A stretch of DNA of 64,000 bases. Source: Planktothrix rubescens CCAP 1459/22 (GTDB lineage Bacteria; Cyanobacteriota; Cyanobacteriia; Cyanobacteriales; Microcoleaceae). Positions within the stretch are counted from its first letter, which is position 1. The number at the start of each line of letters is the position of its first letter. Shown here piece after piece: positions 1-64,000 of this stretch. The translations under genes and the position numbers were made by a program. The stretch spans positions 1,420,001 through 1,484,000 of the forward strand of contig LR882958.1 in the NCBI GenBank assembly GCA_904830895.1. The letters are read 5' to 3'. A model generated the notes under the pieces. The model did no database searches, was not told where the DNA came from, and saw nothing but the letters and a program-made list of their open reading frames with translations.

Positions 1-404
1 GTGGCTGTGGGTGCAGGGGTTTCCGGGCTAAATCCATCGGGAGTAAAAATCAAACTTCCGGCTGGCCCGGTTTTAACAGTTCCGGTTGTTTGACCATTCA
101 GGGTTTGAAATTGACCAGTTTCTGTTTCAGCTAAATAAACAGGTGTATTAGTTTCAATAGATATTGCTTGTACAACAGGTGTATCGGGTACAAATACGAC
201 CCCCCCGGTTGCACCGGGTAAGGTAGTTCCGATGCCATTAGAAAGGGGAACAAAAGACTGAACATTTGCTGGAAAAGTCTCAAATCTTCCTTGAATTCCT
301 GATGAAAAAATTAATACTGAATTTCCCGTATTGTACAGGCTATTACTAGGAGAAATTCTTAAGGATAAATTGGCGGGAATTGTATTGATAATAGAACTTG
401 TCAT
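1..404 (-). CDS. RTX-family repeat protein, N-terminal part only (cut by window edge)
   Basis: The reading frame is open from an ATG at 404 to the window edge, 134 codons, so the product is seen only in part. It starts MTSSIINTIPANL and later contains LPGATGGVVFVPD, closely matching the leader of the RTX protein encoded just downstream ([26 protein letters not shown]). A shared leader on two adjacent same-strand genes indicates paralogues from a local duplication. The visible part ends in a P/T-rich stretch, the position where the neighbour has its first Pro/Thr linker. No Sec signal peptide is visible. An AAAGGA ribosome-binding site lies about 10 bases before the ATG. That the missing part carries RTX repeats is inference from the paralogue. 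Confidence 0.6.
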   Translation of the reverse strand, partial: MTSSIINTIPANLSLRISPSNSLYNTGNSVLIFSSGIQGRFETFPANVQSFVPLSNGIGTTLPGATGGVVFVPDTPVVQAISIETNTPVYLAETETGQFQTLNGQTTGTVKTGPAGSLIFTPDGFSPETPAPTA

Positions 405-447
405 AATCAGAATCCTTTGCTGGGAATAGGGATATTAATGTTAAATT

Positions 448-499
448 TGTAGTAAGCCCTTTAGGGCTATCTGAAGACAGCCCTAAAGGGCTTACTACA
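448..499. repeat. 21-bp perfect inverted repeat between the RTX genes
   Basis: Two 21-base arms (448-468 and 479-499) are exact reverse complements around a 10-base loop. The core AGCCCTAAAGGGCTTACTAC is itself partly palindromic and recurs elsewhere in the window (near 4391, 23676, 38607 and 44377), so this is a dispersed repeat pair. It starts 6 bases past the stop of the larger RTX gene on the minus strand, so it may serve as that gene's transcription stop. There is no clear T-run. Confidence 0.7.
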
Positions 500-505
500 A
501 AATGC

Positions 506-3500
506 CTAGATAATCACAAAATCACTAGGCCCAATTAAGGTACTAATATTATTTGTTTGTGGATCAAGGGATGGTAAAATTCCTAAATCAAAAGCCGGAA
601 GACTATCATCACTTAAATTCGGATCATAGCCCATAACATAAGCACCCGAAAAACCGGCATAAGACAAGTTATTTCGATAAACAAAGAAAGCGGCAGTATC
701 ACCCGATCCATTTTGATTTTTCAAGGCAGCATTCACCGCTTGAACATTATCAAAGGTATCTTGGAAAATGATCACCTGTTTATTACTAATATTATCTCCC
801 CCCGAACCCAGGTTAGAAACAATAATCCCCTGTAGGGGAACCACTGTTCCTTCTGCGGTGGTGAAACCGGGGAAACCTAAAGAATTAAATAGGAATCGAT
901 CATCACCATTAACATTAAATTCGGTGATCACATCAACACCTTCGGTGGGGGCTAAATAATAGTAGGAATTATTCCCCAAATTTCCAATTAAACTATCCGC
1001 ACCCCCGCCCCCGGCTAAGGTATCATCATCTTCACCCCCAAACAGGGTATCGTTGCCCTCATCGCCAAAGACTAAATCATTGCCAATTCCTCCAAATACC
1101 GTATCCAAGCCATCTCCAGCAAAAATACTATCGTCTCCAAGATCACCGATAATCGAATCATTTCCAGCAGCACCAAAGACAGAATCATCTCCAATCCCGC
1201 CGAAGATTGTATCGGCACCGTCCCCACCATTTGCGAAATCATCTCCATCACCGCCGATAATAGAATCATTCCCGGTTCCACCAAATACGGTATCATTGCT
1301 TTCCCCGGCATCAATGCTATCGTTACCTGGGCCACCGAGAACTAAGTCTCGACCGACTCCGGCAAAGATTAAGTCGTCTCCATCCTCTCCATAGAGGGAA
1401 TCATCTCCGGCATTCCCGGTTAGAGAATCATTACCACTTCCCCCTAACAGGGTATCGTTCCCAATCCCACTAATCAGGATGTCATCGTTATTACCACCGG
1501 AGAGTAAATTACTATCATCTCCGGCAATTAGGGTATCATTTCCATCTTCCCCTAACAGGGTATTGCGACCCGCCCCGCCATCGAGAGAATCATTGCCTTG
1601 ACCGCCAAAGAGAGAATCATTGCCGACTTGACCGAGGAGCGTATCATTTCCTTCTTCTCCTTGCAGGACATCATTTCCTTCTCCCCCTTCAAGGGAATCG
1701 TTTCCCGTCCCCCCTTCGATAATATCTCGGTTGCCAGCACCGATGAGGGTATCATTCCCGGCAAATCCCCTGATATTTTCACTGAAACCAGTACCAATAA
1801 TCAGGTCATCTCCATCGGTACCGGTGATGATGTCATCGACAATGGTGATACTAAAAGAATTTTGGGCTGTAGTTCCAATATTATCGGTCAGGAGAAATAG
1901 AAATTGATCTCCTCCTGATACATTCCGAGCGCTAAATTGGATGGAACCCGTATCAATATTTTGTTGAGTAAATGAACCCCCGGTATTAATTCGTTGGGGT
2001 GTAGATCCGACAATTTGTAAATTCCCTAAGTTGGGTTCTTGGGTGATGCGGTAAAAAATTTCATTGGGGGGATTATCCGGGTCTACCGCAAACAGATTGA
2101 CGGGAGTGATATTTTTCTGATCATTTTGTAAAACAATAATTCCATTATTGACTAATAATGTCGGGGAAATATTAACAGTAATGAAGACTTGAGCCGTGGA
2201 CGTTAAGCCATAACTGTTTTGAATGGTATAGGGAAAGGTTGATGGCCCTGTAAAGCCCGGGTTAGGTGTGAAGGTAATATTTCCCCCAGCCGTAATTGAT
2301 GCACTGCCATTGGCGATTGTTCCCACGCTCACTAAGGTGAGTTGACTTCCCTGGGGATCGGTATCATTTTTTAGTACGTTAAATGTCACTGAACCATCGG
2401 GAGGCCGTTTTACCGCATCATTTTGGGCGATGGGTGGCTGTAGGGCGGGAGTCGTGGGTGTTGGTGGTGTTGTCGGTGTGGGAGTTGTTGGGGTGGGAGT
2501 TGTCGGTGTTGGTGGGGTTGTTGGTGTGGGAGTTGTTGGTGTTGGTGGAGTTGTTGGTGTTGGTGGAGTTGTTGGTGTGGGAGTTGTTGGTGTTGGTGGA
2601 GTTGTTGGTGTGGGAGTTGTTGGTGTTGGGACTGGAATTGGAATAATTGTACCGGAAATTGGAGTAAAACTATCGGCGGTGATGGTATTACTATCCACAC
2701 CAATTAGAACTGCAATATAGCTTCCAGCACTACCGTTTCTAATAATAGTATTGCCTGCGTTTTCACTACTTTGGCTAATAAATAAGTCACTAAATTGTAA
2801 ACCTCCAGCTAAACCAATGCGATCGCCGGGTTCAAAATCATTAACAATTTGAGCATCTCCTAAATTTGCACCGCCACTTTCGCTAGTCATCACAAAGGTA
2901 TCATTTCCTGAGCCTCCGGTCAGGGTATCGACACCTATACCCCCAAACAGGAAATCATCCCCGGTTTCCCCGGAAAGTTGGTCATCGCCTTCGCCCCCAA
3001 ATACGACATCGTTACCAATACCGCCAAAGATTGTATCGTTTCCTTGGTTTCCATAGAGGTTATCGGCGCCGTCATTGCCAAAAATCAGGTCTTCTTCTCC
3101 ACCACCATAGATGGTATCGTTGCCCCCATCGCCCCAAAGGACATCACTGCCTTTATCCCCAAAAATAAGATCATTGCCCTCGCCGCCCCGAACACTATCT
3201 GCTCCTTGGCCTCCATAAAGGCTATCATTGCCTAAACCGCCAATAACGGTATCATTACCCAGTTGTCCAAACCCGGTATCATCTCCAGCACTGGCATCGA
3301 GGACATCATTATCCTTACCGCCATTAAGTTCATCGTTCCCTTCACCTCCGGTGAGGGTATCATTGCCTTCATTTCCGTAGAGGGTATCATTGTCTTCATC
3401 CCCTCGCAGTTCGTCATTTCCTGCTAAACCAAAGATGGTATCGTTTCCGGCTAAACCATTAATAACATCATTTCCAGAGGAACCTGTAATATAGTCGCTG

Positions 3501-4120
3501 GTTTCTGTGCCTTTACCAATACCTTCAATAATAATAGGTTGATTCCCCGCCAATACTTCAATAAAAACTTGAGCCGGGGCGGTTCCATTGGTAACAGTAT
3601 AACTAAAACTATCTACTCCAAAGAATTTGGGGTCGGGAGTGTAGGTAAAAATTCCTCCCCCATTAAATACTAGGGTTCCGTTTGCTGTTGAACTAAACTG
3701 ATTAACGGTGATACTGGTTCCACTTCCACCCTTAACCGTATCGTTTTCCAGAACATTAAAAAATGTCGCCTGTCCTAAATTAGTTTGAAAAAAGTCATTA
3801 TTGGCAACTGGGGCTGGACTTGTCCCACCATTATTATTAGAAGAGGTGGGGGTCGGAGGAGTGGTGGGGGATGCTGTTGGGGTCGGAGGAGTGGTTGGGG
3901 CTGCGGTCGGGGTCGGAGGAGTGGTTGGGGCTGTTGTTGGGGGAGGTGCTGGGCGATTTTGAGGCACAAAAATGACTGTTCCGTTAGCACCAGGAAGGGT
4001 TTCCCCCACTAGCCCAGTAAAACTTTGAAATACACCCGGTATTTCCGTCGGAAATATTAATAGCACTTCCTGAGTATTAATTACTCTGGCACTAACGGTA
4101 TTAATTACTGCACTTGTCAT
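506..4120 (-). CDS. RTX (hemolysin-type calcium-binding repeat) surface or secreted protein
   Basis: The 1204-residue protein has no Sec signal. After a short leader (about 1-52) comes a Pro/Thr linker (about 53-95), then an Ig/cadherin-like unit with the PVANNDFF...VLENDTV pattern. A first block of glycine/aspartate nonapeptides of the GGxGNDxLx type follows (about 210-408), then a long TPTTP linker (about 493-560), a second Ig-like unit ([13 protein letters not shown]...[10 protein letters not shown]), a cadherin-like stretch and a second RTX block (about 760-1053). RTX repeats bind calcium in a parallel beta roll and are normally exported by type I secretion with an uncleaved C-terminal signal. 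No transporter genes are nearby. The function (adhesin, S-layer-like or sheath protein) cannot be decided from sequence. Some C-terminal Asp/Phe-rich residues fit a type I signal. Confidence 0.85.
2440..2645. repeat. minisatellite encoding the Thr/Pro linker of the RTX protein
   Basis: A degenerate tandem array of GGTGTTGGT/GGGAGTTGTT-like units, read on the minus strand as [11 protein letters not shown] repeats. Such DNA is prone to slippage, so linker length probably varies between strains. A second, shorter array with the same coding effect lies at about 3845-3950. High-G open frames on the plus strand here are shadows of this repeat. Confidence 0.8.
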
Positions 4121-4400
4121 TTTTTTGTCTCCTCATGAATGAACCCACTCGATCAAATCTACCTTTAACACCCCGACCCAGGATTAATTTATATTATTCC
4201 CAGAATAACTGATGATAATAACATCAATCCCCGGGAATTTATTGAATTAATTTCTTGATTTTGAAAACAACATAAATAACCTCATTTTTTATATTATAAT
4301 TAAGGTTGAATTTAACTTTTTTGGTTGCCTTTTTGAAAGACAATTATCTGAAAGTTTGGTCAAAACTATTCCCTATATTATCTGGGTTTGAAGATAGCGC
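4121..4400. other. gene-free AT-rich stretch upstream of the RTX gene
   Basis: I see no gene here. It should hold the promoter of the RTX gene on the minus strand. A degenerate copy of the AGCCCT...AGGGCT...ACTAC dispersed repeat sits at about 4391-4414, just past the stop of the ATPase gene. Confidence 0.5.
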
Positions 4401-6557
4401 TCAAGGGCTGACTACATGAACTAGGGGTAAAAGGGGGCCGAATTGTTCTTGACCATTAACGGCTAAATCACTGTGACAGAGAATTAAGCGATCGCTCACC
4501 CGACTTAACAAATCTACAATAATACGGTGCAATCGTTGTAGATCAGCCGACCTTGTATTTGCTTCTGTCCCTGAATACTCCGGTTGTTCCTTGAGAAATA
4601 GAGGCGCTCCCCAGAGAATACTCGCTCCTCCACTCAACCACAAGGGAGATCCCACATCTAGCCAAAAGTGCCAAGCATGGGAAGCTCGACTAGCTCGATA
4701 TTGAAAAATTGTTCCCAAGGTTACGGCCGGAGGTTTAACCCCCAAACTGGATACCGGATAAGGGTTAGCAGAAATCACTCCCTGTCGTAATAACTGAATA
4801 AACTGGCCGACTTGTTCCGAGATGATCCCATCGGTTTTCGCCTGTAAACGATTCTGCACCTCCCAATAGTGGAGTGCCGTTTCCATTAACTCGCGTAGTG
4901 CAGAGAGTTGATCGTTTCTCAAGCTGCGACCCGTGCCATTACCCAGAAAAAATTGCTGAATCCCTCGATCTAATAACACTACTGGACTGGCTAATAACTG
5001 GTTTTGATAGTCTTCCCGTTGAACTTCCAGCCAGTGCAAAATCTGATTATAGGCGACCGTCGCCTGATATCCCAACCGATCCCAACGGGGAAAAGCATTC
5101 ACGGTCAGTAACCGAGGATTATCTAAGTCAGGCACAAAACAATGATCAGCTAATAACCCCGCCCGTACTGGGTCGATGGAGAAGCAGGGGGAAAGAGTGT
5201 CATGGGTGTAGCGGCTCAGGGTAACGAGCATTTCGGCGATCGCATCTCGATGCACCAGATGACCATTCCCCGGATAGACCAATACCATTAAGGTTAATAA
5301 GCCTCGAACTAGGGAAGAACTGATTAGGGGACGTTGTTCCTGCATCGACTCAACGGCTATTCCTGCATGGTTTAAAATTTCTCGCAGGGTATAACGGGCG
5401 ATCGCATCTAAACCAGGGCCAATTAGGGCAATTTCATCGGGCCGTACCTGGCCAGTTTTAACCCCGGCGATAATCTGTTCGGCGGTTTGTCGGAGCAAAT
5501 CGGCCCGTGATACCGTTTGAATTGATTGAATCTGAGTAGAAAATAACAGGGAGTCGGGAAAAGCGATGGCATTCTCCAACACCAAATCTAAAATCGGTTC
5601 GGCCAATTGTTTCCCTAAACCCCTGGGTTGGTCTAAGGTTTCTGTACGACATCGCTTTTGTAAATCCAAGAAGGCGATCGGGTCGGCCCCTAACCCCAAA
5701 CGTACAGCCCCATTGGAATTGTAGGTAAATGCAGCCATTTTTCCCTGCTCCAGAAAGAACTCAAACAAGTGACGGGCTAGGACGGGATATTCGTCCACGT
5801 CGTCGGCTAAAACTACCGGATATCGACGCAGTAGGTGTTTTTGATAGGTGGGATGATGCAGCAGGTGTTGACCATAGAGATCGGCAATCATCCCATAGGT
5901 GAGTAACCCCCGCTCTAAGCACCATTCCCGCCATTGTTGTAGCCATTCTCCTATCTGTTTGTAGGGGGTTTCGATGTCGCCCGTGGGCAGAAATCCCTTT
6001 TCTAAAATCTGGGGAATAGCCTCTATTGAGGTAACACTCAGGGCCGCTAGTTGCAGAATATCCAGAATTTGGCGCACCATCCGGTTAAGGCTAATCCCTG
6101 GACGTCTGAGGGGACTGATTTCCAGATCATGACTCCAAAGCCGGAGGGCAAGTTCCTGTTCGGTTTCGGGGCGTAAGCGCAGGGGAAATTGGGCTTTTAA
6201 CCCTAACTTTTCGACTAATAGGGGCCAAAACAAAATTACTTCGTCTTGAAAAAACCCTAAAGGGGTTGTGGAATAAAAGGAATATTGTCCCTGGGGGGTA
6301 GTAGTTAAACGGTTAACCAGGGCAATGCGATTATCACCATTGGCGGCAAAAATTAAGGTCGTGGTGGCGACAGACTCAGGGTTTAACCTGGGTTTGCGTG
6401 GAGGTTGTGGGGGGTGGGGAAGGGTTCCCAGTAGGGGTGTCCACTCACAAAATAATTCGATCAGGCGAGTGGTTTTGCCACTTTGGGAACTTCCGGTAAT
6501 CCAGAGAGCAGGAGACAGCACGGCAATCGGTCTAAAATTTGTTAATATACCGATCAA
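4401..6557 (-). CDS. UvrD/AddB-like P-loop ATPase (recombinase-type helicase relative)
   Basis: A 718-residue protein with a Walker A motif GSSQSGKTT near residue 23 and an acidic ADDVDE box near 250 that fits a superfamily I Walker B. A later segment (RPDEIALIGPGLDAIARYTL, then a glutamine-arginine-proline box) resembles helicase domain 2 of UvrD/AddB proteins. I recognise it as a protein conserved in cyanobacteria and often annotated as recombinase or helicase; actual unwinding activity is inferred, not shown. The frame opens with TTG at 6557; a GTG at 6521 would drop 12 residues but keep the P-loop. The gene starts 16 bases after the tnpB stop on the same strand, so tnpB sits where its promoter would be expected. 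Conservation over the full length argues that it is intact. Confidence 0.55.
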   Translation of the reverse strand: MIGILTNFRPIAVLSPALWITGSSQSGKTTRLIELFCEWTPLLGTLPHPPQPPRKPRLNPESVATTTLIFAANGDNRIALVNRLTTTPQGQYSFYSTTPLGFFQDEVILFWPLLVEKLGLKAQFPLRLRPETEQELALRLWSHDLEISPLRRPGISLNRMVRQILDILQLAALSVTSIEAIPQILEKGFLPTGDIETPYKQIGEWLQQWREWCLERGLLTYGMIADLYGQHLLHHPTYQKHLLRRYPVVLADDVDEYPVLARHLFEFFLEQGKMAAFTYNSNGAVRLGLGADPIAFLDLQKRCRTETLDQPRGLGKQLAEPILDLVLENAIAFPDSLLFSTQIQSIQTVSRADLLRQTAEQIIAGVKTGQVRPDEIALIGPGLDAIARYTLREILNHAGIAVESMQEQRPLISSSLVRGLLTLMVLVYPGNGHLVHRDAIAEMLVTLSRYTHDTLSPCFSIDPVRAGLLADHCFVPDLDNPRLLTVNAFPRWDRLGYQATVAYNQILHWLEVQREDYQNQLLASPVVLLDRGIQQFFLGNGTGRSLRNDQLSALRELMETALHYWEVQNRLQAKTDGIISEQVGQFIQLLRQGVISANPYPVSSLGVKPPAVTLGTIFQYRASRASHAWHFWLDVGSPLWLSGGASILWGAPLFLKEQPEYSGTEANTRSADLQRLHRIIVDLLSRVSDRLILCHSDLAVNGQEQFGPLLPLVHVVSP

Positions 6558-6573
6558 CTAAACCTACTCAAAC

Positions 6574-7812
6574 CTACTTAAAGGCTGAAAGTTCAGTCAT
6601 TCGTAGTGGGTCAAGCACCACAGGGTTAAACGGCAAACCCTTTATTCCCTGGTCAACGACATCAGGAATTACTTTTCGAGTGATATTAAATGACCCATTA
6701 ACATCGGCATTTAATAACCTACCCTTGGCTGTTTTATACAAGCCTCTAGCTATTCTATGTCCCTGAAATCTTGGTCTTTTTTCACCATATTTAGGTAGAG
6801 CATCCCCATCTACAGCACTGGCAACAGATGTGTAAGATTCTTCTGTAATCACTACCCGGATTCCTTTCAGTTGGGCTTTATAGGTCAACATTTCGATTAA
6901 CCGATAATGGGGAATGTTTACAAATTGTTGATTATTCCTTTTACCTAAGTTAATTGATTGTTTCCAGGTAGCATTATGCCCAATTACTAGGATTCCGATT
7001 TGATGTTGTGTACACCAATCTATGACTCTTTTGCTGGCTGTATGTAGATAATTTTCTACTCTACAGTTGCGTTTATGAGTCAGATTTTTTAATCTTTGAG
7101 ATTGGGTTTGATTATGCTTGAGTTTTAGCTGGGATTGTAAAGAAGAACGTTGTTTATTGTAAAAGGTATTAATCGCTTTTAAGGGTCTGCCTTTAATCAA
7201 AAGAGGTCTAACACCTATTTGATTGGTAGTTACAGCCATTAAATTATTAACTCCTAAGTCTATACCTGCTATTTCTTGATAATTGGTTGTCTCCTCTGCT
7301 TTTTCATAAACGATTTCGATGACATAACAACTACTTTTCGGTACTATCCTCGCCTCGATTATTGACCTTTGTGATGTGGGAATTTTTATTTCACTCATCG
7401 AGAGGTGACAAATTCCTTTTTTCAAGGCTTTTTTCGAGATTGATTCGTGAGGATAAGGGAGAATATTGCGCCCTTTGGTTTTATGTTTATATCTAGGTAT
7501 TTTAGGTTGACCTAAGAAGTTTTCGGGATGTTTTTGCCAGACTTTTACAGCTTGAAAATAACTTGTCCAGGCTGAATCTAATCGGCGGATGATTTGCTTG
7601 CTAACTTTTGTGGGTAAGGCTTTGTAGTCTGGGGTTTGTGATAGGAGATGGTAAAGTTGGTTAAAGTTTAATTTCTGGTAGTGTTGAAAGAAGTGTTGAC
7701 GATAATGATAATTCGCTAGGTTAAACAAATTTTTCGACAAAAAGGCTTTCTGGTCAAGGTCTGACCAGAGGGGATGGTTTTTTGTGACGAGATGACGTTC
7801 AACTAGCTTCAT
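6574..7812 (-). CDS. tnpB: TnpB, IS200/IS605 (IS1341-type) RNA-guided nuclease, no zinc finger
   Basis: The 412-residue product starts MKLVERHLV at 7812; the open frame runs 16 codons further upstream without family similarity. It has the OrfB helix-turn-helix-like N-terminus and a RuvC nuclease core: GIDLGVNN (Asp near 185), ITEES (Glu near 320) and NADVNGS (Asp near 367), so all three catalytic acids are present. The usual CxxC...CxxC zinc ribbon between motifs II and III is absent, replaced by a TSVASAVDGDALPKYG segment. I know this as a variant subgroup in cyanobacteria. No TnpA transposase is nearby, so movement would need one in trans. TnpB proteins are programmed by an RNA from the 3' end of their element; here that would lie around 6540-6650. 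Confidence 0.93.
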   Translation of the reverse strand: MKLVERHLVTKNHPLWSDLDQKAFLSKNLFNLANYHYRQHFFQHYQKLNFNQLYHLLSQTPDYKALPTKVSKQIIRRLDSAWTSYFQAVKVWQKHPENFLGQPKIPRYKHKTKGRNILPYPHESISKKALKKGICHLSMSEIKIPTSQRSIIEARIVPKSSCYVIEIVYEKAEETTNYQEIAGIDLGVNNLMAVTTNQIGVRPLLIKGRPLKAINTFYNKQRSSLQSQLKLKHNQTQSQRLKNLTHKRNCRVENYLHTASKRVIDWCTQHQIGILVIGHNATWKQSINLGKRNNQQFVNIPHYRLIEMLTYKAQLKGIRVVITEESYTSVASAVDGDALPKYGEKRPRFQGHRIARGLYKTAKGRLLNADVNGSFNITRKVIPDVVDQGIKGLPFNPVVLDPLRMTELSAFK

Positions 7813-7833
7813 GTTGTGATTATACTGTGAACA

Positions 7834-7850
7834 GGGTTTTCTGAAAACCC
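7834..7850. mobile_element. small palindrome just upstream of tnpB (possible left-end hairpin)
   Basis: GGGTTTTCTGAAAACCC forms a 7-8 bp stem with a minimal loop, 22 bases before the tnpB start. IS200/IS605 elements carry subterminal hairpins rather than inverted terminal repeats, so this is a candidate left-end hairpin. The exact element boundary cannot be fixed from one copy. Confidence 0.4.
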
Positions 7851-8018
7851 CCCTCGCCAAAATTGCTCATTATTGGCATTTAGCTATCAAAATGACTAAT
7901 ATTGAGCAGAATTAGTTAGATTTTTGGCAGTTGCATTTACCCCCGTACATTGTACCGATGTTCCACCAGAACGTCTTTAATTAATATTCATTCCACTGAT
8001 TCTTAAGGGGTCTAAACC

Positions 8019-9428
8019 ATGGCCGCTGCTGATTCTAATGTATTTAAACAATTCTTTGGCAATGCTAATCAATGGTTTCGTGATACACCGGAACGGGCTT
8101 TAGATCAAGCTTATGATGCTGCCTTAAAAATTCGTTCCCTTGAGAATGAGCATTTTCAAGGTGAAAAAATATCTCTGGAATTTCATCCTGAATATAGCGA
8201 TCGCGTCCTTTCTTATTTTAATTCTGAACTAAAAAAATATCTCAAAATTATTCAGAATCGCTTAATGGTATTTAATGCCAGCCGTTCGGTTTTGGGGTGG
8301 TCGGAACAAATCAATCCCTCATCGGGTATTAACCTGGAATTAGAGCAAAAAGTTACCTCGAATGGATCATTACCTCACGGGAAAATAGTTGAGGCTATTT
8401 GTGAAAAACTCGATTATATTGATGCGGTAGTTACTCGTTATCAAGCCCCAGAATCCTCGGATTTTTCTCTAAATTTAACCCCAAATTCTCCCGAAAAATC
8501 TGTATCACTAAATCCTACAGGAAACCCCCCAAATTCAACTCCAAATTATATCTCTGAAAACAAGAATTTTTTGAATAGTAACCGGAATCCTAGTTCCAGA
8601 AAAACGATGAAACCGGGTTTGAGGAACAATAATTCAACTCGGGTTTTACCCCGTTCTTTATTAAGAACATTAGGTCGAATTAAACAGGAACTCAGACCCG
8701 GATCGGAGTCGGAAATTATTGCGAGTTATAAGCAAACTCAAGCTAAAACCGTAATTTCTATCCGATTTATTCTGTTGTTGATTTTGATTCCTTTATTGAC
8801 TCAACAACTGGCTAAAAATTTCTTGGTCGGGCCGATTATAGATGGAATATTTACAAATAAAGAACAAACACCTATTTTTATCAATATTGATCTGGAGGAG
8901 GAAGCCTTTATCGAATTAAAACAATATGAAGAACGTCTTAGATTTAAGGCATTGATTAGTCAAGCTCCTGCCTTAACTTCAGAGGAATTAGATGAAAAAC
9001 TCAAGGAAAAAGCTAAAGGAATAGCTGAACAATATAAGGGAGATAGTAGTAGCGCGATCAAGAATGTTTTCGCAGATATTATCTCGGTTTTTATGTTCGC
9101 TTTTATTTTAGTTTCCAACCGCAGTGAGGTAGAGATTCTCAAATCATTTATGGGGGATTTAATTTATGGATTGAGTGATAGTGCGAAAGCTTTTATTATT
9201 ATTTTGTCTACGGATATGTTTGTGGGGTTTCACTCTCCCCACGGTTGGGAGGTGATTTTAGAAAGTACCGCCCGACATTTCGGACTTCCTGAAAATCGGG
9301 ACTTCAATTTTTTGTTTATTGCGACCTTTCCAGTTATCTTAGATGCGGTGTTTAAATATTGGATTTTCCGTTATCTCAACCGCAGTTCTCCTTCTGCTGT
9401 TTCTACTTATAAAACGATGAATGAATAA
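8019..9428 (+). CDS. pxcA: PxcA, CemA-family proton extrusion protein
   Basis: The 469-residue protein matches the cyanobacterial PxcA (PcxA) plan. A hydrophilic N-terminal region includes TPERALDQAYDAALKI and YSDRVLSYFNSELKKYL. Then comes a Ser/Pro/Asn-rich variable linker (about 150-210). The C-terminal CemA-like membrane domain has helices around 243-265, 345-362, 385-400 and 430-450. The family supports light-dependent net proton extrusion at the cytoplasmic membrane and so helps inorganic carbon uptake and pH control; the plastid homologue is CemA. Start ATG GCC GCT follows a purine-rich AAGGGG site. The gene stands alone, between tnpB and a decayed toxin-antitoxin pair. Confidence 0.9.
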   Translation: MAAADSNVFKQFFGNANQWFRDTPERALDQAYDAALKIRSLENEHFQGEKISLEFHPEYSDRVLSYFNSELKKYLKIIQNRLMVFNASRSVLGWSEQINPSSGINLELEQKVTSNGSLPHGKIVEAICEKLDYIDAVVTRYQAPESSDFSLNLTPNSPEKSVSLNPTGNPPNSTPNYISENKNFLNSNRNPSSRKTMKPGLRNNNSTRVLPRSLLRTLGRIKQELRPGSESEIIASYKQTQAKTVISIRFILLLILIPLLTQQLAKNFLVGPIIDGIFTNKEQTPIFINIDLEEEAFIELKQYEERLRFKALISQAPALTSEELDEKLKEKAKGIAEQYKGDSSSAIKNVFADIISVFMFAFILVSNRSEVEILKSFMGDLIYGLSDSAKAFIIILSTDMFVGFHSPHGWEVILESTARHFGLPENRDFNFLFIATFPVILDAVFKYWIFRYLNRSSPSAVSTYKTMNE

Positions 9429-9434
9429 ATTAAT

Positions 9435-9551
9435 GTGAAAAAAATAGAAGAAATTCGTCATCAACTCCAATCAGGTAAATTTGACTTTAGCCGTCATGCT
9501 TTTAGGCGTGCCGTAGAGCGGAATATTTGTGAATTTGAATCAATGGATTAA
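9435..9551 (+). pseudogene. truncated DUF4258-type toxin remnant
   Basis: A GTG-initiated frame of 38 codons reads VKKIEEIRHQLQSG...FSRHAFRRAVERNI and then stops after CEFESMD. The N-terminal pattern (lysine-rich start, FSRHAxxRAxER) is that of the small DUF4258 toxin-like proteins, normally about 75-90 residues. More than half is missing here, which suggests a deletion. It directly precedes a YgiT-type zinc-finger gene, its usual partner. Non-functionality is inferred from length. Confidence 0.65.
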
Positions 9552-9571
9552 CTATTCCCAAAGGAGATAAA

Positions 9572-9802
9572 ATGTCTCAATGTCATGTTTGTGGCGCAAC
9601 AGAATTTCACACAGAACAAGTCAGTGAGATTTTCCAAATTAATGGAAAATTCTATCTGGTAGAAAAAATTCCTGCTCAGGTCTGTTCTAGGTGCGGTGAA
9701 GTTACATTTAGTCGGGAAACGACGGAAAATATTAGAAAGATGTTACATGGAGAATTACAACCTATTAAATCTATTAATTTGGATGTATTTGCCTACCAAT
9801 AG
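9572..9802 (+). CDS. YgiT/MqsA-type zinc-finger antitoxin-like protein
   Basis: The 76-residue product begins MSQCHVCGATEFHTEQV and carries a second CSRCGEVTFSRETTENI motif. Two CxxC pairs form the N-terminal zinc-binding fold of YgiT/MqsA proteins. In this family the zinc domain binds the toxin and a DNA-binding helix-turn-helix usually follows; only the short form is present. It lies 20 bases after the truncated DUF4258 gene, so the pair looks like a toxin-antitoxin module that lost its toxin. An AAAGGAG site precedes the ATG. Confidence 0.8.
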   Translation: MSQCHVCGATEFHTEQVSEIFQINGKFYLVEKIPAQVCSRCGEVTFSRETTENIRKMLHGELQPIKSINLDVFAYQ

Positions 9803-9808
9803 CTTCTT

Positions 9809-10174
9809 TTATTCCATTTCTTTGGGTTGGTTTTCTTGAGGTAATAATGCTTTTAAGGCTTTGACTTCCTCCTGTAATAATTTAACCTGTTCTAATAATT
9901 CTTGATTACTCTCGGTTAAAACTTTGGTTTGACTACTTAAATAGGGGTCACTTTCCCACCAATTAATCCCAATTTCCCTAGCTTTATCGACGGAAGCAAT
10001 TAACAAACGAATTCTAATATTTAGGAGTTCGGTGGAACCCACGGAAACGGAAATATCCCCAGCGATGACAATACCCTTATCTAAAACCCTTTCTAAAATA
10101 TCAGCTAAACTCGATCCTTGGGTCGATGTGGGAACACCCCGTTGTATATTTGATGGACGTTGCTGTGAGTTCAT
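9809..10174 (-). CDS. gvpJ: gas vesicle protein GvpJ
   Basis: A 121-residue protein whose core ([19 protein letters not shown]...[16 protein letters not shown], about 22-78) is homologous to GvpA. The extra C-terminal heptad-like tail (about 90-121) is charged and rich in Gln, Glu and Leu. This matches GvpJ, a minor shell-related protein needed for vesicle nucleation or assembly. Its ATG overlaps the gvpN stop in an ATGA junction, so the two are translationally coupled. It is the last gas-vesicle gene visible; gvpK, gvpF/L, gvpG, gvpV and gvpW are not in the window and must lie elsewhere if the strain makes vesicles. Confidence 0.88.
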
Positions 10175-11367
10175 GGTTGAATTAATTCTCCTTGTTTGTT
10201 CACCGCAAAGAAACGATTATCCTGCTGTTTCAGATGTCCTTGTTTTAATAAAGAGCGCAATACATTAGTGGTTTGGACTCGATTTAATCCTAACGCTACT
10301 TCAATTTCTGAAACCCTGGCGCTGGTGGTTTTCTGTAAATATTGATAAACTTGTTCTTCAATTTCTAAGGAGTTATTTTCGGTTAATTGAGTTTCTGATA
10401 GGGGTAAAAAACTGTTAGTTGATGTGTCACCATCGGTTAATACGGTTTTGATCACTTTTTCTAATTTATTCTGAGCTTCTGTTAGGGATAGGTTGGTACG
10501 GGATAATAAAATATCGGCACAAACTTTAATAAAATCCTGATTATTTTCCTGAATAGAAATATCATGTTCATGACAGATTTTGGCAATAATCAATCCGGGT
10601 CTTAATCCCGATGCTTTATCAATATGGGGTCGGGCAGCTTTACCATTTTGAACGGGTTTAATTTCTTTTTTTTGGGTGGTTATTTCTAAATAAATTTTGA
10701 CTATTTCAATAATGTTTTTGGCATCTTCGGGGGAAATTCCGATTTTTTGAATTAAAATTTCCTGCTGGGTTTCGTCATCTGGTTCGGGCATATCAATAGT
10801 AATTAACCGATCTAATAACGCATCTTGAGTCCCATAAACTCCACAATATTCTTCGGGGTTTGAGGTAAAAATAGCTCTAAAATGGGGGTTAACTCGAATA
10901 TATTCTGAACGGCTATTATTCGGAGGCAGCACTAATAATTTTTCTTCTAAAGCAGACAGTAAAACGTTATTCACCTCTGGACGGGAACGGTTAAACTCAT
11001 CATAAACCAGGGTAAATCCTTCTTTACACGCCAAGGTCAGACGAGAATCAATCCAATTTTGTCGTAATTCATCTTCTAATTTAACAACACTATGAATAAA
11101 ATTATCAACAACTTTCTTGCGAGTATAGCCTAGTTGGTTGCCAATTAAATCGGAGGATTTGAGTTCATCATCCCCAAAAATTAAAACGATGGGACGGTTT
11201 AATAAATCGGCTAAGTGCATCGCCAGGGTGGTTTTTCCGGTTCCGGCTGGCCCCCGTAAGTGCAGAGAAAAGCCACTCTGAAGATACCTCAAGGCTCTAA
11301 TTGTAAGTTGTTCAATGGTTGGAGTATTAACAAAGCCTTTAGGACGAGCTTGAAGCACGGTAGTCAT
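10171..11367 (-). CDS. gvpN: gas vesicle AAA+ ATPase GvpN with a C-terminal winged-helix-like extension
   Basis: The 398-residue protein has a MoxR-type AAA+ domain: Walker [10 protein letters not shown] (39-47), Walker [13 protein letters not shown] (about 118-129) and the sensor segment [13 protein letters not shown]. GvpN is an ATPase required for efficient enlargement of gas vesicles. After the AAA+ part, residues about 335-398 read as a small winged helix ([20 protein letters not shown] followed by LLKQGHL and a beta wing). I do not recall this on every GvpN, where lengths nearer 300 are usual. The gene lies 117 bases after gvpC and overlaps gvpJ by ATGA, so it belongs to the same operon. 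Confidence 0.92.
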
Positions 11368-11484
11368 ATTTTTAATGGCGTTATTTAGCTAAAATACTGC
11401 CGAGTTAGGGATTAGCGGCAGGTTTAATTTAATGTTATATCAGGGAACCGAGAATGGAGGATAAACCTACAAACCTAGGATTTC

Positions 11485-12207
11485 TTAACAGGAATATAAA
11501 CGCGATGGAATAGAGCGTTGCGGGGTAATCGCTTTTCGCGGTTTTCGGTGGGAACTCCCCCAAACTGTCTGTTGAAGTTTGAGGTGATAGTCTTGCAGTT
11601 CGGCGCGAAATACCCCTAAATCCTCAAATAACTTCTGAACAGCGTCTTTTCTTTCCGTCCGACTCTGTTGGAGTTGTTGTTGTAATTGTGCGGCCATTTG
11701 CTGGTGCAGAATATCTAACTCCCCTAAATATTCTTCGACTTCCCGATATAGGGTTTGACGAAAAATAGCTAAGTCCTCAAGTAAAGTTTCCCTAGCTTCT
11801 AGGCGCTGTTTCTGATAATTAGCTAACAGATCCGTTACCCGATATTCTAGGTCTTCCCGAAATTCAGATAATTGCTGATGCAGTTGGGCTGCGACCTGTG
11901 AGCGTTCTTCGATGGTTTGCTGCAAAAACTCACCCACTTCCTGGGATAATTGCTGGATAAAGTTTTCCAGTTGTTCTCGCTGTTGCTGGGCTACCCACAA
12001 ACGCTCGGTGCTGATGTTTGTTAATAATTCTTGGGTTTGTTGTTGTACACCCGTGACAAACCCCTGTCGAGATTCTTGATCATCTAAAGCCTGATTTTGG
12101 CGCTCTTGTTGCCAGAGGGATAGGGTGGTTTGAACTTGCTGTTGCCGTTCTTGAACTCCCTGTTGGCGTCCGATACGATCCTGTTGCCACTTGTCTTTTA
12201 AAGCCAT
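11485..12207 (-). CDS. gvpC: gas vesicle outer reinforcing protein GvpC, long variant (about 28 kDa)
   Basis: The 240-residue protein is almost wholly helical and Gln/Glu-rich, with roughly 33-residue repeats (each with an LxxFRxxL or LxxFxQQL-type centre). GvpC binds the outside of the GvpA shell and strengthens it. Compared with the second gvpC at 13309-13827, it has 73 extra residues after QERQNQA (LDDQESRQGF to LHQQL), i.e. two more repeats. Its last 19 residues (from KPRKAITPQR) also differ completely from that copy's tail. From general knowledge of Planktothrix, a longer GvpC of this size is associated with weaker vesicles. The start MALKDKWQQ is shared by both copies. Confidence 0.93.
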   Translation of the reverse strand: MALKDKWQQDRIGRQQGVQERQQQVQTTLSLWQQERQNQALDDQESRQGFVTGVQQQTQELLTNISTERLWVAQQQREQLENFIQQLSQEVGEFLQQTIEERSQVAAQLHQQLSEFREDLEYRVTDLLANYQKQRLEARETLLEDLAIFRQTLYREVEEYLGELDILHQQMAAQLQQQLQQSRTERKDAVQKLFEDLGVFRAELQDYHLKLQQTVWGSSHRKPRKAITPQRSIPSRLYSC

Positions 12208-12386
12208 AATTTTTTTGAAACCCTCGTGTCAGTGGGTTGTGCATTTCTGGGCATTGGGTATGGGCAGTGAATTGCGTTGACTATACTTACACCCTGAATT
12301 ATTAGTGGGTAAAACTTTATCCCAAACCATAATGAGTGAAGCGTTCTGCTTTTTTTGCTCCATACCCGTTGCCTATTCCATCAATC

Positions 12387-12605
12387 TTAGACCGAAGGAA
12401 CAGCCGCCTGTGCGGTTAAACCAACGGCTTCTGCGTACTTGAGATAGGTTTCAACAGAAGCGATCACGATTCTTGCTTCTATGGATAGAAGCTCGATTCC
12501 AACGAGGGAAACCCGTACCCAAGCGTCAATCACAATGCCTTTATCTAAGATCCGATCGATAACTTCGGCCAGACTGGAGGATGAGTTTACTTTTTCAACG
12601 GCCAT
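12387..12605 (-). CDS. gvpA: gas vesicle shell protein GvpA (copy 4, in transcription order)
   Basis: The 72-residue protein begins [20 protein letters not shown] and is identical to the copies at 14007-14225 and 14586-14804. GvpA is the small hydrophobic protein that polymerises into the ribs of the gas vesicle wall. AAGGAG stands 10-11 bases before the ATG. It is followed after about 180 bases by the long gvpC. Identity between the copies points to gene conversion or recent duplication. Confidence 0.97.
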
Positions 12606-12738
12606 GAGTCTATTACTCCTTTTTGGTGGAAAGAACTGGGTATATGCTTATAGAGTTCTTTAGGCTAATCATACCCCGAAAGTTGCTAATTTTGATGTTT
12701 GTTTGTTACTTATTTTTACAATTTCTCAATCTTTATTT

Positions 12739-12812
12739 ATCCCTGGGGTTGATCCAGGGTCGCAGGTTGAGGCACTCCGGGGTTAACGGTGGATTGGGGT
12801 TTAATAGAATGG
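12739..12812 (-). repeat. untranslated gvpC 3'-end fragment between gvpA copies (OmegaC-like)
   Basis: About 70 bases match the last 70 bases of the short gvpC gene (13309-13382) nearly exactly, but no gvpC reading frame is attached. A second copy lies at 14359-14432. Planktothrix gas-vesicle clusters are known to carry such a fragment, called OmegaC, between gvpA genes; I identify it from that memory plus the match seen here. It is a scar of unequal crossing-over between gvpA-gvpC units. Confidence 0.8.
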
Positions 12813-12965
12813 GGAATGGCTTGGGATCGGCTTTGGGTATGGGCAGTAAATTGCGTTGACTATACTTACACCCTGAATCATTAATGGGTAAAACTTTATC
12901 CCAAACCATAATGAGTGAAGCGTTCTGCTTTTTTTGCTCCATACCCGTTGCCTATTCCATCAATC

Positions 12966-13180
12966 TTAGACCGAAGGAACAGCGCCTGTGCGGTTAAACC
13001 AACGGCTTCTGCGTACTTGAGATAGGTTTCAACAGAAGCGATCACGATTCTTGCTTCTATGGATAGAAGCTCGATTCCAACGAGGAAACCCGTACCCAAG
13101 CGTCAATCACAATGCCTTTATCTAAGATCCGATCGATAACTTCGGCCAGACTGGAGATGAGTTTACTTTTTCAACGCCAT
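12966..13180 (-). pseudogene. gvpA: gvpA copy 3, disrupted by four 1-base losses (possible sequence error)
   Basis: The sequence aligns with the intact gvpA copies but is 215 instead of 219 bases. All four losses are one-base contractions of G or C runs (for example GGCC to GCC right after the ATG), and three more of the same kind follow upstream (to about 13250). The first puts a stop five codons in, so as written no GvpA is made. No substitution is seen inside the gene. This pattern is more typical of base-calling error in one read than of natural decay. Confidence 0.8.
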
Positions 13181-13308
13181 GAGTCTATTACTCCTTTTTG
13201 GTGGAAAGAACTGGTATATGCTTATAGAGTTCTTTAGCTAATCATACCCGAAAGTTGCTAATTTTGATGCTTGTTTGTTACTTATTTTTACAATTTCTCA
13301 ATCTTTAT

Positions 13309-13827
13309 TTATCCCTGGGGTTGATCCAGGGTCGCAGGTTGAGGCACTCCGGGGTTAACGGTGGGTTGGGGTTTAATAGGATGTCGGTGGGAACTCCCCC
13401 AAACTGTCTGTTGAAGTTTGAGGTGATAGTCTTGTAGTTCGGCGCGAAATACCCCTAAATCCTCGAATAACTTCTGAACAGCGTCTTTTCTTTCCGTCCG
13501 ACTCTGTTGGAGTTGTTGTTGTAATTGTGCGGCCATTTGCTGGTGCAGAATATCTAACTCCCCTAAATATTCTTCGACTTCCCGATATAGGGTTTGACGA
13601 AAAATAGCTAAGTCCTCAAGTAAAGTTTCCCTAGCTTCTAGGCGCTGTTTCTGATAATTAGCTAACAGATCCGTTACCCGATATTCTAGGTCTTCCCGAA
13701 ATTCAGAAGCCTGATTTTGGCGCTCTTGTTGCCAGAGGGATAGGGTGGTTTGAACTTGCTGTTGCCGTTCTTGAACTCCCTGTTGGCGTCCGATACGATC
13801 CTGTTGCCACTTGTCTTTTAAAGCCAT
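13309..13827 (-). CDS. gvpC: gas vesicle outer reinforcing protein GvpC, short variant (about 20 kDa)
   Basis: The 172-residue protein shares the first 40 residues and the long helical middle with the 240-residue GvpC, but lacks a 73-residue (219-base) segment, so it has two fewer 33-residue repeats. It ends in a proline-rich tail (HPIKPQPTVNPGVPQPATL) absent from the longer copy. The coding DNA of this tail is the source of the OmegaC fragments. The start MALKDKWQQ is 179 bases after the gvpA at 14007-14225. GvpC of this size is, from what is known of Planktothrix, linked with intermediate vesicle strength. Confidence 0.93.
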   Translation of the reverse strand: MALKDKWQQDRIGRQQGVQERQQQVQTTLSLWQQERQNQASEFREDLEYRVTDLLANYQKQRLEARETLLEDLAIFRQTLYREVEEYLGELDILHQQMAAQLQQQLQQSRTERKDAVQKLFEDLGVFRAELQDYHLKLQQTVWGSSHRHPIKPQPTVNPGVPQPATLDQPQG

Positions 13828-14006
13828 AATTTTTTTGAAACCCTCGTGTCAGTGGGTTGTGCATTTCTGGGCATTGGGTATGGGCAGTGAATTGCGTTGA
13901 CTATACTTACACCCTGAATTATTAGTGGGTAAAACTTTATCCCAAACCATAATGAGTGAAGCGTTCTGCTTTTTTTGCTCCATACCCGTTGCCTATTCCA
14001 TCAATC

Positions 14007-14225
14007 TTAGACCGAAGGAACAGCCGCCTGTGCGGTTAAACCAACGGCTTCTGCGTACTTGAGATAGGTTTCAACAGAAGCGATCACGATTCTTGCTTCT
14101 ATGGATAGAAGCTCGATTCCAACGAGGGAAACCCGTACCCAAGCGTCAATCACAATGCCTTTATCTAAGATCCGATCGATAACTTCGGCCAGACTGGAGG
14201 ATGAGTTTACTTTTTCAACGGCCAT
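14007..14225 (-). CDS. gvpA: gas vesicle shell protein GvpA (copy 2)
   Basis: Encodes the same 72 residues as the copies at 12387 and 14586, including the [20 protein letters not shown] core. The flanking DNA on both sides also repeats: the start-to-start distance to the next gvpA upstream is 579 bases, and to copy 4 downstream 1620 bases. It is followed by the short gvpC. Forms the ribbed protein shell of the vesicle. Confidence 0.97.
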
Positions 14226-14358
14226 GAGTCTATTACTCCTTTTTGGTGGAAAGAACTGGGTATATGCTTATAGAGTTCTTTAGGCTAATCATACCCCGAA
14301 AGTTGCTAATTTTGATGCTTGTTTGTTACTTATTTTTACAATTTCTCAATCTTTATTT

Positions 14359-14432
14359 ATCCCTGGGGTTGATCCAGGGTCGCAGGTTGAGGCACTCCGG
14401 GGTTAACGGTGGGTTGGGGTTTAATAGAATGG
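14359..14432 (-). repeat. untranslated gvpC 3'-end fragment (OmegaC-like), upstream copy
   Basis: Matches the tail of the short gvpC and the fragment at 12739-12812, and sits at the same place relative to its flanking gvpA genes. Together the two copies define the period of the tandem duplication. Confidence 0.8.
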
Positions 14433-14585
14433 GGAATGGCTTGGGATCGGCTTTGGGTATGGGCAGTGAATTGCGTTGACTATACTTACACCCTGAATTA
14501 TTAGTGGGTAAAACTTTATCCCAAACCATAATGAGTGAAGCGTTCTGCTTTTTTTGCTCCATACCCGTTGCCTATTCCATCAATC

Positions 14586-14804
14586 TTAGACCGAAGGAAC
14601 AGCCGCCTGTGCGGTTAAACCAACGGCTTCTGCGTACTTGAGATAGGTTTCAACAGAAGCGATCACGATTCTTGCTTCTATGGATAGAAGCTCGATTCCA
14701 ACGAGGGAAACCCGTACCCAAGCGTCAATCACAATGCCTTTATCTAAGATCCGATCGATAACTTCGGCCAGACTGGAGGATGAGTTTACTTTTTCAACGG
14801 CCAT
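14586..14804 (-). CDS. gvpA: gas vesicle shell protein GvpA (copy 1, first gene of the operon)
   Basis: The first gvpA in transcription order, 72 residues and identical to copies 2 and 4. The shared 5' flank, with AAGGAG before the ATG, continues upstream only to about 14946, where it breaks off inside an OmegaC-like sequence (CCCTGGG) and a mobile-element remnant begins. Because the same 5' flank precedes every copy, each gvpA may carry its own promoter, which would explain how the operon tolerates the break. Confidence 0.97.
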
Positions 14805-15555
14805 GAGTCTATTACTCCTTTTTGGTGGAAAGAACTGGGTATATGCTTATAGAGTTCTTTAGGCTAATCATACCCCGAAAGTTGCTAATTTTGATGCTTG
14901 TTTGTTACTTATTTTTACAATTTCTCAATCTTTATTTATCCCTGGGAATGAATTTGTGCATTGACACTCTCAGGTCTGAAGACGCGCTCGATTCTTGGTT
15001 CAACGAAACCACTTAATCAAAGTACCTTGCAGTGCTTTAACCAGAGGTGGGATTCTCCCCAAGCTAAAGAGCGGGTATGCCCTACCCTATTCGCATTAAT
15101 GCGAGTTCTTTTTTGCTTAAAAACTGTTCGTCTAGCTCCCATGAATCTTTTACCCACTGCTGGGGGAAAACTAGAACTTTGCAGTAGAACCCTATAGATT
15201 CAATTGTCAAGGTTCAGCGTCTTGCCGTTAGGCGACTAGGTTTTTATACAGGTTGTTTACCTTTTCCTGTTACTGGATATATTAACATAGATTGAAGAAA
15301 TATTCACGGGGGTTAAAACCCCCTGAGTCGCTTTTCATCTCAGGTCTGAAGACACTGAGTTTTCAAGCTCCCAGACTTATGTTATAATTAATTCCGATTT
15401 CAAAAATTGTTGCATAAAAAACCAAAAAATGTTATAATCATTTGCGCCGTTTAAGTTATCAGTTAAAAATCAAAAATAAAGAGTGGAGATTTATATTTTA
15501 TCTTTACTGATAACTGATAGCTGATTATGTTGTGCCCAAATCACCGGATTAAATA
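14805..15555. other. gene-free region between gvpA and rpaA
   Basis: From right to left it holds the rpaA upstream region (about 15370-15555, with an imperfect inverted repeat TTATCAGTTAAA ... TTTACTGATAA at about 15456-15525), a tnpB-less IS200/IS605-like element (14961-15364) and the gvpA 5' flank (14805-14946). An open frame of 78 codons at 14961-15197 lies wholly in the element and looks like nothing known. It should contain divergent promoters for gvpA and rpaA. Confidence 0.6.
14961..15364 (-). mobile_element. tnpB-less IS200/IS605-like element (remnant or non-autonomous copy)
   Basis: Both ends carry the same sequence, CTCAGGTCTGAAGAC, at 14969-14983 and about 15341-15355. Just inside the second is a perfect 16-base palindrome GGGGGTTAAAACCCCC (15308-15323). 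Read on the minus strand the element ends in CCTGAGAGTGTCAA, the type of terminal sequence I know from cyanobacterial tnpB elements. No transposase or RuvC motif remains. In the interior, minus-strand short frames such as MGARRTVFKQKR may be the end of an eroded tnpB, or the DNA for its guide-type RNA. Orientation and limits are inferred from one copy. Confidence 0.5.
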
Positions 15556-16335
15556 ATGCCCCGGATATTAGTCATAGATGATGACCCCGCAATTTCGGAA
15601 CTGGTAGCCATTAACTTAGAAATGGCTGGTTATGAAGTGAGCCAAGCAGAAGATGGGATTAAAGGGCAAGCCCTGGCGATGCAATTGTTGCCAGATTTAA
15701 TTATTTTGGATTTAATGTTGCCGAAGGTGGACGGGTTCACCATTTGCCAACGTTTACGCCGGGATGAACGCACGACAGATATTCCGGTGTTGATGTTAAC
15801 TGCATTGGGACAAACCCAAAACAAAGTTGAAGGGTTTAATTCGGGGGCCGATGATTATTTAACCAAACCTTTTGAGTTAGAAGAAATGTTGGCAAGGGTG
15901 AGGGCTCTGTTGCGAAGAACTGATCGCATTCCCCATGCGGCTAAACATAGCGAAATTCTCAGTTATGGCACTTTAACCTTAGTCCCTGAAAGGTTTGAAG
16001 CGATTTGGTTTGAGACCACCGTTAAATTGACCCATTTGGAATTTGAACTTTTACATTGCTTGCTGCAACGTCATGGTCAAACCGTTGCGCCTAGTGAGAT
16101 TTTAAAAGAAGTTTGGGGTTATGACCCCAATGATGATATCGAGACGATCCGAGTTCATATTCGCCATTTACGCACAAAAATGGAACCCGATCCCCGTCAT
16201 CCTCGCTATATTAAAACCATCTACGGTGCAGGATATTGTTTGGAACTTCCCACGGGCAAGGGGAAACCCGATGATCTCGCCCCCCCTACGGAGTCCTCTA
16301 TAGACGGAAATGGAGCCAAGGGGAAGAAGAAATAG
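15556..16335 (+). CDS. rpaA: OmpR-family response regulator RpaA
   Basis: The 259-residue protein has a receiver domain ([19 protein letters not shown], phospho-acceptor Asp52 in LDLMLP, switch Lys in TKPF) and a winged-helix DNA-binding domain (about 135-235, with [18 protein letters not shown] and the wing [13 protein letters not shown]). The sequence matches RpaA rather than RpaB. RpaA is the clock output regulator that receives phosphate from SasA and also affects phycobilisome-photosystem association. The gene is divergent from gvpA, with about 750 bases between. The short tail after residue 238 is low complexity and probably variable. Confidence 0.9.
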
Positions 16336-16424
16336 GGAGCAGGGGGAGGGGAGGCAGGGGGGAGAAATCATTAACTCTGGTCTTTTGTCCCCGGTCTTCT
16401 GTCTCCTGTCCCTATATAAAGAAG

Positions 16425-16841
16425 TTAGTCGCCTGTAACTTGTTCTTTGTAGGATTTGAATTCTTGAACTAATTCCTGACGGGTTGAGGCTTTGAGCAGG
16501 TAACGATAGACAAACCAAGCGGTATATCCCATACCAATTAACTCAAAGGTTGGAGCTAAAAGAGGAACATCATTCAGAGCATCGATCACCGCAAATAAAA
16601 CCTTCAGAGTCACAAGGGCGGATAAAATCAGAACAATGGTAATAATTGGTTTTTGGTAGGAGCCAAAAAAACTGGAGATGTAACCCGGAAGTTCGGATAA
16701 GACAACTACAACTTTTTCTTTAATTTCATCAAACTGGGCATTGGTTGAAGGGGAGGTAATAGCACCACCTGTTTCTACAGTGACATCTATTTTGGCTCCG
16801 GTAGGGGTGGATGTGTCCGTGATCTTCGTGGGTTCTTGCAT
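16425..16841 (-). CDS. CAAD/CURT1-domain thylakoid membrane protein
   Basis: The 138-residue protein has a Thr/Pro-rich N-terminal segment (1-38), an amphipathic helix (FDEIKEKVVVVLSELPGYIS), two membrane helices (about 65-84 and 93-113) and a charged C-terminal helix (RQELVQEFKSYKEQV). This is the CAAD domain, first seen appended to cyanobacterial aminoacyl-tRNA synthetases and related to plant CURT1, which bends thylakoid margins. Standing alone, it is probably a membrane-curvature protein. It is convergent with rpaA (89 bases apart). Confidence 0.82.
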   Translation of the reverse strand: MQEPTKITDTSTPTGAKIDVTVETGGAITSPSTNAQFDEIKEKVVVVLSELPGYISSFFGSYQKPIITIVLILSALVTLKVLFAVIDALNDVPLLAPTFELIGMGYTAWFVYRYLLKASTRQELVQEFKSYKEQVTGD

Positions 16842-16949
16842 TTTTCGTCTCCTTGTTTAAAAAAATATGCAGTACCAATAGATTTTAAGCCAGAGAGAAC
16901 AGGTTTTTGCCAGAATTAGACTATTTGACCCAAAAAAGGGTCTGAAGCC

Positions 16950-16972
16950 CCGTCCTAGAAGGACGGCTTTTT
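16950..16972 (+). terminator. terminator-like hairpin
   Basis: CCGTCCT and AGGACGG (16950-16956, 16960-16966) form a 7-bp stem followed by CTTTTTATTT on the plus strand. No plus-strand gene ends here, so it may instead be the end of a decayed IS200/IS605-like element, whose hairpins look alike. Confidence 0.4.
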
Positions 16973-16995
16973 ATTTGTAATCAAGAAATACCGGG

Positions 16996-17097
16996 TTAAC
17001 GGTTTTGGACTTGGGGAGTTTCAGGTTGAGAACAGCCGATCAGAGAGGCTACAATTAAACCCATTAGACCACTGTATTGAATTTGTTGTTTTTTCAT
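16996..17097 (-). CDS. 33-residue putative lipoprotein
   Basis: An ATG at 17097 opens 33 codons: MKKQQIQYSGLMGLIVASLI, then GCSQPETPQVQNR. A Lys-rich start, a hydrophobic stretch and a lipobox-like LIGC with Cys22 are what a lipoprotein signal peptide looks like, leaving only a 12-residue mature tail. A strong AAGGAGGAAAG lies about 20 bases before the ATG, further than usual, which weakens the call. It resembles the entericidin-like short lipoproteins in size only. It could also be the start of a longer eroded gene. Confidence 0.45.
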   Translation of the reverse strand: MKKQQIQYSGLMGLIVASLIGCSQPETPQVQNR

Positions 17098-17298
17098 CGA
17101 AATCTGGTAAATACAATCTTTCCTCCTTATTTATAGGAAACAAGTTTTTCTCAAAATTTACAATACCCCCTAGGGGATTAAATCTAATATAAATCTTAAT
17201 AATTACTTCTTAAGATAGATGATAATTTTAACTAATTATTATAAAAATGATCAACTGTTGTCATAATGGGTAAAGTGTTTTTAGGTTAAAGACAAAGC

Positions 17299-17733
17299 AT
17301 GAGAGATCTTGATCAAGCAAAAGCCATTCAACTCCTCAACACGATTATGGAATTCGAGTTAGCAGGGGTGGTGCGTTATACCCATTATGCTCTGATGATA
17401 ACCGGGCCGAATCGTTTGCCCATTGTACAGTTTTTCAAGGCTCAAGCCACAGAATCTTTGCTTCATGCTCAACAAGCTGGAGAAATTCTTACGGGTTTAG
17501 AAGGACACCCTAGCCAGAAAATTGCCCCCATTGAGGAAAGTTATCAACATTCGGTCAAGGATCTTTTACAGGAAAGTTTAGCTCATGAGCGCAAGGCTTT
17601 AGAATTGTATAAGGATTTGCTAGAAGTGGTTGAAAATGCGAGTATTTATTTAGAGGAATACGCTCGGACTATGATTGGTCAGGAGGAATTACATAATATT
17701 GAAATCAAGAAAATGTTGCGCGATTTTAGTTGA
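17299..17733 (+). CDS. bacterioferritin-like iron-storage protein
   Basis: The 144-residue four-helix protein has ferritin-like iron ligands: E18/E20 in IMEFELAGVVRYTHY, the E52-H56 pair in ATESLLHAQQ, Glu in LAHERKALELY and the C-terminal QEELHN. It is shorter than classic bacterioferritins (about 155-160) and I see no obvious haem Met equivalent, so haem binding is open. The product should oxidise and store ferrous iron in the cytosol. The FTR1 iron permease follows 75 bases downstream on the same strand, so uptake and storage are probably co-expressed. Confidence 0.85.
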   Translation: MRDLDQAKAIQLLNTIMEFELAGVVRYTHYALMITGPNRLPIVQFFKAQATESLLHAQQAGEILTGLEGHPSQKIAPIEESYQHSVKDLLQESLAHERKALELYKDLLEVVENASIYLEEYARTMIGQEELHNIEIKKMLRDFS

Positions 17734-17808
17734 TTTAAGATGTTTTTAGGGCTGGTTAATCCTGGCCGCTTTTCAAAATCATTCATTTTTTTTACGAATA
17801 CAATTATC

Positions 17809-18741
17809 ATGAATATAACCGAAGCATTACCTACATTTTTTATTACCTTACGAGAAGGGTTTGAAGCGGCTTTAGTGGTGGGAATTGTTCTAGCTTGTTT
17901 GAAAAAAGCCGAACAAAGTTATCTCAATTCCTGGGTATTTTCTGGAGTGGGAGTAGGAATTATTGCTAGTGCATTTTTTGGTCTATTATTTGGGTGGTTA
18001 ATTCAAGGAATTGCTACGTCTGAACATCCCTACGCTCCAGTTTTTGGCGAATTTTTAGAAGCAGGAATTGGGTTGTTTGCGATCGCCATGTTAAGTTGGA
18101 TGTTAATTTGGATGACTCAACAATCTAAATCCTTAAAATCGGAAGTAGAAGGAGCAGTTAAAGCCGCCATTAATAAAAATAAAACCGCAGCAGGTTGGGG
18201 AATTTTTGGGTTGATTTTTATTGCAGTTTTACGCGAAGGACTGGAAACCGTTATTTTTATCTTAGCTACCTTTGAACAGGGAATTATGCCTGCAATTGGG
18301 GCGGTTTTAGGTTTATTTGTCGCCGCAGGATTAGGAATATTACTCTTTAAGTGGGGGGTAAAAATTAATATTCGTTTGTTTTTTCAAATCATGGGAATTT
18401 TTCTGTTATTAATTGTAGCAGGATTAGTAATTTCAGTTCTCAAACATTTGGATGCGGGAGTAGGAATATTATCCCAAATTAATCCTGAATATGCGGGATT
18501 ATGTTTAACTCAACCTGCTTCTTGTTTATTAGGGAATTTGGTATTAAATACCCAGGGATTTTTACCCGATAAACAATTTCCAGGGATCGTTTTAAAAGCC
18601 TTATTTGGCTATCGAGATCAATTGTATTTTGTCCAAATTGTAAGTTATTTTCTGTTTTTAATTACAGTGGGATGGTTTTATTTACAAGAAGTTAATGGAA
18701 AAGCGATCGCACCCCCAAAAACAGAAAAAACGGTTTCTTAA
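17809..18741 (+). CDS. FTR1-family high-affinity iron permease
   Basis: The 310-residue membrane protein has two REGxE motifs, TLREGFEAAL (R15-E19) and VLREGLETVIF, the iron-translocating signature of Ftr1/EfeU proteins, and about seven membrane helices. I chose the ATG at 17809 because family proteins start just before the first REGxE helix; an upstream ATG at 17740 would add 23 residues (MFLGLVNPGRFSKS...) without similarity. No multicopper oxidase or EfeO/EfeB partner is visible. It follows the bacterioferritin-like gene. Confidence 0.9.
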   Translation: MNITEALPTFFITLREGFEAALVVGIVLACLKKAEQSYLNSWVFSGVGVGIIASAFFGLLFGWLIQGIATSEHPYAPVFGEFLEAGIGLFAIAMLSWMLIWMTQQSKSLKSEVEGAVKAAINKNKTAAGWGIFGLIFIAVLREGLETVIFILATFEQGIMPAIGAVLGLFVAAGLGILLFKWGVKINIRLFFQIMGIFLLLIVAGLVISVLKHLDAGVGILSQINPEYAGLCLTQPASCLLGNLVLNTQGFLPDKQFPGIVLKALFGYRDQLYFVQIVSYFLFLITVGWFYLQEVNGKAIAPPKTEKTVS

Positions 18742-18857
18742 TGTTATTTTAAATTAAGCGATCGCCAATCCCGTTAAACTGGGTATAGATTGTCCGATCA
18801 CCTGGCAATATTGGGTATACTAATAGTAGTCCTGAATTTATCAACCATGAGTAAGTT

Positions 18858-19133
18858 ATGCTAAAGTTCGTGATGGCAGCTTTAGTGGCTTTAGAAATCG
18901 TCTTGCTGAGTTCCTGGGTGATTCCCCCCGCTAATGCCACATCCCCCAATTCAGAAGTGTATATTTGGGATTATGCTTCAGTTGGGAATAGTCAAATGGT
19001 CTGTAAAAAAGTCGTTTTCCATGTCGAAAATCGTCCTTTACCTCCCGGTGTAGAGGTTCAACCTGCAAGGATTGATTCTAGGATTGTTAATGATGTTGAT
19101 TGTAGTCATTTAACCAAACCTATTTTAAAATAA
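18858..19133 (+). CDS. small exported protein of unknown function
   Basis: The 91-residue product opens with a Sec signal peptide: MLKFVMAALVALEIVLLSSW, then a likely AxA cleavage after PPANA (about residue 27). The mature part has two Cys residues (MVCKK and VDCSH) that could form a disulfide. I do not recognise the family. It probably acts in the periplasm or thylakoid lumen. Confidence 0.6.
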   Translation: MLKFVMAALVALEIVLLSSWVIPPANATSPNSEVYIWDYASVGNSQMVCKKVVFHVENRPLPPGVEVQPARIDSRIVNDVDCSHLTKPILK

Positions 19134-19287
19134 AATAGTAAAGGAAAGTAAGTTGAAACCATCCTAAAATTAGGAATATTCAATTTTCTTTCTTTCTTTT
19201 TTTGTTAAATAGTATTTGCTTCCAAATTTGCTCATAAATCAGTCAAATTGACATTTTCATTTTCAATTAAAGTTGCAATCTGATCAA

Positions 19288-20328
19288 TCAATCTTCGTTA
19301 ATAGCAATTTCAAGATTTTTTAATTCTTCTACAATTGTTTCAAATTTAGGGGCATTTCCTAGCATCATACCTTGCATATCTTGGTAGTCCTTTTTAATAG
19401 TCTGAAGCAATTTACCCTCTGGGACTAAATGAAAAGATCCTGGTATCGCCTGATCAAATTTCATCCAAGCTTTGTTGAAAAATAGTTGATTATGCTGATG
19501 AACATTCTCTCTCAATTTAGGATCGGAAATTGCTTTTAGGCCAAACTCAGTTTTATAAATCATCGCCACGTCATAATAATGACGAGAGATTCGTTGGCGA
19601 TCGCTGGGTAAGCGTCCTTCGTCTCTATGTCCACAATACCAACCATGCAAAATCATCACTTTATCCCAGAAGGTTCTTTCTGGTCTAATAGTGATGATAT
19701 TAGGTATTGAAAAGTCCCGGTCTGAAAGTATTTGGTTAATGAAAGGTTTTATGATAAGTTGTTCGTGAGGATCGAGTGCTGAACGACCACCGCCTTCAAG
19801 TTTCACGCGAGGCTGAATATACGCATCGGTACCCTCTGCAAATAGGCTGGGATAATGAAATAAAAGAGTTGATTTGTCTCGATCTTCTGTATCTGTTATT
19901 ACGTTACATTCAGGTGCTAAAGTTGAAGCTATAGCCTCTAAATCTTGCCTCAGTTTGTTACAGATATATTTAGAAGTGGCTTCCATTATATTTTCTGAAC
20001 GGCGCTTTCGTTCTTTCCCAGATATTTCTGGTGTTGTGGGATCTTTGCTTTCATCAAAACCGATATCCTTCGAGAAAACGGTAAAATCAACATCTTCAGA
20101 GAAACGATTGATTAAGCTATATCCTTTTGACAGAGAGGTTCCACCTTTGAATAGAAGCCGAGGATGATCGAAATTAAAGCCATTGTAGAGAATATCAAGG
20201 ACTAAACAAACCCAAAAATCTTTCTCTACATAGCTTGATCGAGTATCAAGATTCTCGGCTTCAGCTTCAAAGACATCTTGGCGCTCCTGTTTAGATAATT
20301 CAAGAAAGTGTTTAAATTCCTGATTCAT
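19288..20328 (-). CDS. AbiEii/AbiGii-family nucleotidyltransferase toxin
   Basis: The 346-residue protein carries the AbiEii nucleotidyltransferase signature: KGGTSLSKGY (about 60-70) followed by FSEDVDFTVF, then the conserved late segment PERTFWDKVMILHG. AbiEii proteins are type IV toxins that use nucleotides and, in some cases, modify tRNA; they block growth on phage infection. The start overlaps the stop of the antitoxin gene by one base (TAATG), so the two are coupled. All core residues are present, so this module looks intact, unlike most toxin-antitoxin pairs in the window. Confidence 0.88.
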   Translation of the reverse strand: MNQEFKHFLELSKQERQDVFEAEAENLDTRSSYVEKDFWVCLVLDILYNGFNFDHPRLLFKGGTSLSKGYSLINRFSEDVDFTVFSKDIGFDESKDPTTPEISGKERKRRSENIMEATSKYICNKLRQDLEAIASTLAPECNVITDTEDRDKSTLLFHYPSLFAEGTDAYIQPRVKLEGGGRSALDPHEQLIIKPFINQILSDRDFSIPNIITIRPERTFWDKVMILHGWYCGHRDEGRLPSDRQRISRHYYDVAMIYKTEFGLKAISDPKLRENVHQHNQLFFNKAWMKFDQAIPGSFHLVPEGKLLQTIKKDYQDMQGMMLGNAPKFETIVEELKNLEIAINED

Positions 20329-20957
20329 TACGCAGCAACACTCACACTTTGAGTAATACTATCTACAATTTTCGCCATCCAAATGGGCAAAAGATCGATA
20401 CCTTTTACCAAGTCTTGCTTAACATTATCAGGCAAACGCGATCGCAAGATATTAATAATTTCCGAGTCGGAAACTACTTTTTTACCAAGCCAATCTAGGG
20501 CTAAAACAACTGTTAACCCTGGACGCTTCAGCCATGACATTAAGTGCTTTTTGGCGTGTTTGATCTGAACAGTACGACCTCCCACATTTAAGATTCTTGT
20601 CGTGCCATTTGTAAGATAAGCCATCTTAGCAGGAACAGCATTTGTCAAGCCTAAACTATTTGCTGCAACGATACCATCTGGCATAAAAATTGTGTGATCT
20701 CGTCTTGCCAGTGCTTTGATCGTGGCATCAATATCCGGTGGGGCTAGACGGTTTAAAATACTGCTCATGCGAGGAAGATCGTATAAGCCTTTGCTTATAC
20801 GTCGCAGTAAACCATCCTTAACTAGACGTGACAGTGCTTTATCTATAGCGCTTCGACTACCCAGGTCAAGGAAATTCTTGGGCGTGCAAACCCAACGGCC
20901 ACGACCATAGCCACGAATCCGCTTCATAATTTTGTCTGCAACTCTAATCATAGTCAT
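20328..20957 (-). CDS. AbiEi-type antitoxin / DUF6088 transcriptional repressor
   Basis: The 209-residue protein has an N-terminal winged helix (RSAIDKALSRLVKDGLLRRI followed by SKGLYDLP) and a C-terminal domain typical of AbiEi proteins. AbiEi represses its own promoter and neutralises AbiEii. The gene precedes the toxin and overlaps it. The region upstream (20958-21105) should contain the autoregulated promoter, shared divergently with the next pair. Confidence 0.82.
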   Translation of the reverse strand: MTMIRVADKIMKRIRGYGRGRWVCTPKNFLDLGSRSAIDKALSRLVKDGLLRRISKGLYDLPRMSSILNRLAPPDIDATIKALARRDHTIFMPDGIVAANSLGLTNAVPAKMAYLTNGTTRILNVGGRTVQIKHAKKHLMSWLKRPGLTVVLALDWLGKKVVSDSEIINILRSRLPDNVKQDLVKGIDLLPIWMAKIVDSITQSVSVAA

Positions 20958-21105
20958 CCTAGTATGGTAAGTTAACCAGCATCTTATCCAAAATTATAGC
21001 AGATTTTTCTGACAAGCACCAATTCAAACTTAAGTGTTGTGACAGTAATCTAACAGGTCAATACTAATTTTGTTAAAATTAATAGCATTGAAAGAGGTAA
21101 TCATC

Positions 21106-21366
21106 ATGAGTATCCGTGACCTTGTTCTCGCTAAATTAGAAGAACTTCCCGAAACTCTGTTACAGGAAGTTAACCAAGCTATTGATAAGATCATTGACCA
21201 AAATCTTGATAAAACGGTTCAGAGTAATGTTGATGAAAAGCTGCTAAAAGCCTGGTTAAAATGGTTTGAAGGAGTCGATCAGTTAGAGATAAAAACTGCA
21301 ACACCCACTAACGAATACCAGCAAATTCTACTCAATAAATATCGCCAGCAAGGTCTAAACCTATGA
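21106..21366 (+). CDS. putative antitoxin of a PIN-domain pair
   Basis: The 86-residue product from ATG 21106 (MSIRDLVLAKLEELPETLLQ) is helical and charged and resembles the small DUF2281-like or VapB-type antitoxins that start with a leucine-rich ExLPExL motif. An in-frame ATG at 21070 would add 12 residues, but AAAGAGGT stands just before 21106. It overlaps the PIN gene by ATGA, the normal coupling for these modules. Confidence 0.6.
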   Translation: MSIRDLVLAKLEELPETLLQEVNQAIDKIIDQNLDKTVQSNVDEKLLKAWLKWFEGVDQLEIKTATPTNEYQQILLNKYRQQGLNL

Positions 21367-21772
21367 TTCTTTGTGATGCAGGTGTTTTACTTTGTCTAGT
21401 TGATTCCAGTCAACCGAAACATCTAGCCTATAGGGGTGCAATTCAAAAATTAACAAAACCTCTGATCACAACCTGGCCATGTTTAACAGAAGCCATGTAT
21501 CTTGCTTTGCATCGTGGCGGTTGGGTTATGCAAAAACATTTAGGTCAACTTCTCTTAAATAAATTACTGACTATTTATGAAATTGAAGAAAATGACTATA
21601 TTCGTTTGTTTGGGTTAATGGAGAAATATATCGACCAATGGATTTAGCGGATGCAACCTTAGTTTTAGTAGCTGAAAAAACAGGGTATCATCAAATTTTA
21701 ACCCTTGATTCTGACTTCTTATTTTATCGAATTGACAATCAGGATACTTTCGATATTATTCAAGTTCCATAA
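21363..21772 (+). pseudogene. PIN-domain (VapC-like) toxin, frameshifted
   Basis: The first part (94 codons, to 21647) starts MILCDAGVLLCLVDSSQPKH, with the PIN catalytic Asp in LCDAG and Glu in LTEAMYLAL, and reads to MEKYIDQW. The domain then continues in another frame from 21638: MDLADATLVLVAEKTGY ... LTLDSDFLFY, ending at 21772. The expected junction is DQPMDLADA. Loss of one CCAA unit from CCAACCAA would give exactly the observed shift. Both remaining active-site Asp residues lie in the second part, so as written the nuclease is inactive. Sequence error remains possible. Confidence 0.8.
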
Positions 21773-21787
21773 TTAAACGTTCATGGT

Positions 21788-21827
21788 CAAAAAATAGTAG
21801 GGAATATGACACCGCCATATCCCCTAC
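21788..21827 (-). terminator. rho-independent terminator of pgk
   Basis: GTAGGGGATATG and CATATTCCCTAC (minus strand; arms 21816-21827 and 21797-21808) form a 12-bp stem with one mismatch and a short loop, followed by TATTTTTTG. It begins 25 bases after the pgk stop. Confidence 0.75.
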
Positions 21828-21852
21828 AAATCGATGTTAACTAAAGCTGAAA

Positions 21853-23049
21853 TTACGCATCATTTAACGCTGCAATTCCAGGTAATACTTTCCCTTCTAA
21901 CAATTCCAAACTGGCGCCACCTCCAGTAGAAATATGGCTCATTTGTTCGCCTAAATTCAACTGTTCAACAGCAGCAACGGAGTCACCACCACCGATAATA
22001 GTAATCGTGCCTGTTTTGGTTAAATCTGCTAAAGTTAAAGCGATCGCTTTTGTCCCGGCGGCAAATTTCTCAAACTCAAAAACCCCCATCGGGCCGTTCC
22101 AAATTACTGTTTTACAGTCGCCTAAAGCTTTTTGGAAAACCTCAATAGAATCGGGGCCAATATCTAATCCCATCCAACCATCGGGAATGTCATTAATGCT
22201 AACGGTTTTTGCTTCCGCATCGGGAGCAAATTTATCCGCAATAATCACATCGGTAGGTAACAGAAAAGCCACGCCTTTTTCTTTGGCTTTCGCTTCTAAT
22301 TCGCGGGCTAATTCCAGTTTATCTTCTTCCACCAAAGAGTTACCCACATTCAAACCGCGAGCTTTATAGAAGGTGAAAATCATCCCACCGCCCAACAGCA
22401 ATTTATCGCATTTATCTAAAAGAGCTTCAATCACACCAATTTTAGAAGACACTTTAGAACCGCCAACAATAGCAGCTAAAGGACGTTTGGGTTCTTCAAT
22501 AGCACCTTGTAAAAACTTGAGTTCTTTTTCAATTAAATAACCCGCGACAGAAGGCAAATAATGAGTTACTCCTTCAGTAGAAGCATGGGCACGGTGGGCG
22601 GTTCCAAAAGCATCATTAACGTATAAATCAGCAACAGAAGCTAATTTTTTCGCAAATTCAGGATCATTATCTTCTTCTTCGGCATAGAAACGGACATTTT
22701 CTAATAATGCCACATCGCCATTTTGGAGTTCAGCAACTCCTTGGGTGACTTCATCCCCAATACAATCGTCAAATTTCTTAACGGGTTTACCTAACAATTC
22801 CGATAACCGGGCTGCCACAGGGGTTAAACGCAGGGACTCGTCTACGCCTTTAGGACGGCCAAAGTGGCTGGTTAAAATCACTTTAGCGCCTTTAGAAGTT
22901 AAATCTTGGATAGTCGGCAGAGCCGCACGAATCCGTGTATCATCGGTAATTGAACCGTTATCTAGGGGAACATTAAAATCAACGCGGACTAATACCCGTT
23001 TCCCAGATAAATCTGATGCGGATAAATCTGCTACAGTTTTTTTTGACAC
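21853..23049 (-). CDS. pgk: phosphoglycerate kinase
   Basis: The 398-residue protein is a full-length Pgk. It has [15 protein letters not shown] (substrate loop), [10 protein letters not shown], the basic patch residues of [24 protein letters not shown] and the nucleotide loop [11 protein letters not shown]. It interconverts 1,3-bisphosphoglycerate and 3-phosphoglycerate, making or spending ATP in glycolysis and the Calvin cycle. It is monocistronic, ends at a good hairpin terminator and is divergent from the usp gene with 165 bases between. Confidence 0.98.
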
Positions 23050-23214
23050 AGGATAATCCTCCTAGGATATGTTGTTGTCTAAATCAGATTAAATTTAGGT
23101 GGCATGGGTCAGGTTTCGGACAGTTTAATCCTGTCTGTCAACCCCATCCGGTCTACCACCTAATCGTTCACAGTAAACATTCTACCTAAGTCCGCGTCTT
23201 GGAGATGCGCGATT

Positions 23215-23631
23215 ATGTTTAAAACCATTTTATTTGCTGTTGACCAAAGCCGTGAAGCCCACGAAGCGGCGGTAATTGTGACCAACCTGGTCAAAACCTT
23301 TGGGTCTAGTCTCTATGTTTTGGCGGTTGTGGAACCCAATGCTGAGGTGACCGAACCTCAACCCCATCCTGAACAAATGTCGTCCCCGGAAGCGGTGGCG
23401 GACTTACTAAAACAGGCTCAAACCCTGTTTTCTAAGGATGGTATTGAGGCTCAAATCCTAGAAAAAGAGGGAAAACCCGCTTTTACGATTTGTGACGTTG
23501 CTGATGAAATTAATGCGAATTTAATTGTCATGGGGAGTCGAGGAATTGGTCTGACCGAAGATGGTGCGGCCGATAGCGTTACTAACCGTGTAATTAATTT
23601 GTCTCCCTGTCCTGTCCTGATTGTTCCTTAA
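23215..23631 (+). CDS. universal stress protein (UspA family)
   Basis: A 138-residue single Usp domain: MFKTILFAVDQSREAHEAA at the start, a variable loop, IVMGSRGIGL and NLSPCPVLIVP at the end. The GxxG...S(V/T) pattern suggests an ATP-binding subtype. The specific stress role cannot be read from sequence. It stands alone, divergent from pgk. Confidence 0.92.
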   Translation: MFKTILFAVDQSREAHEAAVIVTNLVKTFGSSLYVLAVVEPNAEVTEPQPHPEQMSSPEAVADLLKQAQTLFSKDGIEAQILEKEGKPAFTICDVADEINANLIVMGSRGIGLTEDGAADSVTNRVINLSPCPVLIVP

Positions 23632-23664
23632 GGGAGGGTGTTGACGGTTGACTGTTAAACTGCT

Positions 23665-23795
23665 CCCTCTAAGAGAGTCCTAAAGGACTCACTACGGTAA
23701 GACACCCGCCCTGCCTCCCCTGCTCCCCCTGCTCCCCCTGCTCCCCCTGCTCCCCCTGCTCCCATGCCCCCTACCTCCCCTGCTCCCCTAACATA
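23665..23795. repeat. dispersed hairpin and CTGCTCCCC minisatellite before the GTPase gene
   Basis: A degenerate copy of the AGTCCTAAAGGACTCACTAC repeat (about 23674-23696) is followed by about seven units of a 9-base CTGCTCCCC repeat (about 23719-23790) that runs up to the start codon of the next gene. A reverse-orientation relative (GGGAGCAGG) occurs near 16335-16360 and 51402-51440. Confidence 0.75.
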
Positions 23796-24632
23796 ATGTC
23801 TATCCAATGGTATCCCGGTCATATTGCTAAAGCGGAACGCACCCTTCAGGAACAACTGAAACGGGTGGACGTGATTTTGGAGGTGCGAGATGCTCGTATT
23901 CCTCTGACGACCCATCATCCCAATGTTCCGCAGTGGGTGGGAAGTAAAATGAAGGTGTTGGTGATTAACCGTATGGATATGATTCCCTCCCATATACAAA
24001 AACAGTGGGAGGAGTGGTTTGAGGAACAGGGGGAAACGGCCTATTTTACGAATTCCAGGTTGGGAAATGGGGTGGATGCGGTGGCGAAAGCTGCCCAAGC
24101 CGCCGGGTCACAAATCAATGAAAAACGGGCCGGACGGGGGATGTTACCCCGTCCTGTGCGGGCGGCGGTAATTGGTTTTCCGAATGTGGGAAAATCGGCC
24201 TTAATTAATCGGTTATTGAATCGGCGAATTGTTGATAGTGCTAGACGGGCGGGGGTGACTCGTCATTTGAAATGGGTGAGAATTTCCGAGACTCTGGAAT
24301 TATTAGATGCTCCTGGGGTAATTCCGACCAAAATCAGAAAAGAGGAAGATGCTTTAAAGTTGGCAATTTGTGAGGATATTGGGGAAGCGTCCTATGAAAA
24401 TTTACAGGTTGCAACGGTATTGATTGAGTTGTTACAGGATTTTAATTTACAGCATTTGTTGGTTTCCCGATATCAATTAGAGTTTACGGCTCTGAGTGGA
24501 GATATCTATTTACAGGAGTTGGCAGAATATAAGCATAAAGGAGATATCGAACGCACTGCCCGTCAAATGTTAAATGATTTTCGCAAAGGTTTATTAGGAA
24601 ATATTGCCTTAGAGTTACCGCCTAATAGTTAG
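23796..24632 (+). CDS. ribosome biogenesis GTPase, YlqF/RbgA family
   Basis: A 278-residue circularly permuted GTPase. The G4 motif NRMD (about 52-55) comes before G1 GFPNVGKSALINRLLN (about 128) and G3 LDAPGVIP. The start MSIQWYPGHIAKAERTLQEQ is the family hallmark. RbgA acts in late assembly of the 50S subunit. The start codon is directly preceded by a C-rich minisatellite rather than a clear ribosome-binding site, which may give weak or leaderless translation. Confidence 0.93.
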   Translation: MSIQWYPGHIAKAERTLQEQLKRVDVILEVRDARIPLTTHHPNVPQWVGSKMKVLVINRMDMIPSHIQKQWEEWFEEQGETAYFTNSRLGNGVDAVAKAAQAAGSQINEKRAGRGMLPRPVRAAVIGFPNVGKSALINRLLNRRIVDSARRAGVTRHLKWVRISETLELLDAPGVIPTKIRKEEDALKLAICEDIGEASYENLQVATVLIELLQDFNLQHLLVSRYQLEFTALSGDIYLQELAEYKHKGDIERTARQMLNDFRKGLLGNIALELPPNS

Positions 24633-24671
24633 TTTTCAGTCAATTGTTTTAACCAGATATAATATCAGTTT

Positions 24672-24935
24672 ATGAACACTTCCCTAATGTCGTCTAATTA
24701 CATTTCTCGCCAATTTTTGATTCAATTTCCTTCCCAACCACAAACCTCTCAATTTCCTCCCCCAAATCTTACTCTGATTGATCAAAAAGGGCAAGATTTA
24801 GTGGAAATTGGAGCCGTTTTATTGGCAATTAGTCTGATTTTAGTGACCAGATTATTGAGCAAAAAAGTAGAATATGCGCTAATTTTTGCTGCAATTGTAA
24901 CGGCTATTTTAGTTCCTCTTTTGTGGTTTTTGTAA
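24672..24935 (+). CDS. small membrane protein of unknown function
   Basis: The 87-residue product has a polar N-terminal half rich in Pro, Gln and Ser and two membrane helices (about 45-61 and 67-86, the latter AAIVTAILVPLLWFL). ATG at 24672 or the in-frame ATG 15 bases later could be the start. I do not recognise a family. It follows the RbgA-like gene by 39 bases and might be co-transcribed. Confidence 0.5.
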   Translation: MNTSLMSSNYISRQFLIQFPSQPQTSQFPPPNLTLIDQKGQDLVEIGAVLLAISLILVTRLLSKKVEYALIFAAIVTAILVPLLWFL

Positions 24936-24948
24936 CCTCAAGAACCAA

Positions 24949-24979
24949 CAGTTAACGGTCAAGTTTTAACCGTTAACTG
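24949..24979. repeat. 11-bp perfect inverted repeat after the small membrane protein gene
   Basis: CAGTTAACGGT and ACCGTTAACTG around a 9-base loop. There is no T-run, so it is a weak candidate terminator or another dispersed repeat. Confidence 0.5.
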
Positions 24980-25036
24980 GGGTAATTTAGGGTTAATTAT
25001 TAACTATTAAAAGGCTGTCCAAAGTCAACCCGAATC

Positions 25037-25249
25037 CTAGTGACAAATTCCGGTAAAAGTTTGACCACTATGCTTAATTTGAACTACACTGTAGTTACCA
25101 AGCAGTGTAAAACTAATCGGACTTCCGGCTTGAGATTTTCCGCTAAAAGTATCGTTGCCTTGATAGGTTGTGGAAGCTAAACCTGCGGGTTCCATTTCTC
25201 CATTAATGGACTCATTGATGGTAACAGAAACGGGTTGCTTTTTCTGCAT
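25037..25249 (-). CDS. hypothetical 70-residue protein
   Basis: It opens MQKKQPVSVTINESINGEME and is predicted mostly beta, with a C-terminal Cys (TGICH). No family is recognised and no strong ribosome-binding site is seen. The length and codon use are plausible but the call could be spurious. It is divergent from the broken DUF1269 gene. Confidence 0.4.
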   Translation of the reverse strand: MQKKQPVSVTINESINGEMEPAGLASTTYQGNDTFSGKSQAGSPISFTLLGNYSVVQIKHSGQTFTGICH

Positions 25250-25308
25250 GGTGTTGTCATCAATGACAGAGGTATAAACGAATCATTCTTTAAGAGGAAT
25301 TTAAAGTT

Positions 25309-25649
25309 ATGGCCACATTAACAGTTTGGAAATTCAATACTGCCGAAGGTGCTGAAACGGCACTTGCTAAGTTAGTCCAACTTGAAAAACAGTATTTAGT
25401 TGAAATTTTGGAACATTAGTTGGAGCACTTTCGGGTCAATTTAACGATTATGGGATTAATGATGACTTTATTAAAAGTGTGCGTGAACAAGTCACAGAAG
25501 AAACCTCTGCCCTATTTTTGCTAACAGGTAAAGTCACGATAGACAAAGTAGAAGAAGCGTTTAAAGATTTCGATAAAGGAGAACTGATTCAGTCTAATTT
25601 ATCAACGGAACAAGAAGCAAAATTGCGAGAGCATTTTGGGGTAGAATAA
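25309..25649 (+). pseudogene. DUF1269-type protein, central membrane region deleted and frame lost
   Basis: The first 36 codons (MATLTVWKFNTAEGAETALA to VEILEH) match the N-terminus of DUF1269 proteins. A stop follows at once. A second frame from about 25424 carries the family C-terminus (NDYGINDDFIKSVREQVTEE, then TSALFLL) to 25649. The glycine-rich membrane hairpin between these parts, about 60 residues in intact relatives, is missing. The simplest reading is an internal deletion that also shifted the frame. Confidence 0.75.
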
Positions 25650-25866
25650 TTAAAAGTTAACCACAAATCAACCCAATTATATTTGATTTTGAGGTTAGAA
25701 ATTATCAAATGTAATTGGATTTTGTCTTAAATATTGATTAAAATCTATCAATATTTAATTTGCATTGATTTTAGTCAATGCAACCTCTGGTAAAAATTTA
25801 TATACAAATCGTTACAAAGTTGAGTACAATGCAATTATTCACGGATAAGTATTTGTTCTTACTGTC

Positions 25867-27555
25867 ATGATGGCGGATCAATTTCCCTGGCTGACTACGA
25901 TAGTCCTGTTCCCACTCCTTGCTTCAGTGCTAATTCCTGTACTGCCTGATCAAAACGGCAAACAGTTGCGCTGGTATGCCCTGGGTGTAGGCATCGCCGA
26001 CTTATTATTAATGTGCTATGTCTTCTTGAAGTATTACGATCCCAGCAGTGCAAATTTCCAACTGGTGGAAAAGTTTCCCTGGGCACCGCAATTGGGTTTG
26101 AACTGGGCCGTTTCTGTTGACGGAATTTCCCTTCCCCTGGTACTTCTGGCTGGACTGGTTACAACTCTATCTATTTTTGCAGCTTGGCAGGTAGACCAAA
26201 AACCTCGTCTGTTCTACTTCCTGATGTTGGTGCTGTATTCGGCCCAAATCGGGGTGTTTGTGGCTCAAGACTTGCTGCTGTTATTTATTGTCTGGGAACT
26301 GGAATTAATTCCGGTGTACCTATTAATTTCCATTTGGGGCGGGCCAAAACGCCGTTACGCCGCAACTAAATTTTTATTATATACGGCCGCTGCCTCTTTA
26401 TTTATCCTGGTGGCTGCCTTAGCAATGGCCTTCTATGGCGGTGGCCCCTTAACTTTCGATATGGTGGAACTGGGTCTGAAGGATTATCCTCTCACCCTAG
26501 AATTATTTACTTATGCCGGGTTATTAATAGCCTTCGGCTTGAAATTGGCGGTTTTTCCCCTACATACTTGGCTCCCGGATGCCCACGGTGAAGCCTCGGC
26601 TCCGGTTTCGATGATTTTGGCTGGAGTGCTCTTAAAGATGGGGGGATACGGTCTGATTCGAGTGAATATGGGGATGCTACCCGATGCCCATATCTACTTT
26701 GCCCCGATTCTGGCAATTTTAGGGGTGGTTAATATTGTCTATGGTGGCTTAAATTCCTTTGGCCAGTCGAATATGAAGCGCCGCTTGGCCTATTCCTCTG
26801 TGTCTCACATGGGGTTTGTGTTGCTGGGAATTGCCTCCTTTACGGATATTGGGGTGAGTGGAGCATTGTTACAAATGATCTCTCACGGTCTGATTTCGGC
26901 GGTGCTGTTCTTCTTGGCGGGTGTTACCTATGACCGCACCCATACTCTGGCTTTGGATGAAATGGGTTATATCGGTAAGGCGATGCCCAGGGTGTTCACT
27001 CTATTTACCGCCGGGGCGATGGCATCTATGGCCTTACCTGGGATGAGTGGCTTTGCTAGTGAGGTGTTGGTGTTTATCGGAATTAGCACCAGCGATATTT
27101 ATAGCACGACTTTCCGAGTGGTAATTGTGGCTTTGGCGGGTGTGGGATTAGTTCTGACCCCGATTTATTTACTGTCAATGCTCCGTCAGTTATTCTATGC
27201 AACGGGTGAAGCGCCTGTTTGTATGTTGGGTGATACGGTTTCCAAAAATTCTGATGACCAAGAGGCATTTTGTTTTGGAACCAGTTGTGTACTGCCCTCG
27301 GAAGCTACTTTTAGTGATGCTCGACCCCGGGAGATGTTCATTGCTGCGAGTTTCCTGGTGCTGATTGTGGGAATTGGGTTATATCCTAAACTGGTGACTA
27401 AGGTTTATGACGCCACAACCGTTGCCCTGAATACTCAGATGCGGGATTCTTATGCTCAAGTGGCTAAGGCTAATCCTGATTTGTATGCTAAAGGGTTTAT
27501 GGCTCCTCGGATTGCTAAACCGGAGGTGGCTTCGGTTTCGGGAATGTTGAAATAG
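25867..27555 (+). CDS. ndhD: NADH dehydrogenase-like complex subunit NdhD (chain 4)
   Basis: The 562-residue, about 14-helix protein is a proton-pumping antiporter-like subunit of NDH-1. It has the conserved quinone/proton channel residues in [37 protein letters not shown] and [16 protein letters not shown]. The longer C-terminus and close match to the NdhD1/NdhD2 type place it in the respiratory and cyclic electron flow complex in thylakoids, unlike the CO2-uptake type NdhD at 42821. ATG ATG at the start leaves the first codon uncertain by one. No other ndh gene is adjacent. Confidence 0.95.
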
Positions 27556-27557
27556 AT

Positions 27558-27572
27558 AGAAACCGGGTTTCT
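27558..27572. repeat. AGAAACCGGGTTTCT palindrome
   Basis: A perfect palindromic 15-mer (odd-length, central G). It recurs at 38746-38760 and 38797-38811, always between genes, so it is a dispersed repeat family in this genome. Confidence 0.7.
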
Positions 27573-27577
27573 TTTAG

Positions 27578-27620
27578 AATAAGCGATCGCTTTGATTGAA
27601 AAAGGCGATCGCTTATTTTA
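27578..27620 (+). terminator. HIP1-containing hairpin after ndhD
   Basis: AATAAGCGATCGC (27578-27590) pairs with GCGATCGCTTATT (27605-27617) and runs into TTATTTTAT. The stem is built from two HIP1 octamers and probably ends ndhD transcription. Confidence 0.65.
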
Positions 27621-27739
27621 TAGTTAGGGTTGGGGTTAATTTAACCACAAAGACACAAAGACACAAAGGAGTTGTCAAGACTAATCTGCCGATTGCTATA
27701 GAATGTTTTAATATTTAATTGAGGGAGTAGGAAAATCAA

Positions 27740-28951
27740 TTGCGTTACCGTTTTTTATCGTTAATTATCTTAGTATTAATATTTTTGACCAGTTGCAGTC
27801 CCAAGGATGTAGACACAATATCTGATTCTCAACCGCAATCCATTCAGGGACAGATTTTAGTTTGGCATTCCTTTGAGGACAAAATCAAGGAAATTATGCA
27901 AGATTCCTTGAATGATTATATGCAAATATATCCTAATGTTAGGATTGTTAGTGAATATGTTCCCAATGATCAATTAGAGCGGCAATTCCGCCAACAAGTT
28001 AACAGAGGTTTGGGGCCGGATTTTATCTTTACTGTTTCTGGGGTGATTCCGAGTTTAGTTCAGGATAATTTGATTCCGGTGATTGAAGACTTTGATTTTT
28101 CGGGTTATCTTCCTACGGCGATTAGTCATGTTCGCTATCAAGGAAAAATGTATGGTATACCCACCTCGGTGATGACTCAAACTCTTTGCTATAACAAGAA
28201 GAAAGTTAAGTTACCGCCTAAAACTTTAACTGAACTCTTGCAACAAGCAAAGATGGGTTACTCGGTGGGGATATGGTCTAATTTTGTAGCTACTTTTTGG
28301 GGGGTGCAAGTTTTTGGGGGGAAATCTTTTGATCTCCAAGGTAATTTTGTTTTTGATCAAAATATTTGGGCAAAATGGATGGAGTGGCTAAAAATTGCCC
28401 AAAATGAACCGAATATGGTTTTTAATGATGGTATTGAAGGCTTGGAACAGGGGTTTATTAATAACCAATTGGCCTATGTTTTTTGTGATTCTTCGCGGTT
28501 GCCCAAATATAGCCAAGGGTTAGGAAAAGATAATTTGGGTGTTGCCTTATTACCAGGGGAAGATAACAACCCCGCCGGGCCTTTTCTCTATTCCCGTGTG
28601 ATTTTGTTTAATCAAATATCGAGTCCTAATCAACAAAAATTATCCCTACAATTGGCTCAATTTTTTACAAATCCAGAACAAACTCGCAAGCGGTTAAGCC
28701 TCCTAGAAGGCTCTTTTATTCCGGCTAATAACAATGTTAATGTTAATAGTCGTTTGTTTCCTCGACAATCGATATTAGTTGAGCAAGCTAAAACTGCAAT
28801 AGCAATTCCCCTAGATCAAGTTGAATTAGCGCGGGTTTGGGCGAAGATGGGTAATAGTTTATATCCTCAAGTATTAGGGGGAAGTATCGCTGCTGAAGAT
28901 GCTGCTCATCAGATTACTGAAACTGTTAATCAGAAATCAAGTCAACCTTAA
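27740..28951 (+). CDS. ABC transporter solute-binding lipoprotein (sugar-type, MalE/UgpB fold)
   Basis: The 403-residue protein starts at a TTG codon (MRYRFLSLIILVLIFLTSC) with a lipobox LTSC at residue 19, so the mature protein is membrane-anchored. The body has the family-1 binding-protein pattern (VWHSFEDKIKEIM, a hinge region, VMTQTLCYNKKKVK). No permease or ATPase genes are present, so it must use a distant transporter. An MscS gene follows after only 12 bases. An alternative ATG start is not available without losing the signal. Confidence 0.88.
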   Translation: MRYRFLSLIILVLIFLTSCSPKDVDTISDSQPQSIQGQILVWHSFEDKIKEIMQDSLNDYMQIYPNVRIVSEYVPNDQLERQFRQQVNRGLGPDFIFTVSGVIPSLVQDNLIPVIEDFDFSGYLPTAISHVRYQGKMYGIPTSVMTQTLCYNKKKVKLPPKTLTELLQQAKMGYSVGIWSNFVATFWGVQVFGGKSFDLQGNFVFDQNIWAKWMEWLKIAQNEPNMVFNDGIEGLEQGFINNQLAYVFCDSSRLPKYSQGLGKDNLGVALLPGEDNNPAGPFLYSRVILFNQISSPNQQKLSLQLAQFFTNPEQTRKRLSLLEGSFIPANNNVNVNSRLFPRQSILVEQAKTAIAIPLDQVELARVWAKMGNSLYPQVLGGSIAAEDAAHQITETVNQKSSQP

Positions 28952-28963
28952 AAAAAATCCGAT

Positions 28964-30298
28964 ATGTCTAATCAACCCAATTTAACATTTATTGTTGATC
29001 AAATTACTAAACTCTTGATTTTTTTGAATCGCTCTCCGGTACAAATTCAATTGTTGGTAATTTTGATCTCGATTTTAGTCAGTCATAGCCTATCCTATTG
29101 GGTCGGTAAAAAAATCAAAGCAAATTTTCCACAACTAGCAATTAATCTAGCCCAAGAAACAACTTTAGCTCCCTATTGGTGTGGATTAATCTTAATTCCT
29201 GATTTAGTGGGTCGGGGATTTAGCTTAATTGTCTTAAATTTATTTCACAATTTATTCATTAATCAAGGATGGATTGCCGGAATTTTAACGATCGCAATTA
29301 ATATTTTATGGGTTTATCTATTTTATCGAATTTTTATCGTTAGTTTATGTCTATTTATTCCGATTAATCGGGTTCAAGAGTGTAATTTCTATTTTTTTAG
29401 ACCGATATTTATTTTATATGTTTTGAGAGAAATTTTAAGTTTATTTGTAGATTTTGATCAACTTCTGCAAGTAGTGGTGATTAATTTATTTGGCAGTTCA
29501 GTCACCATAGGAGTAATTATAATTAGTACCGTGGGGTTGTATTTATGGATTGTTGCTGTCAATATTTTACAATATATCCTTTGGCAGACTATTATTAATA
29601 GTACGAAAATAGATTCGGGTGGTGCTCAAGCCTCTTTGATTTTAGTTCGTTATTTTTTAATTACTTTTGGAATTGTGATTGTTATTGGATATCTAGGATT
29701 TAATTCTACAACATTTGCTGCGATTACGGGCGGGTTATCTGTCGGTATTGGCTTTGGGTTAAAGGAAGTATTTAGTAATTTTATTAGTGGGATATTTTTG
29801 TTATTTGAAGGTTCGTTAAGACCTGGAGATATTATTGAAATCGGCGGAGAATCCAGTGAAGTTAAAAAAATCAGTATGCGAGCGACAACGGTACAAGTGA
29901 TAAGAGATAATTCAGAAAAAATTATTCCGAATCAAATCTTTTTTACCCAAGAACTTAAAACCATGACGGGTAGCGATCGCCGGGTGCGAAAGTCTTTAAC
30001 TGTGGGAGTCAGTTATGATTGTGATCCGCAAAAAGTGATTGAGATTTTGTTAGAAATTATCTATAAACATCCCGAAACTTTAAATGATCCGGCTCCTTTG
30101 GTTAGTTTTATTAATTTTGGAGAATCTAGTTTAGATTTTGAGATCACAGTCTGGTTAGCAACTCCGACTGGAGGAAAACGAATTATGAGTGAAATTGCTT
30201 GTGAAATTTGGAAAGTTTTTGCTGAGAATAATATTGAAATTCCCTATCCTCAAAGAGATTTACATATTCGCAGTGATATTAGAAAGGAAGTTGATTGA
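28964..30298 (+). CDS. MscS-family mechanosensitive channel
   Basis: The 444-residue protein has an extended N-terminal membrane region (about five helices to residue 245). The MscS pore helix and beta domain follow: TGGLSVGIGFGLKEVFSNF, FEGSLRPGDIIEIG and VPNQ-like IIPNQIFF. The cytoplasmic C-terminal domain ends with FAENNIEIPYPQRDLHIR, a strong family hallmark. It releases solutes on osmotic downshock. Being 12 bases from a solute-binding protein gene, it is probably co-transcribed, which hints at osmolyte or sugar homeostasis. Confidence 0.94.
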   Translation: MSNQPNLTFIVDQITKLLIFLNRSPVQIQLLVILISILVSHSLSYWVGKKIKANFPQLAINLAQETTLAPYWCGLILIPDLVGRGFSLIVLNLFHNLFINQGWIAGILTIAINILWVYLFYRIFIVSLCLFIPINRVQECNFYFFRPIFILYVLREILSLFVDFDQLLQVVVINLFGSSVTIGVIIISTVGLYLWIVAVNILQYILWQTIINSTKIDSGGAQASLILVRYFLITFGIVIVIGYLGFNSTTFAAITGGLSVGIGFGLKEVFSNFISGIFLLFEGSLRPGDIIEIGGESSEVKKISMRATTVQVIRDNSEKIIPNQIFFTQELKTMTGSDRRVRKSLTVGVSYDCDPQKVIEILLEIIYKHPETLNDPAPLVSFINFGESSLDFEITVWLATPTGGKRIMSEIACEIWKVFAENNIEIPYPQRDLHIRSDIRKEVD

Positions 30299-30357
30299 AA
30301 AAACTTGTTTATTTAGGGTTAAAATGGAATAATTCAGATTAGAAAGCCGCCAATAAC

Positions 30358-30936
30358 ATGACCAGTTCTAAACGTCTCATCGTGGGTATTAGTGGGGCTA
30401 GTGGTATTATTTATGCGGTGCGTCTGTTGGAATTGTTGCGGGAAACCGATGTGGAAACCCATCTGGTTGTTTCTCGGGCGGGAGAAATCACTAGAGCCCA
30501 TGAGTTGAATATAGATAGTAAACAACTTCACAACCTGGCCAACGTCAGCTATCCTATTGGAGATGTGGGAGCCGCTATATCTAGTGGTTCGTTTCGGACG
30601 ATGGGGATGGTGATTCTTCCCTGCTCGATGAAAACCTTGGCTGAGGTGGCGACGGGAGTGACGAGTAACCTCCTAACCCGGGCGGCGGATGTGGTGCTCA
30701 AAGAACGTCGTCGGTTAGTGTTAATGGTACGGGAAACCCCTCTCCATGCGATTCATCTTAAAAATATGTTAACGGTGACAGAATGTGGGGGAATTATTAT
30801 GCCCCCGGTTCCTGCATTTTATACGATGCCAGAATCTATTGATGAAATGGTTACAAATACGGTTTGTCGGGTGCTTGATCTTTTTGATATTGATGGGGGT
30901 CAGATGAAACGCTGGGAGGGAATTAGCAATCAGTAA
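30358..30936 (+). CDS. ubiX: UbiX/Pad1-type flavin prenyltransferase
   Basis: The 192-residue protein has GISGASGIIYAVRLLELL at the FMN site, SGSFRTMGMVILPCSMKTLA, and the family's RRLVLMVRETPLHAIHLKNM and PPVPAFYTMP segments. UbiX makes prenylated FMN for UbiD-type decarboxylases; in cyanobacteria it is linked to plastoquinone synthesis. Start ATG ACC AGT at 30358. The gene is monocistronic. Confidence 0.95.
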   Translation: MTSSKRLIVGISGASGIIYAVRLLELLRETDVETHLVVSRAGEITRAHELNIDSKQLHNLANVSYPIGDVGAAISSGSFRTMGMVILPCSMKTLAEVATGVTSNLLTRAADVVLKERRRLVLMVRETPLHAIHLKNMLTVTECGGIIMPPVPAFYTMPESIDEMVTNTVCRVLDLFDIDGGQMKRWEGISNQ

Positions 30937-30939
30937 TCA

Positions 30940-30968
30940 GTGTAGAGACGTGCCATGGCGCGTCTGTA
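30940..30968. repeat. dispersed palindromic repeat (GTAGAGACG...CGTCT type)
   Basis: GTGTAGAGACGTGCCATGGC followed by GCGTCTGTA forms an imperfect palindrome around GCCATGGC. I know similar repeats as common in filamentous cyanobacteria. It lies just after ubiX. Confidence 0.55.
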
Positions 30969-30994
30969 CCAGTTATTACCCATTACCTATTACC

Positions 30995-31166
30995 TATAGC
31001 AATCCTATTTGAGTTGTGTTTAAAATCCCTGATCAAAAGGGAACACCGGAACAGCCCCCCCCAAAACCCCTGTGCACGGGGGTTTTGGGGGGGAGGGATC
31101 TGGGGTAATACTTCTGGCCGTTTCATATCAGTATTGAAATGTTACAACCTATTTAGGATTGCTATA
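30995..31166. mobile_element. MITE-like element, 172 bp, with a central GC-rich palindrome
   Basis: The ends TATAGCAATCCTA (30995) and its reverse complement (to 31166) are identical for 13 bases, and similarity continues for about 10 more. The centre is a long hairpin of C-runs, AAAA, C-runs and GTGCAC (about 31056-31093). No coding capacity. It sits in a stretch of ATTACCY heptamer repeats on both sides. A different-sequence element with the same plan lies at 60525-60655. Confidence 0.65.
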
Positions 31167-31221
31167 TTACCCATTACCTATTAACTATTACTCACTTAAC
31201 AATTATAACTTTTTATCTTCA

Positions 31222-34200
31222 ATGCCAATTTCTTTGCCTAAATTTCAGTTAATGTGGATTAAGATTGTTCGGAAAAGTCGGCGTCCGATTCCGATCCGAA
31301 CGGTTTTGATTATACCTTTTTTACTGCAAATTTTTGGGGCGGTTGGGATTGTGGGATGGTTGTCTTTTAATGCAGGACAGAAGGCGGTCAATGAGGTGGT
31401 GAGTCAATTACAAAATGAAATTAGTGCTAGGGTTGAACAGAATTTAGAAGCCTATTTAGCTATTCCAGAAAAGATTAATCAAACTAACTTAAATTTACTT
31501 CAGTCGAGAATTTTAACCTTTCAAGACCTAACCCAGTGGGAAAAATATCTTTGGCGACAGGTACAAATTTATCCTGATATTAACTTTATTAAAATTACTA
31601 ATGCCGCTGGACAGGAACGCACGGGGGAACAGTTGGGGGATGGGTCTTTAAGAATTAATGTGATTGACAAATTCACTAATTTTGACTTCTATTCCTATAA
31701 GACTGATTATAAAGGCGATCGCACCGAAGTTGCAACCATTGTTAAAGATTTTGATACCCGAAAAGGTGTATGGTATAAAGATGCAGTAAAAGCCGGAGAT
31801 GCGACTTGGAGTTCGGTGTATTTATCGTTATTAGAACCGACTCTATTAATGAGTGCTTTGCTTCCGGTTTATAATCCTCAAACCCGAGAAGTTCAAGGAG
31901 TTTTAAATACCGCATTACGGTTAGATGAAATTGGAAATTTTTTAAATCGATTAAAGGTAGGAAAATCAGGACAAACCTTTTTAATTGACAGTGATGGCAC
32001 ATTATTAGCCACTTCTACTTTAGAAAAACCCTTTCTAGTAGTTAAGGATGATAGACAGTTATTTGCGGCAATAAAAAGCCAAAATCCCTTAACTCAAGCC
32101 ACCGCAAAATATTTAAGCAAAACCTATACTAATCTCAAGGATATTAAGCAAGGAAAAGAACTAGAATTTACTTGGAATCATGATCGTTATTTTGTCAAAG
32201 CGTTACCTTTTCAAAAGGGCAAAACCGTTAATTGGTTAATTCTTGTAGTTGTTCCTGAATCCGATTTTATGGAACAAATTAATGCCAATACTCGCACCAC
32301 TATTGCTTTATGTAGTTTAGCATTATTGGGAGCTACATTAATAGGATTATTAACCGCACAATGGATTGTAAAACCGATTTTACAGTTAAATATTGCCGCC
32401 AAAAAAATTGCCCAAGGAGACTGGGAACAAAAAGTAAACCTGAAACGGGAAGATGAATTAGGTCAGTTAGCTAAATCTTTTAATAGCATGGCCAAACAGT
32501 TAAAAGAATCCTTTACTATTTTAGAAGCCAAGAATGAAGAACTGCAACATTTAGACCAATTAAAAGATGAATTTCTAGCCAATACTTCCCATGAATTACG
32601 AACTCCTTTAAATGGAATTATTGGCATTGCTGAATCTTTAATTGATGGGGCGACGGGAGATTTATCCCCCCAAACTAATGGTAATTTAGCCATGATTGCG
32701 GCTAGTGGTCGCCGTTTATCGAGTCTAGTGGGTGATATTTTAGATTTCTCTAAACTGCGTCATCAAAATATAGAACTGGAACTGCGACCCCTTGATATTC
32801 GGGCAATTGTGGATGCGGTTTGTATTTTGAGTCAACATCTAATTACGCATAAAAATTTACATATTATTAATCGGATTTCGGTTGATTTTCCCCTAGCGGA
32901 AGCTGACGAAAATCGGTTACAACAAATTTTCTATAATTTAATTGGAAATGCGATTAAATTTACCCCAGAAGGAATCGTAGAAATTTCAGCCATTATTTTA
33001 CCTAAAGGCAATAAGTCTCAAATTGCAATTACAATTTCTGATACGGGAATTGGGATTCCTACTAATAAATTAGACCGAATTTTTGAATCCTTTGAACAGG
33101 GAGAAGGGTCAACTGCTAGAGAATATGGCGGCACCGGATTAGGATTAACCATTACCAAACAATTAATTGAATTACATAGGGGTGAAATTACTGTGGAATC
33201 GGAGATGGGTATCGGTTCTCGATTTACGTTTACCCTGCCCATTGCTGAAAATACAGTTAAAACGCCGACGGAAAACCGAGTAAAAAATCCACTACAACCT
33301 CAAGAAATTAATACCTTATTATCAATTAATTCTAGTTTTGTTCAACCCCAAATTAATCTTTCTTCGGAAGTTATTAAGATTCTAATTGTTGATGATGAAG
33401 CCGTTAATCGTCAAGTCTTATTTAATAATCTTTCATTAAATCAATATGCCGTTTTTCAAGCCATTAATGGCGAAGAAACCTTGGAATTAATTGCTAAAGG
33501 ACTCAGACCTGATGTGATGTTATTGGATGTAATGATGCCTAAAATGACTGGATATGAAGTGACTCAAAAACTGAGAGAAAAGTTTAATGCCACGGAATTA
33601 CCGATTATTTTATTGACGGCTAAAACTCAAGTTCAAGATATTGTAACGGGGTTAAATATGGGTGCTAATGATTATATGATTAAACCCTTTGCTAAGGATG
33701 AACTTTTAGCCAGAATTAAAACCCATGTTAATATTAGTCGCCTACAAACGGAAAATTTACGGTTAGCAACGGAATTAGAAGTAACTCGTCGTTTACAACA
33801 AATGATTCTACCTAGACCGGAGGAACTCGCAGCTATTCAAGGAGTAGAAATTGTGGGATTTATGGAACCTGCGGAGGAAGTTGGCGGAGATTATTATGAT
33901 GTTTTAGAAACCGATGGTGTGGTGACATTGGGGATTGGAGATGTCACCGGACATGGTTTAGAAAGTGGGATTTTAATGTTAATGACTCAAATGGGAATTC
34001 GTACCCTCACGGAAATTAGAGAAACTGACCCCATACAATTTCTGACTATTCTTAATAGCACTCTTTATAAAAATATTGAACGGATGAATGTGGATAGAAA
34101 CTTGACTTTGGTACTATTAAATTATTATCAAGGATTGTTAACTATTAGTGGACAGCATGAGGAAATTTTGATTGTTCGTTCTGATGGTAATATTGAACGG

Positions 34201-34506
34201 ATTGATACGATGGATTTAGGTCTTCCGATTGCTTTAGATGAAAATATTACGGAGTTTATTAATTCCGCAACTGTCGAGTTAAAAACCGGAGATGGAGTGG
34301 TTTTATATACCGATGGAATTACAGAAACCTTTAATGTTGATAGACAACAGTATGGACTTGATAGACTCTGTGATGTTATTTCTGAAAATTGGCAACACCC
34401 GATAGAAGATATTAAACAATCTGTGATTAATGATGTTTTGACATTCCGAGGAAAAGAAAAACAGTTTGATGATATTACCCTATTAATTTTGAAGCAAAAA
34501 GCATAA
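31222..34506 (+). CDS. hybrid sensor histidine kinase with receiver and PP2C (SpoIIE/RsbU) output
   Basis: Domains in order (1094 residues from ATG 31222): membrane helix (about 30-50), large extracytoplasmic dCache-type sensor, second membrane helix (about 355-378), HAMP, HisKA with [17 protein letters not shown] (His near 455), HATPase with DTGIGIP and GGTGLGLTI, receiver with [11 protein letters not shown] (Asp near 767) and KPFAKDELL, and a C-terminal PP2C phosphatase ([34 protein letters not shown]). Such proteins sense outside signals and dephosphorylate an anti-sigma antagonist or similar target. An upstream ATG at 31159 lies in repeat DNA and was not chosen. No cognate anti-sigma gene is nearby. 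Confidence 0.93.
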
Positions 34507-34513
34507 ATTCATA

Positions 34514-34694
34514 GTTGTTGCGCTTCAGCGCTCCATATTTGTTGTTGCGCTTCAGCGCTCCATATTTGTTGTTGCGCTTCAGCGCTCCATATTTGTTGTT
34601 GCGCTTCAGCGCTCCATATTTGTTGTTGCGCTTCAGCGCTCCATATTTGTTGTTGGGATGAATGCCCCTTTATGGAGCGCTAAAGCGCAACAAC
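34514..34694. repeat. five tandem 27-bp repeats plus an inverted copy
   Basis: GTTGTTGCGCTTCAGCGCTC plus CATATTT is repeated exactly five times (34514-34648). After a divergent spacer, an inverted version (ATGGAGCGCTAAAGCGCAAC) closes the array at 34694. Each unit contains its own GCGCTTCAGCGC palindrome, so transcripts would fold into serial hairpins. It starts 8 bases after the kinase stop and could terminate both it and the convergent gene. There are no variable spacers, so it is not CRISPR. Relatives lie at 38001 and 62804. Confidence 0.85.
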
Positions 34695-34723
34695 GAAATT
34701 TTGTATTGATGACCCCCTACTGA

Positions 34724-35782
34724 TTATTTTTCAACTTGATTGTTAATTAACCTTTGAATACTGGCGATAGTCGGGTTAAATTCATATCCTTTTTGTTGGG
34801 GATTTTGTAAATAGGCTTGTTGTTCTTCTTCTATCATTAAAATATCCTGTTTAACTAACCCATCCAATAGTTTTTGGGCGGAACCAAAACATAAATTTTT
34901 GACAAATTTTCTGAATTTTATAGGCAGTTTATGGAGTCGCCAAAAGGCATTTAATGAGGTAAAATGAATTAAATATGCCTTGGTTTCTGTTAAACTAATC
35001 GGACAAAATAAACAATATATTTTAAAATAGTCTCCCAAAGTAGAAACCCAATGGGGATAAATATAACTAACCGTTAAAGGTTCAGGATGAAGTTGTCTTA
35101 AACCGGGAAAAAATAGCTGGGAAATTGACCAAATTTTATCAATTTTATAATAACTTTTAGCTTGATAGTAAGCATCAACTCGGTTTTCATCTGCTTCTAT
35201 CTTGTCTAAAATAGCATCCGTCCATGCTTGTAAATCTTGATGTAAATGTCCGTGGTACATATCCATTAAATTCTCAATTAAAAAGGAAAAATGTCCTTGA
35301 TAATGAATAACTGAAACCGTTGCAATATAATTTAGATTATCCCATTCTGGAATTGCTAAGGGTTGAATTAAATTAGGATTATCCCCAGGAAAAAGCCAGA
35401 TAAAACCATCTAATTCTTTAACTGAATATTCTCGGATTTTACAATTTTTAGGTAATTTTTGGTTATCCTCTAAATAGGGAACTTTGACACATTCTCCCTG
35501 AGAATTAAATTGCCAACCATGATAAGCGCATTCTATATAATCTGATATGATTTTACCATGACTTAATTTAACTTGTCGATGGGGACAGCGATTTTCCAAT
35601 GCTTGAATTTTGCCTAAACTATCCCGAAATAAAACAATATTTTGATTCCATAATTTTACTTCCAGGGGTTGAGTTTTGACTTCATGAATTGCTGCTACAA
35701 CATACCAATGATTCGGGTTTATTCCTGACTGTCGAATATCGTTGGTTTTTGATGTTGTATTGGATAATTTTTCTTGATTCAT
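34724..35782 (-). CDS. cruH: Rieske non-haem iron oxygenase, probable CruH (synechoxanthin pathway)
   Basis: The 352-residue protein has a Rieske [2Fe-2S] site, CPHR (about 65) and CAYHGW (about 85), and a mononuclear iron site in NLMDMYHGHLHQDL (D and two H). This is the alpha-subunit type of aromatic-ring hydroxylases and pheophorbide oxygenases. It lies next to a CrtU/CruE-like desaturase, and in Synechococcus sp. PCC 7002 CruE and CruH together make the aromatic carotenoid synechoxanthin, CruH acting on the ring methyl groups. The assignment comes from family plus neighbour; chlorophyll-catabolic or other oxygenases of the family remain possible. Confidence 0.6.
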   Translation of the reverse strand: MNQEKLSNTTSKTNDIRQSGINPNHWYVVAAIHEVKTQPLEVKLWNQNIVLFRDSLGKIQALENRCPHRQVKLSHGKIISDYIECAYHGWQFNSQGECVKVPYLEDNQKLPKNCKIREYSVKELDGFIWLFPGDNPNLIQPLAIPEWDNLNYIATVSVIHYQGHFSFLIENLMDMYHGHLHQDLQAWTDAILDKIEADENRVDAYYQAKSYYKIDKIWSISQLFFPGLRQLHPEPLTVSYIYPHWVSTLGDYFKIYCLFCPISLTETKAYLIHFTSLNAFWRLHKLPIKFRKFVKNLCFGSAQKLLDGLVKQDILMIEEEQQAYLQNPQQKGYEFNPTIASIQRLINNQVEK

Positions 35783-35854
35783 ATTAACCTGGGCGATTTC
35801 AATCGCAGCTACACAAACAAATTCCGCCTACGCGGAATTAAAGTAATATCAATT

Positions 35855-37864
35855 TTATATCTTTAAAAATCCTTCTGGATTTACAGAAAAAAGCGGTCGT
35901 TTTTGCAAACCCTCCTGATATAAAATTTCATTTGCTGCTAATAATCCACTACTAACAGCCCTTTCCATTAAACCACAGGGAAAGGGCATTTTTACCCAAT
36001 CTCCCGCAAACATTAAATTAGTAACCCCAGAATTTGTAGCCGGACGATTTGCATAACTTCCGGGGGGATATCCGGCAAAATTTTTCTGATTGACTAATTC
36101 TCGATGTAATAGGGTAGCTAATTTTAATTCGGGGACAATTTCATAAAGTTCCTGTTCAAAAGTTATTAATAAAGCTTCTTGTGTGGGAAATTGCGTTTCT
36201 TTATAACAATAAGCATGAAGTTCTACCACAGTCCCCCCAGTTTCTTTATACCATTTAATATATTCCTCTTGAATACGATGATAAAGGGTAATACTATCGG
36301 TTAAATTATAACCTGATAAAGAGGTAAAATGGCTATATTCCCAAGGGAAATCTCGGTCAAACCAAAACCTACAAACTGCAAAGGGGTCAGCGACTTGTAG
36401 TTGTTCAATTTGTTGTTTCACCTGTTGATTGATTTCCCCATTCATCAAGGTAAATAATCGTTGCGTCCCAGGAATATCCGTCGCTAATACATAATAATCT
36501 GCCTGGATATTATTTGTAATAGATGAATTTCTGGTTATATTATTAATACCAACTAACTTAACTTGATTATCCTGTCTTTCTATTACCTGATAATTTGGTA
36601 AATCTCGTTGTGCTGGGCCAGAAATTACCTGACCTTTTTGATTAAAAACTGCCCCATGACAAGGACAATGAAAATATCCATCTTCTGCCATTTGTACCGT
36701 ACAACCTTGATGGGTACATTGCAAAGAAATAGCTTGATTATTCTCTCCAGATACCGCATAAATATCATCTCCAGACCCAAAATATTCTAAACAGTCACCC
36801 CCGACCAATTCCTGATATTCACCCCCGCTTACCAAGGGGGGGCAGGGGGGGTCAATTAATGATAGAATTGGATTATATTTTACCCAAAATGGAACTGAAT
36901 TAATTTGATTACCTTGAAAATAACTAATAGAATCAATTTTTCCTTGATTCCAGTTAATATTATTCACGGTAACATCGGTTAAAACTTCTCCTCCTTTTTG
37001 TTGAATTGCTTTAACTAAAGGTTGGACTAAACTGGTTCCCATATCTTGACAAGTTCCATTAAAAGCCAACCCTTCAGGATTACCAAAAAAATAGAAATGG
37101 AAAAACTGCATCAATTCCCCCACACTCAATTTATCCGGTGCATTTAAACTCGATTTAGCAAAGGGAAGAAAATATAAATCATACAAACCTTGAGGGAAAT
37201 CTTGACTCACCCAGTCCGCCACAGAAATGTCATCCAAACGTTGAAAACTATTGGGAATTTTAAACCCACCAATTTCTCTAAATACTTTCCAATGATTCAA
37301 ATGAGTCAGATTAATTCCCCAGTTTAAACGATTAGCAGAAGAGAACCCTAAATCCACCACATTCCAAGGAAATGCAGACCGACTAGGACGGAATATTTCC
37401 GGTTGATATTGGTTATTTTTAAAAACCACGGCATAGGATTCTAATGATTTAAAATTATCTTCAATTTGGATTTCTTTAACTAAGGATTTTAAGTTATAAT
37501 ATTGGGGAAAGAACCCATGAAAACCATGTTCCATTTTAAAGGTTTTATCACCTATTTTAATATCCCAACTAGCAATTTTACCGCCCAATTGGGGAGATTT
37601 TTCTAATAAAGTAACTTTAAATCCCCGTTGACTCAATTCATAAGCACAGGCTAATCCGGCTAATCCTGCACCGACAATTACAACGTGCTTATGTTGGGTC
37701 AAAAATTGGGGTAAATTCAGGATATTTGGCTGGAAAATTGTTGGTTCAGGTTTATGGAATCGAGAATACCCTAAGAGCCCAGCCACTGCGCTAATACCGA
37801 ATAATTTAAGAATAAAACGACGAGAAACATTAGAATTTTCAGAAGGATTAAATAGTTCAGTCAT
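35855..37864 (-). CDS. cruE: FAD-dependent carotene desaturase/methyltransferase with inserted Rieske domain, probable CruE
   Basis: The 669-residue protein starts with a twin-arginine-like segment (SRRFILKLFGISAVAGLLGY), then an FAD site HVVIVGAGLAGLACAYELSQ (about 59-78) of the CrtI/CrtU type. Between the flavoprotein halves sits a Rieske domain with CTHQGC (about 383) and CPCH (about 401). The C-terminus has the FAD-closing LMFAGDWVKMPFPCGLMERA. CrtU/CruE enzymes convert beta-carotene rings to aromatic rings. At about residues 337-350 a PPCPPLVSGGEYQ segment is encoded by a GC-rich palindromic repeat. The stop lies 73 bases before the cruH start, same strand, likely an operon. Tat export is a guess. 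Confidence 0.68.
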   Translation of the reverse strand: MTELFNPSENSNVSRRFILKLFGISAVAGLLGYSRFHKPEPTIFQPNILNLPQFLTQHKHVVIVGAGLAGLACAYELSQRGFKVTLLEKSPQLGGKIASWDIKIGDKTFKMEHGFHGFFPQYYNLKSLVKEIQIEDNFKSLESYAVVFKNNQYQPEIFRPSRSAFPWNVVDLGFSSANRLNWGINLTHLNHWKVFREIGGFKIPNSFQRLDDISVADWVSQDFPQGLYDLYFLPFAKSSLNAPDKLSVGELMQFFHFYFFGNPEGLAFNGTCQDMGTSLVQPLVKAIQQKGGEVLTDVTVNNINWNQGKIDSISYFQGNQINSVPFWVKYNPILSLIDPPCPPLVSGGEYQELVGGDCLEYFGSGDDIYAVSGENNQAISLQCTHQGCTVQMAEDGYFHCPCHGAVFNQKGQVISGPAQRDLPNYQVIERQDNQVKLVGINNITRNSSITNNIQADYYVLATDIPGTQRLFTLMNGEINQQVKQQIEQLQVADPFAVCRFWFDRDFPWEYSHFTSLSGYNLTDSITLYHRIQEEYIKWYKETGGTVVELHAYCYKETQFPTQEALLITFEQELYEIVPELKLATLLHRELVNQKNFAGYPPGSYANRPATNSGVTNLMFAGDWVKMPFPCGLMERAVSSGLLAANEILYQEGLQKRPLFSVNPEGFLKI
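36793..36856. repeat. C-rich palindromic repeat translated within cruE
   Basis: CACCCCCGCTTACCAAGGGG followed by GGGCAGGGGGGGTC reads on the minus strand as DPPCPPLVSGGEYQ. The same type of C-run/TTGGTAAG/G-run palindrome is found in nadE at 53179-53251. The length keeps the frame open. Confidence 0.7.
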
Positions 37865-38146
37865 GGATAAAATAAACTTAAAATTTTAAAGCCAGATTAT
37901 TTTCTAATCTACGAAGCGATGACGCTCACCGTATAATGATTATATCAATTTTGTAGCTATTGGCAAATTAATTATTATTAACATAAACATGATGTTGTAT
38001 GTTGTTGGGCTTTAGCCCTCAAGATTGCGCTGAAGCGCAACAACAGCGCAACAACAGCGCAACAACGGGATTTTTTTTTATTTGTTGATAAAAATATAAA
38101 ATTTTATGGTATAATCATGAACAGATAATTTTTTAGATCACTATAA
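37865..38146. other. gene-free region with dispersed repeats
   Basis: Nothing coding is visible. It holds the divergent upstream regions of cruE and the CYTH gene. At 38001-38066 there is a GTTGTTGGGCTTTAGCCC repeat facing a GCGCTGAAGCGCAACAAC copy, followed by two extra AGCGCAACAAC units. Confidence 0.55.
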
Positions 38147-38608
38147 ATGGCAATAGAAATTGAACGAAAATTTTTAGTTCAGGGGGATGAATGGCGATCG
38201 CTTGCAGTGGGAGAAACCTATCGTCAAGGCTATATTGCTAATATCAATGGTCGCACGGTGCGGGTGCGGGTCGTAGGAAGTCAGGGATATTTAACGATTA
38301 AAGGGCTAACAACAGGAAGTAGTCGGGCAGAATTTGAGTATGAAATACCCGTTGATGATGCTCAAGAATTATTAGAAACATTATGCGATCGCCCTTTAAT
38401 TGAAAAAACCAGATATAAAATTAATATCGGGGATTTAATTTGGGAAGTTGATGAATTTTGGGGAGAGAATCAAGGATTAATCTTAGCAGAAGTAGAACTA
38501 GAAACAGAAGATCAAAATATTAATATTCCCCATTGGATCGGAAAAGAAGTCACCTCCGATCCTCGGTATTATAACTCCAACTTAGTTAAAAACCCCTTCA
38601 AACCGTAG
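38147..38608 (+). CDS. CYTH-domain protein (inorganic triphosphatase-like)
   Basis: A 153-residue protein with the start MAIEIERKFLVQGDEW containing the ExExK signature, then a run of paired charged strands (VRVRVVGSQGYLTIKG, FEYEIPVDDA). CYTH enzymes hydrolyse triphosphate substrates in a beta-barrel tunnel. Short bacterial forms of about 150 residues are usually inorganic triphosphatases; cyclase activity is unlikely. It is monocistronic. Confidence 0.9.
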   Translation: MAIEIERKFLVQGDEWRSLAVGETYRQGYIANINGRTVRVRVVGSQGYLTIKGLTTGSSRAEFEYEIPVDDAQELLETLCDRPLIEKTRYKINIGDLIWEVDEFWGENQGLILAEVELETEDQNINIPHWIGKEVTSDPRYYNSNLVKNPFKP

Positions 38609-38745
38609 TAAGCCCTGAAGGGCTTCCCTCTTTTCTTTCTTTTCCCGTCTCCAGGCTCTATGACTATTTTTCCATATTCTATATTGCGATTTTAATGCTC
38701 AGGTTTATCTATTAAAACAACTAGATATAGTCGCGCGTGGGACTC

Positions 38746-38811
38746 AGAAACCGGGTTTCTCCACAAATCCCTCGGTTGAGCAACAAAGATTATGGCAGAA
38801 ACCGGGTTTCT
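38746..38811. repeat. two copies of the AGAAACCGGGTTTCT palindrome
   Basis: Perfect copies at 38746-38760 and 38797-38811, 51 bases apart, between the CYTH gene and the restriction-modification gene. The same palindrome is at 27558. Confidence 0.7.
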
Positions 38812-38822
38812 ACTGTCAAATC

Positions 38823-41525
38823 TTATTGATAAATATCCCAACAACCGACTATTTTTTCCCCTCTTTCCTCTTTTTCGGCTAACTCTAGGTTGAGTTTTAA
38901 TAATTTCTCTAAAAGATCATCATCGGGATTAAATCCATAAGCTTCCATTGCTAATTTATCTAATTGTTGATGGAGTTTATACAGTTGACTACTAGGCTCA
39001 GTAAAAAATTTGTTGTATAATTTGGTGATTCCCCATTGTTTTTTCTCCATTTGCTCAGTGCGATATTCATGGAGTTTAATCATGGTTTCTCTGATTTTTT
39101 CAACTATCTTTTTAGTCGGTGTTTGCGGAAAGGGGAAGGTTTCAAAACAGGTTGTATTAGTATAGCGGGTATCTCCTTTTAAAGTTGAACTTTGCGCTTT
39201 TACCCAAATACGATGAATATTTGATGTTAATATTCCTAAGATGTAATAATCCTCAGAAGTAATAACAGTTAAAGAATTATTTGGCAAATATTCAATAAAA
39301 ATAGGCAAAAATATAAACCATTTAGAATGACATGGGACAACAAAATAATAAGATAATTTTTTAAGTTCTTTTCTTAATTTAGGTACAGTTTCACCAAATT
39401 TCCACCAATTTAAACGACGAATTTTTCTGTGATTATTGTCTCTAATTGGTTTTACTGTTAATTCAACATGAGAAAAAGGTAATTGATAATCACTAGCATC
39501 TTCTAAACTCATATCATTGAAATCAATTATAAACCGATTTGGTTTAATATCAATACTATCAGTTAAATCTGTTGCCGATACTAAGATTTTAATAACTTCT
39601 TGATTTTTAGGAACATTTTTTATCCATTCATTTGCTATTTCTTGAGAAATAAAAAACCCCTTGCCATTAGGTTGTACTCCTAAAAAACTTTTATTTTGAT
39701 TCGCCTTTAATTTAATAGCTTGAGAAACATCAGTTAAAGAAGTCAGAGAAGAATTAATAAAATTAACAGGTTGATGATCTAAAAAATAAGTATCAGGTTT
39801 AATTTTACACCAGTTAACAATACTAACATGAACTTTAGCTTCGCCAGACCAGATTTGAGTAGAAATTGCTTCATAAATATAGCCATTATTATTAATAATA
39901 TAATCTAAAGATACATTTCTATTTAAGCCTTGACTAATGGAATTAGTAGCAACTAAACCCACTCTACCATTTTCGTTAATATTATCATGAGCTAATCTAA
40001 ACCAATAAATAGAAAAATCTACTTGTGCGCGAATATCTGCAAATTTATTAAATAGTTTTTCTGCATAATTATCCCCTAATTCTTGACGTATTCTATAACC
40101 GCCCAAAAAAGGCGGATTGCCAATAATAGCATCAGCCTTCACCCAATCACTAAAAAGCGCATCTTTACAGACAATATTATTATCTAAAGTATCTAAAGGT
40201 AGAGCAGGTTCAGTCAAATTAAACTTATCAATTGCCACCTTCCGCGCTATCATTAAAGTAACTCTAGCTAACTCCACCGCAAAAGGATTAAGATCCATTC
40301 CATAAAACTGATGGGGAGTAACAAAACTAATGTGTAATTGATCAACATTAGTGGTTTTTTTACTCATAATTTTATGAATTAAAAGCTGCTCAATGCGTTT
40401 TAATTCTTGATAAGCAATATAAAGAAAATTTCCACTCCCGCAAGCCGGATCTAAGACTTTATAATTGAGTAAGTCTAGCTGTAATTGATATAATTGCTTA
40501 AGGGTATTTGCTTCCTCAATACGCTCCTCCCAATACTGACTAATAGTAGGGCGAATAATGTTCATTATATCACTTTCTGAAGTATAATGAATTCCGTAGG
40601 AATGACGGTCTTTTTTATTAACCGAGCCTTCAAAAATATTCCCAAAAATAGCGGGTCTAACCTTACTCCAATCCTGTCTCGCAGCCACATCTAAAAATTC
40701 TAATTCTTTCTCAGTTAAATCAATTGGATAAATCGTAGAAAATAGCCCACCATTAAAATAATCAACACCTTTATAACGCCCAGCCGGAGTAATTCCGGTT
40801 TGATTCATTTCTCTAAATAATCCCCCAATGATATCATAAGAGCTTAGTTTATTTTGCAGACAATCTTGTACACAAGCAATAAATAAATCTTGAGGTAATA
40901 ATCCCCGATCTTCAGCAAACATGGCTAACACACATTGTAAAATAAAACGTTGAGCGATTAATTCAGAATTGGTTTGTTTTGATAATCTTTGCTGTAAAGT
41001 TGTAAATAATTCCCCCATTCTTCGCGCCGCAATTTCAGTAATTTCTACTTGATTATTTCTAAAAACAGGAGTCCGATTTCCTAACTCCATAAAAGCAAAA
41101 GCACTCGCTCTTTCTACTAAGTTAATCAGAGCGACTTTATCAACAGGTTCATCTAATTGATTATCAAAATCAAAAATCCAAAATTCATCAAAATTACAAA
41201 GAATCACATAACGAGGGCGATTAGGTACTAAACGTTGCCAATAAGCAAAAGCTTGGGCATAATGTTTATTAAGATCCTCACCCCGTTGTTTCATCTCAAT
41301 TAAAACTTTAGGTTTCCAAATTAAATCAGCAAAACCAGTTTTACCTTTTTGACTCCCTTTTTTGATGGCTTTTTCGTATTCTGCGCCCGCTTCTAAAGCA
41401 CCCTCATAACCGAATGCTTTAAAAAAACGATCTAAAAAAGTTTGTGCTTCTTTTCTTTCCTGTCCTGTGATATGTTCTTTACAGAAATCAATAAATTTTT
41501 GTAAACTTTCCGGTGTTGCTGACAT
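38823..41525 (-). CDS. MmeI-like single-chain restriction-modification enzyme (type IIL)
   Basis: The 900-residue protein has an N-terminal nuclease motif D67-x9-E77-x-K79 (ADLIWKPKVLIEMK), the exact spacing known for MmeI. A helical spacer follows, then an adenine methyltransferase core with DPACGSGNF (about 354) and NPPF (about 469), and a C-terminal target-recognition region. In this family one polypeptide both methylates an adenine on one strand and cuts about 20 bases away. The length is close to MmeI (919). The recognition site cannot be told. No separate nuclease or methylase gene is next to it. Start ATG at 41525. Confidence 0.85.
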   Translation of the reverse strand: MSATPESLQKFIDFCKEHITGQERKEAQTFLDRFFKAFGYEGALEAGAEYEKAIKKGSQKGKTGFADLIWKPKVLIEMKQRGEDLNKHYAQAFAYWQRLVPNRPRYVILCNFDEFWIFDFDNQLDEPVDKVALINLVERASAFAFMELGNRTPVFRNNQVEITEIAARRMGELFTTLQQRLSKQTNSELIAQRFILQCVLAMFAEDRGLLPQDLFIACVQDCLQNKLSSYDIIGGLFREMNQTGITPAGRYKGVDYFNGGLFSTIYPIDLTEKELEFLDVAARQDWSKVRPAIFGNIFEGSVNKKDRHSYGIHYTSESDIMNIIRPTISQYWEERIEEANTLKQLYQLQLDLLNYKVLDPACGSGNFLYIAYQELKRIEQLLIHKIMSKKTTNVDQLHISFVTPHQFYGMDLNPFAVELARVTLMIARKVAIDKFNLTEPALPLDTLDNNIVCKDALFSDWVKADAIIGNPPFLGGYRIRQELGDNYAEKLFNKFADIRAQVDFSIYWFRLAHDNINENGRVGLVATNSISQGLNRNVSLDYIINNNGYIYEAISTQIWSGEAKVHVSIVNWCKIKPDTYFLDHQPVNFINSSLTSLTDVSQAIKLKANQNKSFLGVQPNGKGFFISQEIANEWIKNVPKNQEVIKILVSATDLTDSIDIKPNRFIIDFNDMSLEDASDYQLPFSHVELTVKPIRDNNHRKIRRLNWWKFGETVPKLRKELKKLSYYFVVPCHSKWFIFLPIFIEYLPNNSLTVITSEDYYILGILTSNIHRIWVKAQSSTLKGDTRYTNTTCFETFPFPQTPTKKIVEKIRETMIKLHEYRTEQMEKKQWGITKLYNKFFTEPSSQLYKLHQQLDKLAMEAYGFNPDDDLLEKLLKLNLELAEKEERGEKIVGCWDIYQ

Positions 41526-41555
41526 TTGACAATCCTCGCTCTTTTAAAGTGTCTT

Positions 41556-42725
41556 TTAACGTTCAGGAAATAGCTTACATTCCCTGAATGTAGGTTGATT
41601 CACTTCCCCTAAACGGGAGTCTAAAAATCGATCCATCCAATTCTCAAAATAGATCCGATTAGCTTGTTTTTGTTCGGGATCATTAGTATTAATAGAATGG
41701 GGTGCTAATCCCAAAATAGCAGCCGTTGTCACACAGAACATTGACTTTTGAAAACTTTGACAAATTTGCACTCTTAAATCGTCTTCCCCGCGACAACTAT
41801 TTTGATAAATATTATGTAAATAATCGGGGAGAAAATGACGCATATCCTGCATTAATTGAGTTGGGGGAATACCTGAACCGCCAATTGGTAGAGGATCGGC
41901 GTATAATGCACCATAGGCAAAGTCTTTTTGTTCTGTGGGAATTTGATGGGCTTGGGCATTATAAGAAACAGTTCCCTGAAAAGGAGTTCCCCTAAAGAAC
42001 ACGGCTTCAACGTAGGGAACGGCGGTATCCATTAAAAAGGTTAATTCGGCAGATTTTGGCAGGATATCATAAACTTTATTATTGATTTTGACGCTATAGG
42101 TAATCGGTTTATTGGCAGCTTCTACTAATGCCAATAAAATATGATTCACCACTTCAGGAATAGATTTAATTTCCCCTTGATCATACAGATCAGAAAGGGA
42201 AATAAACATATCACTCATCACCCGCCAAAATTGACCTAATCCACTATAATAGGAGAGTTGTCGGATTTGTTCGGGGAGAAATCCTGGGAAAAAACGATGT
42301 AGGGTTTGAATCATCAAATTTCCCTTAGTTTTAGCTTGAATTGCTGTTTCTGCTAATTTCAGAAATTCAGGAGAGTCTAAGTATTGATCTAATTTGCCGC
42401 CTCCATGCCAAAACATGGTTTTCATACAATATTCAGCATATTCAAAGTTAATCCGATCATGCCACAAATATTGCAATAGTTTTTTGATATTGACTTCTCC
42501 ATTAAAATATTTAAAAAAGGGAAATAATTCTAAAAACTGTTCATCTGCAATATAAATTAAATTCTTAGAATAGGCATCTAAAACAATCCCATAACTTTTC
42601 AAGATACCCACAACTTCAACCAAATTTTCAGGATAATCTGGTAATAATGCTTCGCCGGACTCTAGGCGATGAATATATTCAGATAAAGGATGTTTAGACA
42701 TGGCATTGAAATCGGTAATTGTCAT
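41556..42725 (-). CDS. CO2 hydration protein of NDH-1 (CupB/ChpX type)
   Basis: The 389-residue soluble protein belongs to the CupA/CupB (ChpY/ChpX) family (FRGTPFQGTVSYNAQAH, FAYGALYADPLPIGG, MRHFLPDYLHNIY). Bound to a special NDH-1 complex, it hydrates CO2 to bicarbonate on the cytosolic side, driven by electron flow. It is the last gene of an ndhF-ndhD-chp operon. I favour CupB (constitutive system) because of its length and because no CupS-like gene follows; CupA remains possible. It has a conserved zinc-type His/Cys set in part (HGGGK, CRGEDD) but I cannot assign ligands by eye. Confidence 0.88.
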   Translation of the reverse strand: MTITDFNAMSKHPLSEYIHRLESGEALLPDYPENLVEVVGILKSYGIVLDAYSKNLIYIADEQFLELFPFFKYFNGEVNIKKLLQYLWHDRINFEYAEYCMKTMFWHGGGKLDQYLDSPEFLKLAETAIQAKTKGNLMIQTLHRFFPGFLPEQIRQLSYYSGLGQFWRVMSDMFISLSDLYDQGEIKSIPEVVNHILLALVEAANKPITYSVKINNKVYDILPKSAELTFLMDTAVPYVEAVFFRGTPFQGTVSYNAQAHQIPTEQKDFAYGALYADPLPIGGSGIPPTQLMQDMRHFLPDYLHNIYQNSCRGEDDLRVQICQSFQKSMFCVTTAAILGLAPHSINTNDPEQKQANRIYFENWMDRFLDSRLGEVNQPTFRECKLFPER

Positions 42726-42820
42726 TTTGTTTAAAGGTTTAATTAAAATTAATCTCTGAAAAAGTGATAAAGTAGGTTTAATTTTCCACTTAATTATTTA
42801 GACCCACTTTATCAAGAAAT

Positions 42821-44323
42821 TTAAACTTTTTCCGCGAGATGATGAGCAAATAAGGGTTGAGTATGGGCTAATGCTGTGGTAGACGCATCAGTTAATCTCA
42901 CCAGTAAGTTCGGTTGAATTCCTAAGATCACAATAATTAATGCTAAAATCATAGCTGGAATGCGATCGCGCCATTGGACAGAAGGCAAATTCACCACGGA
43001 TTCCGAGAGGCGACCAAAGAAAGCTTTATTAATCATAATCAGGAAATAAACTGAAGTTAATCCGGTTCCAATCATGCACAATAAAGTTTGTACTGGAAAC
43101 ACTTCCATACTGCCTCGAAAGATGATAAATTCTGCCACAAATCCCACCAAACCAGGTATTCCCGCACTCGCCATTACTGCCATAATCATAATAGTACCAA
43201 TCACGGGTAAACCTCGTTCTGGATTGAGTAACCCTTGAATAATATCTAAATCTCGACTTCCGGCTTTTCGATAGACAACTCCAACGGTTAAAAACATTAA
43301 TCCCGAGATTAAACCATGACTCACCATTTGCATCACAGCCCCTAATAAACTGGTGGAGTTAGCCGCAGCAAAAGCCAATAAAATATAGCCCATGTGAGCA
43401 ATAGAACTATAGGCGACTATTTTCTTCATATCTTTTTGAGAAATAGCACAAAAAGCTCCATATAAAACACTAACTACAGCCCAACTTGCCACCCAAGGAG
43501 ATACTACTAACCAAGCATCGGGAAATAAGCCTACACCAAACCGTAATAACCCGTATGTTCCTAACTTTAATAATACCCCGGCTAACAGCACAGAAACAGG
43601 GGTTGAAGCCTCAACGTGAGCATCAGGTAGCCAGGTATGGAAGGGAAATAAAGGAATTTTAATTCCGAATCCAATTAACAGACCTCCTAATAAAATCAGT
43701 TGGGTGGTTAAAGGTAAAGATGAGACTCCCAAGGCTGTAGCACTAATGGTATCTAAATCAAAATCTAGGGTATGGGTCAGCCAAACAATTCCTAAAAAAG
43801 ACGCTAAAATTAGAAATCCCGAAACAGCCGTATACAGTAGAAATTTAGTGGCTGCATAGCCTTTGCGTTTGCCTCCCCAAATCCCAATTAACAGATATAA
43901 AGGGATGAGTTCAACTTCATAAAATAGCAGAAACAATAATAAATTTTGAGATAAAAATGTTCCTGAAATTCCTGCCGAAATCAGTAAAATTGAGGAATAA
44001 TAGAGTTGATGGCGACTAATAAATAAATCAGTAATTGCGATCGCAATCGTAATTAATAACCCATTTAAAATTACCAAAGGTAAGGATAAACCATCAACCC
44101 CCAAAGTATAATTTAACCCCAAAGGTTTAATCCAAGGAATATATTCTTTAAACTGTAAAGCCGGATTATCTGGATCAAATATTCCCGCTAAAACCAACGA
44201 CCATAAAAACAATCCGACTGTGATCACTAAAGACAATTGACGAGCCGTTTTACCCGATAAATTCGGCCAAAAGGCAATAATAGCCGCACCCAATAAAGGA
44301 AGCCAAATTAATACACTAAGCAT
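42821..44323 (-). CDS. NdhD subunit of the CO2-uptake NDH-1 complex (NdhD4 or NdhD3)
   Basis: The 500-residue membrane protein is the shorter NdhD type. It has [38 protein letters not shown] and SSIAHMGYILLAF. It differs clearly from the respiratory NdhD at 25867 (562 residues). It lies between ndhF and the CO2 hydration gene on the same strand, as in NDH-1MS or MS' operons. NdhD4 is favoured because the neighbours look like NdhF4/CupB. The start is MLSVLIWLP, in the normal place. Confidence 0.9.
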   Translation of the reverse strand: MLSVLIWLPLLGAAIIAFWPNLSGKTARQLSLVITVGLFLWSLVLAGIFDPDNPALQFKEYIPWIKPLGLNYTLGVDGLSLPLVILNGLLITIAIAITDLFISRHQLYYSSILLISAGISGTFLSQNLLLFLLFYEVELIPLYLLIGIWGGKRKGYAATKFLLYTAVSGFLILASFLGIVWLTHTLDFDLDTISATALGVSSLPLTTQLILLGGLLIGFGIKIPLFPFHTWLPDAHVEASTPVSVLLAGVLLKLGTYGLLRFGVGLFPDAWLVVSPWVASWAVVSVLYGAFCAISQKDMKKIVAYSSIAHMGYILLAFAAANSTSLLGAVMQMVSHGLISGLMFLTVGVVYRKAGSRDLDIIQGLLNPERGLPVIGTIMIMAVMASAGIPGLVGFVAEFIIFRGSMEVFPVQTLLCMIGTGLTSVYFLIMINKAFFGRLSESVVNLPSVQWRDRIPAMILALIIVILGIQPNLLVRLTDASTTALAHTQPLFAHHLAEKV

Positions 44324-44376
44324 AAATAAATTGGTGTTGATAGTTGATAGTTAACTTCCGTAGATTAAGAAAAGAA

Positions 44377-44398
44377 AGCCCTAAAGGGCTTACTACAG
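44377..44398. repeat. AGCCCTAAAGGGCTTACTAC dispersed repeat between ndhF and ndhD
   Basis: One arm of the repeat family seen at 448-499, touching the stop codon of ndhF. It may form a small hairpin (AGCCCT/AGGGCT) in the operon transcript. Confidence 0.6.
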
Positions 44399-46270
44399 TT
44401 AGAATTGCCACAACATTAATCCCAGCAATACTCCTACTCCTAAAGCAATAGTTAGGAGATAAAATTGGGACTGTCCAGAAATACTGTATTTTAAGCCTTC
44501 TCCGCTAAACAAAGTGGCTAAACCAAAAGCATTCACAATGCCATCAATAATATAGCGATCAATCCAAGCACTAAAAGTGGAAATTCGACTAACAAATAAA
44601 ACCACAGTTAGATCGTAAATTCGATCAATATAGAAATCGTAAGCGAATAAATCTTGCAATCCTTTCCAGGGTAATTTGTAAGGTTTAGAACCCATTCCCA
44701 ATAAATAAATCCCGCCCCCAATTGCCACTCCTAATAAACCCGAAATTACCAGTAAAGGAACCGCGGCTTGACGCACAATCTCAGCAAATCCCGTCCCGGG
44801 AGCCACCACTAAAGGTGCTCTCCAACTAATTAATAATTGCCATTGTTGTAACATCAGGGGTACTAACAGGGTCAAAATGGTCATGCTCACAAGCGGCAAA
44901 GCCATTGGCCATGGAACTTCCGGCGCTCGCCGGGTTTTTTGTTGGGGTTTTCCCGCAAAAACTAATCCGAAAACCCGGGTTAAACTCAAAGCCGTTAAAC
45001 AATTAACCAGCAGCAAGACCAAAATCAACCACAGAGGTAATGTCCAAAATCCATTCACCCAACGGCGCATTGTCCAAAAAGTACCCAAGGGCATTAAGGC
45101 GACTAAACCCGCCGCACCCACAATAAAAGCCGTTGTCGTTGCGGGCATTTTTGACCATAACCCCCCCATCTCCGTTAGATTTTGGGTATTGGTGGTTAGA
45201 ATTACCGAACCCGCACTCATGAAAACTAAGGCTTTGGCGATCGCATGGGTGAACAATAATAACAGAGCAATATCAACTTGACTTTCTCCCACCGCAATAA
45301 ATACCAACCCTAAATAGGCACTGGTAGAATGGGATAAGGCCCGTTTGAGATCAATTTGGGCAATGGAAACCAAAGAAGCACCAATAGCGGTAATTGTCCC
45401 CAAAACCACCAAAGTTGTAGATGCAATTGGGGAAAGGGCCAAAACCGGTTGCAGTTTAATTAAAACATAGGCTCCACTGGCCACCACCACGGAATTTCGC
45501 AGAATCGAAGCCGGGTTTGGGCCTTCCATCGCCTCATCTAACCAGAGATTTAAGGGAAATTGGGCGCATTTTCCAATCGGGCCAGAAATCAAGGCCAGAC
45601 CCAGTAAAGTCGCATGGAGGGGCGTTAAGGTGGCGGTTTCAGCCCATCCTTCCAAATCGGAAAAGCTCAAACTTCCGGCCAGGGTGGAGAGATACACCAC
45701 CCCCATCAACAGCAATACATCTCCGACCCGTTTGGTTAAAAACGCATCCCGAGCCGCCGTTACCACCAAGGGTTGAGCATACCAGAAGCCCACCAGCAGA
45801 TAGGTAGAGAGGGTTAATAACTCTAGGAGGATATAACTCAGTAATAACGAATCACTTAGGGCTAACCCACTAATAGCAGCCTCAAAGAATCCCATCAAGC
45901 CAAAAAACCGAGCCAGAGCCCAGTCCTTTTCCATGTATCCCAGGGCGTAGCATTGAGCAATTAAACTCAAACCCGTAATTAATTCTATTGCCCCCAAACT
46001 CACCGGGGAGATTTCTAGGGCAAAAGATAGGTCTAAATTGTTGGTGTGTACCCAATGGAAAACAATTTGCTGAATGGGTTCATCCCAGGTAGTGCGGAAA
46101 ACAACCGAACCATGGACAAGGGCTAAAACCGTCATTAACAAATTAAAGTAGGCTGCGGGTCTAGGCCCAGTGCGTCGCACCAGTCCCGCTGACCAAGGTA
46201 AGGTCAAGATTGCCCCAATTAAGCCATAAAAAGGTATCCACCAACTGGTGTGGAGGAGAAAATCTGTCAT
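44399..46270 (-). CDS. NdhF subunit of the CO2-uptake NDH-1 complex (NdhF4 or NdhF3)
   Basis: The 623-residue protein has about 15 membrane helices. It opens with HTSWWIPFYGLIGAILTLPW and has RRTGPRPAAYFNLLMTV, ALGYMEKDWALARFF, and LWLDEAMEGPNPASILRNS (the CO2-uptake form of the usual HxWLPDAMEGPTPVSAL). Loss of the standard HTWLPDA motif is characteristic of NdhF3/F4. The sequence fits NdhF4 better from memory. It starts the operon and is divergent from ccmK, 559 bases away, so carbon-responsive control could act on both sides. Confidence 0.9.
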   Translation of the reverse strand: MTDFLLHTSWWIPFYGLIGAILTLPWSAGLVRRTGPRPAAYFNLLMTVLALVHGSVVFRTTWDEPIQQIVFHWVHTNNLDLSFALEISPVSLGAIELITGLSLIAQCYALGYMEKDWALARFFGLMGFFEAAISGLALSDSLLLSYILLELLTLSTYLLVGFWYAQPLVVTAARDAFLTKRVGDVLLLMGVVYLSTLAGSLSFSDLEGWAETATLTPLHATLLGLALISGPIGKCAQFPLNLWLDEAMEGPNPASILRNSVVVASGAYVLIKLQPVLALSPIASTTLVVLGTITAIGASLVSIAQIDLKRALSHSTSAYLGLVFIAVGESQVDIALLLLFTHAIAKALVFMSAGSVILTTNTQNLTEMGGLWSKMPATTTAFIVGAAGLVALMPLGTFWTMRRWVNGFWTLPLWLILVLLLVNCLTALSLTRVFGLVFAGKPQQKTRRAPEVPWPMALPLVSMTILTLLVPLMLQQWQLLISWRAPLVVAPGTGFAEIVRQAAVPLLVISGLLGVAIGGGIYLLGMGSKPYKLPWKGLQDLFAYDFYIDRIYDLTVVLFVSRISTFSAWIDRYIIDGIVNAFGLATLFSGEGLKYSISGQSQFYLLTIALGVGVLLGLMLWQF

Positions 46271-46829
46271 TTAACTTAAAATTAAAAAATTCTTAGGAAT
46301 TCTCAGCTTACTATATCAAAATTTCGGATTCATAGGTCTTTGGGTTAACTTTCAGCCTGGATTGGTGAGTTTTTATACTATTTTATAGAGCTATATACAC
46401 AAAAAGTCTTTTTATTAGAGTCTTACCTACATTGGCACGGTTATAATTCTCAAAAACTTAACAAAACTTAATTAAAATTCATTATCAACAAAAATAATAT
46501 TAAAAATGAGAAAATATAATCCAGATTAATATTGTCAAGAGTGTCACCCTTCTCCTATTCTTATAGAGGGAGGTTCGTTACTATTTCTGTAAATTGAAAT
46601 TGTAGGTAATCTGCTGATCTCCGTTTCCATCCTCAATGGCATGGAAGTAAGCAATAGGAAAATATAACTATTGCCAAATCTAGGGATCAATAAGCCATAA
46701 AATTAGACTTAAAGGGGAACTACAACATCTGAGTGTAGCCCAAAATCCGACGGTTGAATCTGTTGGAAAGTCACTTATCGCTTAAAAATACAGTGTAGTT
46801 TGTTTTGTTCATTAACTAGGAGTTAAACC
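46271..46829. other. divergent control region between the CO2-uptake and carboxysome operons
   Basis: No gene is visible. The stretch is AT-rich (especially 46380-46540) and must hold both promoters. A GCAATAG...CTATTGC inverted repeat lies at 46651-46674, and AGGAG stands before the ccmK start. I could not identify a CcmR/CmpR binding site with confidence. Confidence 0.5.
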
Positions 46830-47141
46830 ATGTCAATTGCTGTGGGAATGATTGAAACCCTGGGTTTTCCGGCTGTCGTTGAAGCCGCAGACTCGATGGT
46901 GAAAGCCGCTCGGGTCACATTAGTTGGATATGAGAAAATTGGCAGTGGCCGAGTCACCGTAATTGTACGGGGGGATGTTTCCGAAGTGCAAGCATCCGTA
47001 GCAGCCGGAGTTGAATCTATCAAACGAGTCAACGGTGGTCAAGTGCTTTCGACCCATATTATTGCCCGTCCCCATGAGAACCTAGAATATGTTCTCCCCA
47101 TTCGCTATACCGAGGCAGTGGAGCAGTTCAGGGCTTACTAA
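46830..47141 (+). CDS. ccmK: carboxysome shell hexamer protein CcmK
   Basis: A 103-residue BMC-domain protein: [65 protein letters not shown]. Its hexamers tile the facets of the beta-carboxysome shell, with a central pore made by KIGSGR. First gene of the ccm operon. The length and sequence fit the main shell component CcmK2 or CcmK1; the numbering cannot be settled here. Confidence 0.97.
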
Positions 47142-47302
47142 GGACTCAAAAAATCTCACGTTGAATTGACCCGTGTAGAAGTTCTAAAAAGTAATTTCAC
47201 AACCCCAAGTCAATTTTAATTAAAATCGGAATTATCCCCATTTTATGGCGAAATTCTGTATTATTCCCGAACTGTTTTGATTGATTTTAGGAGTCAAATT
47301 TA

Positions 47303-47653
47303 ATGGCGATTGCAGTTGGCATGATCGAGACTTTAGGCTTTCCTGCCGTTGTAGAAGCGGCGGATTCAATGGTTAAAGCCGCTCGAGTCACCTTAGTGGG
47401 TTACGAAAAAATCGGCAGTGGCCGTGTTACCGTAATTGTGCGCGGGGATGTATCCGAAGTGCAGGCTTCCGTATCCGCAGGGGTTGAGTCGATCAACGCA
47501 CGAGTCAAAGGTGGAGAGGTTTTATCCACCCATATTATTGCTCGTCCCCACGAAAACTTAGAATACGTTTTACCCATCCGCTATACCGAAGCAGTAGAAC
47601 AATTCCGCGAAAGCGTCAGTGGGATTGGGATTCGTCCTTTAAACCGTCCCTAA
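47303..47653 (+). CDS. ccmK: carboxysome shell hexamer protein CcmK, second copy
   Basis: The 116-residue BMC protein is nearly identical to the first CcmK through residue 100, but has an inserted residue ([12 protein letters not shown]) and a 13-residue longer tail ([13 protein letters not shown]). Tails vary among CcmK1/K2 and affect hexamer stacking. It is separated from the first copy by 161 bases with a possible promoter and lies 89 bases before ccmL. Confidence 0.96.
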
Positions 47654-47742
47654 TTTCCAGAGGATTTTAACAATCGGTAAATTGACCCTGAATCCTTTGA
47701 TAAATCGCTCCAAATTCCCATTTATTCTTCCTCAGACTCATT

Positions 47743-48045
47743 ATGCAAATTGCCAAAGTGATTGGCACAGTTGTTGGCAATCAGAAAGAACCTAGTTTAA
47801 GGGGTTCCAAGTTTCTACTTTTACGATTTGTTGATGAACATGGAGAAGATATCTCCAAGGAGTATGAGGTCGCAATTGATGTGGTGGGAGCCGGAATCGG
47901 TGAATGGGTACTCGTGAGTCGAGGTAGTGCGGCTCGCCATGTTGAAGGGAGTGAAAAACGACCCAGTGATGCGGCGATTGTTGCAATCATCGACACCATC
48001 AATGTGGAAAATCGAACGATTTACAGCAAAAAAGATCATTATTAA
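47743..48045 (+). CDS. ccmL: carboxysome vertex pentamer protein CcmL
   Basis: The 100-residue protein (MQIAKVIGTVVGNQKEPSLR, VDVVGAGIGEWVL-type centre, SDAAIVAIIDTI) is of the EutN/CcmL family, whose pentamers close the twelve vertices of the shell. Length and position, between ccmK and ccmM, are standard. Confidence 0.97.
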   Translation: MQIAKVIGTVVGNQKEPSLRGSKFLLLRFVDEHGEDISKEYEVAIDVVGAGIGEWVLVSRGSAARHVEGSEKRPSDAAIVAIIDTINVENRTIYSKKDHY

Positions 48046-48297
48046 CAGGAAAAAAGTGGGAGTTATTGAGAAGCGAAAGACTTTAAATTTTTAAGAGGAC
48101 AAAAGTTGGGCAAGGTGTTATTAATAGGATAAATTAAATTTTGAAAAAAAATTGAAATTCCGCACCCGAAATTAAAAACTTCAGAACTTCTTAATGTTTA
48201 ACTGGATCAACTTCTTAATCATCCCTTTTGCTCCGGTGCGATAACGAACGATTGAAAACAAACAACAAACAACTATTCGGTTAGGAGAAATTAAAAT

Positions 48298-50244
48298 ATG
48301 GCAGTTCGTGGCCTAGCGGCTCCTCCAACCCCTTGGTCGAAGAACTTGGCAGAGCCGAAAATCGACCCAACGGCTTATGTACATTCTTTTTCTAATATTA
48401 TTGGTGACGTTCGGATTGGTGCTCATGTCTTAGTAGCCCCGGGTACTTCTATTCGAGCCGATGAAGGTTCACCCTTTGCCATCGGGGAAAATAGCAATAT
48501 CCAAGACGGCGTGGTGATTCATGGCTTAGAAGAAGGCCGTGTCAAAGGGGATGATGGTAAATCTTACTCCGTATGGGTAGGTAAGAATTGTTCCCTCACC
48601 CACATGGCCCTAATTCATGGCCCAGCCTATGTGGGAGATAATTGTTTTATCGGATTCCGTTCTACGGTATTCAATTCCAGAGTCGGGAATGGTTGCATTG
48701 TGATGATGCACGTTTTAATTGAAGACGTGGAAATTCCCCCAGGAAAATATATTCCCTCCGGTTCAATTATCACCAATCAACAACAGGCCGATCGCTTACC
48801 CAACGTCACGGATGCGGATTTGAGCTTTGCTAACCACGTCATCGGGGTCAATCAATCCCTAAAAGCGGGTTATCAGTGTTCTGAAAACTCCTCTTGTATT
48901 AACCCGATTCGTAATGAAGGGACTGGAGTTGGTAATGGTAGTGGTCGCGATCGCTCCTATGCCTATACCGGAAGTTCTAATTTAGCCCCTGAAATTGTGC
49001 AGCAAATCGGGGATCTGTTAGCCAAGGGCTACAAAATTGGCACGGAACACGCCGATACCCGTCGTTTTCGCACCGGATCTTGGCGCAGTGGCGCTCCGAT
49101 CAATGCTAAAACCACCGGGGAAGTCGTTGCAGCCTTAGAAGCTGGCCTCAGAGATCATGGCGGAGAATATGTCCGTCTGTTGGGGATTGACTCGAAAAAT
49201 AAACGTCGTGTCCTAGAAGAAATCATTCAACGTCCCGATGGCAGCGTAGCCCCAAAATCCAGTAATGGCAAGGTCAGTGCTTCGGTGGCTACTTCTGCGG
49301 GTTCGGCCAGTGTTGCCAGTTCGGGTATCGGGGGACAAATTGGCGATTTGTTGGCCAAAGGCTACAAAATTGGCACAGAATACGCCGATGTTCGTCGCTT
49401 CCGTACCGGATCTTGGCGTGGTGGCCCCAGTATCTCCGGTTCAGGGGTAGCAGATATTCTTTCTAAATTAGATGCGATCGCTAGTGAGCATCAGGGGGAA
49501 TATGTGCGTTTAATTGGAATTGATCCCAAAAACAAACGCCGTGTCCTAGAAGAAATTATTCAGCGTCCCGATGGCCGCGTAGCCACAAAAGCTGGCACTG
49601 CTAAGGTCAGCACTTCGGTGACTACGGCTTCGGGTTCAGCCAGTATTGCCAGTTCCGGTCTCGGCGGACAAATTGGCGATCTGTTAGCCAAAGGTTACAA
49701 AATTGGCACAGAATACGCCGATGTTCGTCGCTTCCGTACCGGATCTTGGCGTGTTGGCCCCAGTATCTCCGGTTCAGGGGTAGCAGATATTCTTTCTAAA
49801 TTAGATGCGATCGCTAGTGAGCATCAGGGGGAATATGTGCGTTTAATTGGAATTGATCCCAAAAACAAACGCCGTGTCCTAGAAGAAATTATTCAGCGTC
49901 CCGATGGCAAAGTAGCGCCAACGGCTTCGGCTTCGGCTCCGGCTTCCACCAGTCGTCCTAGTGCAGCAACCGTCAGCAGTGGCAAACTAGATAATGGTGT
50001 TGCGGATCACGTTCGGGGTCTGTTAGCCAAAGGCTACAAAGTCGGCACAGAACACGCGGATGCTCGCCGCTTCCGTACCGGATCTTGGAACAGTTGTGCT
50101 CCGATTCAATCTAACAATATCTCCGAAGTGATGGCAGCTTTAGATGGTTGCTTAAACGAACATCGTGGGGAATATGTACGGTTAATTGGGATCGACTCAA
50201 AAGCCAAGCGTCGGGTACTGGAGGAAATTATCCAACGTCCCTAA
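48298..50244 (+). CDS. ccmM: carboxysome assembly protein CcmM with four Rubisco-small-subunit-like repeats
   Basis: A 648-residue protein. Residues about 1-205 form the gamma-carbonic anhydrase-like domain (left-handed hexapeptide repeats with [32 protein letters not shown]). Four SSU-like domains follow at about 230-314, 344-425, 454-536 and 567-648, each with RRFRTGSW and GEYVRL(L/I)GID. They gather Rubisco into the core by contacting its holoenzyme. Repeats 2 and 3 are nearly identical at DNA level with a period of 333 bases. A shorter form starting internally before the first SSU-like domain is known in the family; I see no clear internal start here. Confidence 0.97.
49324..49910 (+). 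repeat. 333-bp intragenic tandem duplication in ccmM
   Basis: The unit starting at 49324 recurs 333 bases later with only a few differences over its first 250 bases (for example GGTGGC versus GTTGGC in the TGSWR region). It covers one SSU-like domain and its linker, exactly 111 codons. Confidence 0.85.
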
Positions 50245-50661
50245 CATTCCTCTATAAAGGGGATTGAGAATTAAAACGCAACGCTAGAGGTTCGAGTAAA
50301 GGTCAGCACCCCGCGCTGAAGCGACGGGGCTTCATGCCTCACCGACCGTATTAGCTGACCAGCCTAAGTCTTAACTGACTACTTTTTTGAGTCAAGACAC
50401 CCTGCGGATGCGCGAGCCGCGTCCCTGGCTCTGTCGTTAGTGGTTAAACATCTTTATCGGGTTAAGGAAGTGCTGCTAACCTAACAAGCTCTTAAAACAT
50501 TGGCGTTCGCGTAGCGTGTGCGAAGCACTCAGCTAACTTTACCCTAGAAATAGGTGTTAGGAGACAACCATATCTCCACAGAGGGGCAACCATACCCCTC
50601 TACCCCGAAAGGGGAAATGTAAAGCCTAACTAGAAGTTAGGGGTTTCTACCCATTTTTCTG
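50245..50661. mobile_element. tnpB-less IS200/IS605-like remnant between ccmM and ccmN
   Basis: No gene fits these 417 bases. They contain a hairpin CCCCGCGCTGAAGCGACGGG (about 50311-50331), several short palindromes, a GCGTTCGCGTAGCGT-type repeat (about 50503) and, at the far end, a hairpin CCTAACTAGAAGTTAGG followed by GGTTTCTACCC (about 50624-50651). Two distinct subterminal hairpins without terminal inverted repeats are the form of IS200/IS605 ends, and tnpB-derived remnants look like this. The call is structural only. It splits the ccm operon, whose ccmN start lies 10 bases after the last hairpin. Confidence 0.45.
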
Positions 50662-51393
50662 ATGAACATATCGCCACCGCAACTCCTAAACCCAGATGTT
50701 TATGTGAGTGGCGATGTCACAATTGATCCCGGGGCTACCCTAGCACCTGGGGTGATCCTACAAGCGGCAGCCGATGGTCAGCTTAGAATTGCTGCGGGGG
50801 TTTGTATCGGAAGGGGGGTGATTATTCAGGTTTACCAAGGTATCCTAGAGATAGAGACAGGTGTAGTCTTGGGGTCAGGAGTATTAATTTTAGGGGCAGG
50901 AACCCTTGGGGAAAATGCCTGTATTGGTTCAGAAACAACGATCTTGGAGAGTTCTATTGCATCTCAACAAGTTGTTGCCGCGGGATCTTTGATTGGGGAT
51001 CGCTCTCGTGTATTAGAACCCGAATTAGAACCCGAACAGGTATCTCCGCCACCAGAACTTACTCCTGAACCCACGATCACCTCTCCTTGGTTTGAGGAGC
51101 CTGAGCCGATTTTAGAGTTGGTATCCTTTGCCCCTGAACCGGAGAATACCCCGGTATTGGAAGAAATCACGGCTCAACCATCGGAGGTTTTATTCATTCC
51201 TGCTGAAACTGAAACGGTCATCCCCTCTAGCCCAGAAAAAACGGAGGAAACGGCTCTGGTTCCCCAGTCCCCAGCATCCTCGGAACTGTCGTCTGGGCCC
51301 ATTCCTCCGGTAATTTATGGGAAAGAAAATCTGAGTCGGTTATTGGATACCTTGCTTCCCCATCGCAAAGCTTTCAATAACTCCCAGAGTTGA
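50662..51393 (+). CDS. ccmN: carboxysome assembly protein CcmN
   Basis: The 243-residue protein has an N-terminal left-handed beta-helix of hexapeptide repeats (VYVSGDVTIDPGATLAPGVI, about 1-120), a long Pro/Glu-rich linker and a C-terminal amphipathic encapsulation peptide (KENLSRLLDTLLPHRKAF). CcmN binds CcmM by its N-terminus and the CcmK shell by the peptide, linking core to shell. It is on the ccm strand, but the mobile remnant upstream means expression may depend on read-through or a new promoter. Confidence 0.95.
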   Translation: MNISPPQLLNPDVYVSGDVTIDPGATLAPGVILQAAADGQLRIAAGVCIGRGVIIQVYQGILEIETGVVLGSGVLILGAGTLGENACIGSETTILESSIASQQVVAAGSLIGDRSRVLEPELEPEQVSPPPELTPEPTITSPWFEEPEPILELVSFAPEPENTPVLEEITAQPSEVLFIPAETETVIPSSPEKTEETALVPQSPASSELSSGPIPPVIYGKENLSRLLDTLLPHRKAFNNSQS

Positions 51394-51401
51394 AGAACAG
51401 G

Positions 51402-51486
51402 AGAGCAGGGGGAGCAGGAGAGCAGGGGAGGTAAAGGTAAACTCTTTCCATTACCTATTACCCATTACCCATTACCTATTACTCAT
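51402..51486. repeat. GGGAGCAGG minisatellite and ATTACCY heptamer repeat
   Basis: AGGAGAGCAGGGGGAGCAGG-type units are followed by ATTACCTATTACCCATTACC heptamers between ccmN and ccmO. Heptamer arrays of this sort (short tandemly repeated sequences) are known in filamentous cyanobacteria. The same heptamer flanks the MITE-like element at about 30975 and 31168. Confidence 0.7.
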
Positions 51487-51518
51487 ACGCCACATCCGAT
51501 TTATCGGAATGATTAAAA

Positions 51519-52283
51519 ATGGACGCAAACAGACGAAATTCCGGCCCTTCTGAACGGTCAAACCAGACCGATTTTAGAGATATGGCCCTGGGTTTAGTTT
51601 CTACCCAGAGCTTCCCGGCGATTGTGGGAACGGCGGATATGATGTTAAAGTCCGCCGGGGTTCATTTAGTGGGCTATGAAAAAATTGGTGGGGGACACTG
51701 CACAGCAATTGTCCGGGGGAAAATTTCTGAGGTGCGTTTGGCGGTGGAAACCGGAACGCAAACGGCTAAACAGTTTGGTCAATTTGTTTCTAGCTTAGTA
51801 ATTCCTCGACCCTTTCCAAATTTAGAACTGGTGCTTCCAATTAGTTCCCGTTTATCCAATCTAACTAATGGGGCGGGTCATCGTTTAAGTAATCAGGCGG
51901 TGGGGTTACTCGAAACCCGTGGATTTCCGGCGATGGTGGGGGCGGCGGATGCCATGTTGAAGGCGGCGGATGTGAGTCTGATGTCCTATGAACGGATTGG
52001 GGCGGGGTTGTGTACGGTGATTATTCGGGGCCCGGTGTCCGATGTGGCGATGGCGATTGAGGCGGGAATGTTTGAAGCTGAACGGATTGGGGAGTTAAAC
52101 GCCGTAATGGTGATTCCTCGACCTTTGGAAGATTTGGATCAAACCTTACCTTTAGCCAGTTGTTGGTTAGAACAGCGTCAACCTTTGAGAGTGCCAATTA
52201 GTGTGAAGGAACAGGAGAAAGAACTGGTGGAAATCCAAGATTTACAAAAGTTACCGAATTCTATTCAAGAAGAATATTTATAG
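51519..52283 (+). CDS. ccmO: carboxysome shell protein CcmO, tandem BMC domains
   Basis: The 254-residue protein has two BMC domains: about 22-108 (MALGLVSTQSFPAIVGTADM ... YEKIGGGHCTAIVRG) and about 125-215 (AVGLLETRGFPAMVGAADAM ... YERIGAGLCTVIIRG). Tandem BMC proteins form pseudohexamers in shell facets or edges. A 22-residue polar extension and a Gln/Glu tail are strain-variable. An alternative start is the ATG at MALGLVS. It completes the ccmK-K-L-M-N-O order. Confidence 0.93.
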   Translation: MDANRRNSGPSERSNQTDFRDMALGLVSTQSFPAIVGTADMMLKSAGVHLVGYEKIGGGHCTAIVRGKISEVRLAVETGTQTAKQFGQFVSSLVIPRPFPNLELVLPISSRLSNLTNGAGHRLSNQAVGLLETRGFPAMVGAADAMLKAADVSLMSYERIGAGLCTVIIRGPVSDVAMAIEAGMFEAERIGELNAVMVIPRPLEDLDQTLPLASCWLEQRQPLRVPISVKEQEKELVEIQDLQKLPNSIQEEYL

Positions 52284-52363
52284 GTTTTAATATTATCTTT
52301 TGCTAATTTTTTAGGGTGGGTTTGCAATAATTGAGGTCAGTTTAATTGATGTCATACTCAAGC

Positions 52364-54130
52364 ATGAAAATTGCGATCGCTCAACTTAACCCCACCGTTG
52401 GAGATTTAACCGGAAACGCGCAACGGATATTAGAAGCAGCAGAAACAGCGTTTGCAGCCGGATGTAGTCTGTTATTAACAACGGAATTATCCTTAACGGG
52501 ATATCCTCCCAGAGATTTATTAATTCGTCCTAGTTTTATTCAGGCAGCAACGCAAAAGTTACAGCAATTAGCAAGAGATTTACCGCCACAAATTGCGGTA
52601 TTAGTAGGAACAGTTGAACAGAATTTAGACTATCAAAAAAATGGGGGAAACCCTATTTATAATAGTGCAGCATTATTAGAACAGGGTGAAATTAAACAAT
52701 ATTTTCAAAAGCGATTATTACCAACCTATGATGTTTTTGATGAGGATCGATATTTTGAACCTGGATTAGAAAGTAATTTTTTTGTTTTAGAAGAAACTAT
52801 TAAAATTGGGGTAACAATTTGTGAGGATTTATGGAATGATGAATCATTCTGGGGTAAACGGAATTATGCTTGTAATCCTTTAGCAGAATTAGTAGAAAAA
52901 GATATAGATTTAGTGGTTAATTTATCCGCTTCTCCCTACCAAGTCGGTAAACAGAAGTTCAGACAATCTTTAATTAGTCATAGTGCAAAACGTTATAATA
53001 TTCCGATTTTATATGCAAATCAAGTGGGGGGAAATGATGACTTGATTTTTGATGGTTGTAGTTTTGCTTTGAATAAAAATGGCGATCAGGTTTTAAGTTT
53101 AAAACCCTTTGATACAGATTTTGAGATGGTAGAATTTGATCAAAATACACAAGATTTAATCTCGGTTTTAGTGGATAATACCCCCCCTAGCCCCCCCTTA
53201 CCAATGGGGGGGAATGGAATCCCTGCCTTGGGAATGGGGGGTAGTGGTATCACCTCAAATCAGGAAATAAACTTAATTGAAAGTGAAGATCAAGAAATTT
53301 GGTTAGCGTTAGTTTTGGGGGTGAAAGATTATGTGCGAAAGTGTGGATTTTCTCAAGTTATTTTAGGTTTAAGTGGAGGAATAGATTCGGCTTTAGTTGC
53401 TGCGATCGCAACCCAAGCATTAGGCAAAGAAAAGGTTTTAGGGGTATTAATGCCCTCTCCCTATAGTTCCGATCATTCGATTCAAGATGCCTTAGAATTA
53501 GCCAATAATTTAGGGATAAAAACCCAAACTTTAACCATTGGGGATTTAATGAAAACCTTTGATCAAACCCTAGATCCAATATTTGCGGGAACGTCTTTTG
53601 GAGTAGCAGAAGAAAACCTCCAATCTCGTATCCGAGGAACATTATTAATGGCGGTTTCTAATAAATTCGGACATTTATTATTAACTACAGGGAATAAATC
53701 GGAAATGGCGGTAGGATATTGTACTTTATATGGGGATATGAATGGTGGATTAGCGGTAATTGCCGATGTGCCTAAAACCCGGGTTTATTCCTTGTGTTCT
53801 TGGTTTAATCAATATCATAGCAAAGAAATAATTCCTAATCATATATTAACAAAAGCGCCCAGTGCAGAACTCAAACCAGGACAAGTTGATCAGGATTCTT
53901 TACCTCCTTATGAAATTTTAGATGATATTTTATATCGTTTAATTGAAAAACATCAATCCTTAGCTGAAATTGTAGAAGCAGGACATCAAGAATTGGTGGT
54001 TAAAAAAGTGATTAAATTAGTAATGATTGCGGAATTTAAACGCCGTCAAGCCGCCCCAGGATTAAAAATTAGCGATCGCGCTTTTGGGACTGGATGGAGA
54101 ATGCCCATTGCGAAAGGGATTGATTGGTAA
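52364..54130 (+). CDS. nadE: glutamine-dependent NAD+ synthase
   Basis: A two-domain enzyme of 588 residues from ATG 52364 (MKIAIAQLNPTVGDLTGNAQ; two upstream in-frame starts at 52346 and 52349 add at most 6). The N-terminal nitrilase-type glutaminase has Glu in TTELSLTGYP, Lys in FQKRLLPTY and Cys in TICEDLW. The C-terminal synthetase has the SGGIDSAL ATP-binding loop (about 334), and NKSEMAVGY. It amidates nicotinic acid adenine dinucleotide to NAD+. Between the domains, about residues 271-296, a PPSPPLPMGGNGIPALGMGG segment is encoded by a GC-rich palindromic repeat and keeps the frame. Confidence 0.96.
   Translation: MKIAIAQLNPTVGDLTGNAQRILEAAETAFAAGCSLLLTTELSLTGYPPRDLLIRPSFIQAATQKLQQLARDLPPQIAVLVGTVEQNLDYQKNGGNPIYNSAALLEQGEIKQYFQKRLLPTYDVFDEDRYFEPGLESNFFVLEETIKIGVTICEDLWNDESFWGKRNYACNPLAELVEKDIDLVVNLSASPYQVGKQKFRQSLISHSAKRYNIPILYANQVGGNDDLIFDGCSFALNKNGDQVLSLKPFDTDFEMVEFDQNTQDLISVLVDNTPPSPPLPMGGNGIPALGMGGSGITSNQEINLIESEDQEIWLALVLGVKDYVRKCGFSQVILGLSGGIDSALVAAIATQALGKEKVLGVLMPSPYSSDHSIQDALELANNLGIKTQTLTIGDLMKTFDQTLDPIFAGTSFGVAEENLQSRIRGTLLMAVSNKFGHLLLTTGNKSEMAVGYCTLYGDMNGGLAVIADVPKTRVYSLCSWFNQYHSKEIIPNHILTKAPSAELKPGQVDQDSLPPYEILDDILYRLIEKHQSLAEIVEAGHQELVVKKVIKLVMIAEFKRRQAAPGLKISDRAFGTGWRMPIAKGIDW
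53179..53251. repeat. C-run/G-run palindromic repeat translated within nadE
   Basis: A C-run, TAGCCCCCCCTTACCAATGG and further G-runs, with a second partial G-run 20 bases on, form strong hairpins. The segment is a multiple of three and encodes a Pro/Gly-rich linker between the glutaminase and synthetase domains. Compare 36793-36856. Confidence 0.75.
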
Positions 54131-54184
54131 TCCCTGTTTTGTCACTTTTAAAAAAGCATTAATTTTTAGCGGGCTGCTAAGAAG

Positions 54185-54217
54185 CCCACATCATACCCGT
54201 AACCAGGTTGATGTGGG
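54185..54217. terminator. hairpin between nadE and clpX
   Basis: CCCACATCA (54185-54193) pairs with TGATGTGGG (54209-54217) around a 15-base loop. It lies between convergent genes, so it may stop either transcript; no clear T-run follows on either strand. Confidence 0.5.
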
Positions 54218-54231
54218 AGTATGTGTCACGA

Positions 54232-55578
54232 TTATGCCGACTCATGTTGTCGATGCCAGGCGGGATGCCATAATATTTCTGCTGTGGAACGTTTTTCTAC
54301 CATTTCTTGGGTAATCACACAGTGAACCACATCTTTTCTGGAGGGAATTTCATACATTACTTCTAACATTAATTCCTCCAAAATTCCCCGTAAGGCTCGC
54401 GCCCCAGTTTTCCGACGGAAGGCTTCTTTAGCAATAGCTTTTAACGCTTCCGGTTCAAATTCTAACCGGACATTATCCATGCGTAATAGCTTTTTATATT
54501 GTTTAACTAAAGCATTACTAGGTTCGGTTAAAATCTGCATTAATGCTCCTTCATCCAAAGGCGAAACCCTAGTTAATACTGGAAGTCGGCCAATAAATTC
54601 AGGAATTAAGCCAAATTTAACTAAATCTTCCGGTTGAACATGATACAAAACTTCGTCGGAATGGAGAGGAGTAACCGGAGTTTTATGATCTTCTCTTGAC
54701 TGCACAAAACCCAGGGATTTTTTGCCTAAACGTTGTTCAATTAGTTTTTCTAAACCAACGAAAGCCCCGCCACAGACAAATAGAATTTTGCTGGTATCAA
54801 TTTGGATAAAATCTTGATATGGATGTTTGCGTCCACCCTGGGGAGGAACATTAACTACCGTACCTTCTAACATTTTTAATAGGGCTTGTTGTACCCCTTC
54901 TCCAGACACATCTCGGGTAATGGAGGTATTTTCACTTTTGCGGGCTATTTTATCAATTTCATCAATATAAATAATCCCCTGTTGTGCGGCTTCAATATCA
55001 AAATCGGCAACCTGTAATAACCGTAATAAAATATTTTCCACATCATCCCCAACATAACCGGCTTCGGTTAAAGTGGTGGCATCAGCAACAGCAAAGGGAA
55101 CATCTAATAATTTTGCTAAAGATTGGGCGAGTAAGGTTTTACCGCAACCCGTCGGCCCCATCAAGAGAATATTTGCTTTTTGCAATTCTATCGCATCATC
55201 AGCCTGGGCATCAGAATCTTTTAACTTTTCTACACTCAGACGTTTATAGTGGTTATAAACTGCAACAGATAGCACTTTTTTTGCCCCATCTTGACCGATG
55301 ACATGATCATCTAAATAGTTTTTAATTTCGATGGGTTTAGGAATAGAAGTCAGAGAAAACCCTTTATTCGTAGACTGTTTGGGAGAACGTACCCCCGGTT
55401 GTCCTGTGACTGAAGCCGCGGCTAGATTTTTATCGGAAAATTCTTCTTCTAAAATCTCGTTACAGAGTTCTACGCATTCATCACAGATATAAACACCAGG
55501 GCCGGCAATTAATTTGCGAACTTGCTCTTGAGATTTACCGCAGAAGGAACACCGTAAATGAGAATCATATCTGGACAT
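54232..55578 (-). CDS. clpX: ATP-dependent Clp protease ATP-binding subunit ClpX
   Basis: The 448-residue protein has the N-terminal zinc-binding domain (C10, C13, C32, C35), a Walker A GPTGCGKT (about 140-147), Walker [11 protein letters not shown], the pore loop [10 protein letters not shown] and the ClpP-contacting loop segment. It unfolds proteins and feeds them to ClpP. In many bacteria clpX follows tig and clpP; here no clpP is visible, upstream is a sensor kinase. The C-terminal [18 protein letters not shown] extension is longer than in E. coli and may be lineage-specific. Confidence 0.98.
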
Positions 55579-55777
55579 ATTGAATTAATGTTTAATTAAC
55601 TGCTGGTGGCTTTTCCCTAAATAGGGGAGATAGACCGAATTGCTTGGCTACTTGAACTGGGATAGGTTCCTTCTGGAAACATCCGCAATCTTGATCAATC
55701 TCATACTATCTTCCCTTAAACTAACACTAAATGAAGAAAACGTGGGAATTGTTATTGATTATTTTGTAACCTTTAGA

Positions 55778-57790
55778 TTAAACTAGGGCTGTTGGAAGAT
55801 AAACTGTAAACTTAGAACCGACTCCAAGTTGGCTAGAAACGCTGATTTGTCCTCCCAGCATTTTGCAATAGTGATGGGTAATTGCTAAACCTAAACCTGT
55901 ACCACCATACTCCCGACTTAAAGAATTATCAACTTGGGTAAAGGCTTGAAATAAATTTTTTTGTTGTTCACGAGAAATACCTATTCCGGTGTCGGTGACT
56001 TCAAAACAAATCCAATCTGAGTCTTCATTGTGTTCACGCTTCAAAGTTACGGTAACTTTGCCCTGATGAGTAAATTTCAGAGCATTACTAATTATATTAT
56101 AAAGAATTTGTCGAATTTTAGTGATATCTCCCTCCATGATATCCAAATTATTTTTACAACAAATTTGTACCGTGTTTTGATTTTGCTCGGCTAGGGGTTG
56201 TAAGCAAGTCACCACATCATGAACAAAACTAGCCACTTCAAAGGTTTCTAAAGATAAAGATATTTGTCCGGCTTCAACTTTGCATAAATCCAGAATATCA
56301 TTAATTAAGGTAAGCAAATGATAGCCGGACTGATGAATTTTTTCCACATCGGGTAATAGGTCATAGAGTTTTTGATCCACTACTTCTTCGAGTAATAAAT
56401 CGCTAAAACCGATAATGGCGTGTAGAGGTGTTCGTAACTCATGACTCATGTTTGCTAAGAAGGTACTTTTCGCTTGGGAAGAAGCTTGAGCTTGATGTAA
56501 AGCAGTTTGTAAAATCCCTTCTACTTTCAATCTTTCTACCATTTCTATTCGCAACTGTTGGACAGCTTCTTGTAATTCTGTCGTGCGTTTTTTAACTCTA
56601 ATTTCTAACTCATTCTTGACCTGAGCTAATGCTTTTTCAGCTTTGATCCGTTCAAATCGTTCAATTGCTAAGGCGACTAAATTGGCTAAGGAATCAATAA
56701 ATATCCGATCTTCTAGGCTAAAGTCCTGTTGATCAATGGGATATTCAACACAAATAAACCCAATAATTTTTCCGTTTAACCAAATCGGTCTATCTAAACA
56801 GTGACTAAAAAAAGAGGCAAGACTATTGCCAATTAGTTCAGATGATTTGGATAAAGATTTAGTTAATAAATCGAGGGGATAAAATGAGAATTTTTTCAAA
56901 TTAAACGGATTTGAACATAGGGAAAAGTTGTGATTAATAATTGCTGATTCCTCGGGGGAATGGTGATGGTTTTGACGTTCATACAAATCTAAACAAGTCC
57001 ATTCCAAAGCATTTTGTTTAACCCAAAGTTCGTCCTCACAAGCTGGGTTTAAATCATTAACCCGTTCTTGTTCTGAAATCGAATCCCCCAGGCCACTATG
57101 GAGCCAAACACTCACTCTGTCAACATCTAAAGTATGAGCAGCGGTTTCAGTAATTTGACGAATGGCTGTATCAATATGATCATAATTACGGGTTTGTTCT
57201 CGACTTAAATCCCGTAGGGCAACATTTTGACGATAGAGGCGTTCCGTACTTAATTGTAGGGTAGCTTCGGTTTTTTTTCGCTCCGTAATATCATGAAAAA
57301 TAGAAAGAATAGCTTGTTCACCTTGAAAGGGTAGAATTTGGAAAGAACCCGTCACCCAAAAGGGAGTCCCATCGGTTTTTTTAACTTGCAGTTCATGGTT
57401 ATGAATATAGCCTTCTGCGATAATTTGATCAATTAATTTTTGTCGTTCTAAGGCAATAGGATAAAATCCTAGAGTTGTGATAATTTTGATTTGATTCAGG
57501 GGGAAATCAAATAACTCACTACAGAAGGAATTAGCATATAAGATTAAACCATCGGATAAACGGCTAATCATAATCGGAATCGGTGTGACTTCTGCGATCG
57601 CTTCAAAAATTTCTCGTTGTGGTGGAATCATGAGTTCAGAACTATCGGCAGAAACAGGAGATTTATTTTTTTGTTTTTCATGCCAAATTTTTAGGTCAAC
57701 GGTAGTATTTTTCCAGTTTTCAGATTCTGGAAAAATAGGATTTTTTTGATCCATAAAAGATTCTGGAGAAAGTTTGTTTTCTAGCATCAT
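55778..57790 (-). CDS. PAS-GAF sensor histidine kinase
   Basis: A 670-residue soluble kinase. A PAS domain lies at about 65-170 (PIPIMISRLSDGLILYANSF, then FHDITERKK). A GAF domain at about 190-390 resembles those binding small ligands and has a CV(E/Y)YP end. A coiled coil follows, then HisKA with [20 protein letters not shown] (His near 450) and HATPase with DTGIGIS and GGTGLGLAI. Without a membrane helix it senses an internal signal. No response regulator is adjacent, so its partner is unknown. Start MMLEN or one codon later. Confidence 0.92.
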   Translation of the reverse strand: MMLENKLSPESFMDQKNPIFPESENWKNTTVDLKIWHEKQKNKSPVSADSSELMIPPQREIFEAIAEVTPIPIMISRLSDGLILYANSFCSELFDFPLNQIKIITTLGFYPIALERQKLIDQIIAEGYIHNHELQVKKTDGTPFWVTGSFQILPFQGEQAILSIFHDITERKKTEATLQLSTERLYRQNVALRDLSREQTRNYDHIDTAIRQITETAAHTLDVDRVSVWLHSGLGDSISEQERVNDLNPACEDELWVKQNALEWTCLDLYERQNHHHSPEESAIINHNFSLCSNPFNLKKFSFYPLDLLTKSLSKSSELIGNSLASFFSHCLDRPIWLNGKIIGFICVEYPIDQQDFSLEDRIFIDSLANLVALAIERFERIKAEKALAQVKNELEIRVKKRTTELQEAVQQLRIEMVERLKVEGILQTALHQAQASSQAKSTFLANMSHELRTPLHAIIGFSDLLLEEVVDQKLYDLLPDVEKIHQSGYHLLTLINDILDLCKVEAGQISLSLETFEVASFVHDVVTCLQPLAEQNQNTVQICCKNNLDIMEGDITKIRQILYNIISNALKFTHQGKVTVTLKREHNEDSDWICFEVTDTGIGISREQQKNLFQAFTQVDNSLSREYGGTGLGLAITHHYCKMLGGQISVSSQLGVGSKFTVYLPTALV

Positions 57791-58114
57791 TCAAGGGTTT
57801 AAGGGTTGAATCAAAGTTCGATTAACTGGTTTTTGCTAATTGTTAAGTTAGGGAAAAATAGACCCGCAACTAATCTAGTTGTGTGTATCTCTTATTCTCT
57901 AGTTAATACTAGGTAGAACCTAGATCCGTATTCTGCCGATGACCGTTACTTTGCGGGGGAAGTGTATCGTCCTTTACATTTTCCCTGCACCCTGGAGATT
58001 CTAAATAGTGTAGAACAGGATAGTCTGATTTGGGCAAAGATACCCTGATTTTATATGTTCCTCTAATTTAATTCCCAAGCTGTGGGATATTAATTGTTGC
58101 ACTCTCTCGGACGG
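57791..58114. other. gene-free region upstream of the glycosyltransferase
   Basis: It should hold the divergent promoters of the kinase and the glycosyltransferase. A startless open frame of about 43 codons (around 57922-58048, with DRYFAGEVYRPLHFP and NSVEQDSLIWAKIP) could be a gene fragment or chance; I recognise no family in it. Confidence 0.45.
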
Positions 58115-59272
58115 ATGTTTGCTGTGTCGTTAACCTATGCAATGGTTCATGAATGGTTAACACCCCTGGCGACGGGAGGTTCAGAACTCGTTGTCCAGGA
58201 AATTCTCAACCATGTTCAGGCGGATGTTTACTCCCTGATTGATTTTGAATCCACCAACCCCGATAGCTATTTGTATCAACGCTCCATCGGTACAACCTTT
58301 CTGCAACATTTCCCCCAAGCGCGTTCGGGGGTACAAAAATATCTGCCCTTACTACCTCTGGCCATCGAACAACTAGACATCCGAGGGTATGACGTGATTC
58401 TCTCCTCCTCCCATGCGGTGGCTAAAGGAGTGCTCACCAGTCCCCATCAACTGCACCTCTGTTACTGCCATACACCCATGCGCTACGCCTGGGATTTAAC
58501 CTTTGACTACCTGAACAGCAGTTTAGCTGGAAAGGGTCTGCAAGGGGCATTTACTCGCTATCTGTTGCATCGTTTGCGGCTGTGGGATGTGGTCTCGGCG
58601 AACCGGGTGGATTATTTTATGGCCAATTCCAAACATACAGCCCGACGGATTTGGCGCTGTTATCGTCGCCGGGCTACGGTCATTTATCCCCCTGTACAGA
58701 TAGAACGCTTTCAGTTTCAACCGCAAAAACAGGATTTTTACTTAACGGTTTGTCGTTTAGTCAGTTATAAAAAAATCGCCTTGATTGTCCAAGCCTTCAA
58801 TCGTCTAGGATACCCGTTAGTTGTGATTGGGACTGGGGCGCAATTGAATGCTATTCAAGAAATGGCAAAACCCAATATTCAGGTGTTAGGGTGGCAACCA
58901 AATGACGTCGTAGACCAGTATATGAGGGATGCTAAAGCCTTTGTTTATGCCGCCTGTGAGGATTTTGGTATCGCCTTAGTCGAAGCTCAAGCCTGTGGGA
59001 CTCCGGTAATTGCCTACGGGGTCGGAGGTGCTTTGGAAACGGTGCGAGATCTGCGACAATATCCAGATTCTGCAACGGGTTTGTTATTTTCCGCCCAAAC
59101 CGAGGAGGCCTTAGTGGAGACAGTAGAAGCCTTTGAGCAGTCTAAGGACAAGTTCAACCCCGATATGGCCCGATTAAATGCCACTCAATTTAGCCCGAAA
59201 CAATTTCAAGAACATTACTTGGGATTCGTAGAGCATTGTTTGCAACAGTTTCAATCGGGCAATATCAGCTAA
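58115..59272 (+). CDS. GT4-family (group 1) glycosyltransferase
   Basis: The 385-residue protein from ATG 58115 (MFAVSLTYAMVHEWLTPLAT, then GGSELV) has the GT-B plan: an acceptor-binding N-terminal domain with VILSSSHAVAKGVL and CYCHTPMRYAWDL, and a donor-binding C-terminal domain with EDFGIALVEAQACGTPVIAY, the E-x7-E motif of GT4 enzymes. An upstream TTG would add 7 residues. It probably adds a sugar to a lipid-linked polysaccharide; the next gene, a sugar-phosphate transferase, fits. Confidence 0.9.
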   Translation: MFAVSLTYAMVHEWLTPLATGGSELVVQEILNHVQADVYSLIDFESTNPDSYLYQRSIGTTFLQHFPQARSGVQKYLPLLPLAIEQLDIRGYDVILSSSHAVAKGVLTSPHQLHLCYCHTPMRYAWDLTFDYLNSSLAGKGLQGAFTRYLLHRLRLWDVVSANRVDYFMANSKHTARRIWRCYRRRATVIYPPVQIERFQFQPQKQDFYLTVCRLVSYKKIALIVQAFNRLGYPLVVIGTGAQLNAIQEMAKPNIQVLGWQPNDVVDQYMRDAKAFVYAACEDFGIALVEAQACGTPVIAYGVGGALETVRDLRQYPDSATGLLFSAQTEEALVETVEAFEQSKDKFNPDMARLNATQFSPKQFQEHYLGFVEHCLQQFQSGNIS

Positions 59273-59513
59273 AATGCCAATTAATTTCGGACTTATGAAA
59301 ATCCGTTCCCGATTATAGAGGGTTGAAAACCAAGGAATACCTAGATTTGTGGGTAACAAAATTTAGCTGTTTCCCCCTCTGTCCTTGAGTTTTCCCGTTT
59401 TAAGCAGAATGCTTTTCTATCCGAATTTTGACGAACTAAAGCCGAATTACCTATATTGGGTGTCTTGAGGCTTTATGATCAGGACTGTGTGTGGTGTGAA
59501 TTGAAGGAGTAAG

Positions 59514-60248
59514 ATGACTGCCAATAGCCAACTCATCTTTGGTAAGGGACTTCGGCGTGGGTTCACAAGGCGAGGGGTTTTACCCTTGGCCTATCGAGCA
59601 ATACCTGAACGCCTCTCTCTACAGCGTGTAGATGAGGAATTTTGGAAGCGATTATTTGATATTGTCTTCTCTCTGTCTGTTTTGATTTTATTTGCTCCGG
59701 TTTACTTAATTTTGGCTCTGCTGATTGCATTAAGCTCTCCAGGGTCAGTTTTTTATGTACAGGAGCGCGTCGGAAAAAACCGCAAGTTATTCGGCTGCAT
59801 TAAATTCAGAACGATGGTGAGTAATGCCGATGAAATATTAACGCAAATCATGGAAACTTCTCCCCATTTACGAGAAGAATTTCAGAACAATTTCAAACTC
59901 AAACATGATCCTAGAATTACTTGGATAGGTCGGTTTCTGCGGGTAACCAGTTTAGATGAATTTCCCCAATTTTGGAATGTTTTAATCGGAGACATGAGTG
60001 TAGTTGGCCCTAGACCTTTGGTTGTGGAAGAACTACACAAATATGGTCGTCACATGGATAAAATCCTAACGATTAAACCCGGGATTACTGGACTGTGGCA
60101 AGTTTCGGGACGCAATGATATTCCCTATCCTCGGCGAGTTCAGATGGATTTATACTATGTCACTTTCAAGAATTTTTGGACAGACTTTGGAATTGTCGTT
60201 AAAACTATTGGGGTTGTGATTTTTCCTAAAAATAATGGAGCTTATTAG
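59514..60248 (+). CDS. polyprenyl-phosphate sugar-1-phosphate transferase (exopolysaccharide priming)
   Basis: The 244-residue protein has the bacterial sugar transferase domain: one membrane segment (about 50-70), then VFYVQERVGKNRKLFGCIKF with RTM, SLDEFPQFWNVLIGDMSVVG with PRP, and GITGLWQVSGR. Such enzymes move a hexose-1-phosphate from a nucleotide sugar to undecaprenyl phosphate to start a repeat unit. It lacks the long membrane region of WbaP/WcaJ, being of the short form. It lies between the glycosyltransferase and the GDP-fucose genes. Confidence 0.92.
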   Translation: MTANSQLIFGKGLRRGFTRRGVLPLAYRAIPERLSLQRVDEEFWKRLFDIVFSLSVLILFAPVYLILALLIALSSPGSVFYVQERVGKNRKLFGCIKFRTMVSNADEILTQIMETSPHLREEFQNNFKLKHDPRITWIGRFLRVTSLDEFPQFWNVLIGDMSVVGPRPLVVEELHKYGRHMDKILTIKPGITGLWQVSGRNDIPYPRRVQMDLYYVTFKNFWTDFGIVVKTIGVVIFPKNNGAY

Positions 60249-60731
60249 TTCAAACAGAAAAATACATAGGTAATTTTATTTCCCCTTAACTCTTTTATCG
60301 ACGGGTTTAGGGGTTTTCTTTTGAGTCTAGTAGAGGTAGAATTAAATACTTAAGTTAAGTTTATATCTCCGGTTTCTAAATTAAACGGGTAGAAGTAGGA
60401 ATTTAGCCTAACCTTGAATTAAACCTGATCTAAGGTTAATTTGGTTGTAGCTACGATCCTAAAACTCAAGGATCTACAAGATCACCTTGACTCCGAAATT
60501 GCTGAATATGTTTCAGGGTGCAGATTAAGTAGTTACACAAAATAAATTACCTAGTTGAGAGAGGGAACATCCCCCCCTAGCCCCCCGTGCACGGGGGGCT
60601 AGGGGGGAAGGGAACAGGGTGGAGGATGTGTAATTAATTTTGTTTAGGTACTTAACACACTCCCTAGATTAGTTATTAGGTATAATCAAACTAGGGAACA
60701 TTAACCGATAAAACTCTAAGGAATAGTTTAA
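60249..60731. other. gene-free region with a MITE-like element
   Basis: No gene is visible. Besides the element at 60525-60655 it holds AT-rich DNA upstream of gmd, with AAGGAA before the gmd start. Confidence 0.55.
60525..60655. mobile_element. MITE-like element, 131 bp, with a central GTGCAC palindrome
   Basis: The ends TTAAGTAGTTACACAAAATA and the reverse complement of the far end (TTAAGTACCTAAACAAAATT) match at most positions over 26 bases. The centre (60572-60607) is a perfect hairpin of CCCCCCTAGCCCCCC, GTGCAC and the mirror arm. No coding capacity. The design resembles the element at 30995-31166, but the ends differ. Confidence 0.65.
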
Positions 60732-61760
60732 ATGACAGAACGTAAACGGGCATTAATTACTGGAATCACTGGTCAAGATGGCTCGTATCTAAGTGAATTA
60801 TTACTAGAAAAAGGCTATGAAGTTCATGGGATTATCCGCCGATCTTCTAGCTTTAATACCGATCGCATTGACCATATTTATAAAGATCCTCACAACCCTG
60901 ATGCTCGATTATTTCTACACTATGGAGATTTAACCGATGGTACAACTTTACGGCGGATTATTGAAGAAGTTAAACCCGTAGAAATTTATAATCTGGGCGC
61001 TCAATCCCATGTTCGGGTCAGTTTTGACTCTCCAGAATATACGGTTGATGCCGTTGGGATGGGGGTATTACGTCTATTAGAAGCAATTCGAGATTATCAA
61101 CAACGTACCGGAATTGAAGTTCGATTCTATCAAGCAGGTTCCTCAGAAATGTTCGGGAAAGTGTTAGAAATTCCCCAAAAAGAAACCACACCATTTTATC
61201 CCCGCAGTCCCTACGCCTGTGCTAAGGTTTACGGACATTGGCAAACCGTAAACTATCGAGAATCCTACGGTTTATTTGCCTGTAATGGGATTTTATTTAA
61301 CCATGAAAGTCCCCGTCGTGGCCCTACTTTTGTCACCCGAAAAATTACCCGGGCGGTGGCTCGAATTGTCAAAGGAAAACAAAAAGAAATCTATTTAGGA
61401 AATCTCGACTCAAAACGAGATTGGGGCTATGCTAAAGATTATGTTCGAGCTATGTGGCTGATGCTCCAACATTCTGAAGCAGATGATTATGTAGTTGCTA
61501 CAAATGAAACCCATTCGATTCGGGAATTTCTTGATATTGCCTTTGGTCATGTTAATTTAGATTGGCAAAATTACGTCAAATTTGATGAGCGTTATCTGCG
61601 TCCGGCGGAAGTAGATATTTTAATTGGTGATCCGGGTAAAGCTAAAGAAAAATTGGGCTGGGAACCCAGTATTACCTTTGAAGGATTGGTGAAATTAATG
61701 GTAGATTCCGATCTTAAAGCCTTAGAAGAAAATCAAGAACCAACCCATCAATTTGATTAA
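60732..61760 (+). CDS. gmd: GDP-mannose 4,6-dehydratase
   Basis: A 342-residue short-chain dehydrogenase: [20 protein letters not shown] (NADP site), the catalytic YACAK (Tyr-x3-Lys), GSSEMFGKV, and [16 protein letters not shown] characteristic of Gmd. It converts GDP-D-mannose to the 4-keto-6-deoxy intermediate, the first step to GDP-L-fucose. The next gene, fcl, follows after 26 bases. Confidence 0.97.
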
Positions 61761-61786
61761 TTACTGATACAATAGAGGCTAAATTT

Positions 61787-62731
61787 ATGAATTCCTTAGA
61801 TTTGAAAAATAAACGGATTCTGGTAACAGGAGGTGCAGGTTTTTTAGGACGTCAAGTGGTCGCTCAACTACTCCAGTCGGGCGCCGATCCAAATCAGATT
61901 ATGATTCCTCGTTCTCAGGAGTATAATCTTTGTACCTTAGATGCTTGCCAAAAAGTTGTTCAGGGTCAAGATATTGTGATTCATTTGGCCGCGCACGTTG
62001 GCGGAATTGGCTTAAATTTAGTAAAACCTGCGGAACTTTTCTATGATAACTTAATGATGGGAACTCAATTAATTGAGAGTGCCTATCGTGCGGAAGTCCA
62101 AAAGTTTGTCTGTGTCGGAACAATTTGCGCCTATCCTAAGTTTACCCCAGTTCCTTTCAAAGAAGATGATCTTTGGGAAGGTTATCCCGAAGAAACTAAC
62201 GCACCTTATGGAATTGCTAAAAAAGCCCTATTGGTGCAGTTACAATCCTATCGTCAACAGTATGGTTTTAACGGTATCTATCTGTTACCCGTGAATTTAT
62301 ACGGCCCAGAAGATAATTTTAATCCGAAAAGTTCCCACGTGATTCCCGCGTTAGTTCGTAAGGTTTATGAAGCTCAAAAACGGGGAGATAAAACCCTTCC
62401 GGTTTGGGGAGATGGCAGTCCGACCAGGGAGTTTCTTTATTCAACGGATGCGGCGCGGGGAATTGTGATGGCAACTCAATTATATAATGAACCCGACCCA
62501 GTTAATTTAGGAACAAATCACGAAGTCACAATTAAAGACTTAGTAGAAACGATTTGTGAATTAATGGAATTTCAGGGAGAAATTGTTTGGGAAACCGATA
62601 AACCTAACGGTCAACCTCGCCGTTGTTTAGATACAACTAGAGCTAAAGAAAGGTTCGGGTTTGTGGCAGAAGTTGGCTTTAAAGAAGGGTTGAAAAATAC
62701 TATTAATTGGTATCGTCAACACGCGGAATAA
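61787..62731 (+). CDS. fcl: GDP-L-fucose synthase
   Basis: A 314-residue epimerase/reductase: [32 protein letters not shown], and the catalytic APYGIAKKA (Tyr-x3-Lys) with a Cys in VGTICAYP. It finishes GDP-L-fucose synthesis from the Gmd product. With gmd, the glycosyltransferase and the sugar transferase it indicates a fucose-containing polysaccharide, perhaps sheath or slime. Confidence 0.97.
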
Positions 62732-62750
62732 TAGTTTGAAATAATAATTA

Positions 62751-62784
62751 GGGTGTGTTAACATTAAGTTACGCACCCTTTTTT
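62751..62784 (+). terminator. rho-independent terminator after fcl
   Basis: GGGTGTG and CGCACCC (one mismatch) around a 13-base loop, followed by TTTTTT. It starts 20 bases past the fcl stop. Confidence 0.75.
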
Positions 62785-62803
62785 GATCAATATTAAATCC
62801 CTT

Positions 62804-62907
62804 GTTGTTGGGCTTTAGCCCAAGAATATAGGGGCTAAGGCTCAACAACTGGGGAGTTTTGTTTTGGGCTAAAGCCCCCAAAAAAGACAGGGCTAAAGCC
62901 CAACAAC
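62804..62907. repeat. GTTGTTGGGCTTTAGCCC repeat cluster
   Basis: Four related arms in about 104 bases: GTTGTTGGGCTTTAGCCC, GGGGCTAAGGCTCAACAAC, TTGGGCTAAAGCCCC and GGGCTAAAGCCCAACAAC. They pair as inverted repeats. Relatives: 34514-34694 and 38001-38066. Confidence 0.7.
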
Positions 62908-63047
62908 GAACAACGATAATTAGCTTAATCTCAAGGAGTTTGACTAGCAAAACAATTGTAACAAATTATTGTCAATTCTTGTCAATTTAAGAGTGATCGT
63001 TTATAATATATGGTATGAACTGGAACTAAGGCATAATTAGTTATTGT

Positions 63048-63155
63048 TTATCGTTCTAAAGCTGTCCAATTTTGTAATACTTTTTTATGAGCGTCTTCAT
63101 TTCTTATTTCCAGAGCTAAAATATAGCTAGTATCTAAAAAATAGATATTTTTCAT
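63048..63155 (-). pseudogene. truncated PIN-domain (VapC-like) toxin
   Basis: 35 codons from ATG 63155: MKNIYFLDTSYILALEIRNE, then DAHKKVLQNW and a stop. The first catalytic Asp (LDTSYILAL) is typical of PIN toxins of about 130 residues; three quarters are gone. Its ATG overlaps the antitoxin stop (ATGA), so the original operon order is kept. Dispersed repeats lie just beyond the break. Confidence 0.7.
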
Positions 63156-63361
63156 GGAATATACAGATAATGATCATGGTTAACTGCGCCATCTTTTACA
63201 TCACATTCCACAGGGTTTGAACCTAAATCCCAAATAGAAGATTCTTTTTTGATACTCGTAATAATAATTTTTTCCTGTTCTTGAATGATTTCAAACTCTT
63301 GCTCTTTTCCTAACATTTCTTTAGGTATTAATAATCCTTGCTCTGTTGCTATTAATCTCAT
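63152..63361 (-). CDS. AbrB/VapB-like antitoxin
   Basis: A 69-residue protein: MRLIATEQGLLIPKEMLGKE with swapped-hairpin AbrB-type features, then a negatively charged tail ending HDHYLYIP that would neutralise a PIN toxin. Coupled by ATGA to the truncated toxin, so it is an orphan antitoxin. Confidence 0.65.
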   Translation of the reverse strand: MRLIATEQGLLIPKEMLGKEQEFEIIQEQEKIIITSIKKESSIWDLGSNPVECDVKDGAVNHDHYLYIP

Positions 63362-63519
63362 TTAAAATTACCTCAATTGATTATGTTATTTAATTTGTCG
63401 AGTGAGTTATGCTATTCAATTATAATCTATTTTAGCCGCGATCGCACCTTTTGTTATTTGGGAAAAAAAGGAAGATATGTTATAATGGCATCATACTATT
63501 GATAATAACCACACAAACA

Positions 63520-63762
63520 ATGAACAAAGAAAACATAATGCTAACATTGGACAGCGAGAAAAAAGCTGCAATTTCTGCGATCGCTACCCTAATGGAAAGG
63601 GATTTCAGCGACGTAGTTAATGAGGCAATTGCCAGCTATCTGGATATTAATCAATGGCTAAGTTCAGAGATCGAGAGAGGTATTGGTGAAGCAGAAGCAA
63701 ATGACTTTGCCAGCGATGAAGAAGTTCAAGGTGTTTTTGCTAAGTTAATCAATGAAAATTAA
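63520..63762 (+). CDS. ParD/RHH-type antitoxin
   Basis: An 80-residue product from ATG 63520 (MNKENIMLTLDSEKKAAISA, then a helix MERDFSDVVNEAIASYLDIN). It has a ribbon-helix-helix DNA-binding fold and an acidic tail. An upstream in-frame ATG at 63451 lies in an unlikely coding stretch, and a GTTATAAT-like box stands between. It overlaps the parE-like gene by 11 bases. Confidence 0.7.
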   Translation: MNKENIMLTLDSEKKAAISAIATLMERDFSDVVNEAIASYLDINQWLSSEIERGIGEAEANDFASDEEVQGVFAKLINEN

Positions 63763-63961
63763 GTGGCTGCGAAGGGCGCTGCGAAATCTGGAGATATTGT
63801 ACACATATATTTCTTCTGACGATGCAGACGCAGCAAGGCAAACTATTGTGAGGATTCAAGATGCTGTGAATCAATTAGCACAATATCCATTTATGGGAAG
63901 ATATGGTCGTGTAGAAGGTACTAGAGAACTTGTCATTGCTAATAAGCTGTTATGCATTTAA
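63752..63961 (+). pseudogene. ParE/RelE-like toxin, C-terminus missing
   Basis: 69 codons: MKIKWLRRALRNLEILYTYI, then ARQTIVRIQDAVNQL and YPFMGRYGRVEGTRELVI, then ANKLLCI and a stop. ParE proteins usually continue about 25-30 residues after RELVI with the final strands that contact gyrase. The loss makes an inactive toxin likely. The window ends 39 bases later. Confidence 0.65.
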
Positions 63962-64000
63962 ACTGTGATTATAGCATTACCTTTGTTTTTAAGTTTACGT

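Follow-up and report, generated by a model that had tools for sequence, protein, structure and literature searches.

A putative lineage-2-type gas-vesicle gene array carrying the gvpC20 and gvpC28 alleles in Planktothrix rubescens

Why should one cyanobacterial genome hold two genes for GvpC, the gas-vesicle protein, in two different lengths, and what separates them? In Planktothrix, a smaller GvpC goes with higher pressure resistance, according to passages of PMC4349496 and PMC3534634. The two genes lie in one array within a 64,000-nucleotide stretch of Planktothrix rubescens CCAP 1459/22 (hereafter the window), whose genome (G000) is 5.70 Mb in five contigs. We read this locus, with a probability of about 0.87, as a lineage-2-type array that arose by tandem recombination and carries gvpC28 together with gvpC20, both probably expressed and expected to influence the strength of the vesicle.

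All genes of the array are on the minus strand, in the order gvpA, OmegaC, gvpA, gvpC (172 aa), gvpA (frame-broken), OmegaC, gvpA, gvpC (240 aa), gvpN and gvpJ (Table 1). Both the gene order of the two blocks, as read from the ORF list and the repeats, and the start-to-start distances between gvpA copies (579 bases for gvpA1–gvpA2, 575 for gvpA3–gvpA4, 1624 for gvpA1–gvpA3 and 1620 for gvpA2–gvpA4) agree with the original prediction, which was made from the letters of the window. The label OmegaC is carried over from that prediction. Fragment 1 is preceded by the first 133 nt of a gvpA–gvpC spacer, a prefix in common with the gvpA2–gvpC20 spacer. The three intact gvpA genes are identical at 219 of 219 bases, and the GvpA-family assignment made by PF00741 and NF006874 for gvpA1 extends to gvpA2 and gvpA4; the length of 219 bp is also that of gvpA in the Planktothrix gvp set listed in PMC7091528. 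The gvpJ-like product scores 62.6 with the haloarchaeal GvpJ model, below its cut-off of 125. On one side the array is flanked by a two-component response regulator gene (15556-16335), and on the other by a small antitoxin-like ORF, beyond which a CemA-family gene lies. This ORF (9572-9802), of the YgiT/MqsA zinc-finger type, lies beside gvpJ on the opposite strand.

Table 1. Positions of the array genes and associated features (window coordinates unless stated otherwise)
Feature	Position	Strand	Basis or remark
MITE-like repeated non-coding insert, ~425 bases, upstream of gvpA1	14961..15385		boundaries approximate
gvpA1, intact, 72 aa	14586..14804	-	PF00741 and NF006874 above cut-off; DNA identical to gvpA2 and gvpA4
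OmegaC fragment 1	14357..14427	-	final 71 nt of a gvpC20-type 3' end, stop included; exact suffix match to gvpC20
gvpA2, intact	14007..14225	-	DNA identical to gvpA1
gvpC20, 172 aa, 20.4 kDa, without the 73-residue segment; tail IKPQPTVNPGVPQPATLDQPQG	13309..13827	-	alignment; length as published (519 bp)
gvpA3, frame-broken as written	12966..13180	-	one-base losses: four coding, three in the leader (up to ~13247)
OmegaC fragment 2	12737..12807	-	one mismatch to the last 71 nt of gvpC20
gvpA4, intact	12387..12605	-	DNA identical to gvpA1
gvpC28, distal-tail form, 240 aa, 28.6 kDa; tail KPRKAITPQRSIPSRLYSC	11485..12207	-	TIGR02641 match
219-base segment, residues 41-113 of gvpC28, missing from gvpC20	11869..12087	-	alignment and TIGR02641
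gvpN, AAA ATPase	10171..11367	-	TIGR02640, 364.5 bits (cut-off 266.8)
gvpJ-like, GvpA family	9809..10174	-	PF00741; name GvpJ from position and likeness
GvpF/L-family loci (genome coordinates, outside the window)	G000:C1:658641-661374, 801176-801859, 3581334-3582047		

Aligned with each other, the two gvpC genes, of 519 bp (172 aa) and 723 bp (240 aa), show one 219-nt gap, and the shared core differs at 2 positions in 444 nt, which bears out the claim that the copies differ by a precise 219-base (73-residue) segment plus the tail. The five 28-type genes compared (one of this genome, four of G001) do not differ in this segment. Against TIGR02641 (NCBIfam), GvpC28 scores 72.9 bits (curated cut-off 18.8) in two stretches of 33 residues each, residues 51-83 and 84-116, the second of which overruns the 219-base segment by 3 residues; the 73-residue segment alone scores 80.6 bits. 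A 33-residue periodicity of GvpC28 was also evident, given that its mean BLOSUM62 self-score at lags 33 and 66 exceeds the lag 10-99 maximum of every shuffle (0 of 1000 reach it). GvpC20 is unlisted for TIGR02641 at E up to 1, a range in which the HMMER filters drop most matches above 0.1, and the Pfam search matched neither gvpC. Since the 219-base segment holds both model-recognised repeats, its deletion leaves GvpC20 without any; lacking a TIGR02641 match, GvpC20 owes its name solely to being the deletion allele of GvpC28. The short gene has lost two canonical 33-residue repeats through a single in-frame 219-base deletion, and gvpC28 keeps them.

Both genes correspond to known alleles. Of the published gvpC16, gvpC20 and gvpC28 (Beard 1999, 2000, through citing papers; PMC7091528), gvpC20 is given as 519 bp and gvpC28 as 738 bp in Table 1 of PMC7091528; the former is an exact length match to the short gene here, and the difference, 738 minus 519, equals the 219 bp found here. 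The short gene encodes a product of about 20 kDa (20.4 kDa) and corresponds to gvpC28 minus 219 bp, and the product of the long gene is of about 28 kDa (28.6 kDa), with the 219-bp section present. However, the long gene, at 723 bp, does not have the 738 bp of the CYA 29 allele, and thus represents a 28-type variant rather than the CYA 29 allele itself; G001 has both forms. Passages of Pancrace 2017 (PMC5259702) likewise describe a 28.6 kDa form, degenerate 33-residue repeats and a truncated GvpC20.

The tails of the two genes had been called unrelated, which proved wrong as to their origin: they align to different parts of the 339-340 aa GvpC of other Planktothrix. This long protein, with a proline-rich linker and a C-terminal domain, is found in seven of eight other Planktothrix genomes; the eighth, a draft (G005) with an unknown base and a shorter GvpC end, was not counted as whole. 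In G004, the sole genome tested in this respect, the C-terminal domain and the C-terminus of GvpN from the window share 49% identity over 53 residues. GvpC40 of benthic strains carries a GvpN-like stretch according to passages of Pancrace 2017 (PMC5259702). It is with the later part of the linker that the gvpC20 tail aligns, and the tail of the 738 bp gvpC28 of G001 does the same. The distal gvpC28 tail begins with a match to the first part of the linker, then leaves the frame and continues in DNA that corresponds to the last codons of the ancestral gene; it is because of this tail that the gene has 723 bp rather than 738 bp. As both tails map to one ancestral C-terminus, they are different deletion products and not unrelated sequences. 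Judged from these alignments, the two gvpC tails are alternative truncations of an ancestral proline-rich linker plus GvpN-like domain.

The frame of gvpA3 is broken in the sequence as given. Over 273 columns, gvpA3 and its leader differ from the intact copies by seven one-base losses, of which the leader has three and the coding part four; each shortens a run of C or G, and there is no substitution. Of 283 bases, 56 lie in C or G runs at least two bases long, so that all seven would land there at random with a probability of about 1.2e-5, a value that natural slippage would raise. As every loss falls in a C/G run and no substitution accompanies them, a sequence error is likelier than a pseudogene, and the break is probably an error rather than a biological feature. 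A real pseudogene, leaving three working gvpA copies, fits the letters as they stand and the preference of natural slippage for runs, but it is unlikely in view of the uniform C/G-run contractions. Furthermore, five other stretches aligned to G001, about 10.7 kb in total, have only two other one-base gaps besides five longer ones. We also count against a pseudogene that, according to a passage of PMC9366434, PacBio reads served to finish thirteen Planktothrix genomes, in some cases with gaps closed by PCR and Sanger sequencing, although G000 is perhaps not among them. With this patch of probable base errors inside the array, the exact count of units depends on the assembly.

The upstream units of the two gvpC genes, each consisting of leader, gvpA and spacer, show 1 difference in 535 bases. 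Given this near-identity, similar expression of both genes would be expected, and both GvpC forms are probably expressed, each behind its own gvpA with a near-identical leader and spacer. Transcription of GvpC length variants inside single filaments is reported in the title of Becker 2005, as given in a reference list. These two points are the support here for the claim that one strain makes both forms. Conversely, one gvpC might be functional and the other a mere passenger of recombination, as the lack of any model-recognised repeat in GvpC20 would allow. This reading appears quite improbable, since gvpC20 has an unbroken frame and, apart from the deletion, nearly the sequence of gvpC28, the allele is published from many strains (passages of PMC4349496), and the Becker title reports length variants as transcribed. 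A simple promoter scan gave no excess (7 found, against a mean of 7.8 in shuffles). Ten terminator-like sites were found against 4.3 expected, all ten on the plus strand, opposite the gvp genes. An attenuator in the gvpA4–gvpC28 spacer is not claimed, the folding being barely better than that of shuffles (z -2.04; 6 of 200 as good).

Other elements occur around the array. Near the gvp leader, between gvpA1 and the response regulator gene, the insert resembles a MITE or the remnant of an insertion element. Counting the query, at least 49 sequences of the genome match it (of 93 first-look candidates, 40 were scored); among the matches listed, one other is 94% identical over nearly the full length and many cover only the two ends. 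G001 lacks the insert at the corresponding position. An AbiEii-type nucleotidyl transferase gene (PF08843, 128.8 bits) lies at 19288-20328. Between the carboxysome genes ccmM (48298-50244) and ccmN (50662-51393), an interval with no ORF of at least 100 aa, there is a HEARO RNA at 50302-50542 (RF02033, 118 bits).

How the array was formed can be approached from the block comparison and from related genomes. The 219-nt gap, the tail and the seven one-base gaps aside, the two blocks are separated by 5 substitutions ahead of the 219-nt gap and 2 in the gvpC core, a likeness far beyond chance. Our genus search covered ten genomes, G000 included, and G001 is the only other one of the same species. 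Its array reads gvpA-OmegaC-gvpA-gvpC28(distal tail)-gvpN-gvpJ, followed by gvpA-OmegaC-gvpA-gvpC28-gvpA-gvpC28-gvpA-gvpC28(distal tail)-gvpN-gvpJ, where the OmegaC calls rest on the ORF list and repeats rather than on a separate alignment. Thus G001 has four 28-type genes, two of 738 bp and two of 723 bp, and no gvpC20. The original prediction of a whole-block tandem duplication holds in so far as the multiplication is real, but duplication of blocks is not the sole process, as single gvpA-gvpC units multiply too in G001. One clean block duplication as the only process was rejected on the same grounds, along with the second gvpN-gvpJ of that genome. The array would rather have grown by tandem recombination of gvpA-gvpC and gvpA-OmegaC units. 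That the assembly wrote one block twice is very improbable, for although repeats are difficult to assemble and the second block holds the 273-column patch of seven one-base losses, all in C/G runs and with no substitution, the blocks are set apart by the 219-nt segment, the tail and another 7 substitutions, the array of G001 is even longer, and both gvpC alleles are published as co-occurring (passages of PMC4349496 and PMC3534634).

In G001, the gvpC28-gvpN-gvpJ cluster end is present twice, about 6.2 kb apart (L025:6225-8635 and 12428-14838). In none of the eight other genomes searched, which are drafts of 70-570 contigs where repeats can collapse, did the searches reveal another close gvpA on the contig of the first or another close gvpC; a more distant second gvpC (30-36% identity) is on another contig in three of the eight. 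The GvpF/L-family genes of G000 are also multiplied, with two close copies together, one far away and a weaker fourth, all outside the window. Gas vesicle proteins are named among duplicated genes in a passage of PMC9366434.

The coexistence of gvpC20 and gvpC28 had been offered as new, yet passages of PMC4349496 and PMC3534634 describe it as the typical state of lineage 2, and gvpC28 as almost the only allele in lineages 1 and 1A (49 of 51 strains in PMC4349496). Chromosomes are of 4.7-4.8 Mbp in lineage 1 and 5.4-5.6 Mbp in lineage 2, as stated in PMC9366434. The largest contigs, 5,464,396 bases (5.46 Mb) in G000 and 4,780,238 (4.78 Mb) in G001, fall inside the lineage 2 and lineage 1 ranges, respectively, and each genome thus has the allele set expected for its size class. 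From chromosome size alone, we infer that G000 is a lineage-2-type Planktothrix agardhii/rubescens strain. The array is a known system with a small added detail. We found no paper on the full array in the literature searched, most subscription journals being outside its scope. In Pancrace 2017, a passage states that assembly quality barred an analysis of cluster organisation, whereas here the organisation was read in two five-contig genomes.

Both GvpC forms would bind along the GvpA ribs. The GvpC of Anabaena flos-aquae likewise forms a 33-residue repeat helix along these ribs and reinforces the shell (passages of PMC10185304 and PMC9994262); it has five repeats and is encoded by one gene, in contrast to the two recognised repeats of the long form and none of the short form here. 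One Anabaena repeat spans about four GvpA subunits along the rib (PMC10185304, in part), and on this basis the 73-residue loss would cut the footprint by roughly nine subunits. That GvpC variants track vesicle strength in Planktothrix, as the original prediction stated, with vesicle width and collapse pressure following the length of GvpC, is described in passages of PMC4349496, PMC3534634 and PMC7091528. Vesicles with the short form would be expected to be narrower and stronger, those with the long form wider and weaker, and a consequence for buoyancy may follow from the two lengths. A more speculative and rather doubtful proposal sees the locus as an array of recombining cassettes: the gvpC20 and gvpC28 units, expressed from near-identical upstream units, would by their ratio and order tune a mixed GvpC belt on each vesicle and so grade its strength, and the distal tail would mark whichever gvpC comes last before a gvpN.

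In summary, this array in a near-complete genome shows how the two gvpC alleles sit together. The added detail is that the short allele lost both model-recognised repeats and that the tails, as aligned, were cut in two different ways from one ancestral end. The length of GvpC may determine the depth to which Planktothrix can be mixed before its floats collapse, and may thereby help decide which strains bloom in deep lakes.
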